A stretch of DNA of 52,483 bases from Chthonomonadales bacterium (GCA_012517255.1 JAAYVH010000247.1:1-52483), one strand, 5' to 3'. Counted from the first letter of the stretch, positions 1-52,483 are shown. Notes: a model not told the origin generated them from the sequence alone. Made by a program: numbers and translations.

Positions 1-323
1 AGCCGCGCCAGTTCGACCGTCTCCCACAGCGACACGTCGGAAGCCAGCCTGATGCCTCCCTTGAACGGACCGCGAGCGTTGTTGTGCAGCCCGAGAACGC
101 CCCACAGTACGATCACCTTGCCTAGAATCTTGCACGGCAGCCTGAACGTGCGGACCTCTTGAGGACTGATCAGCTCCGCAATCGTCGGCCCGTCGAGACC
201 GAGATGGCGACCGGCCCGTTCCATGAACGCCCTGCTTCTGGTCACGGGCTCGCGGCTTGCCACCAGGTTCTCGAGCGTAGATTCGACGGAGCCGTAGGGC
301 TCTCGCGGTGCATCGGGTCTCAT
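1..323 (-). CDS. Glu/Leu/Phe/Val dehydrogenase, N-terminal part (cut by window edge)
   Basis: I translated this directly from the minus strand. The ATG lies at 323-321 and about 107 codons run off the left edge. The frame contains NNARGPFKGGIR, the substrate-binding segment of the glutamate/leucine dehydrogenase dimerisation domain, where the lysine contacts the substrate carboxylate; GGIR continues into a typical LASDVSLWETVELAR helix. The family catalyses NAD(P)-dependent oxidative deamination of an amino acid to a 2-oxoacid. The start overlaps the stop of the GH130-like gene (ATGA), so it is the last visible gene of the minus-strand catabolic operon. A GGGAG-type ribosome site lies about 8 bases upstream. 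Glutamate versus branched-chain specificity cannot be decided from this fragment. Confidence 0.85.
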   Translation of the reverse strand, partial: MRPDAPREPYGSVESTLENLVASREPVTRSRAFMERAGRHLGLDGPTIAELISPQEVRTFRLPCKILGKVIVLWGVLGLHNNARGPFKGGIRLASDVSLWETVELAR

Positions 324-1498
324 GAGGAGTCTCCCTTGGGGGTCGTGCCGGCGGCATGCCGGCTGTCGTTGTTGACCAGCGGACGGTGCGGGCTATCGGT
401 GGACCTGCAAAGCCCCACGGCGCGGCGACCGAAGCCATGGTTCCAGTAGAGGTTCCACGCCCCGTGCCACGGTACGAGTGACCAGGCCTCGTACAGGGGC
501 GCATACCAGAAGACGATCGGAATCCTCTCAAGCTCGGGAACGTTTCCCATGAACGGCGAACTGCTCCGCTTCAGCAGTCGCGTCGGGTCTTCCCGATCGA
601 AGAGCGCCTGGGCCGGATAGTGGGCGTATTGCTTCAGGTCGGATCGTCCGTCACGCCGCCGATCGTCGTTGATCCCGTTGTAGATGAGCAGAATGCCGTC
701 GTCCCGCACAACGGCGGCGACCGTGTCGATGTAGTAGCTGTCGAACCAGCCGGGCCGCAGCGGCATCGGATGCACGAGACCGCCCGAGCGGTCGCGTACG
801 ATCTGCCAGTCCACGAGATTCTCCGACGTGGCGGCGCACAGGCATTCCCGGCCAATGGTGGACAGGCAGTTCAGGTACATCCAATAGCGCCCGCCGATCT
901 TCGTGGCCACCAGCCGGTCGCCCTCAAGGCGGGTCACCACCGCCGGGTGCGGGAAGCGCCAGGGAGCATGCTCGGGAATCACGTCCATGTCCCGCTTGGC
1001 GGCGCGCGCGAATGCCCTGCCATGCACCGACCAGTCCGCAAGGTCCCGGGTCGAGGCGACGGCAAGCTCCTGAGGCTGCGCTGTCACATGCTGGAACATG
1101 TTGAAGTACAGATAGTACGTGCCGTCCTCGGACGCAACCAGTCGTGAGTCGCCGTAGCTCACGCTCAGGCTCGGATCATGCCGTATCAGATCCAGCCACG
1201 GATCGTCGAGACGCGCGTGGAAGACGGGCTGATCGGAGCGCTCAAAACGGATGCCGTCGGAGCTCCACGCCAACCCCATGCGCCACTGGTCATCTTCGCC
1301 ATAGGCGCGGTAGACGGCCACGATTCGCCCATCGTACACAGAGCACGCGGGGCAGTAGGCATCCTGTTCCCACCGGACTCTGCACCCGATCAACGGGTCG
1401 AAGAACGTCTTGTCCGACTCGCCCGGCATCACGGAGATCACGGCATCGTTCACCCGCTCGAACGGTATCTCCCACTCTGGCCTGGGTTGCTCAACCAC
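320..1498 (-). CDS. GH130/GH43-like five-bladed beta-propeller glycosidase or phosphorylase
   Basis: This 392-residue protein starts at a GTG. Its repeated aromatic/Gly segments (YRAYGEDD, GLAWSSDGIRFERSD, GTYYLYFN, TSENLVDWQ) are typical of blades in the GH130/GH43/GH32 propeller families, which act on mannosides, arabinosides or related glycans. The canonical GH130 EDPR segment appears altered to GDSRLVA, so the exact family and the choice between phosphorolysis and hydrolysis are uncertain. There is no signal peptide, so a cytoplasmic location is likely. The gene follows the DUF6785 transporter across a spacer filled with heptamer repeats, and its stop overlaps the start of the dehydrogenase by four bases. 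Its role is presumably breakdown of an imported oligosaccharide. Confidence 0.65.
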   Translation of the reverse strand: MVEQPRPEWEIPFERVNDAVISVMPGESDKTFFDPLIGCRVRWEQDAYCPACSVYDGRIVAVYRAYGEDDQWRMGLAWSSDGIRFERSDQPVFHARLDDPWLDLIRHDPSLSVSYGDSRLVASEDGTYYLYFNMFQHVTAQPQELAVASTRDLADWSVHGRAFARAAKRDMDVIPEHAPWRFPHPAVVTRLEGDRLVATKIGGRYWMYLNCLSTIGRECLCAATSENLVDWQIVRDRSGGLVHPMPLRPGWFDSYYIDTVAAVVRDDGILLIYNGINDDRRRDGRSDLKQYAHYPAQALFDREDPTRLLKRSSSPFMGNVPELERIPIVFWYAPLYEAWSLVPWHGAWNLYWNHGFGRRAVGLCRSTDSPHRPLVNNDSRHAAGTTPKGDSS

Positions 1499-1535
1499 TG
1501 CCGCCCATTCCCTTCATCCCTGTCATCTCCCGCCT

Positions 1536-1660
1536 CTCACCCCTCGCCACTCGCCTCGCCACTCGCCTCGCCTCTCGCCTCTCGCCTCTTGCCTCTTGCC
1601 TCTCGCCTCTTGCCCCTCGCCTCTCGCCTCTCGCCTCTTGCCTCTTGCCCCTCGCCCCTA
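1536..1660. repeat. Heptanucleotide tandem array 1 (CTCGCCT/CTTGCCT)
   Basis: About 17 degenerate copies of a pyrimidine-rich heptamer, plus-strand consensus YTYGCCY (CTCGCCT, CTTGCCT, CTCGCCC), with a few 5-base remnants at the left end. The array fills almost all of the spacer between the DUF6785 transporter and the GH130-like gene and touches the TAG stop of the transporter at 1658-1660. Confidence 0.9.
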
Positions 1661-3613
1661 GTACGGCGACGCCCCTTTCGTCCCGGCAAGGCTAAGCCCG
1701 ATTCCCCACACAAAGTGAGTAACGCAATCCCCGAGAGCGAGCCCGAGGAAGAACGGCACCGACTGGCGATAGGCCCGGAGCCCTCCGAAACGCACGACAA
1801 GCGCCTTGATGAGCCACGTCACGAAGATTACGTTCCACATGCCCCACTCGAGCGCGTAGCTGACTGTGAACAGGTAGCCGATCGGATGTAGCGGAAAGCC
1901 GATCCAGGCACTGCGCGCGTACGTGAGCAGGAGGACTACTCCGGCCGAGACGCCCGCACGCGCCAACGGGCCTGCCTCGAGATCGCGCGCGCTTGCCACC
2001 CAGTTGGTGAAGCGAGACCACGCGTAGCCCGCCAGCCATGTTGAGTCGCCTGTGACGCGCGCCGAGGCGGCCCCACGGTCGTAGAATATCTGCAGCAGCG
2101 TCACCATGCCCAGCGCGATGGAGACGGCGCTCGTTAGCAAGACGATCTTGAGCATCGTCCGTTTGCTGGCGCGCAGCCTGTCGGCAAACACAAACGCCTC
2201 GAGCTGATGACCCATGGGTATCTGCTCGTAGGTACGATCGAACCAGTAGAAGCTCGTCAGCGTCGCGGATTCGGTGCGCGTGAGGCGCGCCGTCCCAACG
2301 AAGTTCGTCGTCCATTCGGTGAAGCTGAAGAACGCCATGCAGAAGAGGGGCATGGCGATCTGGGCGTACATGCGCGTCAGAACGACAATCGCGATGAAGT
2401 ACAGGGCGAAGGCGAGCAGCGACACCGATAGCCTCATCCCTAACAGGAGCCACGAGCCGAGAGCAAGGATCAGGTAGCCCGCCAGCGCTCCGAGCAGCGC
2501 CGTGCGATAGGTCATGGCCTCCTGATCATCTCCGGGAATGGGCTCCCGCCGACGAATGGCCCCCGCCATCTCCCTCAGGAACGACCGCGCGTTCCAGAGG
2601 ATGACGACGAACATACCAAGCCAGGCTCCTTCGGCCGCGTTCGACAGGTACGGGAACTGATCGCCCGCCTGAACCGAGCCTGCATCCCGCCAGCCCAGCA
2701 TGGTTGCGCCAACGGTCATCAGACGGATCAGGACGAAGAAAAACCAGCAACTGAACGAGACTTCGAGCGGGATGAGGTAGCACAGCCCGATGGCCAGTGG
2801 CCACCAGACCATGATCATGGGCGTGAGTGCCATCCACGGCCCGCTCGTCAGATACGGCGTCGCAATGTCGTTCTCTGCCAGTTTGACGCCAGGCACCGCC
2901 GGAACCATCGAGGAAACGTAGTTGAGTGACAGGAGGCCGCATGTTAGCGCGAAGCCCAGCACGAGCAGACGGCTCTGGAACAGGGCGCGCACGTCGCCTT
3001 GCCGCGCCATGGTGACAGGCAGATCAATGATGGGAAACGGCAGACGCTCCTGATCCAGCCAGGGCCGCCTTACGATGGAGGCAAGGCACAGCATCGTCCA
3101 GAGCAGCACGAAGAAGAATGCGCCCCAGAACGCCAGCGGGAGCAGCCAGGGACCCAGAACTCCCGGCCTGAAGAACGCCCAGAAGTCGCGCGTCCCCATG
3201 AAGAAGGCGCTCACCAGCTTGGGATCACGCGGCGCAAGGATCGGCGACATCGAGGCGGCGGTGTCGGGTCCGGCAGCCAGATGCGGCATGTAGGACGGCC
3301 ACAGCACTGTCGGAAACAGATAGTGGAGCAGCTTTACGGAGGTGATGATCGAGCCCATCGTCGTCATGACGAAGACCACCATGAAGTCGGTGGGAGTGAA
3401 GACCCACTGCGGGCGGACCCGCTTCAGGTAGGCGTTCGCCACCATCATCATAAAGAGGATGCCGATGACCGTCTGGACGACGGTGAAGATCGAGGGGGTG
3501 CCGATGTGCCCCAGCGTCAGCTCCTCGTAGATGAGCCACACTGTGTGAACGAGGGTGAGGATCAGCCCGAGAACGACCGCTCGCGCGGTGATCGGAGCGT
3601 AGGACCGGCTCAT
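1658..3613 (-). CDS. DUF6785/DUF6784 family polytopic membrane protein (OPT-like transporter)
   Basis: This 651-residue protein is dominated by hydrophobic segments (about 12-14 predicted helices). It opens with a cytoplasmic MSRSYAPIT segment followed by a long first helix. The conserved-looking loops TPTDFMVVFVMTTMGS and LPFPIIDLPVTMA, and the FPLHPIGY segment near the C-terminus, match my recollection of the DUF6785/DUF6784 proteins common in Armatimonadota, Planctomycetes and Verrucomicrobia. These are related to oligopeptide transporters. The substrate is unknown; context suggests a carbohydrate or amine product of the surrounding catabolic genes. The start overlaps the stop of the secreted paralog upstream (ATGA), so translation is coupled. 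The family call rests on remembered features, not a search. Confidence 0.7.
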   Translation of the reverse strand: MSRSYAPITARAVVLGLILTLVHTVWLIYEELTLGHIGTPSIFTVVQTVIGILFMMMVANAYLKRVRPQWVFTPTDFMVVFVMTTMGSIITSVKLLHYLFPTVLWPSYMPHLAAGPDTAASMSPILAPRDPKLVSAFFMGTRDFWAFFRPGVLGPWLLPLAFWGAFFFVLLWTMLCLASIVRRPWLDQERLPFPIIDLPVTMARQGDVRALFQSRLLVLGFALTCGLLSLNYVSSMVPAVPGVKLAENDIATPYLTSGPWMALTPMIMVWWPLAIGLCYLIPLEVSFSCWFFFVLIRLMTVGATMLGWRDAGSVQAGDQFPYLSNAAEGAWLGMFVVILWNARSFLREMAGAIRRREPIPGDDQEAMTYRTALLGALAGYLILALGSWLLLGMRLSVSLLAFALYFIAIVVLTRMYAQIAMPLFCMAFFSFTEWTTNFVGTARLTRTESATLTSFYWFDRTYEQIPMGHQLEAFVFADRLRASKRTMLKIVLLTSAVSIALGMVTLLQIFYDRGAASARVTGDSTWLAGYAWSRFTNWVASARDLEAGPLARAGVSAGVVLLLTYARSAWIGFPLHPIGYLFTVSYALEWGMWNVIFVTWLIKALVVRFGGLRAYRQSVPFFLGLALGDCVTHFVWGIGLSLAGTKGASPY

Positions 3614-4995
3614 GGGCGTCCCCCGACCGCAGGATCCGCTTCAGGCGCCGCCTCGCGCAACCGCTCGGCCAACCTCTCCAGGAAGCGCTCCGGAGCCTCC
3701 GGAAACGGGAAGCGTGCGTCGGCGCGAGGTCGGACCCGTCGGAGCGCCGCCTGTGCCTCCTTGGAGGTGGAGAGCCTGCAGGCCAGCGGAGCGAGCCGAT
3801 GCTCTGGCGGCAGCTTGCGCTCCCAGTTGCTGAGCCCCTCCACGAACCGAAACACCTGCGAAAGATCGCGCCACGATGCGTCATCCGCGATCAACCGCGC
3901 GTATTCGTCCAGTACCCGCTCCGGCGTTGCTCGAGGATCACGACAGAACCTGCCGAAGGCAAAGGTGTTCAGCGCTTTGGGGAGGTGACCGGCATAGCTC
4001 CAGTTGCCGATGATGCCGTCCACGCCGATGGCGCGCATCTGTGACACGCAGCGGCGGATGTAGCGTGTGTCTATCTGCACACGCGGGCGTTGAACGCCAT
4101 CGGGCCCGACGTCCCCGTCGTCGGCCTCGTCGAGCAGGAAGTAGGGCCATGCCCATATCCGCTTCGCGCCCCGTTCGCGGAGACGCCGTATGTCCGCAGC
4201 ATCAGGGAATGGAGCCGCGGCCAGCCCAGCACGATCCTCAGCGAGAACACGCAGGGCGAGCGGACGATAGTAGGTGTGCCCGGGGATCTGCACGCCGCAG
4301 TCCGGACCGATCAGATCGGGGGCGTCGAATACCTGCCGCGTCAGAAGCTCTTCGCGAATCCACCAGGCCGACGTGAAGCAGCTCATATCCGGGTACTGCC
4401 AGTAGGCAATGGCCCAGGGATTGACGCTGAAGCGCGCACGCGGAGCCTCACGCTTCACGACTCTGCGCACATCTCTGGCCATGGACATCCACTCGGAGGC
4501 TGGGAGCGGACCGAACGGCGCCCGAACGGCTCCCCCGGGATCGCCGGCGACCAGCGTGAAACCGTCTGCCCGGTTCAGAGCGCGAACCGCACGCCTTATG
4601 GCCTCCAGGCGGGCGTTGCGCGCCCTCTCATCCCGCGGGTCGAACAGCACGCCCGTGCCTGTCGGCTCGCGCTCGTCCGGTCCCTCCCACTGGGCGATGT
4701 TCGAGAAGAGGATCACGTCGGTGCGGAAGCCGCTGCGCGCAGCGTTCGCGACGCCATCGGCGAACCGCCGGTAGTAATCCTCCAGCAGGTCCGCCCGAAT
4801 GGACCAATGCGTGTCGCAGAACTGGAGCGTGTTGATGCCGCAGGCCTTCCAGAAGGCGTGCTGACTAGGCGTGTCATGCCACACGTAGAGGCCAACCGTG
4901 CTGAAGGCTGAGGGCTGAGGGCTGAAGGCCGAAGGCGGCGCAGGCGCAGGCGCGGCTCCGGCCAGGGCACAGGCACAAAGGACCACCGCCAGCAT
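3610..4995 (-). CDS. Secreted protein of unknown function, paralog of 4999-6423
   Basis: This 461-residue protein has a short signal-like N-terminus (LAVVLCACALAGAA) and then a Pro/Ser linker derived from a heptamer repeat. The body resembles a TIM-barrel glycosidase-type fold: VGLYVWHDT near the start, a later LQFCDTHW segment, GFTLVAGDPGG in the middle, and IWAWPYFLLDEADDG. It aligns over its full length with its upstream neighbour, sharing the order VG(L/I)YV, FCDT, AGDPGG, (A/G)WPYFL(L/V)DE and the AFGR(F/M)CRDP segment. The two genes are therefore a tandem duplication that has diverged strongly. I recognise no named family. The start lies three bases after the upstream TAG with only a weak ribosome site, so translational coupling is likely. 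Confidence 0.75.
   Translation of the reverse strand: MLAVVLCACALAGAAPAPAPPSAFSPQPSAFSTVGLYVWHDTPSQHAFWKACGINTLQFCDTHWSIRADLLEDYYRRFADGVANAARSGFRTDVILFSNIAQWEGPDEREPTGTGVLFDPRDERARNARLEAIRRAVRALNRADGFTLVAGDPGGAVRAPFGPLPASEWMSMARDVRRVVKREAPRARFSVNPWAIAYWQYPDMSCFTSAWWIREELLTRQVFDAPDLIGPDCGVQIPGHTYYRPLALRVLAEDRAGLAAAPFPDAADIRRLRERGAKRIWAWPYFLLDEADDGDVGPDGVQRPRVQIDTRYIRRCVSQMRAIGVDGIIGNWSYAGHLPKALNTFAFGRFCRDPRATPERVLDEYARLIADDASWRDLSQVFRFVEGLSNWERKLPPEHRLAPLACRLSTSKEAQAALRRVRPRADARFPFPEAPERFLERLAERLREAAPEADPAVGGRP
4897..4937. repeat. Short heptamer array inside the secreted-protein gene (inverted orientation)
   Basis: About five to six copies of GCTGARG lie just after the signal-peptide region and encode the SAFSPQPSAF linker. 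On the plus strand this is purine-rich, so it is inverted relative to arrays 1-3. The same TTCAGCC variant occurs at the right end of array 2. Confidence 0.75.
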
Positions 4996-4998
4996 GCC

Positions 4999-6423
4999 CT
5001 ATGGCTTCTGCGGGCGGTAGTGGGGGCTCGGACCACCAATGTCGCCCGCTGCTATGGTCTCGAGCCGGCGTCTGAGCCGCGGGAGGTACTGCTCCGGCGG
5101 CTCCGGAAGGACGATGCGGGTCAGTTTCCTGGGTACGACCGTCGCCAGAAGGTCCATCGCCGCCTGTGCGGTCGTCAGGTCGCCCGTGTCGAAGTCCCTG
5201 AGCCGGTACTTCTTCGGCAGGCTGTTCTGCCAGTTGCAGTTGTTCTCGATGAAGCGCAGCACACGTCCCAGCGCAGCCTTCGATGAGTCGTCCTCGATGA
5301 TGCCGGCGTACTCATCGAGCGCAGCCCCCGGGGTCAACTTCGGATCGCGGCACATGCGTCCGAACGCGTAGATGTTCAGCGCCTCGGCGGCAACGAACGA
5401 TGCGTTCGCGACGAGCCCGTCAAGCCTCAGGCGCAGCCCATGATCCACGATGGCACGGATGTAGCGGGTCTCGGATCCAGCCTGTCCCTTTGTCACAACG
5501 TTGTTCGGCGTTATGAACCCGTCGTCGCACTCGTCAACCAGGAAATAAGGCCAGCCGTAGACCGGGCTCACCTTGCGGCGGCGCAGCGCCTCTATGTCTG
5601 AGGGCTGCGGAAAGGGCGCGGGCTTGACGCCGGCGTCTGCGTAGGTGGTGAGCGTGAGCGAGCGGTAGTAGTTGTCCATGGAAAAGATGACGCCGCAGTC
5701 GCTGCCGAGGAGATCCGGCTGAGCGATGGCTGCTTGCGACAGTTCCACTTGCTTCTGCCAGAACGTGAGGCTGAACGGCGATGGAAACCCCGCCCATTCG
5801 GCGATGGCCCAGAGGTTCACGGCAAAGCCCGCCTGCGGCGCTTCCTCGCGGACGATGGCGCGGACGCTGCGGGCAAAGGCCGCGCAGTCTGCGATCGTCG
5901 CCTTGCCTTCGGGATCGCCGCCCGGATCGCCCGCGAAGAACTGGAAGCCGTCCGCATGCTTAAGAGCTCGGACAGCCTGACGGACGAACGACAGGCGTTC
6001 CTTCAAGAGCTCGGTGTCCAGAGCCGAGAACGTGCCTGCGTTGCCGGTCGCGTCGGGACCCTTCCACTGCTTCATGCCCGCCAGCAGGAGGATCCAGACC
6101 CTGAATCCCTTCTTCTGGGCATCTGTGACCGCCTTCGCCAGATCGGCATAGTACTCGGGCAAACGATCGGGACGGTGGCCGAACCCCGTATCGCAGAACT
6201 CCAGATAGTTGTAGCCGCACCCCCTGTAAAAGTCGAGATAGTGGGCCTGCTCCGTGGTCGGCGGCTGAACATAGATGCCCACGGTCTGCAGCTCTGGCGC
6301 TTCTCCCATCGCCATGCCTCCTCCAACGCTCTCGCCTACGCAGCGGGCCGATGGCGGCGCTGAAGAGAACGCTGCAAGGCTCCACAGCGCCGCCGCACCG
6401 GCAACGAGCGCAAGCTCCCTCAT
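4999..6423 (-). CDS. Secreted protein of unknown function, paralog of 3610-4995
   Basis: 474 residues from the ATG at 6423-6421. The frame stays open far upstream, but this start overlaps the URO-D stop (ATGA) and gives a proper signal peptide (MRELALVAGAAALWSLAAF). The mature part begins TVGIYVQPPT and carries FCDTGFGHRPDRLPEYY, FFAGDPGGDPEG, a GWPYFLVDECDDG segment and an AFGRMCRDP segment, the same landmarks as the neighbouring paralog. The fold looks like a secreted alpha/beta barrel, possibly a glycoside hydrolase, but no catalytic pair can be assigned with confidence. It sits between the URO-D-family protein and its paralog in the catabolic operon. Confidence 0.78.
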   Translation of the reverse strand: MRELALVAGAAALWSLAAFSSAPPSARCVGESVGGGMAMGEAPELQTVGIYVQPPTTEQAHYLDFYRGCGYNYLEFCDTGFGHRPDRLPEYYADLAKAVTDAQKKGFRVWILLLAGMKQWKGPDATGNAGTFSALDTELLKERLSFVRQAVRALKHADGFQFFAGDPGGDPEGKATIADCAAFARSVRAIVREEAPQAGFAVNLWAIAEWAGFPSPFSLTFWQKQVELSQAAIAQPDLLGSDCGVIFSMDNYYRSLTLTTYADAGVKPAPFPQPSDIEALRRRKVSPVYGWPYFLVDECDDGFITPNNVVTKGQAGSETRYIRAIVDHGLRLRLDGLVANASFVAAEALNIYAFGRMCRDPKLTPGAALDEYAGIIEDDSSKAALGRVLRFIENNCNWQNSLPKKYRLRDFDTGDLTTAQAAMDLLATVVPRKLTRIVLPEPPEQYLPRLRRRLETIAAGDIGGPSPHYRPQKP

Positions 6424-7556
6424 CCGCACGCGTCCACGATTTCGCGCACGCGACATACACGATCGAAGCGAGCATCCGGCGGAACCTGATCGGCAACGCC
6501 GAGCACGAAGCCTGAACCCCGGGGGAACGTGGCGAGCGCTTCTCGAACGAAGTCCTCGAACATGGCATCGGCATAGAGGGGCGAGAACAGCGCTCCCGGC
6601 AGACCTCCCCAGACGATGATCCTGCCCGAAGCCGTCTCGCTGATCTCCTGCAGGCTCATGTCGCCGACCGGTGCAGGCGTGGCCGACTCCACCACATCGA
6701 AGCCTGCCTCGATGAGCAGATCGAGCGAACCGCGCAACGTGCCGTCGTTGTGGATGCCGACCAGTTTGCCGGCATCGTGCAGCTGCTGAATGCGGGTCCG
6801 CCAGTAGGGAAGACAGTAGGTGCGCATGAGCCGCCTTCCGGTGATCTCCGCGGAGAGGTTCTCGGGGAACTCCACGTAGAGGCACGGGCCGTCGGCGATG
6901 ATTGCGAAGATCGGGTCGTCGGCGCGCTCCATGGCGGCGAAGGTGCGTTCCAGCTCCGGGCGCGCCTCAGCCAGCAGCTCCAGCGTCGTCTCCAGACCGG
7001 CGAGCCGCGTGAGGAAGGACTGAAGCGGAGCGGTGCAGACAGGCGATAGGGCGCATGCGAAGCCCTGATCGCCCCAGAGCGCATCGCATCGCGAGAATGC
7101 CTCGTAGTTGGGAGCCACACGCTGATGTTCCGCCATCCAGCGCACAACGGGCAGATCATCCGGCGACTTCACAAAGTGCTCCACATAAGCCCCGGTGCCG
7201 GAATCGGGCAAGTCCCGAATGGCGCTACGCACCTCGCCTACCGGAGTCCTCACGGTCGTGATCGTCAGGCCGTCCTCGACGCTTACCTCCGCCGCGACGG
7301 TCTCGTCGTACGCCTGCTGCCAGATGAACGGGGAGTAGAGATAGACGCCCACGCCGGCTGCCTGATGCATGCGCAGATAGCCCGCTTCGGCATCCGCGAA
7401 CTCGGGAGGGAGGCTGCCGGCGCGCAGGCGGGCCGAGTGCCACCAGCTCAGATCGCCATACCAGGGCGTCCGATCGGGTATGTCGCCCCGCAACACCGCG
7501 AAGACCCGCTCCCGCTCGGTCATGGCGCCCTGCGGCGCCCCCATGGTCGACCCCAT
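6420..7556 (-). CDS. Uroporphyrinogen-decarboxylase (URO-D) family protein
   Basis: This 378-residue protein starts with the TERERVFAVLRGDIPDRTPW opening typical of URO-D-like and corrinoid methyltransferase (MtaA/CmuA) proteins. Later landmarks are GIHNDGTLRGSLDLLIEAGFDVVE and FVLGVADQVPPDARFDRV, which match the metal-site and C-terminal regions of the methyltransferase-like branch. Its place among sugar, creatininase and aminotransferase genes argues against a role in haem synthesis. Such divergent members are common in Armatimonadota and Lentisphaerae catabolic operons, and their reactions are unknown. The first ATG gives a 12-residue leader (MGSTMGAPQGAM); the internal ATG just before TERERV may be the true start. 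Confidence 0.8.
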   Translation of the reverse strand: MGSTMGAPQGAMTERERVFAVLRGDIPDRTPWYGDLSWWHSARLRAGSLPPEFADAEAGYLRMHQAAGVGVYLYSPFIWQQAYDETVAAEVSVEDGLTITTVRTPVGEVRSAIRDLPDSGTGAYVEHFVKSPDDLPVVRWMAEHQRVAPNYEAFSRCDALWGDQGFACALSPVCTAPLQSFLTRLAGLETTLELLAEARPELERTFAAMERADDPIFAIIADGPCLYVEFPENLSAEITGRRLMRTYCLPYWRTRIQQLHDAGKLVGIHNDGTLRGSLDLLIEAGFDVVESATPAPVGDMSLQEISETASGRIIVWGGLPGALFSPLYADAMFEDFVREALATFPRGSGFVLGVADQVPPDARFDRVCRVREIVDACG

Positions 7557-8357
7557 CTATCTGGAGCTCGTCTCGGGCTGGAAGTTCCAGTACTCCTTGA
7601 CGAACCGCACCATATGATCGAGGCACGCCTCGATAAGCACGCGCCCGGTCTCGGCGCTCGATGGCGTCGGATCGCCGAGAAGACCCGTCGTGCTCGGGCT
7701 GTAGTGCCACGTGGACCAGAATACGCGTGTCGAGCCAATGAAGTTGTCGCCCGCGACGAAGTCGGTATGGACATTCACGTGGTCCACGGAGGTGTAGCGA
7801 TCGGTCTTCACGGGATAGCCGTAGTGGAGCATGACGGAGGTCTCGTCCTCGCCGCCGTGGATGCTGCCTCCGGCCGGCCCCTTACGGACGGCGTTGTACT
7901 CCCGCGCTCCGAGATACAGGAAGTTCACAACGGCGGGCGCGATATTGTAATCGTCGGATAGTTCGCGCGCGACCACCCGCAGCAGTTCCGTGTGATGCCC
8001 GTGGCCATTGAGCACCAGTATCTTCCTGAAGCCCATCTCGCACAGGGAGCCGATGATCTGGCGCATCATGTCCATGACCGTGCGAGTCTCCATGCGGATG
8101 GTGCCGGGCCACGCCTGCATAAGCCGCGCAGAGTAGCCGGTCCATATGGCCGGGAGCGTCAGGAAAGGCACGGAACCGTCAGCCGCCAGCCGCTCCCGCA
8201 GATCGTCCATGAACCGCTGGGTGATGAACAGGTCGGTGCCTGTGGGTAGATGCGCCCCATGCTCCTCGATCGTGCCGATGCCCATGATCACCAGAGCGTT
8301 CTGCTCGATGAACGGCTTCAGCTCCTCGGATGTCAGATATTCAAATCGGTGTTCCAT
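7557..8357 (-). CDS. Creatininase-family amidohydrolase
   Basis: 266 residues with the creatininase signature. GTIEEHGAHLPTGTD (about residues 28-42) supplies Glu/His/Asp metal ligands, LNGHGHHTE (about 117-124) supplies the central His, and HGGEDETS (about 167-174) matches the late conserved Glu region. The family hydrolyses cyclic or linear amides (creatinine, formamides, mycofactocin precursor) using a two-metal centre in the cytoplasm. The substrate is unknown here. The stop abuts the URO-D start with no gap. Upstream lies the array-2 spacer. A second family member at 15748-16629 is broken by a stop codon, so this copy may be the only active one nearby. Confidence 0.88.
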   Translation of the reverse strand: MEHRFEYLTSEELKPFIEQNALVIMGIGTIEEHGAHLPTGTDLFITQRFMDDLRERLAADGSVPFLTLPAIWTGYSARLMQAWPGTIRMETRTVMDMMRQIIGSLCEMGFRKILVLNGHGHHTELLRVVARELSDDYNIAPAVVNFLYLGAREYNAVRKGPAGGSIHGGEDETSVMLHYGYPVKTDRYTSVDHVNVHTDFVAGDNFIGSTRVFWSTWHYSPSTTGLLGDPTPSSAETGRVLIEACLDHMVRFVKEYWNFQPETSSR

Positions 8358-8377
8358 ACACTCTCACTCCTCTCACA

Positions 8378-8566
8378 CCCTTCGCCCTTCACCCTTCACC
8401 CCTCAGCCTTCGCCCTTCAGCTTTCGCCCTTCACCCTTCGCCCTTCACCCTTCGCCCTTCACCCTTCACCCTTCGCCCTTCGCCCTTCACCCTTCGCCCT
8501 TCGCCCTTCGCCCTTCACCCTTCACCCTTCGCCCTTCACCCTTCAGCCTTCAGCTCTCAGCCCCAC
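8378..8566. repeat. Heptanucleotide tandem array 2 (TTCGCCC/TTCACCC)
   Basis: Roughly 27 heptamers alternate between TTCGCCC and TTCACCC, with TTCAGCC and CTCAGCC variants at the ends. The array fills the spacer between the creatininase and FGGY kinase genes and runs through the kinase stop codon (8543-8545), so the last kinase residues (LRAEG) are repeat-encoded. It has the same strand orientation as array 1. Confidence 0.92.
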
Positions 8567-9997
8567 AATCCTCGCCACGCCCACCAACCCCGGATGCTCG
8601 ATGCCCGTCGCCTCCACGCGAATGCCGTGACGGCGAGCCAGGAAGTCCAGCCACGCACGGCTTCGGGAGAGGCCGCCGCCGGCAAGCACGCGGCGGGGCC
8701 GGCCCTCTACCACGCTATAGAGCAGCTCGCCGAACCGGGACGAGTAATGCTCCAGCAGACTGCGCACGACATGCGGTGGTCCCATGTCCAGGCGCAGGTT
8801 CTGCAGGTCCATGGCGCCGCCTCCCCTCGGCAGCGCCGCGGGCAGTCGAGCGTCATCCGGCAGAGCCAACGCGTCCTCGATCATGCGTCCGATGCGGCTC
8901 CGCCGGTAGAGGAGCGATGCCAGCCACTCCACCATGTTGCCGCATTCGGACTCCACGCCCAGCAGGTACCACCACGGCATCCCATCGTGCAGGAGCGGAC
9001 TGACCCCGGCGATGTGGTCGTCCCTCGACGGCGTAGCCGGCCTGTCTTTCAGCCCGTAGACGACCAGCGCCGTGCCGAAGTTGGCGAATGCATCCCGGGG
9101 GTCATCCAGTCCGGCTCCCGCCGCGGCGCACGACTGATCGTTGCCGCAGGAGTAGACCGGCACGGGACATTCGAGACCGAGAGCCCGGCACATCGGTGTT
9201 GAGAGCGGCGCCGAAATCGCGGCGGCGTGGGCTATCGGCGCGAGGTTCTCCGACGTGATCCCCGCCAGGGCAAGGGCGCGGTCGTTCCAATAGACGTGCG
9301 GCTTCCCGTGCGCCTCTCGCGGACCGCCCACCGCTCCGAGATCGAGGAAACCGCCCATGGCATGCAGATTCGTATCGCCGAAGGCGGTACCCGTCAGGTT
9401 CAGGGCGATCCACTCGTTGAGGAGGAGGTACCTGACAGATCCGTGGGCTCCATCGCCCGCATAGGCGGTCCTCCGCAGCCGCATGACCTTGGGCAAGAAC
9501 TGCAGCGGACTGGGCCGGACGAACCCGCACGTTGCGGCAAAGTCCGGCAAGGCCTGCGCCGCCTCGTCCGCCTCCTCGGCCGCGCTGGCGTCGGTCCACA
9601 CGACCGCAGGATCAGGCTCCAGCGCTGAGAGCGGAGGGCTGAAGGGCGAGCGCCCCTCGCCTCTTGCCTCTCGCCCCTCGCCTCTCGCCTCTCGCCTCTC
9701 GCCTCTTGCCTCTTGTCCCTCGCCTCTTGCCCCTCGCCTCTCATGCACCGCCACGAACGTCTGCGCCTGCGAGGTCAACCCGATCGCGGTCACGCGAAGC
9801 CCCTGAGCCGCTGCAGAACGCACTGCCCGCCGCAGTGCGCGCACGGCAAGCCGCACGTAGAGCCACGGATCGCATGTCACCCTCTGGCCGTCGCCGTATT
9901 CGAGCTCGTACGATGCAACCGCGACGTCGCCGCATACCCCGTCGGCAGTGACGGGCGCGGCCTTGAATGCCGTCGTGCCGAGATCCAGTGCGATCAC
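8543..9997 (-). CDS. FGGY-family carbohydrate kinase (xylulokinase-like) with repeat-encoded insert
   Basis: 484 residues from a GTG start. The N-terminal ALDLGTTAFKA loop is the FGGY phosphate-binding segment. Later come [34 protein letters not shown] (second-domain ATP loop with the probable catalytic Asp) and LAGGGLSRSRAWLDF near the C-terminus. These proteins phosphorylate pentuloses or similar sugars. Residues about 85-130 are an Arg/Glu/Gly-rich segment (EARGERREARGEG) encoded by heptamer array 3. It lies between FVAV and AVVWTD, where related kinases usually have a short DADG turn. The adjacent D-lyxose-isomerase-like cupin suggests D-xylulose as a possible substrate, which is an inference. 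Confidence 0.85.
   Translation of the reverse strand: MIALDLGTTAFKAAPVTADGVCGDVAVASYELEYGDGQRVTCDPWLYVRLAVRALRRAVRSAAAQGLRVTAIGLTSQAQTFVAVHERRGARGEGQEARGERREARGEGREARGEGRSPFSPPLSALEPDPAVVWTDASAAEEADEAAQALPDFAATCGFVRPSPLQFLPKVMRLRRTAYAGDGAHGSVRYLLLNEWIALNLTGTAFGDTNLHAMGGFLDLGAVGGPREAHGKPHVYWNDRALALAGITSENLAPIAHAAAISAPLSTPMCRALGLECPVPVYSCGNDQSCAAAGAGLDDPRDAFANFGTALVVYGLKDRPATPSRDDHIAGVSPLLHDGMPWWYLLGVESECGNMVEWLASLLYRRSRIGRMIEDALALPDDARLPAALPRGGGAMDLQNLRLDMGPPHVVRSLLEHYSSRFGELLYSVVEGRPRRVLAGGGLSRSRAWLDFLARRHGIRVEATGIEHPGLVGVARIVGLRAEG
9651..9741. repeat. Heptanucleotide array 3 inside the FGGY kinase gene
   Basis: Thirteen heptamers of the CTCGCCT/CTTGCCT/CTCGCCC type sit within the coding frame, in the same orientation and nearly the same sequence as array 1. 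They encode a charged Arg-Glu-Gly linker. The bases just to the left (about 9622-9648) carry the opposite-strand version (GCTGAAG, GGGCGAG), forming an inverted junction. Confidence 0.9.
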
Positions 9998-10044
9998 GCA
10001 AGCGGTCGCTAGACCGGGATCGGATGACGGAGGTCTGACAGGTC

Positions 10045-10533
10045 TCAGATCACGCCCTCCGCGCCGATGCGCCTATCATCGAAGAAGTTGTCGCCCTGAA
10101 CCGACGGCAATGAGACCTCCAGCACGAGGGCGGGTCCGCCCACCGCCGCGAATGTATGAACGCGCCCCGGCGGCATCTTGAGCACGTCACCGGGTCGGAG
10201 GAGCCGCTCCTCTCCATCCACGGTCATCGCGACGTTTCCTCGCACGATGAAGAACGTCTCGTCCTTTGCGCCGTGGCAATGGCTCGGGCACCGCTGACCA
10301 TCGAACAGGAACAGGAACTTGCCGCAGTAGCGGTTATCCGTGTCGTTCACGATCCAGTACTCGATTTCGCCGATGCGCTCGAACTCGCCGAGACCGAAGT
10401 GGAGCACGAGGGGCTCGCCCGGCGGCATCACCAGTCCCCACGAGCGGAGCACAGCGTCGGCTCGCTCGAGCGCCGCGCGCCGCGCTTCGCCGGATAGCTC
10501 GAAGCTCACTGTCCAGTCGGCTGTCGCGCCCAT
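10045..10533 (-). CDS. Cupin protein resembling D-lyxose ketol-isomerase
   Basis: 162 residues. The metal-binding cupin motifs are clear: PSHCHGAKDE (His85, His87, Glu92) and PPGRVHTF (His126). The flanking features LHFGLGEFERIGEIEYWIVN before the cupin core and EVSLPSVQGDNFFDDRRIG after it match the layout of D-lyxose isomerases (family PF07385), which interconvert D-lyxose and D-xylulose or D-mannose and D-fructose with Mn2+. The start shares one base with the aminotransferase stop (TGATG), and 47 bases separate it from the FGGY kinase. Together the pair could isomerise an aldose and phosphorylate the ketose. A generic regulatory cupin is the alternative. Confidence 0.75.
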   Translation of the reverse strand: MGATADWTVSFELSGEARRAALERADAVLRSWGLVMPPGEPLVLHFGLGEFERIGEIEYWIVNDTDNRYCGKFLFLFDGQRCPSHCHGAKDETFFIVRGNVAMTVDGEERLLRPGDVLKMPPGRVHTFAAVGGPALVLEVSLPSVQGDNFFDDRRIGAEGVI

Positions 10534-11915
10534 CAGGCGTACCCCAGTTCGCGCTCGACTTCGCCGATAGCCTCGTCGAGGATATCCATGCCCTTGCCGG
10601 CGACCTCCTCGTCCATGATGATCGGCGGCGAGAGTCGGAGGATATGTCCGGCCGGGATCCAGGCGAGCCCTTTGCGGAAGGCAGCCCTGTAGACCCGCTT
10701 ACCCGCTTCGTCGAAAGGCTCCTTGGTGGCCCGGTCTTTGACGAGCTCAACGCCGAGGAGGCAGCCCTTGACGCGCACGTGGCCGACGATCGGGTGCTCC
10801 TCCTGCATCTTCTGCAGTCGCTTCAGGAAGAACCGCTCGAGCATGGCGGCGTTCTCGAGCAGCCCCTCTTCCTCGATGACCTGTATGCTAGCCAGAGCGG
10901 CGGCGCAGGCCATGGGATTGCCCCCGTAGCTGGTGGAGGCCGAAATCTTCTCGAAGGACTCCTTGATGTCCTCGCGCGCAACCATCGCCGTGACCGGGAA
11001 GCCGTTGCCGAAGCCCTTGCCGAGCGTCGAGATATCCGCCACGGTGTCCCAGTGCTCCAGAGCCAGCCACTTCGCCGTCCGTCCCATGCAGGTGAGGACC
11101 TCGTCGGCGATCAGCAGTATCTTCCGTCTATCGCACAGGGCCCGGAGCTTCGGGAAAAAGTCGTCCGGCGGAATGATCGAGCCCGCCCACCCCTGAATCG
11201 GCTCCAGCACGAACGCGGCCACCTGTCCCGTCGTCACGTTGTCGATCAGGCTGTCGAAGAAGGCGATGTAGGCATCGGTATCTATCTGGCCGTCGGCCTT
11301 GACGAACAGAGGCCGGTAGGGATCGGGGCGCGGCGCCAGATAGAAGCCCTGTGCGCGGGCGGTTCCGTTCGTCGGGTTCATCCTGGCAAGGCTCACCGAG
11401 TGTCCGGACTTGCCGTGGAAGTCCATGTAGCAGCTTATGAACTCGTGCTTGCCCGTGAAGGCTCGCGCTGCGCGCAAGGCCGCCTCGACCGCCGTCGTGC
11501 CCGAGTCGTAGAGCTGGACTCCGTTGATGCCCTCCGGCAGGATCGTGACCAGCTTCTCCAGCAGCTCCGTCTTGATCGGGGTGGTGAAGTCGTGGGCGTT
11601 CATGAGCGTGTGCGCCGCCTTCGCCACGGCTTCCGACACCTTTGGATGGCAATGGCCCAGCGTGGTGACGTAGATGCCCGACGAGAAATCTATGTACTCG
11701 TTGCCGTCTACGTCGCGCAGCATCACCCCGAACCCGTCCTTGAAGCACACCGGGTGCAGCTTCACCTGCCCCGACAACCCCTTGATGATCCTGGATGCAC
11801 GGGCGTGCATGGCTTGCGACTGAGGCCCAGGGCTGTCGGTCACCATACGAGGCAGGCTCGCAACGTCTATTCCCTTGCGCCACCAGGGCACCGTTTGTTC
11901 TGTCACTGCTGACAC
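10533..11915 (-). CDS. Class III PLP-dependent aminotransferase
   Basis: 460 residues. Landmarks of the class III (4-aminobutyrate/ornithine) family are DGNEYIDFSSGIYVTTLGH near residue 70, the phosphate-binding YDSGTTAVEAALRAAR (about 136-151), LLIADEVLTCMGRT with Asp271, and STLGKGFGNGFP with Lys300, the expected Schiff-base lysine. The enzyme transfers an omega-amino group to a 2-oxoacid, which fits a dehydrogenase of the glutamate type further down the operon. It is the first gene of the compact minus-strand operon. The 85 bases upstream show no convincing promoter to me. The exact amine donor is unknown. Confidence 0.9.
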   Translation of the reverse strand: MSAVTEQTVPWWRKGIDVASLPRMVTDSPGPQSQAMHARASRIIKGLSGQVKLHPVCFKDGFGVMLRDVDGNEYIDFSSGIYVTTLGHCHPKVSEAVAKAAHTLMNAHDFTTPIKTELLEKLVTILPEGINGVQLYDSGTTAVEAALRAARAFTGKHEFISCYMDFHGKSGHSVSLARMNPTNGTARAQGFYLAPRPDPYRPLFVKADGQIDTDAYIAFFDSLIDNVTTGQVAAFVLEPIQGWAGSIIPPDDFFPKLRALCDRRKILLIADEVLTCMGRTAKWLALEHWDTVADISTLGKGFGNGFPVTAMVAREDIKESFEKISASTSYGGNPMACAAALASIQVIEEEGLLENAAMLERFFLKRLQKMQEEHPIVGHVRVKGCLLGVELVKDRATKEPFDEAGKRVYRAAFRKGLAWIPAGHILRLSPPIIMDEEVAGKGMDILDEAIGEVERELGYA

Positions 11916-12000
11916 TCCTTCTCTTCGTTCGCGCAGCCGTTGTTATCGGATCACGGGGCGCACATCGAGCCCGCGTCCTTAACGAGTGACTGCGTTGGTT

Positions 12001-12249
12001 CTATCTGCTTCCCGCCGGAGGCGCCGGCGCTCCCGAGGGCCCCGCGCCTCCAGGGCCCATACCGGGCCTCATGCCGGGCGGCGACGGCGCGCCGGCTCCG
12101 GTCGGCCTCTTAACCGAGAATGCGTTGCGGATCAGGTCCTCGTTTGCGGCTGTCTTGGGGCCCGATCCCTTCCAGAATGCGACAACGAGGCCGATCAACA
12201 CCACGACGAGGATGCCGATCACCACCGGTGTCGGGATGTTCGCGCGCAT
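12001..12249 (-). CDS. Small single-pass membrane protein with Gly/Pro-rich tail
   Basis: 82 residues from the ATG at 12249-12247, chosen for the AGGAGA site about 9 bases upstream; the longer frame upstream has no ribosome site. One transmembrane helix (VVIGILVVVLIGLVVAF) follows a short N-terminus. The C-terminal half is rich in Gly, Pro and Met (PGMRPGMGPGGAG). No family is recognised. It lies directly downstream of the prepilin gene, so it may belong to the same secretion or surface structure. That link rests only on proximity and strand. Confidence 0.65.
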   Translation of the reverse strand: MRANIPTPVVIGILVVVLIGLVVAFWKGSGPKTAANEDLIRNAFSVKRPTGAGAPSPPGMRPGMGPGGAGPSGAPAPPAGSR

Positions 12250-12350
12250 GGGCACGTCTCCTTTGAGCGAAGAATGCCAGACGTGGGGCGACACGCAGGC
12301 CGTGCCGCAGCGCCGTGCGAGACGTGTCGCCCCATCGTGCGGTCCAGCGT

Positions 12351-13115
12351 CTAGTCCAGATCGCGAAACTCGCTGACATTGGGCCACCCGAGGCGCGGCC
12401 AGATGGGATCGTAGCACGGCTCAGGCAGCCACGAATACCGCCAGATCACCTTATCGATCGGGTGCGCCTTGGCATGCCCGTCGAAGAAGGCGATCGTAAT
12501 CTTGGAGGTCGGTTGATAGCAGAGATACCAACCGTAGGGGTTCTGCACGAACTGATTGTCATGGTAGGGGATCAGCTCGTTGAAGAGCTTGTACTGCGAC
12601 GGGTATGCGGTAGCCGCCTCGTTCCACGGCGCCGGAGTCAGGTTCCACCATGCGGCCGCGTTGCCGGCAGTGGCCACAAAGAAGTTCAGGTAGTAGCTGC
12701 TCGATCGCCGACCGATCACGGCAGAAGCTGAGGTCACAGGTCCCGAGTCGCTGGCGCATTTCCAGAGCTGGTAGTTCTTCATGTACGGGTTCATCTGGGT
12801 GCGAAGGCCGTAGAGGTTGGCGTAATCCACCATGCCCTGGTCGCCGGGCTCTGCCACACCGCGATACAGGTCGGCGTAGATGTCGCCGATAGCGTTGGCG
12901 GTCGCAGGATCGGCCATGGGGAAGTTGCCGTCGTTGTCCTGCGTGTACATGAGGACCGCCAGAGCTATCTGCTTGACATTGGATACGCAGGTGATCGCGC
13001 GGGCCTGCTCGCGCGCCCGTGCGAAGACCGGAAACAGAATGGCTGCCAGGATCGCGATGATCGCGATCACTACCAGCAGTTCGATGAGGGTGAAACCCTT
13101 GCCCTTGTCTTGCAT
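12351..13115 (-). CDS. Type IV prepilin-like protein with H-X9-DG-type C-terminus
   Basis: 254 residues from the ATG at 13115-13113, preceded by AGGGAGAAAGCG. The N-terminus is a textbook prepilin leader: a short charged segment ending in [15 protein letters not shown], where the peptidase cleaves after Gly and methylates Phe. Then follow [38 protein letters not shown], and [14 protein letters not shown] near the end. This layout is that of the DUF1559-type pseudopilins that are greatly expanded in Armatimonadota and Planctomycetes. These proteins are exported and probably assembled in a pilus or secretion filament. It is the strongest taxonomic clue in the window. Confidence 0.92.
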
Positions 13116-13247
13116 CGCTTTCTCCCTGTGCACACTGGAAGGTTGTACGTCACTGGCGAACAACTGCCGTGGCAAACAATGAACCTGGTTTGCGCATCAC
13201 CTCCCTTCCCATTAGTACTCGAAGCTCCACAGATGCTGGCGTCACGC

Positions 13248-14066
13248 TCAATCGGCGATGAGTACCTCCACTCCCGCGTCGCGCAACGCACGGACGTCCT
13301 CAGGTGAAGCGCCGCTGTCGGTCACGACGGTGTCAAGGAGGCTCACCGGGCCGACCAGCGCATACGAGCACTTCCCGATCTTGGAGGAGTCGCAGAGGGC
13401 GATCACGCGGGTGGCCCGATTGATGAACTTGCGCTGACGCTCGGCCTCGACAGCATCGCGCTCGGTGATCCCGAACGATACGTCGATCGCCGCTGCGCCG
13501 ATGAACGCGATGTCCCAGAAGAGCATCTCGAGGGCCTGCGTGGCCAGAGTGCAGTCGGTGGCCAGAAGCTCTGGACGGACGCGCCCGCCTAGCAGCTCAA
13601 CGGCAACGGATGTATCGGACGCAAGGCGGCTCGCGACCTTGAGCGAGTTGGTTACCACCCGGATGCGTGCATCGGCAGGGATCTGCATCGCGAGAGCGAG
13701 CACCGTCGTGCCATCCGCCAGAAAGACCGAACCGGACTCCGGCAGCAGCGGCGCCGCGGCCTCGGCGATCCTTGCCTTCTCCTCGGCATGCACATGGCTG
13801 ACGGTCTCATAGGGAAGCCGCGTGTAGTCCGGCTCGTTGGCCACAGCGCCGCCATGCGATCGGGTCAGTTTGCGGTCCGAAGCCAGCATGTCCAGATCGC
13901 GGCGGATCGTGTTGGGAGCGACGCTCAGCCAGTCGGCAAGCTGGGCAACGCTGGCCGCGCCGTGCCGACGCACGTAGGCCACGATCCTGCGCCGTCGGTC
14001 GGCAGCAAGCAACCCATCATGGCACGAGGCGTTGTTGGTGTCTTTGGCGCGCATCCCTTTGGGCAT
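13248..14066 (-). CDS. DeoR/GlpR-family transcriptional regulator
   Basis: About 272 residues. The N-terminal helix-turn-helix reads DRRRRIVAYVRRHGAASVAQLADWLSVAPNTIRRDLDML, the DeoR pattern. The C-terminal sugar-phosphate sensor domain has LADGTTVLALA, RVVTNSLKVA and ALCDSSKIGK. These proteins usually repress sugar catabolism genes and release DNA on binding a phosphorylated sugar. I place the start at 14066 (MPKGMRAK) rather than 14102 because a strong promoter at 14093-14121 puts the transcript start near 14086; 14054 is an alternative. Neither start has a good ribosome site. The catabolic operon about 1.3 kb downstream is a likely target, by inference. Confidence 0.85.
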   Translation of the reverse strand: MPKGMRAKDTNNASCHDGLLAADRRRRIVAYVRRHGAASVAQLADWLSVAPNTIRRDLDMLASDRKLTRSHGGAVANEPDYTRLPYETVSHVHAEEKARIAEAAAPLLPESGSVFLADGTTVLALAMQIPADARIRVVTNSLKVASRLASDTSVAVELLGGRVRPELLATDCTLATQALEMLFWDIAFIGAAAIDVSFGITERDAVEAERQRKFINRATRVIALCDSSKIGKCSYALVGPVSLLDTVVTDSGASPEDVRALRDAGVEVLIAD

Positions 14067-14092
14067 CGTCGCGAGCACCGCGCGATACGGGG

Positions 14093-14121
14093 ATTCTAAC
14101 AAGAACGCCCGAGCATGTCAA
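14093..14121 (-). promoter_or_regulatory. Sigma-70-type promoter of the DeoR-family gene
   Basis: On the minus strand, TTGACA (14121-14116), a 17-base spacer and TAGAAT (14098-14093). The predicted transcript start is near 14086, which excludes the longest reading of the regulator. Confidence 0.75.
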
Positions 14122-14130
14122 GGCATTCCA

Positions 14131-14165
14131 GGTGATTTATGGTAATAACAGGTGAGATGTGGTGA
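14131..14165. promoter_or_regulatory. Phased GGTGA direct repeats upstream of the DeoR promoter
   Basis: GGTGA occurs on the plus strand at 14131-14135, 14151-14155 and 14161-14165, spaced 20 and 10 bases, that is on one face of the helix. The first two are extended to CAGGTGA. They lie just upstream of the -35 box and could be an operator or activator site. Confidence 0.4.
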
Positions 14166-14202
14166 GTTCATGGTGGTACCAGCATGAGCCAGCGGAATGA
14201 AA

Positions 14203-14228
14203 ACGGGCCGCCCGATTGGGCGGCCCGT
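14203..14228 (-). terminator. Rho-independent terminator of the cold-shock gene
   Basis: A perfect 11-bp GC-rich inverted repeat (ACGGGCCGCCC, loop of 4, GGGCGGCCCGT) lies 21 bases after the cold-shock stop codon. On the minus strand it is followed by TTTCATT, giving a short U-tract. Confidence 0.88.
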
Positions 14229-14249
14229 CGCCTGAAGTGGAGCTAACGC

Positions 14250-14456
14250 TTACAGAACAACCACGTTGGCTGCGCGCAGACCCTTGCCGCGGGGATCGTT
14301 GGTCACGTCGAACTGGACCCTCTGCCCCTCGGTGAGCTCACGGTAGCCGTTGCCCTGGATCGCGCTGAAGTGGACGAAGACATCCTCGCCGTCGTCCTGA
14401 GCCAGGAAACCATAGCCCTTCGTGCCGTTGAACCACTTGACCGTACCGGTCTTCAT
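14250..14456 (-). CDS. Cold-shock domain protein (CspA family)
   Basis: 68 residues, the usual length for the family, from the ATG at 14456-14454 with a GAAAGGGTGA ribosome site. RNP1 is [10 protein letters not shown] and RNP2 is [10 protein letters not shown]; the C-terminus ends with [11 protein letters not shown]. The protein binds single-stranded RNA/DNA and acts as an RNA chaperone. It is monocistronic: a strong terminator follows it, and a 219-base leader/promoter region precedes it. Long 5' leaders are typical of cold-regulated csp genes, but no cold box could be confirmed by eye. Confidence 0.96.
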
Positions 14457-14675
14457 ATTGTCACCCTTTCCGGTGTGAGAGATTGTGTTTGCTGCATTCG
14501 AATGAGGAGGTCCGGAAAGAGGCAAGTCGAGGAACGATACGCCAGCCGAACGTCGCACGCAATCTTTGAGCTAAACACGTGGCCCCATAGTCTGGGACCC
14601 ACGAGACTATACCACCGATCGATGCGCTCCCGTTGCGCCGCGGGCGGTTATTTTGGAAATAGTTGCCCCGCGGCA
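14457..14675 (-). other. Cold-shock gene leader/promoter region with two inverted repeats
   Basis: This is the gap between the cold-shock start and the desaturase stop. It holds a 7-bp inverted repeat (ATAGTCT...AGACTAT, about 14588-14611) and a larger imperfect one (GCCGCGGGC...GCCCCGCGGC, about 14637-14673) around an AT-rich centre. The first may be leader RNA structure of the cold-shock transcript. The second lies just past the desaturase stop and may terminate it, though no T-run follows. Confidence 0.4.
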
Positions 14676-15617
14676 TCAACGCCGCTCAGCGCCCATCGGA
14701 CTGCGCGGGTTCGACGAACCGGCAGCGCGAGCGGCGAGGGTGGTCTGCGGTACGGTCCAGACCTCGGATACCAGACGCAGCCGCGCCATGGCCCAGATGA
14801 GATAGCCCGACAGGTCCACCTGCCACCACCGCAGGCCGTGGAAGGCCGAACGGGGAAACGCATGGTGATTGTTGTGCCATCCCTCGCCAAACCCGAGCAG
14901 AGCGAAGACCCAGTTGTTGCGGCTGCAGTCGGGAGTCTCGAACATTCGACGACCGTAGATATGGCAGATGGAGTTGATGCTCCAGGTGATATGATGGGTC
15001 AGCCCGATCCTGACGATGCCTCCCCAGAGCATCCCCTGCAGCCCGCCTACGAGATACGGAATGGCGAACCCGGCAGCTATGAGGGCGATCACCACCGGCC
15101 ATGCGCTCATGAAGCGGACCATGGGGTCCTTCTGCAGCTCCTGACCATAGCGGGTGATCTGGGCCTCGTCACCGTAGACGATCCAGAGGAAATGCGCTCG
15201 CAGGAAGCTCTTCCAGCCCGTCACGCGCATCTGCGGGCGATCGCCCAGCCAGTCCCACGGCGAATGAGGATCTCCCTCCTCATCGGGATGCGCATGATGC
15301 TGAATGTGCGTGACCGCCCAGCGAAGCGCCGGCCCCATGGCCGACATCGTGCCGAGCGCCAGGAAGACGAACTTCACGACGGGCGTCGGCTTGAAGGCTC
15401 GATGCGTCAGCATGCGGTGGTACCCCACGGTGATGCCCAGTCCGCAGGCCACATACATGCCGACGAGCAGACCGACATCGCGCCATGTGGCCCAGTGACC
15501 CCAGAGCAGGGCGATCGCCACAAACGGCGCGGCCAGGGGCACCAGAACGGTCAGCCACAGAATGGCCAGCACGAACGCACTGCGAGCTTTCGGTCTGGCG
15601 GTACGACTGGTCTCCAT
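14676..15617 (-). CDS. Membrane acyl-CoA/fatty-acid desaturase
   Basis: 313 residues from the ATG at 15617-15615, preceded by GGAGGA. All three di-iron histidine boxes of the delta-9 desaturase family are present: HRMLTH, HIQHH and HNNHH. Four hydrophobic helices flank them (for example FVLAILWLTVLVPLAAPFVAIALLW). The enzyme introduces a cis double bond into acyl chains using O2 and reduced electron carrier, adjusting membrane fluidity. Its neighbour is a cold-shock gene on the same strand, a sensible pairing for low-temperature adaptation, although the two appear to be separate transcripts. An open frame extends upstream to 15794 but lacks family features. Confidence 0.93.
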   Translation of the reverse strand: METSRTARPKARSAFVLAILWLTVLVPLAAPFVAIALLWGHWATWRDVGLLVGMYVACGLGITVGYHRMLTHRAFKPTPVVKFVFLALGTMSAMGPALRWAVTHIQHHAHPDEEGDPHSPWDWLGDRPQMRVTGWKSFLRAHFLWIVYGDEAQITRYGQELQKDPMVRFMSAWPVVIALIAAGFAIPYLVGGLQGMLWGGIVRIGLTHHITWSINSICHIYGRRMFETPDCSRNNWVFALLGFGEGWHNNHHAFPRSAFHGLRWWQVDLSGYLIWAMARLRLVSEVWTVPQTTLAARAAGSSNPRSPMGAERR

Positions 15618-15648
15618 ACAATCCTCCGGATGAGTTGCAGGGATATGT

Positions 15649-15675
15649 ACGTCCCGCACGTCCGATACGTGCCGG
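15649..15675. promoter_or_regulatory. Tandem 9-base ACGT-containing repeats upstream of the desaturase
   Basis: Three consecutive 9-base units (ACGTCCCGC, ACGTCCGAT, ACGTGCCGG) lie in the divergent gap between the desaturase and the broken creatininase. They could bind a regulator; no family is assigned. Confidence 0.3.
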
Positions 15676-15747
15676 TGAGCGCCGGAGCCGGATGGGAAGG
15701 AATGCGACGGCCCGGACGCGAACGATGCTGCCGAGGAGGAGCCCGCC

Positions 15748-16629
15748 ATGCCCGCTGACCGCCGGCCGGATCGCGAGGTGCGCTTGGAGCGCATGCGTCC
15801 CGCTCAGATAGACGCCGCTTGCGCGGAGTGCCCGACGCTGTATCAGCCGCTCGGCACCATCGAGTGGCACGGGGTTCACAACGTCGTCGGTCTGGATGCC
15901 GTGAAGGCCCATCACCTGTGCGTTCGGGCCGCCCAGCGCAGCGGAGGAGTCGTGGCTCCGCCGCTCTTTGGAGGCGTCGGCGGACTGGAGGAGCCCTACA
16001 CGTTCATCATCGAGCCAGAGCATGACGTGCGCTCGGTGATCGTCCGGAGCTGGGTCGAGAGGCTCTGCCACGAGGCGGCGCGACTCGGCTTCCGAGCGAT
16101 GATCCTGCTCACCGGCCACTACGGGGCGGCGCAGCAGATCGTCATCCGCGACGCTGCCGTTCGCGCCGGCAGAGCCACGGGTATCCCGATCCTCGGCACG
16201 CCCGAGTACATTCTCGCGCTCGATGAGGGCTATCTCGGCGACCATGCGGCCTGAGGCGAAACTTCGCTCATGCTCTATCTCGATCCAGACTCCGTGGACC
16301 TGAACCTGTTGGGCGAGCCGCCGCATCAGGGCGTGGGAGGCCGAGATCCGCGTGAGGCCACGCGCGAGGACGGCGAGCGCATCGCCGAAACGATCATCGG
16401 TCGTCTGGCAGATCTGGCGGCTGCGATGCCCTCGTGGGATCGGGCGCAGGTCGCAGCGTTTCAGGACGCCGAGGCGGCGATTGTCAACCGTCAGATGGCT
16501 CTTGCGGTCGAGGTTGGAAGCATCTGGGGCGGCTGGCGCAATATCGGCGCCGGCGCCTTGAGGGGCTACGGTCGGCTGCTGGTCGAAGGCCGGTTCGATG
16601 AGTTGGCGGCGCTGGCCCGGGACCTGTAG
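15748..16629 (+). pseudogene. Creatininase-family gene interrupted by one in-frame TGA
   Basis: The start at 15748 has a GAGGAGG site. The first part (168 codons) carries GTIEWHG (Glu39, His41), Asp50 and LTGHYG (His124). At codon 169 (16252-16254) a TGA stops it; the same frame then continues GETSLMLYLDP and runs to 16629, giving 293 codons, close to the family length. The neighbouring intact paralog reads HGGEDETS at this point, so a single base change is enough to explain the break. The GETS glutamate falls after the stop. Dozens of other genes here use TGA as a normal stop, so a changed genetic code is unlikely. Recent pseudogene, sequencing error or readthrough are the options. An ATG at 16270 could start the second half but has no ribosome site. 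Confidence 0.85.
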
Positions 16630-16814
16630 CGGGCCGAGCAGCAGAGCCACGTCTGTCGGGCCGGGCCTGTTTGGAGGATGGTCGCGCAGCAGCGCGCGAT
16701 TTCGCGCATAATGCCGGATAGCGCCGCTGAGGCATCGCCATACACGAACGGCGCGTGTGGGCCAGACTGCTCGCATGAATGGGCAACCGCATGGCCCACG
16801 GAATGGAGAACACC

Positions 16815-17360
16815 ATGGTACGGCTCATTGGCCTCGCAGCGGCTCTCATCCTGCTCGCAGGATGCGGCGGCAAGAAGACTACCTCGGTCGTTACCCCTGG
16901 CGGCACCGTGACCAGCACCGAGGACGCTTCCGGAAAGACGACCACGGAGTACAAAGGCGAACACGGCGAGCTCACCACCGAAACGACAGAGCAAGGCTCC
17001 ACGGCCCAGATCAAGGACAAAGAGGGCAACGTCACCAACGTCGAGACCGGACGGGGGGTCGACCTCGCCAAGGCCGGTATCGCTATCTATCCCGGCGCGT
17101 CCATTGACGACGAGGGCAAAGCCGCCGCCACGGCTACCACTGGCCAGAGCACGATCACGGCAGCGGGCATGACGACCTCCGATCCCCCGTCCAAAGTGCT
17201 CGCCTGGTACGAGAAGCAGCTCAAGGGCGCCCAGAAGGTTACCGCGCCGGAAGGCGGCATGGTGATGGGCCAGAATGATGCCGGCGACAAGGTCATCGTC
17301 ACCGTGGGCGTCGAAGAGGGCAAGACCCAGATCGGCGTGCAGGTGCACAAGGGCGAATAG
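16815..17360 (+). CDS. Secreted lipoprotein of unknown function
   Basis: 181 residues from the ATG at 16815, preceded by GGAGA. A classic lipobox (ILLAGC, Cys17) indicates lipidation and anchoring to a membrane. Next comes a Thr/Glu/Gly-rich low-complexity stretch (KTTTEYKGEHGELTTETTEQG), probably flexible. The C-terminal domain has GIAIYPGASIDDEG, VLAWYEKQLKGAQKV and a VIVTVGVEEGKTQIGVQV strand. I have seen this YPGA...WYEKQL pattern in small uncharacterised lipoproteins but cannot name a function. It is flanked by the broken creatininase and a convergent GNAT. Confidence 0.8.
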   Translation: MVRLIGLAAALILLAGCGGKKTTSVVTPGGTVTSTEDASGKTTTEYKGEHGELTTETTEQGSTAQIKDKEGNVTNVETGRGVDLAKAGIAIYPGASIDDEGKAAATATTGQSTITAAGMTTSDPPSKVLAWYEKQLKGAQKVTAPEGGMVMGQNDAGDKVIVTVGVEEGKTQIGVQVHKGE

Positions 17361-17408
17361 GCTCGGTTCGTCGCGCGAGCCGCCGCCGCACACCGGCGTC
17401 GATCGGCG

Positions 17409-17957
17409 TCAGGGCTTGTCGGGGTGGCTCGCCGCGCTCCCGTGCACGAAGCGCACAAACGCATAGATAGCCGCGTCGTGCTGCACGCCATGGACGCGCA
17501 GCCGTCCGTGGGCAATGCCTTCGGGTATCGCTCCCGACCGTTCGGCCACGCGTCGGCTCGCACCGTTCGACACAGACGCGACGATTTCGAGGCGCTCGAG
17601 TTGCGTCTCGGAGAACGCGAACGCGACGAGCTGGCGCACGGCCTCCACGGCATGCCCTTTGCCGAGAGCCGAGGCTCGCAGCCAGTAGCCAAGGTTCGCG
17701 GTACGGTGCGAGCCGCCGATGCCGTTCAGGCCGCAGCCTCCGAGCATGCGATCGTCGGCATCCACAATGGCGAAGTTGTACTCTGCCCCGGACCTCCAGG
17801 CCTTAACCGTATGCTGCAGCCACGCCACGGCTTCGGCCATCGTATAGCCCGGATGGCACCAGGCAAGCCAAGGGTACACATGCTGGATCGATTCCGTCGC
17901 GGCCTCATAGAGCGCAGGCGCGTCGTCCAGCCGGTACGGCCGGATGCGGACGGTCAT
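17409..17957 (-). CDS. GNAT-family N-acetyltransferase (RimJ/RimL-like)
   Basis: About 182 residues from the ATG at 17957 (MTVRIRPYRLDD); longer starts up to 17990 are open but less natural. The layout is that of ribosomal-protein-serine-type acetyltransferases: NFAIVDADDRMLGGCGLN, NLGYWLRASALGKGHAVEAVRQLVAFAF (acetyl-CoA loop) and LEIVASVSNGASRRVAERSGA. Substrates range from protein N-termini to antibiotics and cannot be predicted. It is convergent with the lipoprotein gene and divergent from the dam-type gene, about 175 bases away. Confidence 0.87.
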   Translation of the reverse strand: MTVRIRPYRLDDAPALYEAATESIQHVYPWLAWCHPGYTMAEAVAWLQHTVKAWRSGAEYNFAIVDADDRMLGGCGLNGIGGSHRTANLGYWLRASALGKGHAVEAVRQLVAFAFSETQLERLEIVASVSNGASRRVAERSGAIPEGIAHGRLRVHGVQHDAAIYAFVRFVHGSAASHPDKP

Positions 17958-18047
17958 TGCCATGGCAGACATGGCAAGGCGCAGCACCACGCGTGATCGA
18001 GATCCATGGCCCGCACACGATCCTGCCTCTGGCTGTGCAACCCGATG

Positions 18048-18060
18048 GCAGGAGTCCTGC
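18048..18060. promoter_or_regulatory. 13-base perfect palindrome upstream of the methylase gene
   Basis: GCAGGAGTCCTGC lies about 70 bases before the methylase start, in the gap between the GNAT and the methylase. It may be an operator controlling the cassette. No helix-turn-helix protein is encoded within the cassette itself. Confidence 0.35.
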
Positions 18061-18131
18061 GGCTCCCAGTGGAATCTGGGGACAGCATTGCGGCTTGGCG
18101 GCCCTTGATCCCGCTCAACCGAGGTACACCC

Positions 18132-18956
18132 GTGGCTTCCACATCGATGGCACCAATATTGAAGTGGCCTGGAGGCAAGCGTGCTCTAGCCCAAACGATC
18201 GCCCGATTTGTCCCGGGCAAGTATGGAACGTATTATGAGCCATTCTGCGGAGGCGCGGCGCTGTTCTTGGCTCTAGATCCTCCTCGAGCGGTACTTGGCG
18301 ACACCAACGCCGAGCTGATCGAGTGCTATCAGACACTGGCGAAAGACCCTGATGCCGTCATATCCGAGCTGGCCATGATGCGGAACGATGCCCGTTCGTA
18401 TTTTAGTGTACGCGCATCCCGACCGGCTTCGCCTGCCGGGCGCGCTGCACGTCTGATATACCTGTGCAGGCTGTCTTTTAACGGCATCTACCGCGTGAAC
18501 AAGGCAGGGGAGTTTAACGTACCCTACGGACGACGAGATCACCGCTCAGTCTGTGAACCGGAACACCTTAGGGCAGTTGCATTGCGCTTGGCGCGGGCGG
18601 ACCTGCAGTGCGGGGACTTCCAGACTACCGTCGAGACTGTGCAGGCCGGAGACGTCGTGTATTTCGACCCGCCGTACACATTGGCCCATGGAAGCAACGG
18701 CTTCATTAAGTACAACAGCCAGTTGTTCGCCTGGTCTGACCAAGAGAGATTGGCGAGAGTGGCGGCCGATCTTGCCGATAGAGGCGCGATGGTTCTGGTC
18801 TCAAATGCAGACCATCGCGACGTTCGGGCTCTGTATCCTGGCTTTGTATGTCACGTGATCCACCGCCACTCTGTGATTGCGGCCACGACTGCCGCTCGAC
18901 GTCTCGTCACCGAGGTGCTAATGATTGCAGGAGAGGGCATCAGCAAATGCGGCTAA
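18132..18956 (+). CDS. Dam-type N6-adenine DNA methyltransferase (D12 class)
   Basis: 274 residues from a GTG at 18132, chosen because GAGG lies seven bases upstream; the ATG at 18147 (MAPILKWPGGK) is the alternative. Motifs in order are ILKWPGGK (SAM-binding motif X), YYEPFCGGAALF (motif I), LGDTNAELIECY, and DVVYFDPPYT (catalytic DPPY), all hallmarks of the Dam/DpnIIA family, which methylates adenine, typically in GATC. The length matches Dam. The stop overlaps the start of the DGQHR-HEPN fusion gene by ten bases, so the two are co-translated. By eye the region is less GC-rich at third positions than its neighbours, a sign of transfer. Confidence 0.93.
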   Translation: MASTSMAPILKWPGGKRALAQTIARFVPGKYGTYYEPFCGGAALFLALDPPRAVLGDTNAELIECYQTLAKDPDAVISELAMMRNDARSYFSVRASRPASPAGRAARLIYLCRLSFNGIYRVNKAGEFNVPYGRRDHRSVCEPEHLRAVALRLARADLQCGDFQTTVETVQAGDVVYFDPPYTLAHGSNGFIKYNSQLFAWSDQERLARVAADLADRGAMVLVSNADHRDVRALYPGFVCHVIHRHSVIAATTAARRLVTEVLMIAGEGISKCG

Positions 18957-21229
18957 CCAACATCCATGACCGACAGACACTTGCAAGACACTATAGAGCA
19001 CGGAAGCAAGCCCAAGAAGTCTGCTCGGTGCGACCAAGCGAGGTGAGTGAGCTTACGAAGTCAGGATGGGCGATCGACCGGATGGGATCAACAAGCGCCA
19101 GGCTTCGGCGAAGCAAGTCCACGGGTGTTTGGCTCGAGGACCGCGTCTGGTGCTTGCTTTGGGAGATGGGCTTTGCTCGCATGTCAGGGCACGGCGGCGC
19201 ACGCCTCGAGTCCAACGGAGGTAACGCATCGTACTACGATCAGCTGGACGTCGTCGCCATCGACGAGGATGCCGCGTTGGTGATCGAATGTAAGGCTAGT
19301 GACGGAGCTGGGGCGCACGCCGACATTCAAGAGACTCTGGTGCAAGTGGACCTGCACCGCAAACAAGTCCGGGAGTGCCTGCGGGCCGAGGACGGCCGCA
19401 ACGCCGCCCGTAAGGTCGGCGCCATCCTCGTACTATGGCAGATTCGCGTGTCGGATGCAGACCGACAACGGGCCAAAGAGCTTCGGATCGTGTTGCTAGA
19501 TGCTGCGGGACTCGAATACTACGAACGGCTGCAGGCGCACACACGCGAAGCCGCAAGATACCAGCTTCTGGGCGAGGTGTTCGAGGGTCAGTCGATAGAC
19601 GGACTCAAGCTATGTCTACCTGCCGTCGAAGTCCGCTTCGGCAAGCAGCGGGCCTATGTCTTCGCAGCTCGGCCTGAGCACCTCCTCAAGATCGCCTACG
19701 TGGCTCACAAGTCCCGTGGTGAGTCTGCGGGGGTCGCTGCATACCAACGGATGCTCAACAAGCACCGAATCCAGAAGATCGTGGAGTTCATAAAGGACAA
19801 CGGCGTGTTTCCCACAAACCTTGTTCTGAGCTTCACGCAGAGCCTTGGCCCGTGGCCTCGGTTCGATGCGACCGCTCAAGCAGCTGGAGGGCCAGAGGGC
19901 ATCCGCCTCGGCTGGTTGGAGCTTCCGCCGGTCTACCATAGTGCCTGGGTGGTTGACGGACAACACCGTCTGCTCGCTTACGCAGGGCAGGAGCGCGCAA
20001 GCACATCGTTTCTGTGTGTGACCGCATTCGTCGGCCTTGACCCCGCCGAGCAGGCCAAGATGTTCGTTGACATCAACTCCAAGCAGAAGAGGGTGAGCCC
20101 CAACCTTCTCGTGGAGCTTCATTCGAGTCTGCACTGGGGCTCCCCTGACCCGAGGTTGTCCGCCCACAGCATCGCGTCGCGTGCCATTCAGGACCTCGAC
20201 TCTCGGCAAACAAGCGTACTGTACCGAAGAATCGTACACGCCGATGAGAGGTCGACCAACATCCGATGCATTACTCTAACATCAGTTGTCTCGGAGCTGC
20301 TCAGGAGGTTCTATGTCGTGAAGGTCCAGAACCACCTCGTGACAGAGGAGGGCCCCTTCTGGGACACCGAGCCCCAGAAGTCGCTGAGCCGCACCCGGGA
20401 TGTTCTCGATGCGTGGTTTGGCGCTGTCGCGTCGGCAGCCGGTGACATCTGGAAGCTTGGCAAGGACCGTGGCGGGTACCTCGCCATGAATGACGGAGTT
20501 GTCGTGATGTGTCGTGTTCTCTTCTCTGTGTTGCAACATGTCCGGCCTTCTGGCCGCCGATGGCATGAGGTGAGCACATCACAACTTGTCGAAGCTGTCC
20601 GGCCCTTCGGAGAAGCTGCAGGACGGTACTTTGGCGCAATGCCCCGTCAGGCACTCGACGCTGTTCGCGCACGACGAGGCGTAGAGGGCCAAACGCGCAC
20701 CTATTACGAGGTTCTGCGCGAGCTGAACAGGCTCTTTCCGGACTTCTGTCCTGATGGACTCGAGGATTGGGTCTCACAGCAAGCGTCAGAGATGGCTGGC
20801 GAGGCATACAAGATGATCAGATCGATTGAGACGGGACTCCAGGAGTTCGTAGTGCGTCGTTTGCAGGAGATGTTCGGAACAAGCCGTTCCGAGTGGTGGC
20901 TTAGGGTACCCCAAGAGGTCAGAACCGAAGTAGCCGTTCGGCGAGAGAGGGCGGACCGCGAATATGGGGATGACGAGGAGAAGTACCTGAACCTGATTGA
21001 CTACCGCAAGATCGCGCTTGCGCATTGGCAGGGCGGGTTCGATCAGCACCTCGCTTACGCGGCGACTGGTGACAAGCAGAAGCGCACAGAGTGGCTCCAG
21101 AAGGTCAACGCGATCCGTAACAAGGTAGCTCATGGCTCGACGGGCGGTCTTACTCGTGACGAGTTTAGCTATCTCGTCGGAGTTCATGAGTGGCTGCAAA
21201 GCAAAGGGATCGTGCCGAACCACCCATAA
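18947..21229 (+). CDS. Predicted PD-(D/E)XK nuclease-like + DGQHR (DndB-like) + HEPN fusion protein
   Basis: 760 residues from the ATG at 18947, with GGAGAGGG about nine bases upstream. Residues about 60-165 look like a restriction-endonuclease fold: WLEDRVWCLLWEMGF, then QLDVVAIDEDAALVIECK with Asp101 and Glu114-x-Lys116. Residues about 225-400 form a DGQHR domain: RIQKIVEFIKDNGVFPTNLVLSF, VVDGQHRLLAY (Asp337-Arg341) and FVDINSKQKRV, as in DndB-like proteins of phosphorothioation and other defence loci. The C-terminus (about 615-760) is helical, with IDYRKIALAHW and the RNKVAH motif (Arg724, His729), the RX4H signature of HEPN RNases, closest to the Swt1-type. The gene is coupled to the adenine methylase, suggesting a restriction or abortive-infection effector. 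Domain calls come from motifs by eye; the fusion as a whole is not one I recognise. Confidence 0.8.
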   Translation: MRLTNIHDRQTLARHYRARKQAQEVCSVRPSEVSELTKSGWAIDRMGSTSARLRRSKSTGVWLEDRVWCLLWEMGFARMSGHGGARLESNGGNASYYDQLDVVAIDEDAALVIECKASDGAGAHADIQETLVQVDLHRKQVRECLRAEDGRNAARKVGAILVLWQIRVSDADRQRAKELRIVLLDAAGLEYYERLQAHTREAARYQLLGEVFEGQSIDGLKLCLPAVEVRFGKQRAYVFAARPEHLLKIAYVAHKSRGESAGVAAYQRMLNKHRIQKIVEFIKDNGVFPTNLVLSFTQSLGPWPRFDATAQAAGGPEGIRLGWLELPPVYHSAWVVDGQHRLLAYAGQERASTSFLCVTAFVGLDPAEQAKMFVDINSKQKRVSPNLLVELHSSLHWGSPDPRLSAHSIASRAIQDLDSRQTSVLYRRIVHADERSTNIRCITLTSVVSELLRRFYVVKVQNHLVTEEGPFWDTEPQKSLSRTRDVLDAWFGAVASAAGDIWKLGKDRGGYLAMNDGVVVMCRVLFSVLQHVRPSGRRWHEVSTSQLVEAVRPFGEAAGRYFGAMPRQALDAVRARRGVEGQTRTYYEVLRELNRLFPDFCPDGLEDWVSQQASEMAGEAYKMIRSIETGLQEFVVRRLQEMFGTSRSEWWLRVPQEVRTEVAVRRERADREYGDDEEKYLNLIDYRKIALAHWQGGFDQHLAYAATGDKQKRTEWLQKVNAIRNKVAHGSTGGLTRDEFSYLVGVHEWLQSKGIVPNHP

Positions 21230-21251
21230 GAGTCGGCGTGAACGCGCCTCT

Positions 21252-21299
21252 CGTCCACGATCATCTGCTGCAGTCCGCGGATGATCCGGGTTGTGGACG
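21252..21299. terminator. Bipartite inverted repeat between convergent genes
   Basis: CGTCCAC (21252-21258) and GATCATC (21259-21265), a 14-base loop, GATGATC (21280-21286), a 6-base bulge, and GTGGACG (21293-21299). It sits in the 173-base gap after the fusion gene and before the convergent sialidase stop. A two-way terminator is likely, but there is no U-tract; it could also mark the cassette boundary. Confidence 0.5.
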
Positions 21300-21402
21300 G
21301 TTGTCAGCCAGCCAGCCCCCACGATCGAACATCTTCGGAGACCGCTTACAGGCGCTCAGGGCGAGCTGCCCAGCGTATGTTCGTTAGGCTCGTGCGGCCT
21401 CG

Positions 21403-24285
21403 CTATCGCTGATGCGAACCAGGCGTCTGCCTGCCGGCCATCCGATCGGTCTCCTTGAGGTTGAACCGCACGCTGACGATGTAGGGTTGCTCGCCCTGCG
21501 TCCAGTGGCCATAGGTGGTCATGACGAACGTGCCGTCGCGCAGGACCTCGACGCCGGGATAGGCGCAGTCCCACGCGTGGTGGTTGTCCATGAGACGCAG
21601 GCGATACTGCCCGGGCCGGTTGTAGACGAGATCCTCGTAGGTGCCGACCCACGCGATCCAGTCGCCGGCGGTCGGGCTCTCCTTCGCCGGATCGCGGAAC
21701 GAGAGAACCAGCCTCCCGTCGGGTGCGTAGCGGCCCTGATGGCGGTCGCCGGTCAGTGCGGCAGGCAACTCACGCGGAGCCGTCCATGTGGCCCCCTCGT
21801 CGTTGGAGAACATGATGTGGGAGTTGCGCCGGCGGCGATTCTCGCGCAGGAGCATGGCAAGCTGCTTGCCGTCGGGCGATCGGAATACGCCGGGCTCGCA
21901 GAGGTGCAGGTCGGACCCGCTCCAAATGGCGCGCGGCTCGGCCCATGTCAGCCCGCCGTCGGATGACTCGACCTGATAGAGGGTGAACGTCTCGGTGACC
22001 TTGCCGCCCTTGCGGAAGAAGCGGCCGTCGTCATGGAACCACGCGGCGTATCTTCCCCCCTCCCCCTGGCTCCCGCCCGCCGAGGGGGCGGGGGAAGCCA
22101 AGCGGACGACGGAGGCCATGGCGACTATGCCGCCGTAGTCTCCGATGGGCTCGAGTTCGGACCATGTGCGGCCGTCGTCCTCGCTATGCGCCATGCGAAT
22201 CGGATAGAGCCCCGAGAACATGATGAGGCGCTTCTTGCCGTCGGGGCCGACGGTCCGATAGAGGGTGGGTACCTCCTGCGAAGTGGCCCAGCTCGCGGGC
22301 ACCGGCAGCCGATCCGACCACGTCTTGCCGCCGTCCTTGCTCCGCTTGTAGACGATCGGGCCCTTGCCGTGGCCCTTGGGATAGACCGCGAGCATGGTCT
22401 TACCGTCCTCCAGCAGCACGGTCGTTGGATGGCCCAGATACTGCCCCTTCTCGCGATCCACGACAACCTGCCGCTTCGTGTCCGCCGACAGATCGAGCTG
22501 GGCTATGCCGCCGAACCCCGACGGCAGGGGCTTGCGAGTCTCCAGGTCGGTCGGCACCGGTTTGCGCCAATCGCCGCACGGTTCCACCCGCGGCACGGGC
22601 GAGAGAGATCGCACGCGGATGCCGGACACGGGCAGCGTCAGCCGCCTGCCCATGAACGTAAGCTCGCCCAGGCGCTCCCTGGAGAGGGTGGTTCCAATCT
22701 CGCGGAAGAAGGGGAAGAGGTCCTCACCCGCGGCGATGCTCATGTCCTCCACGACGTTGTCCCAGGTCAGTTGCCGCTGCGGCTCATCGGCCCAACGCTC
22801 ATTCCGGACCCATATCCAGCGCGGATACCAGGTGGATCCATAGCGCTCTTCGAGCAGGTGCCATACGGTCCACATCTTCCACCAGCCCTCGCCGCCCTGG
22901 TTCTCCTTCAGGTTCGCGAGGTCGAGCGCCCGCGCCCGTTCGGAACTCAGGTCCATGGTGCCTCGATGCGTCGCGTTTCCGTTGAACACGTAGTCGGACT
23001 TGCCCTGATAGAAGCCCGCATGCGCCTCGCTGAACCAGCCGGGGTTGGGCAGGATGCCGGCCTGTTCGCCCCGGGAGTTGGCCGGACCCGCCAGCGTGTG
23101 GGTCACCTCGTGGGCATAGACCGACTTGACGCCCGCGGCGTCGGCCGAGATCATCCCGACCTCCTTGGGCAGATAGGCGTTGATGGCCCAACCGCCTCCG
23201 CCTCCGCCCGAGAGGATGATGTGCATGCGGTCGCCGGTGGGCTTCGAGGGCACCCAACGCTCGCACATGCGCCGGATGGCGGGCAGCTCCTTGCGGCAGA
23301 CCTCGATGAGATGCTTGTAGCCGTTGGCAGCATAGAAGACCGATACATCGCCCAGCGTCTCTTCCAGCTCGGGATAGATGGGACCGCCTCCGTAGGCGCC
23401 CAGAGGCAACTCCCGGTTCCCGCCGACCGGCGGTTTGCCTTCGGATGCGGCGCGAATCACCCCGTCGAGGAACTTCAGCCGCTCGGCGCGCGACCATGGA
23501 TCGCCGTCGGGCTTGTTGCCGTCCCACTGCCCGAGGCCGAGGTCCGAAAGGACTGCCAGGCGCCCGTTGCCGACCGTGCGAATGGCTGCCAGCACGGCGC
23601 CGTCCTCGCCCGTCAGGATGGGGCGCCAATCGGACGTCACTTCGAGCGTTGGCCACTCGCGTCCACCGTACCGGGATCGGGTCGCAACGGGCCTGGCGCC
23701 GTACTTGCCCACGAAGTCGGAGGGACGGATGCCGTCCATCTCCCTATGCGCGAAATCCACCGAGAGGCCCACGATGAAGCCGCCCCCCTCGTCGAGGAAA
23801 CGCTCAATCGCGGCAACCTCCTCCGGCAGATAGGGGAGGCCGATGGGACCTTCCACGGCATGGGACAGCACGACATTCCACGCGAAGTTGGGCCACCACG
23901 CGAAGGGGAAGCGCCCGTCCATGGGCACGCGAATGCGGCTGCGCCCCTTGGGATCGAGCGCCGCATGCAGCGACGCCTGACTGGGGGAGACCCGATAGCC
24001 CTGCTCGCGCAGGCCCGGCGGCACCTCCCACATCCAGAAGAACGTCGCGCACCGTGAGACGTCGAAAAGCACGTTGATGCCGTTGTCGGCGGTCGGAGCG
24101 GCTTTCGCCCTGAACTCAGGGTCCCATGGCACAAGGGCGGCTGCTGGATCGCCCGATCCTCCCGGCTGCGGCAGCAACGTGAGATGGCGCACCTTCTCGT
24201 AGGGCAACGTGCTCCCCGTCGGCACCGCCCGCGCATCAGCCCCCGCCATTGCAATCGCCGCCATCATCGCCATCAGCCATCGCAT
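21403..24285 (-). CDS. Secreted fusion: gluzincin-like metallopeptidase plus BNR-repeat sialidase-like propeller
   Basis: 960 residues with a signal peptide (MRWLMAMMAAIAMAGADA) and a GAGGAGGG site. Residues about 65-280 resemble a glutamine-amidotransferase/ThuA-like domain (VVLSHAVEG, AIERFLDEGGGFIVGLS). Residues about 300-545 carry AHEVTHTLAG (HExxH at 392-396) and GWFSEAHAGFY 24 residues later, the gluzincin layout in which Glu420 is the third zinc ligand. Residues about 610-945 hold four Asp boxes (SKDGGKTW, SEDDGRTW, SSDGGLTW, SNDEGATW) of the sialidase/neuraminidase propeller. A protease joined to a sialidase-like domain suggests attack on glycoproteins such as mucins, by inference. 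Residues about 729-745 are an insert encoded by a GC-rich palindrome. Confidence 0.82.
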   Translation of the reverse strand: MRWLMAMMAAIAMAGADARAVPTGSTLPYEKVRHLTLLPQPGGSGDPAAALVPWDPEFRAKAAPTADNGINVLFDVSRCATFFWMWEVPPGLREQGYRVSPSQASLHAALDPKGRSRIRVPMDGRFPFAWWPNFAWNVVLSHAVEGPIGLPYLPEEVAAIERFLDEGGGFIVGLSVDFAHREMDGIRPSDFVGKYGARPVATRSRYGGREWPTLEVTSDWRPILTGEDGAVLAAIRTVGNGRLAVLSDLGLGQWDGNKPDGDPWSRAERLKFLDGVIRAASEGKPPVGGNRELPLGAYGGGPIYPELEETLGDVSVFYAANGYKHLIEVCRKELPAIRRMCERWVPSKPTGDRMHIILSGGGGGGWAINAYLPKEVGMISADAAGVKSVYAHEVTHTLAGPANSRGEQAGILPNPGWFSEAHAGFYQGKSDYVFNGNATHRGTMDLSSERARALDLANLKENQGGEGWWKMWTVWHLLEERYGSTWYPRWIWVRNERWADEPQRQLTWDNVVEDMSIAAGEDLFPFFREIGTTLSRERLGELTFMGRRLTLPVSGIRVRSLSPVPRVEPCGDWRKPVPTDLETRKPLPSGFGGIAQLDLSADTKRQVVVDREKGQYLGHPTTVLLEDGKTMLAVYPKGHGKGPIVYKRSKDGGKTWSDRLPVPASWATSQEVPTLYRTVGPDGKKRLIMFSGLYPIRMAHSEDDGRTWSELEPIGDYGGIVAMASVVRLASPAPSAGGSQGEGGRYAAWFHDDGRFFRKGGKVTETFTLYQVESSDGGLTWAEPRAIWSGSDLHLCEPGVFRSPDGKQLAMLLRENRRRRNSHIMFSNDEGATWTAPRELPAALTGDRHQGRYAPDGRLVLSFRDPAKESPTAGDWIAWVGTYEDLVYNRPGQYRLRLMDNHHAWDCAYPGVEVLRDGTFVMTTYGHWTQGEQPYIVSVRFNLKETDRMAGRQTPGSHQR
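22052..22097. repeat. GC-rich palindromic element inside the sialidase-like gene
   Basis: CTTCCCCC (22052-22059) and its complement GGGGGAAG (22090-22097) bracket a 30-base GC-rich centre. It encodes SPAPSAGGSQGEGG within a propeller blade, out of character with its surroundings. It looks like a dispersed intergenic-type palindrome inserted in frame. Confidence 0.65.
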
Positions 24286-24414
24286 CGCGCTCCCTCCTCC
24301 TCAGCATCGGCCGAACCCTTTCATCAGTAGAGGGTACCTGACCCTTGGAGTTGCCCCGCGCATACGTCACCTCCAGCCAACCGCGGGAACGATTCCGACA
24401 CAATGGGCAACCAT

Positions 24415-25080
24415 CTATCGCCCGCGATCGTGCGGCTCTGGGTCCTGCCTGCCCGGGTCAGCCGGTTTCCAGCGCAGCGCGTGCTGTTGGCCGCGCCGGC
24501 AGCTTCTGGCATGGCCGTCCAGGAAGACCACATTCGCACTCTCCCAGTGGCGGAAGGCTCTTGGATGGATCTGCGCGGTGGTCTCATTCGGCCCGCGGCA
24601 GGGGTGCTCCACCAGGAAGAGGGTTTCCGCGGGAGCGTCGGCTCCTGCCAGCGAAGCCCCCGCCGCGAAGCGGTTCATGGCAAAGGCATAGGTCCCTTCA
24701 TACGCGGGACAGGCGTGCGGATAGGTTCCTTCGCCTGCCTTGTCGCGCACGACATCGAACCACCGGTCGGCAGGCGGCATGCGGTCGTCCCAGTCCTGCG
24801 AGTAGAGCAGCAGCCCCGTGCCGAGCTCCTTCAAGGCTGAGCGGCACTCCTGCTCCTCCGACATGAGCCCTGCACATGCCATCTCTCCCACGACAGCCAT
24901 CACCGCCCCGAGCAGTCCACCCGCCCAGAGCAGCGCATTGAGTTGCACGAACCAGCGCGGCGGAGTCCCCCGTCTGCGCAGGCTCCCGAGGATGGCAGTT
25001 GCAATCACGGCAGCAATCGTCAGGGGCCACAGCAGACCCAACGGGTGGTGCACGAGGACTGCGTTCCAGTAGTGCCCCAT
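24415..25080 (-). CDS. Two-helix membrane protein with pseudopilin-type C-terminal domain
   Basis: 221 residues. Two transmembrane helices (LLWPLTIAAVIATAILGSL and LLWAGGLLGAVMAVVG) replace the usual prepilin leader. After them comes EEQECRSALKELGTGLLLYSQDWDDRMPP, closely resembling the [22 protein letters not shown] segment of the prepilin at 12351-13115, and ESANVVFLDGHARS, the DG-type C-terminal motif. So the extracytoplasmic domain of a DUF1559-like pseudopilin appears to be carried on a different anchor. The function is unknown. It is the last gene of a three-gene minus-strand group, 19 bases after the isomerase. The C-terminal tail is Arg/Asp-rich and probably disordered. The 129 bases between it and the sialidase start show nothing definite. 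Confidence 0.65.
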   Translation of the reverse strand: MGHYWNAVLVHHPLGLLWPLTIAAVIATAILGSLRRRGTPPRWFVQLNALLWAGGLLGAVMAVVGEMACAGLMSEEQECRSALKELGTGLLLYSQDWDDRMPPADRWFDVVRDKAGEGTYPHACPAYEGTYAFAMNRFAAGASLAGADAPAETLFLVEHPCRGPNETTAQIHPRAFRHWESANVVFLDGHARSCRRGQQHALRWKPADPGRQDPEPHDRGR

Positions 25081-25099
25081 GGCGGCGTGGACGGACGGC

Positions 25100-25921
25100 C
25101 TATGCGGCCGAGCTCGTCGCTTGCTCTACACTGCGCAGATAGGCAATGTCCTTGCGCGTCTGCTCGAAGAGAGCGTCTTCCCCAAGGTCCTCGTATTCGC
25201 TGTGGAATGTAAGCGGACCGGCGTACTTCTCCGCGTGGAGATAGCGCATCATTTCGCGCCAGTTCACGAAGCCCTCGCCGAGCGGAACGCAGCGCACGCG
25301 CCGAACGGCATCGCCCGGCACCCGCTCCCACATGAGGTCCTTGATGGCCACGATGTTCAGCCTCGATCCAGCGATGGACAGGGCCATGGTGATCGGCTCG
25401 CCGTTGAGGGCCAGATGGCCGGGATCGAGATAGAAGCCGATGGCGGCCGGATCGGAGTCCTGGGCAACGAGATAGAGCGCCGACGCGTTCACCGTCAGAT
25501 AGTTGCCGCTGTGCGTATGGAGGCAGCACTTCACGCCGAAGCGCGTCGCCAGGCGCTGCCATCCTTCGAGCTCCTTGCGCGCGGCCGTCAGTTGCGGTTC
25601 GAAGGGGCCGGATCGAAAACCCCAGTAGCCTGGCTTCAGATAGGGAACGCCCGCATCGTGGCAGGCCGCACAGAGCGCTTCGGCCGCCGGATCCTCGGGA
25701 TTGTGCAGCCCGGTGGGAGCTGAGATCATGGGCACGACAAGCCCGGCTCGCTTGAACTGCTCGACGGCCCGCGGCAGTTCGGTCTTCGCATTCGCCGGGT
25801 TCACCACGTAGCCGTCTCGAACGCAGAGATCGGCGCCGTCGGCGCCCATCTTCTTGAGCTCTTCGATCATCCGACCGACGTCGAGCGATCGCATCGTCTT
25901 GGTGAAGTAGATGTACTGCAC
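25100..25921 (-). CDS. Sugar phosphate isomerase/epimerase (xylose-isomerase-like TIM barrel)
   Basis: 273 residues from a GTG at 25921, chosen for the GAGGAGGA site six bases upstream; the longer open frame lacks one. The barrel shows IEELKKMGADGADLCV, LVVPMISAPTGLHNPED, CLHTHSGNYL, GFYLDPGHLALNGEP (metal-site Asp/His), IVAIKDLMWER and PLTFHSEYED (metal-site Glu/His) in family order. Members interconvert keto- and aldo-sugars or inosose-type compounds. The substrate is unknown. It is followed closely by the pseudopilin-like membrane protein and preceded by the TPR/zinc-ribbon membrane protein. Confidence 0.85.
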   Translation of the reverse strand: MQYIYFTKTMRSLDVGRMIEELKKMGADGADLCVRDGYVVNPANAKTELPRAVEQFKRAGLVVPMISAPTGLHNPEDPAAEALCAACHDAGVPYLKPGYWGFRSGPFEPQLTAARKELEGWQRLATRFGVKCCLHTHSGNYLTVNASALYLVAQDSDPAAIGFYLDPGHLALNGEPITMALSIAGSRLNIVAIKDLMWERVPGDAVRRVRCVPLGEGFVNWREMMRYLHAEKYAGPLTFHSEYEDLGEDALFEQTRKDIAYLRSVEQATSSAA

Positions 25922-25967
25922 AGGGTTCCTCCTCGCTAGTTGATGGGTTGCAGGGGCTGCAGGCTGT

Positions 25968-26756
25968 CTAATCCGCCGGCTTGCCGATGTCACCTCCGAC
26001 CCAGCCCAGAAACAGCACGGCGCCAACGATCAGCGCCCCGAGTATGATCGGTCCGGCCACAATGGACGGCAGTTCCAGCAATGCGAGCGTGCCCAGCCCC
26101 ACCACAAGCACCGTCACCACGAAGCCTCGGATGACGGCCTTCGGGCCGCCTTCCCGATAGAGTCTCTCGCGCATGCCCTCTGCGGTGCCGAAGGCCGCGC
26201 CGCACTGCGCGCAATGGGTGGCCCCCGGCAACTGCTCGGCATGACACATGTGACAGTAGAAGAAGTCGGGGGTGTCCCGTCTCTCCAACTGCCGCTTCCA
26301 CGATTCCAGCGTACGCTGATGCTGAAACGCCAGCCGCGGATGCTCCTTCAGCACCCACTCAAGGTGCTCGATCGCCTGCTCGACGTCGCCTCGCTTCTCC
26401 AGCTCCTGAGCCAGCGCGATGCGCGCCACCGGGTCGTTGGGATTGCTCTCGAGGGCGATGACATACGAGCGAAGACGCTCGTCGGACATCTGCTCGACCT
26501 GCTTGGCCGATGCGGCGCTGCCCAGCAGAGGGAAGGCGAGCGCGCCTCCAAGGATCAGCACCAGGGCAACGATCTTCACCACATTGGGACCGGCCATCAC
26601 AGAAACGAGAAGGCCCAGGTAGAGAACGAGCGCGACCGCCACCAGCCCGCCCTCGATCTCGCCATCAATCGCCCAGTGGATGAGCTTGATAACAGGAATC
26701 GCCGACAGGATCAGAGCGAACACGACAAGCGGAACGCCTGTGATGACACCGCCCAT
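25968..26756 (-). CDS. Membrane protein with TPR-like helices and a double-CXXC zinc ribbon
   Basis: 262 residues from the ATG at 26756-26754, with GGGAGG nine bases upstream. Three N-terminal helices (GVPLVVFALILSAIPVIKLIHW, LVAVALVLYLGLLVSVMAG, VVKIVALVLILGGALAFPLLG) precede a soluble TPR-like segment (ALESNPNDPVARIALAQELEKRGDVEQAIEHLEWVL). Next is a zinc ribbon, CHMCHAEQLPGATHCAQCG (two CXXC pairs), and two C-terminal helices. No function is known; this layout is typical of uncharacterised membrane scaffold proteins. The 122-base gap to smpB upstream holds no clear signal. Confidence 0.72.
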   Translation of the reverse strand: MGGVITGVPLVVFALILSAIPVIKLIHWAIDGEIEGGLVAVALVLYLGLLVSVMAGPNVVKIVALVLILGGALAFPLLGSAASAKQVEQMSDERLRSYVIALESNPNDPVARIALAQELEKRGDVEQAIEHLEWVLKEHPRLAFQHQRTLESWKRQLERRDTPDFFYCHMCHAEQLPGATHCAQCGAAFGTAEGMRERLYREGGPKAVIRGFVVTVLVVGLGTLALLELPSIVAGPIILGALIVGAVLFLGWVGGDIGKPAD

Positions 26757-26878
26757 GGCGTCGCCTCCCTTTCGTCGCCCAACGAGGGCTCGCGCCAACG
26801 GTTGAGCCGACCGATCCGCATCCTCACCCGCGCCAACAGGGCGCGACGCCGCTGACGCGGGCGGGAGACGGGCGCAAC

Positions 26879-27388
26879 CTACTCGTCTGCGCTTGACGGT
26901 TTCCTATCACGCGATCGGAGCTCGCGCTCGGCTTCGCGCTCCGTGTCGCGGCGAGCTATCGCCTCACGCTTGTCGAACTGCTTCTTGCCGTGGCCCAACC
27001 CCAGCTCCAGCTTGGCGTAACCGTTGCGAAAATAGAGCGACAGCGGCACGACCGCATACCCCTTCCGCTCGATCTGCGACCGCACTCGGTCAATCTCGCG
27101 CCTGTGCAGGAGCAGCTTGCGCGGCCTTCTCGGATCGGGGTTGAACCGCACCCCCTGTTCATAGGGCGCCACGTGCATGTTGTGGACCCACACCTCGCCG
27201 TTCTCCACTTTGACGAATGCGTCGCTGATGTTTGCCGCTGATTGCCGGATGGACTTCACTTCGCACCCGGACAGGACGATGCCAGCCTCGAACGTCTCGG
27301 AGATGGCGTACTCGTGGCGTGCTCGGCGGTTCTGGAGAACGATCCTGCGGGCGTCGCGGCCCTTTTCCTCGGCTTTCGGCTTCTTCAC
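26879..27388 (-). CDS. smpB: SsrA-binding protein SmpB
   Basis: 169 residues from a GTG start. The family core is clear: RRARHEYAISETFEAGIVLSGCEVKSIRQ, AFVKVENGEVWVHNMHVAPYEQG, RPRKLLLHRREI, and the GLGHGKKQFDKREAI tail that becomes ordered in the decoding centre. SmpB binds tmRNA and delivers it to stalled ribosomes for trans-translation. The gene follows the permease by 14 bases but has a TATAAT box in that gap, so it may also be transcribed alone as a leaderless message. The extra charged C-terminal tail (REAERELRSRDRKP) is normal for the family. Confidence 0.97.
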   Translation of the reverse strand: MKKPKAEEKGRDARRIVLQNRRARHEYAISETFEAGIVLSGCEVKSIRQSAANISDAFVKVENGEVWVHNMHVAPYEQGVRFNPDPRRPRKLLLHRREIDRVRSQIERKGYAVVPLSLYFRNGYAKLELGLGHGKKQFDKREAIARRDTEREAERELRSRDRKPSSADE

Positions 27389-27394
27389 GCGGGC

Positions 27395-27400
27395 ATTATA
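27395..27400 (-). promoter_or_regulatory. TATAAT -10 box just upstream of smpB
   Basis: A perfect minus-strand TATAAT ends six bases before the GTG start and no ribosome site lies between. This suggests leaderless transcription of smpB. No good -35 box is visible. Confidence 0.4.
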
Positions 27401-27402
27401 TA

Positions 27403-28641
27403 CTACTCGTGGCGCAGGGCTTCGATGGGATCGAGACGGGCCGCGCGTATGGCCGGATAGAGCCCGAAGAACACCCCCACGCTAGCCGAGAACGCGAACG
27501 CCCCCAGAATGGACCAGAGCGGCAGGTGCGCCGGGATGCCGGCCCCGCCGATCCCGCCCTTCATCACTTGCCGACTGATGGCGGATGCGACGTAGGCGAC
27601 ACCCGCTCCCAGACCGATCCCCATGACGCCGCCCGTCCCCGAGACGGTGGCGGCCTCGATGAGGAACTGGGCGAGGATGTCGCGCCGTCGCGCCCCGACC
27701 GCTTTGCGCAGGCCTATCTCCTTGGTCCGCTCCGTGACAGACACGAGCATGATGTTCATGATGCCGATGCCGCCCACGAGCAGCGCCAGTCCGGCAATGC
27801 CTCCGAGTACTAACCCGAAGATGCTCAGGATGCGGCCGATAGCGTTCTGGATGTTCTCCAGACTGTCCACCTGAAAGCCGGGCGCATTGTCATGGCGCCG
27901 CATCAGGCATTCCCAGATCTGGTCCATCGCCGGCCCGATCATGGCGGCATCGGCAGGCTGCGCCCAGAGCACTCCCACCACCTCGAACCCTACAAACCGC
28001 TTCTGGATCGTCGAGATCGGCGCGATCACCATCTTGTCGGTGTCCTCGTCGCCCGAGCGTCCTTTCGGCTCGAGAACTCCGATGACGGTGGCCGAGATGC
28101 CCTGCACGTCTATGGTCTTGCCGATGGCCTCCTCACGGTTGAACAGGGCCTCCTTGACCTTCGAGCCGAGGACCACGACCTTGGCCCAGTTCTCCACGTC
28201 GTCTTCCGTGATGAAGCGGCCCTGCGCGACGGTGACATTGCGGAGGCGAGCGTAGTCTGGCTGCACGCCGCGTATGCTGGCCTTCGTCTCGGCATCGTAA
28301 TAGCGCACGAGGAACTCGCCGGGTGCGGGAAGCTCGGCGGACAGACCTGCGACCAGATCGCATTCCTCGCGTATGGCGCGCACGTCATCCATCGTGAGCC
28401 CGATGAGGCGCCTTGTGGAGCGCTCCTCCTCGACCTTTCGGGGATCGTACGCGATGATAATGAGGCTGGAGCCGAGGCGTTCGAACTCCTGCACCACCTT
28501 GGCGCGGGCGCCCTCGACGATGCTCACCATGACAATCACCGCGCTGACGCCGATGATCACGCCGAGCATGGTGAGCGCCGATCGGAGCTTGTTGGCCCTC
28601 AGGTTGGCGAGAGCCGTATACAGGCAGTGCAGGAGCGTCAT
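27403..28641 (-). CDS. MacB-type ABC transporter permease (no ATPase domain)
   Basis: 412 residues. An N-terminal helix (LTMLGVIIGVSAVIVMVSIVEG) is followed by a periplasmic MacB_PCD-type domain of about 200 residues. The C-terminal FtsX domain has LVGGIGIMNIMLVSVTERTKEIGLRKAVGARRRDILAQF and two more helices. This matches the permease half of MacB/LolC-type mechanotransmission transporters, which couple cytoplasmic ATP use to periplasmic work or export. Full-length MacB carries an N-terminal ATPase; here it is absent and no ATPase gene lies nearby. The gene is preceded by the SHOCT/ACP-like gene (23-base gap) and the MacA-like adaptor. Confidence 0.9.
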   Translation of the reverse strand: MTLLHCLYTALANLRANKLRSALTMLGVIIGVSAVIVMVSIVEGARAKVVQEFERLGSSLIIIAYDPRKVEEERSTRRLIGLTMDDVRAIREECDLVAGLSAELPAPGEFLVRYYDAETKASIRGVQPDYARLRNVTVAQGRFITEDDVENWAKVVVLGSKVKEALFNREEAIGKTIDVQGISATVIGVLEPKGRSGDEDTDKMVIAPISTIQKRFVGFEVVGVLWAQPADAAMIGPAMDQIWECLMRRHDNAPGFQVDSLENIQNAIGRILSIFGLVLGGIAGLALLVGGIGIMNIMLVSVTERTKEIGLRKAVGARRRDILAQFLIEAATVSGTGGVMGIGLGAGVAYVASAISRQVMKGGIGGAGIPAHLPLWSILGAFAFSASVGVFFGLYPAIRAARLDPIEALRHE

Positions 28642-28664
28642 GCGAGTGGCTGTCTCAGTTCACG

Positions 28665-29237
28665 CTATGCCGGAGCAGGACTTTCCTGCGGCCCGTCCGC
28701 AGACTCAGGCTCCGGCGAAGGCTGCGCCCCCACGCGCTCCTCCACGCAGGCGACCACGTCGGCGACCGTCGCAAACCCGTTCGCCTCATCATTGGTGATC
28801 GTGATGCCGAACTCATCCTCGAGGGCGTAGCGGAGCAGTTGGCGCGACATACAGGAGCACCCGAGGTCGCCGTCGAGTTTGGCGGCGGGCGACAGGTCGT
28901 CCCTGTCGGCGAGCCCGCACTCGACGAGAAGAAACTCGACACGCTGGGCCACCGTCATCTCGGCAGCGCGTTTGCGGCGCGCCTCGGCCGCTCGCCGGGC
29001 CGTCCAGAAGTACTGCCACCACGCCGATCGTCGCTGCGCCCGGGCCACAGCGCGCAACGTTCGTCGCAGCGCCTTCCAGACCGCACCCGGTTCACACGCA
29101 TCGCCTTCCGAGCGTCTTGTGCGCTCGGTTCCGGCTTCCTGTGATTGCGTGATCGTGCGGATTAGCCTCTCGGCCTCATCGGCCGTTACCTTGCCGTCCT
29201 CCAGCAGCTTGAGGATCCGGGATATCTCATCGTTCAT
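28665..29237 (-). CDS. SHOCT-like plus degenerate acyl-carrier-like protein
   Basis: 190 residues. The first 30 (EISRILKLLEDGKVTADEAERLIRTI) match the short SHOCT/YvlB-type N-terminal helix pair. A basic, aromatic middle region (RRSAWWQYFWTARRAAEARRKR) follows. Residues about 95-168 look like an acyl carrier protein: MTVAQRVEFLLVECGL, LSPAAKLDGDLGCSCMS, LEDEFGITITNDEA and FATVADVVACVEERV. In ACPs the motif is DLGADSL with the phosphopantetheine serine; here the same place reads DLGCSCM, putting Cys129 at the serine position. The domain is therefore probably not pantetheinylated. It sits between the MacA-like and MacB-like genes. Function unknown. Confidence 0.7.
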   Translation of the reverse strand: MNDEISRILKLLEDGKVTADEAERLIRTITQSQEAGTERTRRSEGDACEPGAVWKALRRTLRAVARAQRRSAWWQYFWTARRAAEARRKRAAEMTVAQRVEFLLVECGLADRDDLSPAAKLDGDLGCSCMSRQLLRYALEDEFGITITNDEANGFATVADVVACVEERVGAQPSPEPESADGPQESPAPA

Positions 29238-29279
29238 TGCGGCCTCCTTGGGGCCATGACGCCGACCTAAGCCGCGCCA

Positions 29280-30977
29280 TCAGTTCTCCTCTCCGAAGTT
29301 GATCTGGATGGCCTTGCGCTTCGGTCCCTTGAACACACCGGGCTTGACCTTGTCGCCGACCTTCAGGCCGGACTTGATCTCGATGAAGCTGTCGCCGCGC
29401 AGCCCCGCCACGACGGAGCGCTTCTCGTAGCGGGCGGCTGGCACGCCGTCCTTCTTGTACTCGGTTGCGAACTGAACCGTGGCTGTATCGCCGTCGCCCT
29501 CCACGGCGTCGGCAGGCAGCCTCAGGACATTCCTGCGCCGATCCACGACGATCGTGCATCGGGCGCTCATACCGGGTCGAAGCCTGGGATCGGGCTTGTC
29601 GACTTCCACCTCGACGGCGAAGCGAATGACCGCTCCGCCTCCGCCCTGTTGAGCTCCGCCCACCTGCTCGCCAGGGCCGACAGCCGCGGGCGACACCTGA
29701 CGCACACGGCCCGTGAACCGCACGCCTTTGGCTCCATCAATGGTGATCTCTACGGGCAGACCCTTGCGCACCTGATGGACATCCACCTCGTTGACAGTGG
29801 CCTTCACCAGCATGCGCGACAGGTCGGCTATCTGAAGGACCGGCGTGCCGGACGAAAACGTGCTGACGCCGCTCGTGATTAACTCGCCTTGCTCGACATA
29901 GCGCTTCGTCACCACGCCGGACATGGTCGCCACCAGTCTGGTGTCGCCCTGACGAACCGCGAACTCCTGCAACTGGTTTTCGATCTGCTGGACGGCTGAC
30001 CGTGCTTGCGCCACATCGTCCTCTCGCATGCGGTCCTGCGCTTCGCCCGCCAGCGCGGCTTTGAGTTGCGCTCGCGCCTGTTCCAGCGCCGCTTGCGCCG
30101 ATCGGACAGTGTCATCCTGGACTGGCAGGAGCCCGGCCGAAGCCCTTGCCCGTGCGAGCGAGGCTTTGGCCGAGTCCACACGAGCCTGCGCTTCGGCGAT
30201 CTCCGTGCGATGCTGCTCCGCCATCAGCTCCAAGCGCTTTCGGGCCTGAGTCAGTCGTGCGAGCGCCGCGGCATGCTCTGTCGTCGCCGCGTCCACCGCG
30301 GTCTGGGATGCGAATCCCCTCTGCAAAAGGCTGCGCTGGCGGCTCAGGTTTCTCTCCGCGGCATCGGCGGCCGCCTGCGCCTCTGTCACGCCCGTCTGAG
30401 CCTGGACGAGCGCCTGCGGGTGCGTGGAGGTCTGAAGGAGCTCGAGAGTCTTCTCCGCGCTCGTCAGCGAGGCTTCGGCCTGCCTGACGTCGCTGTTGAC
30501 AATCTCCGGCTGGGCATCCCTTTCCCGCCGGGCCGACTGAAGCCGAGCCTCAGCAGCCTTGACGGCCTCGCGGGCCTGGGCGATAGATGAGATGGTCTGC
30601 TCGTGCTGGTATCCGACGCCCTTCATGGCCTGAGCCAGTCGCGCACGCGCGCCGTCCAGTTGCGCCCTGATCTGATCCACCTGACTGTTGATCTCGGTCG
30701 GATCTATCTCGGCGAGCACCTGTCCGGCGACGACGCGATCGCCTTCTTTGACATAGAGCCGCGCCAGTCTGCCGGCCACCTTCGATTTGATCTCAACCTT
30801 CTTGAGCGGCTCGATCGCGCCCGTCTCCACGACCTTGATGTCCACGTCGCCGCGATCTACACGCGCAAGGCGGACCGGCGTTGGACGCTTGGTGAACAGA
30901 CGCCGATAGCCCCACCATCCCAGGCCGGCAATGGCGACGATCGGTACCAGACAGCCGAACAGCAGCCTCCGTTTCAT
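29280..30977 (-). CDS. MacA/HlyD-type periplasmic adaptor (membrane fusion protein)
   Basis: 565 residues from the ATG at 30977-30975. One N-terminal helix (LLFGCLVPIVAIAGLGWWGY) anchors it. Then comes a lipoyl/biotinyl half-motif (VEIKSKVAGRLARLYVKEGDRVVAGQVLAEID), a very long Ala/Gln/Arg-rich coiled coil (about residues 105-360), the second lipoyl half (ATMSGVVTKRYVEQGELI), and beta-barrel domains with RLRPGMSARCTIVVD. This is the adaptor of tripartite export systems such as MacAB. The coiled coil is longer than in MacA. It begins the minus-strand operon adaptor, SHOCT/ACP-like protein, permease. The 188-base gap upstream is divergent from the DUF4175 gene and probably holds both promoters. 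Confidence 0.9.
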   Translation of the reverse strand: MKRRLLFGCLVPIVAIAGLGWWGYRRLFTKRPTPVRLARVDRGDVDIKVVETGAIEPLKKVEIKSKVAGRLARLYVKEGDRVVAGQVLAEIDPTEINSQVDQIRAQLDGARARLAQAMKGVGYQHEQTISSIAQAREAVKAAEARLQSARRERDAQPEIVNSDVRQAEASLTSAEKTLELLQTSTHPQALVQAQTGVTEAQAAADAAERNLSRQRSLLQRGFASQTAVDAATTEHAAALARLTQARKRLELMAEQHRTEIAEAQARVDSAKASLARARASAGLLPVQDDTVRSAQAALEQARAQLKAALAGEAQDRMREDDVAQARSAVQQIENQLQEFAVRQGDTRLVATMSGVVTKRYVEQGELITSGVSTFSSGTPVLQIADLSRMLVKATVNEVDVHQVRKGLPVEITIDGAKGVRFTGRVRQVSPAAVGPGEQVGGAQQGGGGAVIRFAVEVEVDKPDPRLRPGMSARCTIVVDRRRNVLRLPADAVEGDGDTATVQFATEYKKDGVPAARYEKRSVVAGLRGDSFIEIKSGLKVGDKVKPGVFKGPKRKAIQINFGEEN

Positions 30978-31165
30978 AGAGCCCCCACGTTCCCGACATT
31001 CCGGACGGCGCAGCCATATGACCGCGACCGCCGAAGCCGAACGGTATACGATGTCAGAGTATGGCCGGTTTCGGTGATATGCGCTCGCCAGAAACCTGTC
31101 ACATGCCTCACTTCGTAGCGTCTCAATGGATACCTGATGATCGAACGAACAGGACGGACGCCACG

Positions 31166-34100
31166 ATGACGGCGCCCGCATTGGCGCTTGCGGGCCTCGC
31201 TCGTGCACGCCTTCGAGTTCGTTGGCACCGGGCACTGGCTGGAGCGGCGACGGGCACGGGAGCTCTGGCCACGCTGGCGATGGTGGGCTTCCATCTCGAT
31301 CGGGCTCTGGCCTTCGACGCTCGGGCGCGCGGGCTGTGGCTCGCCCTGATGATCGCCACGATTCTGGTCACCGTCGCTTTGGCCGGGGTAGCGCCGTTCC
31401 TTCGCCGTGTGCCCGACAGCACGCTGGCCATATGGGCCGAACGGCGCTACCCCGTCCTCGGGGAGCGGCTCCTCTCAGCCGTCGAGCTTGCCGCCGATCC
31501 CGTCGCAGGGGCTTCCCCGGCTCTAGCAGACGCCGTTATGCGCGATGCCGTCAGGACCGCAGCGGATCTCGATCTCGCCTGTGCCGTACCCCGTCGTCAG
31601 CTCCGGATACCGACGGCCTTTGCATTGGTCGCGATAGTCGCGCTCACGGCCCACATCCTTCTTGCGCCGGACGCCTTTCGCACGTGGATCAGCCGCGCGC
31701 TCTTCCCCGCCGCAGACATTCCGATCTGGGCGGCTGCTCATATACGCGTCGAGCCGGGCGACGCCACGATGGCGCGGGGCGATGCAGCCACGCTCCGGGT
31801 CATCGTGCGGGGATACCTGCCCGACACGGCTCAGGTCGCGATGCGATCCGGCTCGGGCCCGTGGGAGAGGCGCGTGCTGTCGGACGGCGCCGATCGTGAC
31901 GGCGCTCGCGTGTTCGTTCTGTCTCTGCCGGCCGTGCTGGATGGCTTCGAATACTACGCCCGGGCCCACGACGGGCGATCGAACACCTACCGGATCCGCG
32001 TCGAGGACCGACCGCTGGTTCAGGGAGCCTCGGTGACGTTGACCTATCCGGCCTACATGGGCAAGCCGCCGGCCACGCGGCAGGGATCCGGAGCCGATAT
32101 CCTCGCGCCGGTCGGCACCATCGCGGACATCCGCGTGGACGCGAACAAGGAGCTGGCCGTCGCCACGATGACCGCTCCGGACGGCGAGCGGACGGATTGG
32201 CGTGTCGAGGGCGCTTCGGCGTCGGGACGGCTCCGCGTCATGCGGGATGGGTTCCTGACCGTGGCGCTTAAGGATACGCGCGGCTTTGGGTCGAGGCCCG
32301 ATGCACGCTACGCGGTGCGCAGCATCCCCGACCGGGCGCCTTCGGTCCGGATAACTGTGCCTGCACGGGACCTCGAGCGCAGCCCCATCGGTTCTGTGCG
32401 CATCGAGGGGTTCGCCACCGATGATTACGGCGTCGGGTCCATGTCGCTCGTCGCCAACTCCCCCGGAAGAACCGCTGCGACGCCGCTCAAGCTGGCTGAC
32501 GGCAGCGCCCCCACGGTCCGATCTGCCGCAATCCTCAACCTCGCCCCGCTGCGTCTGAAGGATGGCGACGTCGTCCGCTACCATCTGGAGGCCCGCGACC
32601 GCGACGACGTCAGCGGGCCTCACACGGGTCGCTCGGCGGAGTACCGCATCCGAATCATCAGCCTGACAGAGATGCAGGAGCGAGCCGACGCCGATACCAA
32701 GCGGGAGATCGAAGCGCTCCGGCGTCTCGCCGCGCAGCAGAAGACCGTCGAAGACATCCTGCGCAAAGCCGGCGACACACCATCGGCCGCCAGGGTCGCC
32801 GCCGACCGACAACGCTCCGTTGCGCAACAGACGGCAGCCCTGCGCTCTCAGGTAGCCCAGGCGACGGAACGCATGCGCGAGAACGGATTGCTGTCTGACC
32901 AGGACACCGCCGACCGCGCGAGCCTCTCTGCGGCGCTGGAACAGCTAGCCCGCGCAACCATGCCGCAAGCCGCCGCCGCGATGGACGCCGCGGCTCAGCC
33001 ATCCTCCGCCCGAAACGCCGCTCTGGAGCGCGCGTCAACGGAGGCGCGCGACATTCGCCGCGAGCTTGAGCGGCTGGCGAACTCATCCGGACCTGCGGCA
33101 TCCGCCAGCGAGCTCGCCCGTGCCGCGGCTCAGTTGGCGCGCGAACAGGCCGCCATGGCGGATGTCTCCGAGGCACGCGCCGACTTCCAGGACTCCATGG
33201 GAGGCCGCCCCGGCGACCTGCCGCAGCTGGCTGCGAGGCAAGCCAAGCTGCAGGAGCAGACCCGCGCGCTGGCGGCGCGACTGGATGCTGCCGCCCGAAG
33301 CGGCTCGGATGCCCCCGCGGTTCGACAGGCCCAGCGCGACTTCTCCGGCGCCGATGTGCCCTCCAAGCAGGCCGAAGCCGGAAGGCAACTGTCGGCCGGG
33401 CGACCTGCGGACGCGGCGAAGCTTCAGCGCGAGAGCGCCGCCGCGCTCCGCCGACTGGCCTCGTCGCTGCTGTCCGGCCAGCAGTCGGCCAATGACCCTG
33501 CTGCCTACGAGAGCCGTGCTGAGGCATTGCGCAAGGCTGCAGATCAGCTAGGCGATCTGGCCAATCGGCAGAGGGCCATCCAGCAGGCCGCCGACCGCAA
33601 CCTGAGCCCTGAGGAGTCCGCCCGAACGGCTTCGGATGAGCGAGCCCTTCAATCCGCGCTCAATGGCGTGATGCCGGCGCTCGCTTCGGCGCCCGCTGCC
33701 GAAGACACCGCCCGTCGCGCGAGCGCCTCCATGGGCAAGGCGGCCGATGCGCTGGCCAGCAACAACCCCAAGCAGGCGAGCCAGCCAGCCCGGCAGGGCA
33801 CGCGGGAGCTCCTTCAAGCGGCCATGGAAGCGAACGAAGCGGCCAGTCTCTTCGAGAGGCAGGCCGATGCGCTTCAGGCCCAGCGCGAAATCGAAGCGTT
33901 GGCGCGCGACCAGCGCGCCTTGCGCGACCGCACGCAGTCCGCCGAGAAGCAGGCCGGGAAGGACGACAAGCTGATTCGCGAACGCTCGGAGGCGCTCGCC
34001 CGCGATCAGGAGCAGATTATCGGTCGGACACACAAGAGTCTCGAAAGCGTCGACTCCGGCACGCTGAAGTGGATAGGCGGGCAGGCAACGCGACGCATGG

Positions 34101-34894
34101 AATCCGCCCGATCAGGCCTGTGGCAGCGGGATATGGGCCCGACTACCCGCCGCTATCAGACTCAGGCAGCGCAGACCCTCGAGCGCCTCGCAGCGTCTCT
34201 GGAGCAGCAGCGCCTTGCAGCCGCCATGCAGATCGAGGCGGGTACCCGCGGCTCCCCTGAGAGCCAGATGGCCGACGTCTCCGGCGACGTTCGGGCTGTG
34301 CGCGAGATGCAGGCGCAGATACGCGCGGAGACAGGTCAGATAGAGGATCGCCGTGCGCAGCGCCCGGATCGGGTGTTGTCGGAGCAGGAGAAACGAGATC
34401 TGTCCGGCCTCGGCGACGCCGAACGAGAGGCGCAGGATCGGCTGCGCGAGGCCGCCGATCGCACGCGTGAGGCCGTTGGCGACGCCGAGGAGATGCGCGG
34501 CATCTCGCAGCAGATGACGCCGATACGCGAGGCGCTGTATCGGCAGGACAGCAGTCGCGCCAATCTGGAGCGACAGGCCGCGATCATTGCGGCCCTCGAT
34601 CGGGTCCTTGACCAGAACCGCGAAGAGCTTGCTTCGTCGCAGAAGCGGCTGGCGCCGGCTAGCTCAGGCCAGCAGCAGCGCCAGACGGCACGCAGCACGC
34701 CGGGCACTGGCAACGCGCCGTTGGTGCAGGCAGCGCCGCCTTCGTTCCGGGCTCCCGATCCCGCACGGTTTCGGTTCGGCGGCCTCAGCGCCCGCGAACA
34801 GCAGCTTCTCCAGTCGGGCAAGCTCGACAAGGTGCCGCCCGAGTATAGGGACCTCGTAAGTCGTTACTATCGAGCCCTGTCGGAGCGCAGATGA
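31166..34894 (+). CDS. DUF4175-type large membrane-anchored coiled-coil protein
   Basis: 1242 residues from the ATG at 31166, preceded by AGGACGG; an ATG at 31061 gives 35 unconvincing extra residues. Three N-terminal helices (ALATLAMVGFHLD, LWLALMIATILVTVALAGVAPFL, IPTAFALVAIVALTAHILLA) are followed by beta-rich domains (VTLTYPAYMGKPP, DRAPSVRITVPARD). The C-terminal half (about residue 510 on) is Ala/Gln/Arg/Glu-rich coiled coil with many ERA-, RQA- and LAR-type repeats. The order matches DUF4175 proteins that accompany MoxR/DUF58/VWA operons in Planctomycetes and relatives. Function is unknown; a scaffold role in the envelope is plausible. Its stop overlaps the next start by four bases. 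Confidence 0.8.
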   Translation: MTAPALALAGLARARLRVRWHRALAGAATGTGALATLAMVGFHLDRALAFDARARGLWLALMIATILVTVALAGVAPFLRRVPDSTLAIWAERRYPVLGERLLSAVELAADPVAGASPALADAVMRDAVRTAADLDLACAVPRRQLRIPTAFALVAIVALTAHILLAPDAFRTWISRALFPAADIPIWAAAHIRVEPGDATMARGDAATLRVIVRGYLPDTAQVAMRSGSGPWERRVLSDGADRDGARVFVLSLPAVLDGFEYYARAHDGRSNTYRIRVEDRPLVQGASVTLTYPAYMGKPPATRQGSGADILAPVGTIADIRVDANKELAVATMTAPDGERTDWRVEGASASGRLRVMRDGFLTVALKDTRGFGSRPDARYAVRSIPDRAPSVRITVPARDLERSPIGSVRIEGFATDDYGVGSMSLVANSPGRTAATPLKLADGSAPTVRSAAILNLAPLRLKDGDVVRYHLEARDRDDVSGPHTGRSAEYRIRIISLTEMQERADADTKREIEALRRLAAQQKTVEDILRKAGDTPSAARVAADRQRSVAQQTAALRSQVAQATERMRENGLLSDQDTADRASLSAALEQLARATMPQAAAAMDAAAQPSSARNAALERASTEARDIRRELERLANSSGPAASASELARAAAQLAREQAAMADVSEARADFQDSMGGRPGDLPQLAARQAKLQEQTRALAARLDAAARSGSDAPAVRQAQRDFSGADVPSKQAEAGRQLSAGRPADAAKLQRESAAALRRLASSLLSGQQSANDPAAYESRAEALRKAADQLGDLANRQRAIQQAADRNLSPEESARTASDERALQSALNGVMPALASAPAAEDTARRASASMGKAADALASNNPKQASQPARQGTRELLQAAMEANEAASLFERQADALQAQREIEALARDQRALRDRTQSAEKQAGKDDKLIRERSEALARDQEQIIGRTHKSLESVDSGTLKWIGGQATRRMESARSGLWQRDMGPTTRRYQTQAAQTLERLAASLEQQRLAAAMQIEAGTRGSPESQMADVSGDVRAVREMQAQIRAETGQIEDRRAQRPDRVLSEQEKRDLSGLGDAEREAQDRLREAADRTREAVGDAEEMRGISQQMTPIREALYRQDSSRANLERQAAIIAALDRVLDQNREELASSQKRLAPASSGQQQRQTARSTPGTGNAPLVQAAPPSFRAPDPARFRFGGLSAREQQLLQSGKLDKVPPEYRDLVSRYYRALSERR

Positions 34895-35958
34895 TGGGCG
34901 CGCGACTGCCAAAAGGACGATCAGGGACTGCCGCGGCTTGCGCCGCGATCTTGCTCGCCGTCGCCGTCTCTTCACCGGCATCGGCTCAGCGCCGCGATCC
35001 CTTCGACGTCGAGGCGCGCGAGTATCTCGGTACGCGCCAATCGGAGGCCGCGGTCCAGAAGGGTCTGAACTTCCTCGCCTCGCGCGTACAACCTGATGGC
35101 CACTGGAACAGCGCGCACTACAATGCGGACGCTGCCGTGACGGGCCTTGCCGTGCTTGCCTTCCTTGCCGCGGGCCATCAGCCGGGCCGCGGCCGCTACG
35201 GCGCTTTCCTGAATCGCTCGGCCGACTGGCTTGCCGAGAGCGTCCAGCGGAGCGGCGTGATCTACCGCGGAGGGAGCACCGGCCCGCCCATGTACGGCCA
35301 CGGCTTCGCCACCCTCGCTCTCGCGGAGCTCTACGGGATGAGTCGGCGCACGGACCTGCGCCGCAAGCTCGAGACAGCCGTTCGACTGATCACCCAGACC
35401 CAGAATGCCGAAGGCGGGTGGCGCTACCAGCCGCAGGCGGCCGATGCCGACATTTCGGTCACTGCCGTGCAGGTGGTGGCCCTTCGAGCCGCCGCCAACG
35501 CGGGGATCGAGGTGCCGGCTGAGACCATCCGGCGCGCTGTCGCCTATCTCAAGGCATGCCAGAACAACACGGATGGCGGGTTCAGCTACCAGATCAACCA
35601 GCGCGGCTCCGGACCTGCCCGCACCGGCGCAGCCGTCCTCTGTCTCTATCTGTGCGGCGAGAGCGCCAGCAAGGAATGCAAGAACGGCGTCACCTTCTTG
35701 CAGCAGCATCCGATCAGCAAGTACGAGTGGGCCTATCGGGAGCACTACTTCTACGCGCTGTACTACTGTACGCAGGCGTTATATCAGGTGGGCGGCAAAC
35801 CGTGGACCGAGTGGTACACGACGGTCCGCGAACGCCTGATCGAGACTCAGGCGAAGGACGGCTCCTGGTCCGACAATCCCGGCAGCGAGTACGCCACGGC
35901 CATGGCGGTACTGACCCTGCAGGTTCCGGCGGGACTGCTGCCCATATACCAGAAGTGA
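34891..35958 (+). CDS. Secreted prenyltransferase/squalene-oxidase-repeat (alpha/alpha toroid) protein
   Basis: 355 residues with a signal peptide ending near ASAQRR. Repeated units of the alpha6-alpha6 toroid type are visible: VQKGLNFLASRVQPDGHWN, AVRLITQTQNAEGGWRYQP, AVAYLKACQNNTDGGFSYQ and LIETQAKDGSWSDNPGSEYATAMAVLTLQ, each with the QxxDGxW-like turn. No DxDD or other cyclase catalytic motif is apparent, so an enzyme role is doubtful. Such exported toroid proteins commonly accompany MoxR/VWA operons in Planctomycetes and Verrucomicrobia and may bind or process peptides, like related alpha-2-macroglobulin thioester domains. The start overlaps the DUF4175 stop (ATGA). Confidence 0.85.
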   Translation: MMGARLPKGRSGTAAACAAILLAVAVSSPASAQRRDPFDVEAREYLGTRQSEAAVQKGLNFLASRVQPDGHWNSAHYNADAAVTGLAVLAFLAAGHQPGRGRYGAFLNRSADWLAESVQRSGVIYRGGSTGPPMYGHGFATLALAELYGMSRRTDLRRKLETAVRLITQTQNAEGGWRYQPQAADADISVTAVQVVALRAAANAGIEVPAETIRRAVAYLKACQNNTDGGFSYQINQRGSGPARTGAAVLCLYLCGESASKECKNGVTFLQQHPISKYEWAYREHYFYALYYCTQALYQVGGKPWTEWYTTVRERLIETQAKDGSWSDNPGSEYATAMAVLTLQVPAGLLPIYQK

Positions 35959-36051
35959 TCGGAACGAGCCCACGGCTCAGAAACACCTGTCCGCCGGGCC
36001 GACCGTACCGTGCCACATCGTTCGGCCTTCGGAGGCAGCACACGAGGAGAT

Positions 36052-37125
<1,074 letters not shown>

Positions 37126-37167
37126 GCCCGATGGCACGAACCGGACCGGTCGGACGGACAGCCTGAC

Positions 37168-38052
37168 ATGGCTAGCATGGCGGACCCTCGCACGCTTGCG
37201 CGCATCGCGTCGCTGGAGCTCCGGGCGCGCGTAGTCGTCGAAGGCGTGATCTCGGGTCTCCATCGCAGCCCGCATCACGGCTACAGCGTCGAGTTCGCGC
37301 AGCACCGCAACTACACGCCGGGCGACGAGATACGCCACATTGACTGGAAGGTCTACGGACGATCCGATCGCTACCACGTCAAGCAGTTCGAGGAGGAGAC
37401 CAATCTCCGAGCCCACATTGCGCTGGATACGAGCAGCTCGATGCTCTACGGCTCGGGAGCGATGACGAAGCTTCAGTACGCCTCGACTATTGCGGCAGCC
37501 CTCGCCTACCTGTTCATGAAGCAGCGGGACGCCGTCGGTCTGACCACGTTCAGCGACGGCGTGACCGCTTATCTGCCGCCGTCGGGGACGCCCGCCCATG
37601 CCCGCGAGATGATGGCCAGGCTCGAGACCGTGGAGACAAGGCCGCGGACCGACATAAGCAAGACGCTGCATGATCTGGCCGAGCGAGTGCAGCGCCGCAG
37701 TCTGATCGTGCTGTTGAGCGACTTCTTCGATGATGCCGAGCGGGTGGTGCGAGGCCTGCAGCACTTTCGTCATCGCCGCCATGAGGTGATTGTCTTCCAT
37801 ACCATGGACCCCGACGAGATGACGTTCCCGTTCCGCGACCAGACGATCTTCGAGGGTCTCGAGAACGAAGGGAGGCTGGACGCCGATCCGCGAGCCCTGC
37901 GCGCGCAATACGTGCAGGCCGTGGAGGCCCACATTGCCGCCATTCGTCGCGGATGCCGCGACCTGCGCATGGATTATGTGCTCATGCAGACCGACACGCC
38001 GCTCGACGACGCTCTAGCGCGCTACCTCTCCGAACGGATGCGTCAGCCGTGA
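37168..38052 (+). CDS. DUF58 domain protein (VWA-like partner of MoxR)
   Basis: 294 residues. The DUF58 signature GYSVEFAQHRNYTPGDEIRHIDWKVYGRSDRYHVKQFEEE (about 37-76) is intact. A VWA-like fold follows with a MIDAS motif, ALDTSSSM, and later LIVLLSDFFDD. DUF58 proteins are encoded next to MoxR ATPases and are thought to be substrates or adaptors of the chaperone. The gene starts 42 bases after moxR and its stop overlaps the GTG start of the next VWA protein by four bases. Confidence 0.93.
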   Translation: MASMADPRTLARIASLELRARVVVEGVISGLHRSPHHGYSVEFAQHRNYTPGDEIRHIDWKVYGRSDRYHVKQFEEETNLRAHIALDTSSSMLYGSGAMTKLQYASTIAAALAYLFMKQRDAVGLTTFSDGVTAYLPPSGTPAHAREMMARLETVETRPRTDISKTLHDLAERVQRRSLIVLLSDFFDDAERVVRGLQHFRHRRHEVIVFHTMDPDEMTFPFRDQTIFEGLENEGRLDADPRALRAQYVQAVEAHIAAIRRGCRDLRMDYVLMQTDTPLDDALARYLSERMRQP

Positions 38053-40241
38053 CATTCATCAGCCCGGGATTCCTGTGGGCGCTTGCTGCCGTCTCGGTTC
38101 CTCTGCTCCTCCATCTGGTGCGCCGTCGGAGAATCCGCGTCCTGCGCTGGGCCGCATGGCAGTTCCTTGTCCAATCCCAGCAGAGGCTCAGGCGCCGGCT
38201 GCGTCTCGAGCAGATGATCCTCGCCGCGATCCGGGCGCTCATCGTAGCCCTGATCGTGCTGGCGTTTGCGCGACCGGTCATTAGATCCCGTGCCATCGGT
38301 CAGGCCGGATCGGGCCCGATTCACGCCGTGATCGCCCTCGACAACTCGGCTTCCATGGGTTTCGAACGAGCCGGCGAGACGGATTTCGAGCGCGCGCGCA
38401 AGGCCGCGGATCAGATCATATCGAGCACGCTGAAGCCAGGCGACGCCGTATCGGTGGTGCTCGCGTCGGCGAACCCCAGGCCGCTCGTCAAGCATCCGTC
38501 TCACGACCTGGAAGGCGTCAGGCGCACGATCCGGCGAGCGCCGCTGTCAGGATATGGAACTGACTATGCCCGAACGGCTCGCCTGTGTCTGGAGATCTGC
38601 GAGGCGGGTCGCGCGTCGCGTCGCGAAGTGTACGTTATCACGGACTCCCAGCGATCGGGCTTCCCTGGCATGCCCGGCACGGCAGAAGCGGACACGTGGC
38701 GGCGCCTCAGTCGCCTCGCGCGCATCACCTGGATCCACGTTGCCGCCGACTCGCGCCCGAATGCGTCGGTCCTGCCGCCCATGCAGAGCCGCGATTTCGT
38801 CATCCCGGGGGCGCCCGTAAGGATCGAGTCGGAGGTGGTCAATCGTACCGACGGCCCGCTCAGATCGGCCACGGCGAGGCTGGAAGTCGAGACGCGCACG
38901 GCTGGCGCGACCGCCCTGCAGATTGCGAAGGGCGAGACAGCCCGCGCCGCATTCACCCACACATTCGATCGTCCGGGGACGCACTACGGTCGGATCGTGC
39001 TCGATCGACCCGATGGACTCGCCTCCGACAACTCAGGCTGGTTCGCCGTTCATGTGCGCAAGGCGCTGCGTGTGCTGGTTGTCGGTCCGACCACATCCGG
39101 TGCATCGGTGCCTGACACGCTGTATGTCGCGACGGCGTTGTCTCCCGCCGGCGCCAGCGAGGGCGGCGCAGCTCAGGTGACCTCAACGGTTCGTAACGCC
39201 CTGAGCGATTCGGGCATGCCCTTGCGCTCCTTCGATGTGGTGGTGCTCGCCGGACCGTCGAACCTATCGGCCGCCGAGCTTCGCGCTCTGCGCGGCTTCG
39301 TCGAGGCTGGCGGTGGGCTCCTCGCCTTCCCTGCGGCTTCTGGCGGGACAGGCCTTGCGACGGTTGCTGGCGAACGCGAGGAGGCGCTGTGGCCGGTTCG
39401 CATCGGCTCGCGTCGTCAGCTTCCGCTGGATCGGGCTCCGTCGCTCGACGCCGCCACTATCACGCGCCAACCCCTGCTGCTGTTCCGGTCGGCAGAGACG
39501 ACCGACCTCGGCGCCGCCAGGTTCACCACAACCTATGACCTCGGCGTGCCCGATACGGGCGGATCTCGCAGCGGCACGGCCAGGCAAGGACGACCGCAGA
39601 CCATTCTGCGGTTCTCCGATGGCCGGCCGGCGATCATTGAGCGTGCTCTCGGCAACGGGCGGGCCATCCTCTGCGCGTTTTCTGCTGGCGTAGATGGCGG
39701 CGATCTGCCGCTCAAGGCGGCCTATGTTCCCCTGATTCACCAGTTGGTGGCTTACCTCGCATCGGCACGGTCGGACGAGCGCATGCTGTCGGTGGGCCAG
39801 CCGGCAGCTTTGACGTTCGGCATCGAAGCCGGACAGAAGACGTTCTCCATCGCGCGCAAGGCCGCATTGCCTGATGAGGCCGACCGCATCATCGCAAGCA
39901 GTCTCCGGGGCGTTCCCGGACCCGATGCCGTCATGCTCCGCTGTCCGCCTCCGACCGAGCCCGGGCTCTATGAAGTCACGTCCGACGCGGTAGATCTGTC
40001 CGACGGCTTTGCCGCGAATCTGGATCCCCGCGAGACAGACCTGACCGTCGCGCGACCGGACGTCATCGCAGGTCATGCCGGCTCCATACCGATCACGTTC
40101 GCGCACGAGGGAGATGACATCGGGCGTGTGGTTCGATCTTCTCGCTATGGCTCCGAGTTCTGGCCTGCGCTGATCGTGTCGGCGCTCATCCTGATGGCGG
40201 CCGAGACCTATCTCGCGCGCGCCTTTGGGCGGCGCACATGA
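38049..40241 (+). CDS. BatA-like membrane VWA protein
   Basis: 730 residues from a GTG that overlaps the DUF58 stop (GTGA). The N-terminus is the conserved BatA-type membrane segment (FISPGFLWALAAVSVPLLLHLVRRRR), followed by a second helix (MILAAIRALIVALIVLAFARPV). The VWA domain has the MIDAS motif ALDNSASMG and VYVITDSQRSG. Later come CARDB/Ig-like regions, a glutamine-amidotransferase-like segment (VVLAGPSNLSAAELRALRGFVEAGGGLLAF), and a C-terminal helix (FWPALIVSALILMAAETYLA). It probably works in the envelope with the MoxR/DUF58 pair. The next gene overlaps it by four bases. Confidence 0.85.
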   Translation: MTFISPGFLWALAAVSVPLLLHLVRRRRIRVLRWAAWQFLVQSQQRLRRRLRLEQMILAAIRALIVALIVLAFARPVIRSRAIGQAGSGPIHAVIALDNSASMGFERAGETDFERARKAADQIISSTLKPGDAVSVVLASANPRPLVKHPSHDLEGVRRTIRRAPLSGYGTDYARTARLCLEICEAGRASRREVYVITDSQRSGFPGMPGTAEADTWRRLSRLARITWIHVAADSRPNASVLPPMQSRDFVIPGAPVRIESEVVNRTDGPLRSATARLEVETRTAGATALQIAKGETARAAFTHTFDRPGTHYGRIVLDRPDGLASDNSGWFAVHVRKALRVLVVGPTTSGASVPDTLYVATALSPAGASEGGAAQVTSTVRNALSDSGMPLRSFDVVVLAGPSNLSAAELRALRGFVEAGGGLLAFPAASGGTGLATVAGEREEALWPVRIGSRRQLPLDRAPSLDAATITRQPLLLFRSAETTDLGAARFTTTYDLGVPDTGGSRSGTARQGRPQTILRFSDGRPAIIERALGNGRAILCAFSAGVDGGDLPLKAAYVPLIHQLVAYLASARSDERMLSVGQPAALTFGIEAGQKTFSIARKAALPDEADRIIASSLRGVPGPDAVMLRCPPPTEPGLYEVTSDAVDLSDGFAANLDPRETDLTVARPDVIAGHAGSIPITFAHEGDDIGRVVRSSRYGSEFWPALIVSALILMAAETYLARAFGRRT

Positions 40242-42589
40242 ATCCCGTGCTTCGCTCGCTCCTTGGCCTCGGCGAGGGTGCTGACCGATGGTCTCAGGGA
40301 CGCGTCACGCTCTCGGGTTGGTCCGTCGGCATGGCAGCGGCGATCCTGACCGCTTTCGCGCTCTGGACGTTCATGCAGTACTGGCGCGACGGAACAAGCC
40401 CGAGCTGGTGGATGAAAGCGCCGCTGGCGACGATGCGCATACTAGCGGCGGCCTGCCTTCTCATGATGCTCCTCGAGCCTCTGGTCACATGGACCAGGAC
40501 CTCTACGGTGAACCAGACGTTCATCGTGCTGGCCGACAGGTCCCCCAGCATGGAGTTCCTCGATCCCAGATTGCCGGATCGTCTGGCCGACCCGATCCGC
40601 AGGGCGACCGGTCGCGATCCTCGAGCGACACGCCGACGCGAGCTGGCGTCAGCAGTCCTGGCGGCAAAGAACGCCGATGTGCTGGCACGCCTCGGACGCC
40701 GCTTCGATCTTCGGGGCTACGTCTTCGACGATGATGCGACCGTGGCGGACCTGCGTACGGCGCTGACGGCACAGGGGGCGAGCGGCGCGGCGACGCAGAT
40801 CGGCACGGCGCTGCGCACAGCCCTTGACGACAACACCGGAGCTCCGGTTGCCGGAATCCTGATCGTAAGCGACGGAGGATCCAATCTGGGTGACGATCCC
40901 GTCGTCTGGGCCAGACGTGCCCGAGCGCTCGGCATCCCTGTGCACACGCTGGGGATCGGCGATCCTACCCCCACCCGCGACATCGCCGTCTCAGAGGCGC
41001 TAGCCGATCGGGTGGTTCGGAAGGACAGCGAGGTCCGCGTGTTCGTTGGCGTCAGAAACCGCGGCTTCGGCGGTCGAACGGTGACCCTTACGCTGACGCG
41101 CAACGGTGCGCCGGTCGCCTCGCGAACCGTGACGCTGGCATCCGACGACGCCAAGCAGACCGTGTCGTTCACGTACACTCCCAAGCAGGTCGGGCAGTTC
41201 ACCTACTCCGTCGCGGTGACTCGTCTGCCGGACGAGACCACCTATGACAACAACGCGCGCCGGTACTTTCAGCAGGTCGTGGACAAGAAGTTGCGCGTGC
41301 TGTATGTCGAGGGCGAGCCGCGCTGGGAGTACCGCTACCTGCGCAATGCCATCCTCCGCGATGATCAGATCGGCTTCGCCTGCTTCCGAACGGACGTCCC
41401 CGACAGACCCGTCGCCGAAGGCAATCTTCCCGTCACGGCCTTTCCTTCTGACGAGAGGCAGCTGTTCGCCTACGACATCCTCATCCTTGGCGACGTACCG
41501 CGCCAGAGCCTGCAGAACACCCATCTGCGTGCGATCCGGCGGTTCGTCGAGGACCGTGGCGGCAGTCTCATTGTCATCGCCGGCGAGCGTCACATGCCCC
41601 ACGCCTACGCCGACACGATCATCGAGCCGCTGTTCCCTCTGTCGGTGGGAACGGCGCCCGACCCCGTGATCATGGACGAACCGTTCCAGTGGCAGCGCAC
41701 TCCGGCGGGGGCTCAGGATCCCGTGCTGAGGATGCATCCGGACCCCGCAGAAGACGAGCGCATCTGGCGGGACCTGCCGGGGATGCTCTGGATGGCAGGG
41801 TCGCAACGCGCCAAGCCGGGGGCGACGGTCCTCGCCGTCAATCCTGCGCGCAGCACCGCGGCCGGCCCTCGACCCGTTGTGGCGGTGCAGCCCTACGGCG
41901 CCGGACGATGTCTGATGATCATGACCGACAGCACATGGCGGTGGCGCTGGAAGGTCGGCGACCGGCACTTCTACCGGTTCTGGGGCCAGGTGCTTCGCAC
42001 CATGACGCCGCTCGACAACCCGGGCGGCAATCGCTTCGCGCAGATCAGCGTGGACCGTGCCGAATACCGCCCGGGCGATCGCGTGCAGGTGACTGCACGG
42101 CTTCTCGATGAGTTCTACCGGCCCAGTCGTCTTCCGCAACTCACCGCCACTCTGTCGCGCGTGGGCTCGGAAGTACCGGGGCTGGGCTCGGAGCGCAGGT
42201 CCGTCAGCCTGCGCGCCGTGGCCGGGTCTCCCGGACTGTTCACCGCTGACCTGACAGCGCCGAGCGCAGGCGAGTACAGCCTGTCGCTGCGCGCTCCGGA
42301 AGGCGGCGACGCTGGAGCGACGACGCGGTTCCTCGTGCAGCAGGTATCGTTGGAAGCCCAGCAGCCTGAGATGCACGAGGCCACGTTGCGGCGCATCGCC
42401 GAGGCAGGCGGGGGCAGGTACCTGCGGGCCGAAGACGTCGCGGCATGGGCGGAGGCTCTGCGAGCCAAGCCGCTGACGGTCAAGACGACCGCTGAGACGC
42501 CGATCTGGCACGCTCCCATCGTCCTCATCGTTGCGATTACGCTGCTTGCCACGGAGTGGCTGCTCCGGCGGCGTGCCGGACTAACATGA
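40238..42589 (+). CDS. Membrane VWA/glutamine-amidotransferase-like protein
   Basis: 783 residues starting within the previous stop (ATGA). Two N-terminal helices (SVGMAAAILTAFALWTFMQYW, MRILAAACLLMMLLEPLV) precede a VWA domain with a degenerate-looking MIDAS motif (VLADRSPSM) and GILIVSDGGSNLGDD. Next is an Ig-like region (TLTRNGAPVASRTVTL), then a GATase1-like domain (LRVLYVEGEPRWEYRYLRNA, FAYDILILGDVPR, GGSLIVIAGERH), another Ig-like region, and a C-terminal helix ending WLLRRRAG. This is a common last member of MoxR/DUF58/BatA operons in Planctomycetes-like bacteria. Function unknown. Transcription of the operon probably ends in the following 100 bases, where the next promoter lies. Confidence 0.85.
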   Translation: MNPVLRSLLGLGEGADRWSQGRVTLSGWSVGMAAAILTAFALWTFMQYWRDGTSPSWWMKAPLATMRILAAACLLMMLLEPLVTWTRTSTVNQTFIVLADRSPSMEFLDPRLPDRLADPIRRATGRDPRATRRRELASAVLAAKNADVLARLGRRFDLRGYVFDDDATVADLRTALTAQGASGAATQIGTALRTALDDNTGAPVAGILIVSDGGSNLGDDPVVWARRARALGIPVHTLGIGDPTPTRDIAVSEALADRVVRKDSEVRVFVGVRNRGFGGRTVTLTLTRNGAPVASRTVTLASDDAKQTVSFTYTPKQVGQFTYSVAVTRLPDETTYDNNARRYFQQVVDKKLRVLYVEGEPRWEYRYLRNAILRDDQIGFACFRTDVPDRPVAEGNLPVTAFPSDERQLFAYDILILGDVPRQSLQNTHLRAIRRFVEDRGGSLIVIAGERHMPHAYADTIIEPLFPLSVGTAPDPVIMDEPFQWQRTPAGAQDPVLRMHPDPAEDERIWRDLPGMLWMAGSQRAKPGATVLAVNPARSTAAGPRPVVAVQPYGAGRCLMIMTDSTWRWRWKVGDRHFYRFWGQVLRTMTPLDNPGGNRFAQISVDRAEYRPGDRVQVTARLLDEFYRPSRLPQLTATLSRVGSEVPGLGSERRSVSLRAVAGSPGLFTADLTAPSAGEYSLSLRAPEGGDAGATTRFLVQQVSLEAQQPEMHEATLRRIAEAGGGRYLRAEDVAAWAEALRAKPLTVKTTAETPIWHAPIVLIVAITLLATEWLLRRRAGLT

Positions 42590-42614
42590 CGGCGCCGTCG
42601 CAGAACCCGTCAGT

Positions 42615-42643
42615 TTGACCCTGCGTATAGGCAAGTGTATAAT
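42615..42643 (+). promoter_or_regulatory. Consensus sigma-70 promoter upstream of the S41 protease pair
   Basis: TTGACC (42615-42620), a 17-base spacer and TATAAT (42638-42643). The predicted transcript start near 42650 leaves a leader of about 45 bases before the TTG start at 42694. Confidence 0.85.
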
Positions 42644-42693
42644 CACCCAACGTACGCCGCCCGAGCATGAGGCGGCACAGAGTGGAGGTCAGC

Positions 42694-44097
42694 TTGGTCA
42701 GGATCATGCGCACATCGGCGCGGATCGGCATATTGGCGTTGTTGGCGGTGGGGTCGGTAGCGATCGGCATCCAGCTCGGCGCCTACACCTTCCGCCAGAG
42801 GGATCCCCTCGCAGGCGCCACTGCAGCGAGCGAGGCGGGAAGCGGTCTCGGCTTCTCGAATCTCGATGAGCTTTCGTGGTCGCAGCAACCGTCGCCGCTC
42901 CAGACGATGAGTGACGTGCTGGAGATGGTGGAATCGGAGTATGTCGAGAAGGTGGACGCCGACGACAAGTTCGCGGTCGGCGCCGCGCGCACCATGCTGT
43001 ACACGCTGGATGACCCGCGCACGCGCTACTGGGCTCCCGATCAGACCGCCCTTCTCGAGCAGCAGCTCGACGGCAAGTTCGTCGGCATCGGCGCAGTGCT
43101 GGCCGTGGTGAAGGAGAAGCGCGATGAGGTGGAGCAGCGACGCGTATGCGTGATTGCGCCCGTTCCGGGTGGTCCCTGCGACGCTGCAGGCGTGCGCGCG
43201 GGCGACTACATCACGGGCATTGACGGTCGCTGGGTGATCGCCTATGATCCCCGTCTCGATCTCAACCGCATGACGCTTCGCACCATGCCCGAACGCGAGT
43301 ACCGGGAGAAGATCAAGGATGCCACCAAGAAGCTTCAGGACGGCATCTCGTGGCCGCGCGCGCTGGAGCAGCTCACCCAGCCGACCGGCAAGCCCCTGGA
43401 GCTTACGATCGAGCGCAAAAGCGCGCCTGCGCCCATCACCGTGAAGGTAACCCGTAACGAAACGCAGGTAGCGCCGGTGGAGTTCCACACCGTCGCGCCG
43501 GGCACCGGCTATCTTCGCATCACGCAGTTCACTGCCTCCGCACCCGCGCAGGTAACCTCCGCGCTCAAGACGTCAGGCCGTCCGGCGCGTGTGATCCTCG
43601 ATCTACGCGATAACGCCGGCGGTCCCGATCTGGCCGGTCCCAAGAGCGTGGTTTCCTCGGCGGCGGCTGTCCTCTCGGCGCTCGGTTTCAGCGGGGAGTT
43701 CGGCAAGATCGCTCGAGGTTCATCGCGGCACCCCATCGCGTCGGCAGCTCAGAGCGGATCATCTTCAGGAACGCGGCCGTCTGTGGCCGTACTGATCAAC
43801 AAGGGAACGGCCAACATCGCGGAGGTCGCCGCCGCCTACCTGCAGGCCAGGGCCGGCGCCAAGCTGATCGGCGCGCCCTCTCAAGGCGACAGCTCCTATC
43901 AGAAGCTGATCAAACTGAGCCTGGGAGCCATGACGCTGACCGCAGGATCGTACTTTACCGTTGCCGGAAAGGCGGTGCCGGCGACCGGCTTGAGCCCCGA
44001 CGTACCGGTCGCAACGGGCGGTCCGAGGTGGGAGAAGGATGCGGCGGTGAACAAGGCCTTGGCGTTGCTGGGGCGAGCTCAGGGAGGGCGATCGTGA
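42694..44097 (+). CDS. S41-family C-terminal-processing-protease homolog lacking the catalytic Ser and Lys
   Basis: 467 residues from a TTG at 42694, chosen for GGAGGTC five bases upstream; the ATG at 42706 is too far from it. A signal-anchor (IGILALLAVGSVAIGIQLGAY) precedes an S41 N-domain (LEMVESEYVEKVDADDKFAVG, LYTLDDPRTRYW), a PDZ domain (VIAPVPGGPCDAAGVRAGDYITGIDG) and the core (RVILDLRDNAGG). In active members the nucleophile is the first Ser of SASE and the Lys lies 25 residues on. Here the segment reads NKGTANIAEV, so Asn374 replaces Ser, and 25 residues later Asp399 replaces Lys. The protein is therefore a probable pseudoprotease. Its stop overlaps the start of an intact homolog. Confidence 0.88.
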   Translation: MVRIMRTSARIGILALLAVGSVAIGIQLGAYTFRQRDPLAGATAASEAGSGLGFSNLDELSWSQQPSPLQTMSDVLEMVESEYVEKVDADDKFAVGAARTMLYTLDDPRTRYWAPDQTALLEQQLDGKFVGIGAVLAVVKEKRDEVEQRRVCVIAPVPGGPCDAAGVRAGDYITGIDGRWVIAYDPRLDLNRMTLRTMPEREYREKIKDATKKLQDGISWPRALEQLTQPTGKPLELTIERKSAPAPITVKVTRNETQVAPVEFHTVAPGTGYLRITQFTASAPAQVTSALKTSGRPARVILDLRDNAGGPDLAGPKSVVSSAAAVLSALGFSGEFGKIARGSSRHPIASAAQSGSSSGTRPSVAVLINKGTANIAEVAAAYLQARAGAKLIGAPSQGDSSYQKLIKLSLGAMTLTAGSYFTVAGKAVPATGLSPDVPVATGGPRWEKDAAVNKALALLGRAQGGRS

Positions 44098-45482
44098 GCG
44101 ATTGGCATACCGCGACGGATCCGGTGCCCACGCACACCACGAACCGCAGCTTCGTTCGTGTTGCCGCGTTTGTGGCGCTGATAGGCCTCGTCTTCGGTTT
44201 CGCAGGCCCCACCCTTGATCAGGCCGCCGCGCGGCGTTTCAAGCGGCAGGGCACGGATCTCCTGAGGAGCAGCCTCGGAGTGCCCGCCGCCGACGCTCAG
44301 GCGACTGCCGGCCCTGTGGCGCTGACGAGCGAGATACTGACCGTGCTGAAGCGCGACTACTCGCGCGCCACGATTGACGACAAGAAGACCCGGGAGCTGA
44401 CCTACGCCGCCATCCAGGGCATGTTGGCAACCCTCAACGATCCGTTCACGGGCTTCCTGGACCCCGACGACTGGCTGCAGATGCAGCAGACGACTCAGGG
44501 CTCGTTCGAAGGCATCGGCGCCGTGCTCGAACCCTACGGTCGCGATGTTCGCGTCGTGCGCCCCATTCCCGGCAGCCCGGCCTTCCTGGTCGGGCTCAAG
44601 GCCGGTGACATTATCCTGAGCGTTGGCACCCACGACCACGACACCGGCAAGCTCATCAAGACGACGCCGACGCTGGGCAAGGGCATCAACGATGTCGTGA
44701 AGCTCATCAAGGGCCCGAGAGGCACCAAGGTCACCGTCACGGTCCTGCGCCAGAATGCCTCGAAGCCGCTGTCGTTCGTGATCGTGCGGAAGCACATCGA
44801 GCCTCCGGTCATCAACGCCTGGATGGAAGACACCGACCGGAAGATCGCGCGCATCGTGCTCAACGAGTTCAACGAGCGCGCGGACGATCAGCTATGGAGA
44901 GCGTGGACGGACCTGAAGAAACAGGGCGCCCGCGCGCTGGTTCTCGATCTCCGCTACAATCCGGGCGGTCTGCTGGAGATGGCGGTTCGGATCGGCAGTC
45001 GCTTCGTGGACCGTGGCGCCATCGTCATCGTGCAGGAGAAGAACGGCGTCCGGCACACGCTGGAAGCCAATCCCCGGCTGCCCAAAGTCGGCGACATTCC
45101 GGTGGCTGTGCTCATCAATGAATCGAGCGCCAGCGCGTCGGAGATCGTCGCGGGGGCCATCAAGGATCACCATCGGGGCAAGCTCATCGGTCAGCACACG
45201 TTCGGCAAGGGCCTGGTGCAGACGCTGTTCCCGCTGGGCGACGGATCGGCGTTGCGACTTACCACGGCGAAGTACTTCACGCCGTCGGGACGTGACATCA
45301 ACAACAAGTACGACGAGGAAAAGCGGCCCATCTTCGGTTCCGGCGGCATCATGCCGGACATAGCGGTGGAGCAGTCGCCCGACTGGGTGGATCAGCAGTT
45401 TGAGGACAAGGAACACGACACGCAACTGAAGAAAGCCCTCGAGGTGCTCCGCACCGACCTTCAGGTGGCAGCGCGCCGCTAA
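44094..45482 (+). CDS. S41-family C-terminal processing protease (active type)
   Basis: 462 residues from a GTG overlapping the previous stop (GTGA), with a GGGAGGG site. An N-terminal anchor (VRVAAFVALIGLVFGFAGPTL) precedes the domain with AAIQGMLATLNDPFTGFLDPDD, a PDZ domain (PIPGSPAFLVGLKAGDIILSVG), ARALVLDLRYNPGGLLEMAV, and NESSASASEIVAGAIKDHHRG with Ser347, then TFGKG with Lys372, exactly 25 residues apart as in Prc and D1 processing protease. It probably trims C-termini of exported proteins. It is paired with the inactive homolog upstream and followed by a strong hairpin. Confidence 0.95.
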   Translation: MSDWHTATDPVPTHTTNRSFVRVAAFVALIGLVFGFAGPTLDQAAARRFKRQGTDLLRSSLGVPAADAQATAGPVALTSEILTVLKRDYSRATIDDKKTRELTYAAIQGMLATLNDPFTGFLDPDDWLQMQQTTQGSFEGIGAVLEPYGRDVRVVRPIPGSPAFLVGLKAGDIILSVGTHDHDTGKLIKTTPTLGKGINDVVKLIKGPRGTKVTVTVLRQNASKPLSFVIVRKHIEPPVINAWMEDTDRKIARIVLNEFNERADDQLWRAWTDLKKQGARALVLDLRYNPGGLLEMAVRIGSRFVDRGAIVIVQEKNGVRHTLEANPRLPKVGDIPVAVLINESSASASEIVAGAIKDHHRGKLIGQHTFGKGLVQTLFPLGDGSALRLTTAKYFTPSGRDINNKYDEEKRPIFGSGGIMPDIAVEQSPDWVDQQFEDKEHDTQLKKALEVLRTDLQVAARR

Positions 45483-45489
45483 CAGGGTA

Positions 45490-45528
45490 CGCCGGGCCGT
45501 GGCCGGAACACCCCTCCACGGCTCGGCG
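45490..45528 (+). terminator. Hairpin after the S41 protease pair
   Basis: A 13-bp stem with one G-T pair (CGCCGGGCCGTGG / CCACGGCTCGGCG) and a 13-base loop, starting eight bases after the stop codon. The tail TCTTATC is only weakly T-rich, so termination efficiency is uncertain. Confidence 0.6.
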
Positions 45529-45632
45529 TCTTATCATGCGCGTCGCGGCCGACGTGCATGGGCCGCGAGGCAACGTCCGGCGGGTAGAATAAGCCGTCGC
45601 GGCGTTATCTCTAGCCTGCGCGGTATGTTAGT

Positions 45633-46835
45633 GTGTCATTGACTTCACAAACCTACGGATACATTGCAGCGGGCCTCTACTGGGTCCTGATCCTCTGCTG
45701 GCTTCTGATCCTCGTCTTCTATTGGCGCGAGCATCGGCGGCTCCGCACGCTCGAATCCATCGTCGGCACGATGCTGGTGGTCGTTTTCCTCGATGGCGCG
45801 CGCACGCTGCTGGAGAACGTCTACTTCGGAACGGTCTACACCGCCCGCGCCGGGATCCTGCCTTCGGACATTTACGAGCTCCTCTCGGATCCCCAACTGG
45901 TCATTGTGCCCAAGCTCATCAACCTTGCTTCGGCGACCGTGATCATCATGGTCCTGGTGCGCCAATGGTTCCCGGCCATGCGCGACGAGCTGGACCGGCA
46001 ACGGCAGACGGCCGAGCTATATGAGCAGCTCCAGAAGGCCCACGAGTCCATGCAGGCCGCTCATGACGAGCTCACCAAAGCCCACGGCGAGCTTCGCCGC
46101 ACGCACGAGGAGCTCAGCCATACGCATGCAGAACTGCGAGCGGCGCGCGAAGCCCAGGATGCGCTCACGCACATGATCGTCCACGACATGCGAACGCCGT
46201 TGACGAGCATCATTACAGGCCTGCAGACCGTTCAGCAGACGGAATACGATCCCGAGATCACCCCGGAGATGGTCGATCACGCTCTCACCGGCGCCAACCG
46301 GCTGCTCCTCATGGTCAATGATCTGCTCGACATCTCCAAGATGGAATCGGGCATGATGACCCTGACGCCGGACATCTTCCCGGTCAAGCAGCCCATTGAC
46401 GTGGCGGTCACGCTGGTGGGTCCTCTGGCGCGCGAGAAGGGCATTACCATCGAAGTTCGGCACGAGGAACGGGATGAAGTGCAGGCCGATCGCGAGCTTG
46501 TGCGACGCATCATGGTCAACCTGCTGGGCAATGCGCTGAAGTACGCCCCGCGAGGCGGGCAGATCAACGTGGCGGTGGAGCGCTCGGGCAGAGCCACCCT
46601 GCGGATAAGCGTCAGCGACAACGGACCCGGCATACCTCCCGAGCATCAGTCTCGCATCTTCGATAAGTTCCACCAGGTTGCCAACGGCGAGAACAACGGC
46701 GTGCCCTCGACGGGGCTGGGACTGACGTTCTGCAAGATGGCGGTGGAGGTCCTCGGCGGAGACATCGGCGTGCAGAGCGCCCTGGGGGAGGGCAGCACCT
46801 TCTACTTCACCTTGCCGGCCGCCGTCACGGACTGA
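45633..46835 (+). CDS. Membrane sensor histidine kinase
   Basis: 400 residues from a GTG; no good ribosome site is visible. Three hydrophobic helices (about 10-31, 43-60, 91-112) are followed by a long coiled coil (about 114-178) with repeated AHxEL units such as KAHGELRRTHEELSHTHAEL. Then come the H-box IVHDMRTPLTS (His184), N-box NLLGNALKYAP, G1 VSDNGPGIPP and G2 STGLGLTF. All kinase motifs are intact. The sensor region is short and has no PAS or GAF domain. No response regulator lies nearby, so it is an orphan. The HDMRTP form of the H-box is found in cyanobacterial and delta-proteobacterial hybrid-type kinases. Confidence 0.93.
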   Translation: MSLTSQTYGYIAAGLYWVLILCWLLILVFYWREHRRLRTLESIVGTMLVVVFLDGARTLLENVYFGTVYTARAGILPSDIYELLSDPQLVIVPKLINLASATVIIMVLVRQWFPAMRDELDRQRQTAELYEQLQKAHESMQAAHDELTKAHGELRRTHEELSHTHAELRAAREAQDALTHMIVHDMRTPLTSIITGLQTVQQTEYDPEITPEMVDHALTGANRLLLMVNDLLDISKMESGMMTLTPDIFPVKQPIDVAVTLVGPLAREKGITIEVRHEERDEVQADRELVRRIMVNLLGNALKYAPRGGQINVAVERSGRATLRISVSDNGPGIPPEHQSRIFDKFHQVANGENNGVPSTGLGLTFCKMAVEVLGGDIGVQSALGEGSTFYFTLPAAVTD

Positions 46836-46859
46836 CGGGTATGCCGCGCCTCCGCGCTG

Positions 46860-47351
46860 TTACGCCCGGGGCCGCCTGCGCTCCATGGCCCAACTGTCGT
46901 TGCGAATCCGGAACGTAGCCTGGCCGGTTCGCACGAATCCGAGACTGGCATAGAGCCGTTCGGCACGCGTGTTGGTCTTGACGACGTTGAGCATCAGCGC
47001 GGGCACGCCGCGGCTGTCGGACTCCGCGATCAGACGCTCCATGATCTGCCTGCCATAGCCCTGCCCGATCACGTCATCATGCAGACCGATTCCCAGCATG
47101 GGGCGCGGCGTATCCAGCCCCTGTATGAAGCCGTGGCCCAGAATGCGCCCGCTGCTGTCAAACAAACCGAGGCTCAGGCATACCCCGTCGCGTACGAGGG
47201 CCAGATGCTCACTAACCGTGTCAGGCGCGACAACGCCCACCGGTAGGAAGTCCCGAGCAACGGCCTCGGACAGCGACCGGTAGAAATCCAGCAGCGCCTC
47301 GGCGTCGCCATCGCCAAGCGGTTGTATGGTCAGAGGCGGTTCAGGCAGCAT
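46860..47351 (-). CDS. GNAT-family N-acetyltransferase
   Basis: 163 residues from the ATG at 47351 (MLPEPPLTIQPL); an earlier in-frame start at 47378 is possible. Core motifs: GRILGHGFIQG, LGIGLHDDVIGQGYGRQIMERLIAES (acetyl-CoA-binding loop QGYGR) and LNVVKTNTRAERLYASLGFVRTG. The substrate is unknown. The start lies inside the 3' end of the sulfatase-maturase gene, overlapping it by about 22 bases, so the three genes sulfatase, maturase and GNAT form one minus-strand operon. Confidence 0.88.
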   Translation of the reverse strand: MLPEPPLTIQPLGDGDAEALLDFYRSLSEAVARDFLPVGVVAPDTVSEHLALVRDGVCLSLGLFDSSGRILGHGFIQGLDTPRPMLGIGLHDDVIGQGYGRQIMERLIAESDSRGVPALMLNVVKTNTRAERLYASLGFVRTGQATFRIRNDSWAMERRRPRA

Positions 47352-48700
47352 TGCTTGAACTTGCGTCCGCTTCCGCATGGACAGGGATCGTTGCGCCCCG
47401 GAGCATGGCGCACAACGGCGGCATTCTGAGACGGTCCGACGACATGGGGAGCTCGGGCGTGGGCATACATGCTCATGATTTCCGCCGGAGCTCGGTTGGC
47501 CTGCAAGAGCTGGGTCATCAGGCGCATATCACGATCAATGTGCTTGAAGAAGCGCTTGTAGGAAGGACACAGATAGTTGAGCCCGGGCTCGCCGTCGGGC
47601 GTCCGCACGAAGCGGTGCTTCGGGCACTCTCCCCGGCACGCGAACAGCACTTCGCACGAGCGGCAGTAGGCTGGCAATGTATCGCGCTTGGCTTCGCCAA
47701 ACGCAAGCTGCTGCCTGGAGAGCACCATATCCTTGATGCCGACTTCCATGACGTTGCCGAGCCGGTGTTCGGGATAGACGTAGTGGTCGCAGGCATAGAG
47801 ATCGCCGTTATGCTCGATTGCCAGCCCCCGGCCGCAGGTCTCGGCGAACACGCACAGAGAGGCGCCTGCGCCCGCCCAGATGCCCAGAGCCGTGTCGAAT
47901 ATCTGCACAAACACGCGAGCCACGTCGTTGCGCACCCATTCGTCATAGATCGCGCAGAGAAAGACGCCGAACTGCTCGGCCTCGACGCTCCATTCGGTCA
48001 CGCGTGGCGCTCTCGTGTCGTCGTCAAGGTCCGGCGGGCCGGCCAGCGCATGCCCCGACGGCGCCGGCTCGGCGACTGCCTCCGGCGGCATCCGCTCGAC
48101 GAGCGGTATGAACTGCAGGAACCGGGAGCCTGCCTGCTTGAGGAACCGGTAGACCTCGAGCGGATGATGCGCGTTCAGCCGGTTCACCACAGTCAGCGTA
48201 TTGAACTCGACGCGATGCTTCTGCATGAGCTCAAGACCGCGCATCACCCGATCGAAGGACGGTCTGTCTCGCTTGTCGCGCCTGTAAGCGTCATGCAGAT
48301 CCCGGGGTCCATCGAGGCTCAGTCCCACCAGGAAGTCGTTGTCGTGGAGGAACCGGCACCACTCATCATCGAGGAGCGTGCCGTTGGTCTGAATGGCGTT
48401 GCTGATCCGCTTGCCGCGTGCGTGCCTCTTCTGCAGCTCAACAGCCTTGCGGAAGAACCGCACCCCCAGGAGAGTAGGCTCTCCGCCTTGCCACGCGAAG
48501 TTGACCTCGGGCACTTCCTGCGCGGCAATGTAGTCCCTGATGTACCGCTCGAGCACTTCGTCCGACATGGCCCAGCGCCGGTTGCCGGGATAGAGATCCT
48601 CCTTTTGCAGATAGAAGCAGTAGCGGCAGTCGAGGTTGCAGATCGGCCCGATCGGCTTCGTCATGATGTGGAAAGCCAGCGGTCCGGCAGGCTGATTCAT
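47330..48700 (-). CDS. Radical-SAM anaerobic sulfatase-maturating enzyme with C-terminal SEC-C motif
   Basis: 456 residues. The radical-SAM cluster motif CNLDCRYC (Cys21, 25, 28) follows FHIMTKPIGPI, the exact anSME opening. WQGGEPTLLG binds SAM. SPASM-type cysteines for auxiliary clusters lie in ETCGRG, YACDHYVYPEHRLGN, YCRSCEVLFACRGECPK and LNYLCPSY. The enzyme oxidises a Cys or Ser of sulfatases to formylglycine without oxygen. The adjacent sulfatase has the target CAPSR, and the two genes overlap by four bases. The last 20 residues (GRNDPCPCGSGRKFKQCC) are a SEC-C zinc motif, an addition often found on anSMEs and on SecA. Confidence 0.95.
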   Translation of the reverse strand: MNQPAGPLAFHIMTKPIGPICNLDCRYCFYLQKEDLYPGNRRWAMSDEVLERYIRDYIAAQEVPEVNFAWQGGEPTLLGVRFFRKAVELQKRHARGKRISNAIQTNGTLLDDEWCRFLHDNDFLVGLSLDGPRDLHDAYRRDKRDRPSFDRVMRGLELMQKHRVEFNTLTVVNRLNAHHPLEVYRFLKQAGSRFLQFIPLVERMPPEAVAEPAPSGHALAGPPDLDDDTRAPRVTEWSVEAEQFGVFLCAIYDEWVRNDVARVFVQIFDTALGIWAGAGASLCVFAETCGRGLAIEHNGDLYACDHYVYPEHRLGNVMEVGIKDMVLSRQQLAFGEAKRDTLPAYCRSCEVLFACRGECPKHRFVRTPDGEPGLNYLCPSYKRFFKHIDRDMRLMTQLLQANRAPAEIMSMYAHARAPHVVGPSQNAAVVRHAPGRNDPCPCGSGRKFKQCCLNRL

Positions 48701-50028
48701 TGCTTCGGAACGGGGAACTCAGCGCTCTCTGTGCGGGCCTCGCGCAGGAACGCCTCCATACGGGCAAGCACCTCAGGATGCTGTGCAGCGACGTTGTCGG
48801 CCTCAGCAATATCGTTATTCAGGGCATACAGCTCCGTGTCGGTTCGCCCTGCTCGTCGCACGGCCTTCCATGCACCCATGCGTGCCGCCTGGCTGAACCC
48901 GCCCTCATGGAACTCCCAGTACATGGGCGGCCTGGCAGGCAACCGTCCGCCGAAGAGCGCGGGCACAACGGAGACGCCGTCGGTCTGGCCAGGGAGCGGC
49001 CTATCGAGCAGATCGCACACGGTCGGCAGAAAGTCCCAGAAGGCCCACGGCTCATCGCTGACGCTCCCGGGTCGAATCCGATCCTGCCACCGAACGATCA
49101 TGGGCACTCGAATGCCGCCCTCGTAGAGATCCCGCTTGATGCCCCGCAGAGGCCCGCTGCTGTTGAAGAAGGTCGGGCTATGCCCCCCCTCGCGGTGCGG
49201 CCCGTTGTCGCTCGTGAAGAAGACAATGGTATCACGGGACAGTCCTAGCGCGCCCAGTCGCTCCACGATGGCGCCGATGTCGCGATCCATGCGCGTGATG
49301 GTCGAAGCGAAGAGCTTTTCGACCTCCGGCCAGTCCTTGTCGAGGTACTCGGGCTCGATGCGGGGCGCTTCCATGGTCCGTGCGGTGCTGTTGGCATGGG
49401 GTCCCGTGTAGGCCAGGTACAGAAAGAACGGCCTGTCGGCGCTGCGCTCGATGAAATGAAGCGCCTCCCGCGTAAAGAGATCGTTGGAGTACGCGCCTCG
49501 CTGGTTGTTCCGGTTCTCCGGGATGGCTTCGCGCGTCTCGTTGCGCCACAGCTCCTGTGGGAAGCTGTTGTGGGCCAGCGCCTGGTTCAGATAGCCGTAG
49601 AAAAACTCGAAGCCCTGCCGATTGGGGATGCCTGTCGTGCCCGGCTCGCCCAGGCCCCACTTGCCGATCAGGGCTGTCGCGTAGCCCGCCGACCGGAAGA
49701 CCCCCGCCACGGAGTTCTCTCCGGGCCGAAGCGGCACAAGGGCATTGCCGCGCACGAACGCATGACCGGTGTGCAGTCCGGTCATGAGGCAGCAGCGCGA
49801 CGGCGCGCAGACGGTGCTGCCGGCGTAACATTGCATGAACCGGATGCCCCCGGCTGCCAGCCGATCTATGCTGGGCGTCTTGATGCGGTTCTGACCGTAG
49901 CATCCGAGATCGCCGTAGCCGAGGTCATCGGCCAGGATAAATACGACGTTCGGCGGGCGGCGACCCTCCGTAGGATCCAGCGAGGGTGTCCCTGTGGTGG
50001 CGGCAAAGATGGCCGCGATGGGCAGCAT
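48697..50028 (-). CDS. Type I sulfatase (Cys-type)
   Basis: 443 residues with an AGGAG site. PNVVFILADDLGYGDLGCYG supplies the Asp-Asp calcium ligands, and TVCAPSRCCLMTG carries the CxPSR formylglycine motif with Cys74 as the residue to be oxidised. ALIGKWGLG and FFTSDNGPHREGGHSPTF are further active-site segments, and GGIRVPMIVRW is the usual late motif. It hydrolyses sulfate esters, probably on polysaccharides. The N-terminus is hydrophobic but lacks a clear positive n-region, so export is uncertain. The radical-SAM maturase follows with a four-base overlap, which explains how Cys74 is modified. Confidence 0.95.
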   Translation of the reverse strand: MLPIAAIFAATTGTPSLDPTEGRRPPNVVFILADDLGYGDLGCYGQNRIKTPSIDRLAAGGIRFMQCYAGSTVCAPSRCCLMTGLHTGHAFVRGNALVPLRPGENSVAGVFRSAGYATALIGKWGLGEPGTTGIPNRQGFEFFYGYLNQALAHNSFPQELWRNETREAIPENRNNQRGAYSNDLFTREALHFIERSADRPFFLYLAYTGPHANSTARTMEAPRIEPEYLDKDWPEVEKLFASTITRMDRDIGAIVERLGALGLSRDTIVFFTSDNGPHREGGHSPTFFNSSGPLRGIKRDLYEGGIRVPMIVRWQDRIRPGSVSDEPWAFWDFLPTVCDLLDRPLPGQTDGVSVVPALFGGRLPARPPMYWEFHEGGFSQAARMGAWKAVRRAGRTDTELYALNNDIAEADNVAAQHPEVLARMEAFLREARTESAEFPVPKQ

Positions 50029-50077
50029 GGCGGCTCCTGTGCGAACTCGGCGGCGATGCCGGTAGCGTGACGTGCGT

Positions 50078-50105
50078 ATTATAGCCGGTAACCGTGTGCT
50101 ACAAT
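50078..50105. promoter_or_regulatory. Face-to-face divergent -10 boxes between sulfatase and DUF951 genes
   Basis: A minus-strand TATAAT (50083-50078) serves the sulfatase and a plus-strand TACAAT (50100-50105) serves the DUF951 gene. Each -35 region overlaps the other promoter's -10. The plus-strand start near 50112 supports 50136, not 50094, as the DUF951 start. Confidence 0.5.
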
Positions 50106-50135
50106 GCGAGGTTTGCAGGATGTGGACACGCGTCT

Positions 50136-50351
50136 ATGAGCATGATGCAGATATCTGTCGGTGATCGTGTCCGGTTGCGCAAGGCGCATCCGTGCGGAGG
50201 CGATGAGTGGATCGTCCACCGCACGGGCGCCGATGTCGGGCTGACATGCGCAACGTGCGGCAGGCGGGTGATGCTGGAGCGCGAGGTGTTCGAGCGGCGC
50301 GTTCGGATAGCCCGTCCGCCGGCGGCGACAACGCCGCAGGAGGAGTTTTGA
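50136..50351 (+). CDS. DUF951 family small zinc-type protein
   Basis: 71 residues from the ATG at 50136 (MSMMQISVGD). The whole family pattern is present: VGDRVRLRKAHPCGGDEWIVHRTGADVGLTCATCGRRVMLEREVFERRV, including the CGGDEW turn and the CATC pair likely to bind zinc. DUF951 proteins are about 60-70 residues and are widespread in Firmicutes, Chloroflexi and Armatimonadota, with no established function. The TGA stop overlaps the TTG start of the next gene. Confidence 0.88.
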   Translation: MSMMQISVGDRVRLRKAHPCGGDEWIVHRTGADVGLTCATCGRRVMLEREVFERRVRIARPPAATTPQEEF

Positions 50352-51553
50352 GGGTACACCGCACCTATCGAGCGGGCGTAGCCGAGATGGCGTCCGCGCT
50401 GTTGGTGACTGTGGCGATCGTCACCGTGGGCCAACAGCTTCTTACCCCAGACGACGGCGAGCCGTCCAACCAGACCGCGCCGGCAGTCTCCGCCACCATC
50501 TTGGTGGACTATGAGAAAGCTGCGACAGCGGTGACGGCCGGGTCTCTCAACGACCTCCGCCTTAGCGACAGCCATGCCGACGCGCTTCCGTGGCAAGGTT
50601 GGGTCTCGCTTGATGGCAAGCGCGTTGAGGCCACCAGCGATCACGAGGCGGTGCATGTTGCGGCATCGCGCATACCCGACGGCGTGGCGGTTGCTGTGTC
50701 GAACCCCGGGGCAGGTCCGGCATTGCTCAGGCTTCACGTGCGCATGCCGGCTGGCCGCTACACCATTGAGCGTCTTGTGTTCGGGCCCGATGGTTCCCGC
50801 ATCGAGAGGCTTCAGTCCAACGCCCTGAACAGCGCCGGCGCGATCCAGAAACCCGGATATCTGCCCGGCGGCACGGGGGCCGTCTACCGATTCGTGGACT
50901 ACGCGTCGGCTGCGGCAAGGGCCTACAGACGTGCGCTCCAGCACGCGCGCAGCTACCGTTCGGTCAACTCGCGGCAGAGCGCGATCATGGTGAGCGCTTT
51001 GCGCGAGTGGCCATGGATGCTGACGCAAGCGCAGAAGCTGCTGATTCGCGATGATGCCGTCGAGGCGCTCAAGCCCATCCACCGCGCCCTTCTGGGCGTC
51101 CGACATGCCCAGGCCGTGTGCGGAAACACCCCCGCATCGGGTCCGGCCGCGCGCCAGATCCTCGACCGCATGAGCGATGAGTTGCTTGCCCTCGAGAACG
51201 CCCTCGGCGAGTGCAGTGTTGCCGCTCTTGGCCTTCTGCCGTCTGCTACTTCGGGGACCGCCGAAGGACGTGTCAGCGTTGATGTGCGCGTGCGCAACTC
51301 GGGGTCGCATACGGTTTCTGCTGTGAAGCTGTGGGTGACAGGACCGCACGGGTCCAGCGTCGAACCATCGCTCCAGGCCGTGTTCGATTCGCTTCGCCCG
51401 GGCCAGGCTGCCATGGCGGCGTTCACCGCCACGTCGAAGGGCGTTGGGGCAACCGACGGCGAGGGGTCGGCGATCGGTCCGTCCGATCTGCAGGCGCACC
51501 TGTCCTACATTCGCGATCAGGCCCCAGCGCATGTGACCATCGCTGTGCGCTAG
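50348..51553 (+). CDS. Membrane-anchored protein of unknown function
   Basis: 401 residues from a TTG at 50348, which overlaps the DUF951 stop (TTGA) and has GGAGGAG four bases upstream; an internal ATG (MASALL) is the alternative. One N-terminal helix (MASALLVTVAIVTVGQQLL) anchors it outside the cytoplasm. An extracellular beta-rich region (VRMPAGRYTIERLVFGPDGSRIERL) follows, then a helical middle (ALQHARSYRSVNSRQSAIMVSALREW), and a C-terminal CARDB/NEW3-like Ig domain (VSVDVRVRNSGSHTVSAVKLWVTGP). No family is recognised. It may work with the following Ig/TPR protein. Confidence 0.68.
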   Translation: MRVHRTYRAGVAEMASALLVTVAIVTVGQQLLTPDDGEPSNQTAPAVSATILVDYEKAATAVTAGSLNDLRLSDSHADALPWQGWVSLDGKRVEATSDHEAVHVAASRIPDGVAVAVSNPGAGPALLRLHVRMPAGRYTIERLVFGPDGSRIERLQSNALNSAGAIQKPGYLPGGTGAVYRFVDYASAAARAYRRALQHARSYRSVNSRQSAIMVSALREWPWMLTQAQKLLIRDDAVEALKPIHRALLGVRHAQAVCGNTPASGPAARQILDRMSDELLALENALGECSVAALGLLPSATSGTAEGRVSVDVRVRNSGSHTVSAVKLWVTGPHGSSVEPSLQAVFDSLRPGQAAMAAFTATSKGVGATDGEGSAIGPSDLQAHLSYIRDQAPAHVTIAVR

Positions 51554-51601
51554 GACGCGCCAACAAGAGCATAACGCCAGTCGTAACAGGAGACCCACAC
51601 T

Positions 51602-52483
51602 ATGACGAGCTTCGCGCGCTTCGTGCGTGACTTCGCCGCGCTATCGTTGATCCTAGCGCTGGTGACAGCAGCCCGTGCAGGAACGGTGACGTTGAGCTTG
51701 AGCGAAGGTGAACGAGTGGCCGACACCGTCACGGTTACTGCCCGGGTCACCGGGTTCGAGGACGCCGGCGTTCGCGAAGTCGTCTTCCAGATCGACGGCA
51801 AGGAGCGAGCCACCGACAGCAGCATTCCCTACACGCTGAACTGGGACACGCTCGACGACTCGGACGGCCAGCACAGGGTCGCCGCCATCGCCACCGACAT
51901 GAACGGCGCCACAGCCCGCGCTGAGGTCACCGTGGTAGTGGATAACGAGCTCAGCAAGGGCGCCGAGCATCATGCCCGCATCGCGCTGGAGGCGATGGGC
52001 TCGAAGGACATCGAGCGAGCGACGCGCCACGCGCGCCGGGCGATCAAGATAGATGCCTCCAACCTGTCGGCTGCGCGAGCTTTGGCCGCCATCCATCGCG
52101 CCGCCAAGCAGTATGACAGCGCCATCGGCCTCCTGGAGCAGGCGGCTATCCCTGACGACGACACCGAGGCGAGGATGGAGCTTGCGGCGCTGTATGTGCT
52201 GCGCGGCGACGCAGGCGAGACCATGGACGCTCTGGTCATGGGGGCCCGCTCTGCCATGGACCAGGCGCAGAAGGCGATGCAGGCCCGACTGCGGGCGCTG
52301 AAGCCCGATGCCACGGCGCTGGAGAAGGGCGATGCAGCATTCGCGGTTCGCGACTGGACGGGCGCAGTGCGCGCCTACCAGACTGCGGGCGATCCAGCCA
52401 CCGCGGAACTAGGGGCCGTCAATCGGCTGCTGCTTGCCTATGCGCGCGCAGGGCGGCGTCGCGACTGTGATCTGCTGCTGCGG
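51602..52483 (+). CDS. Secreted Ig-like/TPR protein (3' end off the window)
   Basis: Translated directly: 294 codons from the ATG at 51602 to the window edge with no stop. An AGGAGA site lies eight bases upstream. A signal peptide (FAALSLILALVTAARAG) leads into an Ig-like domain (VADTVTVTARVTGFEDAGVREVVFQIDGKE, then YTLNWDTLDDSDGQHRVAAIATD), as in the Big_9/cadherin-like domains of surface proteins. From about residue 115 there are TPR units (RATRHARRAIKIDASNLSAARALAAIHRAAKQYDSAIGLLEQA, KGDAAFAVRDWTGAVRAYQTAGD). Probably exported and protein-binding. The rest lies outside the window. Confidence 0.85.
   Translation, partial: MTSFARFVRDFAALSLILALVTAARAGTVTLSLSEGERVADTVTVTARVTGFEDAGVREVVFQIDGKERATDSSIPYTLNWDTLDDSDGQHRVAAIATDMNGATARAEVTVVVDNELSKGAEHHARIALEAMGSKDIERATRHARRAIKIDASNLSAARALAAIHRAAKQYDSAIGLLEQAAIPDDDTEARMELAALYVLRGDAGETMDALVMGARSAMDQAQKAMQARLRALKPDATALEKGDAAFAVRDWTGAVRAYQTAGDPATAELGAVNRLLLAYARAGRRRDCDLLLR

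Follow-up and report, generated by a model that had tools for sequence, protein, structure and literature searches.

The heptamer arrays in this stretch of DNA are probably gene-less relatives, arm-only or minimally paired, of small selfish stem elements that are IVS-like and spread in the spacers between cistrons; we put the probability of this reading at about two in three. A complete element of this kind consists of a purine-rich array of 7- or 8-nucleotide units on the 5' side, a gene of about 120 codons belonging to PF05635/TIGR02436 (S23/IVP, the four-helix-bundle protein of the intervening sequences, IVSs, of 23S rRNA), and an array that is the reverse complement of the first. The window, by which we mean the whole 52,483-nucleotide stretch that was analysed, makes up contig C91 in the 4.77-Mb genome G000 (327 contigs), an Armatimonadota MAG (Chthonomonadales). 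The nearest named relatives are Chthonomonas-type Armatimonadota MAGs, in keeping with the initial annotation, which had judged the host probably not a cyanobacterium.

Heptamer arrays in the window

Using TRF together with a profile search, we found that the window holds four or five arrays:

Array 1, 1531-1659, minus strand: about 18 RARRGGY heptamers (GAGAGGC/AAGAGGC); TRF 1527-1656, profile 1531-1659
Array 2, 8369-8563, minus strand: about 27 GAAGGGC/GAAGGGT heptamers in the kinase/creatininase spacer; TRF 8376-8552, profile 8369-8563
Array 3, 9651-9743, minus strand: about 13 GAGAGGC-type heptamers, in frame inside the FGGY kinase gene; TRF and profile
Short inverted piece, 9624-9650, plus strand: 27 nucleotides abutting array 3; profile
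Array 4, 4900-4936, plus strand: GCTGARG heptamers, antisense to the gene at 3610-4995; TRF and profile

The operon encodes GH130-like, DUF6785/6784, URO-D-like, creatininase, FGGY kinase, cupin and class III aminotransferase proteins. The genes next to or containing arrays 1 to 3 are:

GH130-like gene, 320-1498, minus strand: downstream of array 1
DUF6785/DUF6784 protein gene, 1658-3613, minus strand: upstream of array 1, its stop codon abutting the array
Creatininase family gene, 7557-8357, minus strand: downstream of array 2
FGGY carbohydrate kinase gene, 8543-9997, minus strand: contains array 3 and ends in array 2

Arrays 1 and 2 have the same orientation and share one degenerate unit, as first described, which reads RARRGGY in the mRNA sense. 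The repetition is far above chance, with a best lag-7 identity of 33/35 against a maximum of 24/35 in 20 third-order shuffles. The two arrays fill the only minus-strand intergenic gaps longer than 100 nucleotides, both in the window's first operon, and the 47-nucleotide gap before the kinase (9998-10044) is free of arrays, again as initially reported. Array 1 starts directly 3' of the TAG that ends the DUF6785/6784 gene, and it stops 32 nucleotides short of the next start; the final codons of the kinase, the TGA stop included, are provided by array 2. The initial annotation had confined the arrays to these two spacers. Both are present close to where it placed them, but the count was incomplete, and the confinement to spacers does not hold: array 3 lies inside the kinase ORF, where it is translated as ERRGARGEGQEARGERREARGEGREARGEG and forms a gene-less inverted pair with the piece at 9624-9650, and array 4 lies in the N-terminal coding region of the gene at 3610-4995.

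Distribution in the genome and among genomes

A genome-wide count bore out the proposal of a dispersed family and contradicted the absence elsewhere in the genome that the initial annotation had named as refuting it. The RARRGGY pattern matched 22 + 85 times (107 matches on many contigs) and its reversed control not once, and a GCTGARR variant pattern added further matches. This amounts to about 40 arrays on about 20 contigs (41 by profile in the fetched loci), of which 10 begin within 3 nucleotides of a same-strand stop codon and three more within 25; 18 of the 41 lie inside called ORFs. Stops adjacent to arrays are TAG in about 7 of 10 cases, compared with 36 of 105 called genes, an excess too weak for use.

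Among 101 genomes, nine carry RARRGGY arrays, mainly the window's own, one from the same genus (G001) and one from the same family (G005). All nine also carry PF05635, compared with 42 of 101 overall (p = 2e-4). In G005, a palindromic sequence resembling REP elements adjoins the arrays.

Insertion history at orthologous sites

The operon of G001 is syntenic with the window, with 67-86% nucleotide identity over the aligned pieces. Arrays 1 and 3 are missing from it, as is almost the whole of array 2; the spacer corresponding to array 1 contains AGAGGCGAGATGATG. Array 3 adds about 37 codons to the kinase, and the G001 ortholog reads straight through this point (TFVPVDAESRPVGPAIVWTD). G001 has a mini-array of its own, TGAGAGGCGAGAGGCAAGA, at the stop of another gene of the operon; the window ortholog of that gene stops at 4999, with the sequence TAGGGCATG there.

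Elsewhere in the window's genome, an array lies directly 3' of the TGA stop of the ProRS gene, and two other genomes (G003 and G006) have the same stop without an array; likewise, G001 shares the stop of a cytochrome gene but has no array behind it. Two other genes have arrays at the same stop in both G000 and G001, one of these pairs with different units (GAAGGGC versus GAGTGGC). As judged from these sequence comparisons, the arrays and elements are lineage-specific and often start exactly at the stop codon of the host gene.

A complete element in the same genome

On contig C66 of the window's genome, an array begins at the TAG of an ABC permease gene; after it come a 126-residue ORF and an inverted array, and immediately thereafter an ATPase gene. 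The ORF is the only PF05635 gene in the genome, the window having none. It is assigned to TIGR02436 ('four helix bundle protein'), and among PDB entries XCC0516 matches it best (2GSC, E 3e-26). No relative of this protein was found in phage records. Inverted GAGAGGC arrays form the arms that enclose the gene, and in the predicted fold of the element RNA (-297 kcal/mol, z -5.7) they pair with each other along a long stem. In three other genomes (G008, G010 and G011) the permease stop and the ATPase start lie 1-2 nucleotides apart, GTCTAGC(C)ATG, and it is this junction that the C66 element fills. In G001 and G005 this junction is likewise occupied, by elements whose arms have the unit GAGAGCT.

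Of the 14-mers of array 1, 38 of 77 occur in the arms of the C66 element, and of those of array 3, 34 of 63, against none of 86,841 in the rest of the compared window; none of the 14-mers of these two arrays occurs in the arms of the G001 element. Array 2 has no 14-mer in common with the C66 arms; it is part of a related subfamily, GAAGGGY, with members on contig C190 among other places. Arrays 1 and 2 are single-sided, with no complementary arm, and the hairpin that array 3 forms with its 27-nucleotide partner does not exceed shuffles in stability (z -0.8). The window copies therefore do not show the full set of features that define a complete element, and we class them as arm-type relatives of IVS-like elements rather than as members. 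RNA folding of arrays 1 and 2 singly gave nothing beyond shuffles. Neither the window arrays nor the C66 element are inserted in rRNA; all lie in or between protein-coding genes.

PF05635 loci across phyla

We examined PF05635 loci from other Armatimonadota and from cyanobacterial, Gemmatimonadota and Azospirillum plasmids. A period-7 or period-8 array lies within 150 nucleotides at 31 of 36 PF05635 loci and at 12 of 247 control genes (Fisher 2e-26), and complementary flanks occur at 23 of 36 and 3 of 247, respectively (Fisher 1e-21), some loci being related, so that both values overstate independence. In an enlarged set, 54 of 62 loci have 7-8-nucleotide arrays, complementary flanks or both, and eight have no clear array. 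The units differ widely while the plan is the same: heptamers include GTGGGGA, GAGTGGC, AATTCGG, GGGTATA, AGTCGAA and AAAAGCT, and some loci have 8-mers, such as GGAGGTGA and GGGGTGAA. Left arms are purine-rich in 40 of 46 cases, and the arm starts within 7 nucleotides of the stop of a long ORF in 26 of 56.

Arms match their own partners far better than those of other elements, with a mean complementarity of 20.4 compared with 7.9 (sd 0.4) after permutation, and none of 2000 permutations exceeded 9.5. The orthologous elements of G008/G011 and of G010 carry different 8-mers, each present in both arms, and arm pairing thus appears to be kept while the sequence changes. The four-helix-bundle gene itself has a dN/dS of about 0.11 between G008 and G011, indicating purifying selection. 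To judge by the sequence on either side, one locus (L170) is a 23S rRNA IVS carried on a plasmid, its stem arms built of heptamers; it is the only case inserted in rRNA. Others lie between cas genes (cas6/cas4 and cas10/cmr3). At the level of sequence, the architecture of array, four-helix-bundle gene and inverted array recurs in several phyla.

Alternative explanations

The initial annotation had allowed that the arrays might simply be slippage-expanding elements. Put more fully, this explanation has them growing in place in tight operons from chance seeds where a stop codon meets a Shine-Dalgarno sequence (TGA or TAG and then GAGG), one genome favouring one seed, with the four-helix-bundle gene as a recombined passenger. 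That many arrays begin exactly at stop codons would follow directly, AGAGGCGAGATGATG in the G001 spacer could be a seed or a remnant, and the differing unit variants of orthologous arrays agree with it; yet growth in place leaves unexplained the inverted, mutually complementary arms with element-specific units, the exact filling of 1-2-nucleotide junctions, the 37-codon in-frame insertion in the kinase and the genome-level association with PF05635. We consider plain slippage unlikely. The roles in mRNA stability or termination proposed at the outset may apply, but the unit varies too freely between elements for a sequence-specific role to be general. In all, the initial annotation was right about a dispersed family and a host that is not a cyanobacterium, but overlooked the lineage-specific insertion, the copies in coding regions, the starts at stop codons and the match to the stem arms of an S23/IVP element in the same genome.

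Two further explanations appear much less probable than slippage. G-quadruplexes formed by the G-rich sense strand could tune the neighbouring cistrons, as has been proposed for the GGGNATC repeats of Xanthomonas and Nostoc. The mRNA strand of array 2 does have canonical G3 tracts with 4-nucleotide loops, and the proximity to stop codons agrees with what Rehm et al. 2015 (PMC4692102) describe. Among the window arrays, though, only array 2 has canonical four-G-tract motifs; arrays 1, 3 and 4 each have fewer than four GGG tracts. Units of sister elements such as AAAAGCT, GGATTAA and TCAGAAG have no G tracts, and orthologous spacers in the same genus do without arrays. With canonical motifs in array 2 only and many sister units free of G tracts, we dropped quadruplex formation as a general explanation and regard it as very improbable. 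We would give similarly long odds to MITE or REP sequences that a conventional transposase mobilizes in trans and of which the heptamers are the terminal sequence. Dispersed copies, inverted termini, copies without a gene and the REP-like sequence joined to the G005 arrays all fit; against this, the termini have no fixed sequence, since even orthologous elements have different units, and the two sites compared show no target duplication.

Proposed mechanism and relation to known systems

In the reading that we favour, the arms of a complete element would pair in RNA into a long stem that RNase III would cut, as in rRNA IVSs, so that insertion would be tolerated where a transcript may break, namely in the spacers of an operon. 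Spread may be promoted by the four-helix-bundle protein, either directly or through functions of the host that it recruits. Solo arrays of the window type would be by-products or decayed copies that slippage later lengthened and shortened and that probably have hardly any function themselves. We infer mobility from presence and absence in the sequences compared, since neither a transposase nor a target duplication nor an excision product was seen. The order of events could also be the reverse, with the arrays coming first and the four-helix-bundle gene joining later.

Among the closest known systems are the 23S rRNA IVSs of Leptospira and Coxiella (PF05635, TIGR02436), which likewise have a four-helix-bundle ORF within complementary stem sequences and a sporadic distribution. 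Variable GACAGAT heptamers occur in the Coxiella IVS, which RNase III excises, and rRNA IVSs are excised in this way without religation (PMC4990558). Unlike these, the complete elements described here lie between protein-coding cistrons at stop codons, their arms are longer arrays, gene-less arrays are dispersed throughout the genome, and the window copies have no ORF.

Dispersed heptamers of other bacteria resemble the window arrays from the other side. According to Rehm et al. 2015 (PMC4692102), the G-rich heptamers of Xanthomonas and Nostoc lie between aligned ORFs, near or overlapping stops, and GGGNATC repeats form 70-75 convergent inverted pairs per Xanthomonas genome; a G4 function is proposed for them, and the passages that describe them do not mention S23/IVP. 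X. campestris encodes XCC0516, the best PDB match of the four-helix-bundle protein described above. The unit here is RARRGSY, not GGGNATC or GGGGAYT. The TAACTGA repeats of Beggiatoaceae (PMC4679880) and the cyanobacterial STRRs, a fair parallel already drawn in the initial annotation, are also dispersed intergenic heptamers, some overlapping stops. Both have different units; those of Beggiatoaceae lie mostly upstream of starts, and the host here is one of the Armatimonadota rather than a heterocystous cyanobacterium. Nowhere does the Beggiatoaceae paper (PMC4679880) use 'four helix bundle', 'S23' or 'intervening'. PF05635 genes between cas genes, like those found here, have been described as 23S_rRNA_IVP genes in cas operons and read as a CRISPR-associated function (PMC3936711); the heptamer arms that flank them suggest insertion elements instead.

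In a search of open-access journal articles, no work joining dispersed heptamer arrays with S23/IVP elements was found, and the link appears to be unreported in that literature. To our knowledge, heptamer repeats have been reported from unrelated bacteria for decades without being assigned an origin, and we know of no function for the S23/IVP proteins, including one whose structure is solved and others labelled 'cas-associated'. A broader conjecture is that most dispersed bacterial arrays of 7-8 nucleotides, including the STRRs and the GGGNATC repeats of Xanthomonas, are arms or relics of one IVS-like class inserting at the stops of mRNA genes, with the S23 protein as mobility factor and a stem that is kept by concerted change of the arms and cut by RNase III; we hold this tentatively, as somewhat more doubtful than probable. 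If the repeats and the S23/IVP proteins do belong to one element, the agent that spreads the repeats, the role of the four-helix-bundle protein and the reason for such spacers in operons would become testable together, and interpretations that take PF05635 genes for CRISPR parts, or the repeats for regulatory sites, would be corrected. The same elements may explain the origin of seven-letter repeats in several other bacteria.

Arrays at the same stop codon in two species of one genus (L073, position 6640, versus L282 on contig C98 of the congeneric genome G001) are built of different heptamers, which suggests either that the unit has turned over or that this one site has received insertions more than once. 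At a sugar-transport site of the window's genome, G000 (locus L273, contig C298), nothing more than a short inverted GGGACNN run is present, which may be a minimal element without a gene; the equivalent site in G008, G010 and G011 holds a four-helix-bundle element.

Short heptamer blocks on another G000 contig, C61 (L116, 7305-7500 and 9272-9548), recur every 81 nucleotides, alternating with the sequence GATAAGGTAGGTGG, apparently within repetitive coding sequence. In the same-family genome G005, a repeated palindromic REP-like sequence (GTAGGGGCGATTCATGAATCGCCC) is joined to heptamer arrays, and the resulting composite repeats lie in intergenic clusters (L102, L103, L106 and L107).

In Azospirillum lipoferum 4B, an intervening sequence in a plasmid-borne 23S rRNA gene, as judged by flanking sequence (L170, 1300-2010), contains an S23 open reading frame and heptamer stem arms (GAGGACGGATGACAG). 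On cyanobacterial plasmids, cas operons are interrupted by four-helix-bundle genes whose arms consist of heptamers or 8-mers (L164, L167 and L169), the separated pairs among these loci being cas6/cas4 and cas10/cmr3; a four-helix-bundle gene with such arms likewise sits between ribonucleotide reductase genes (L163). The 'CRISPR-associated' label of the cas-operon genes may be an insertion artefact.
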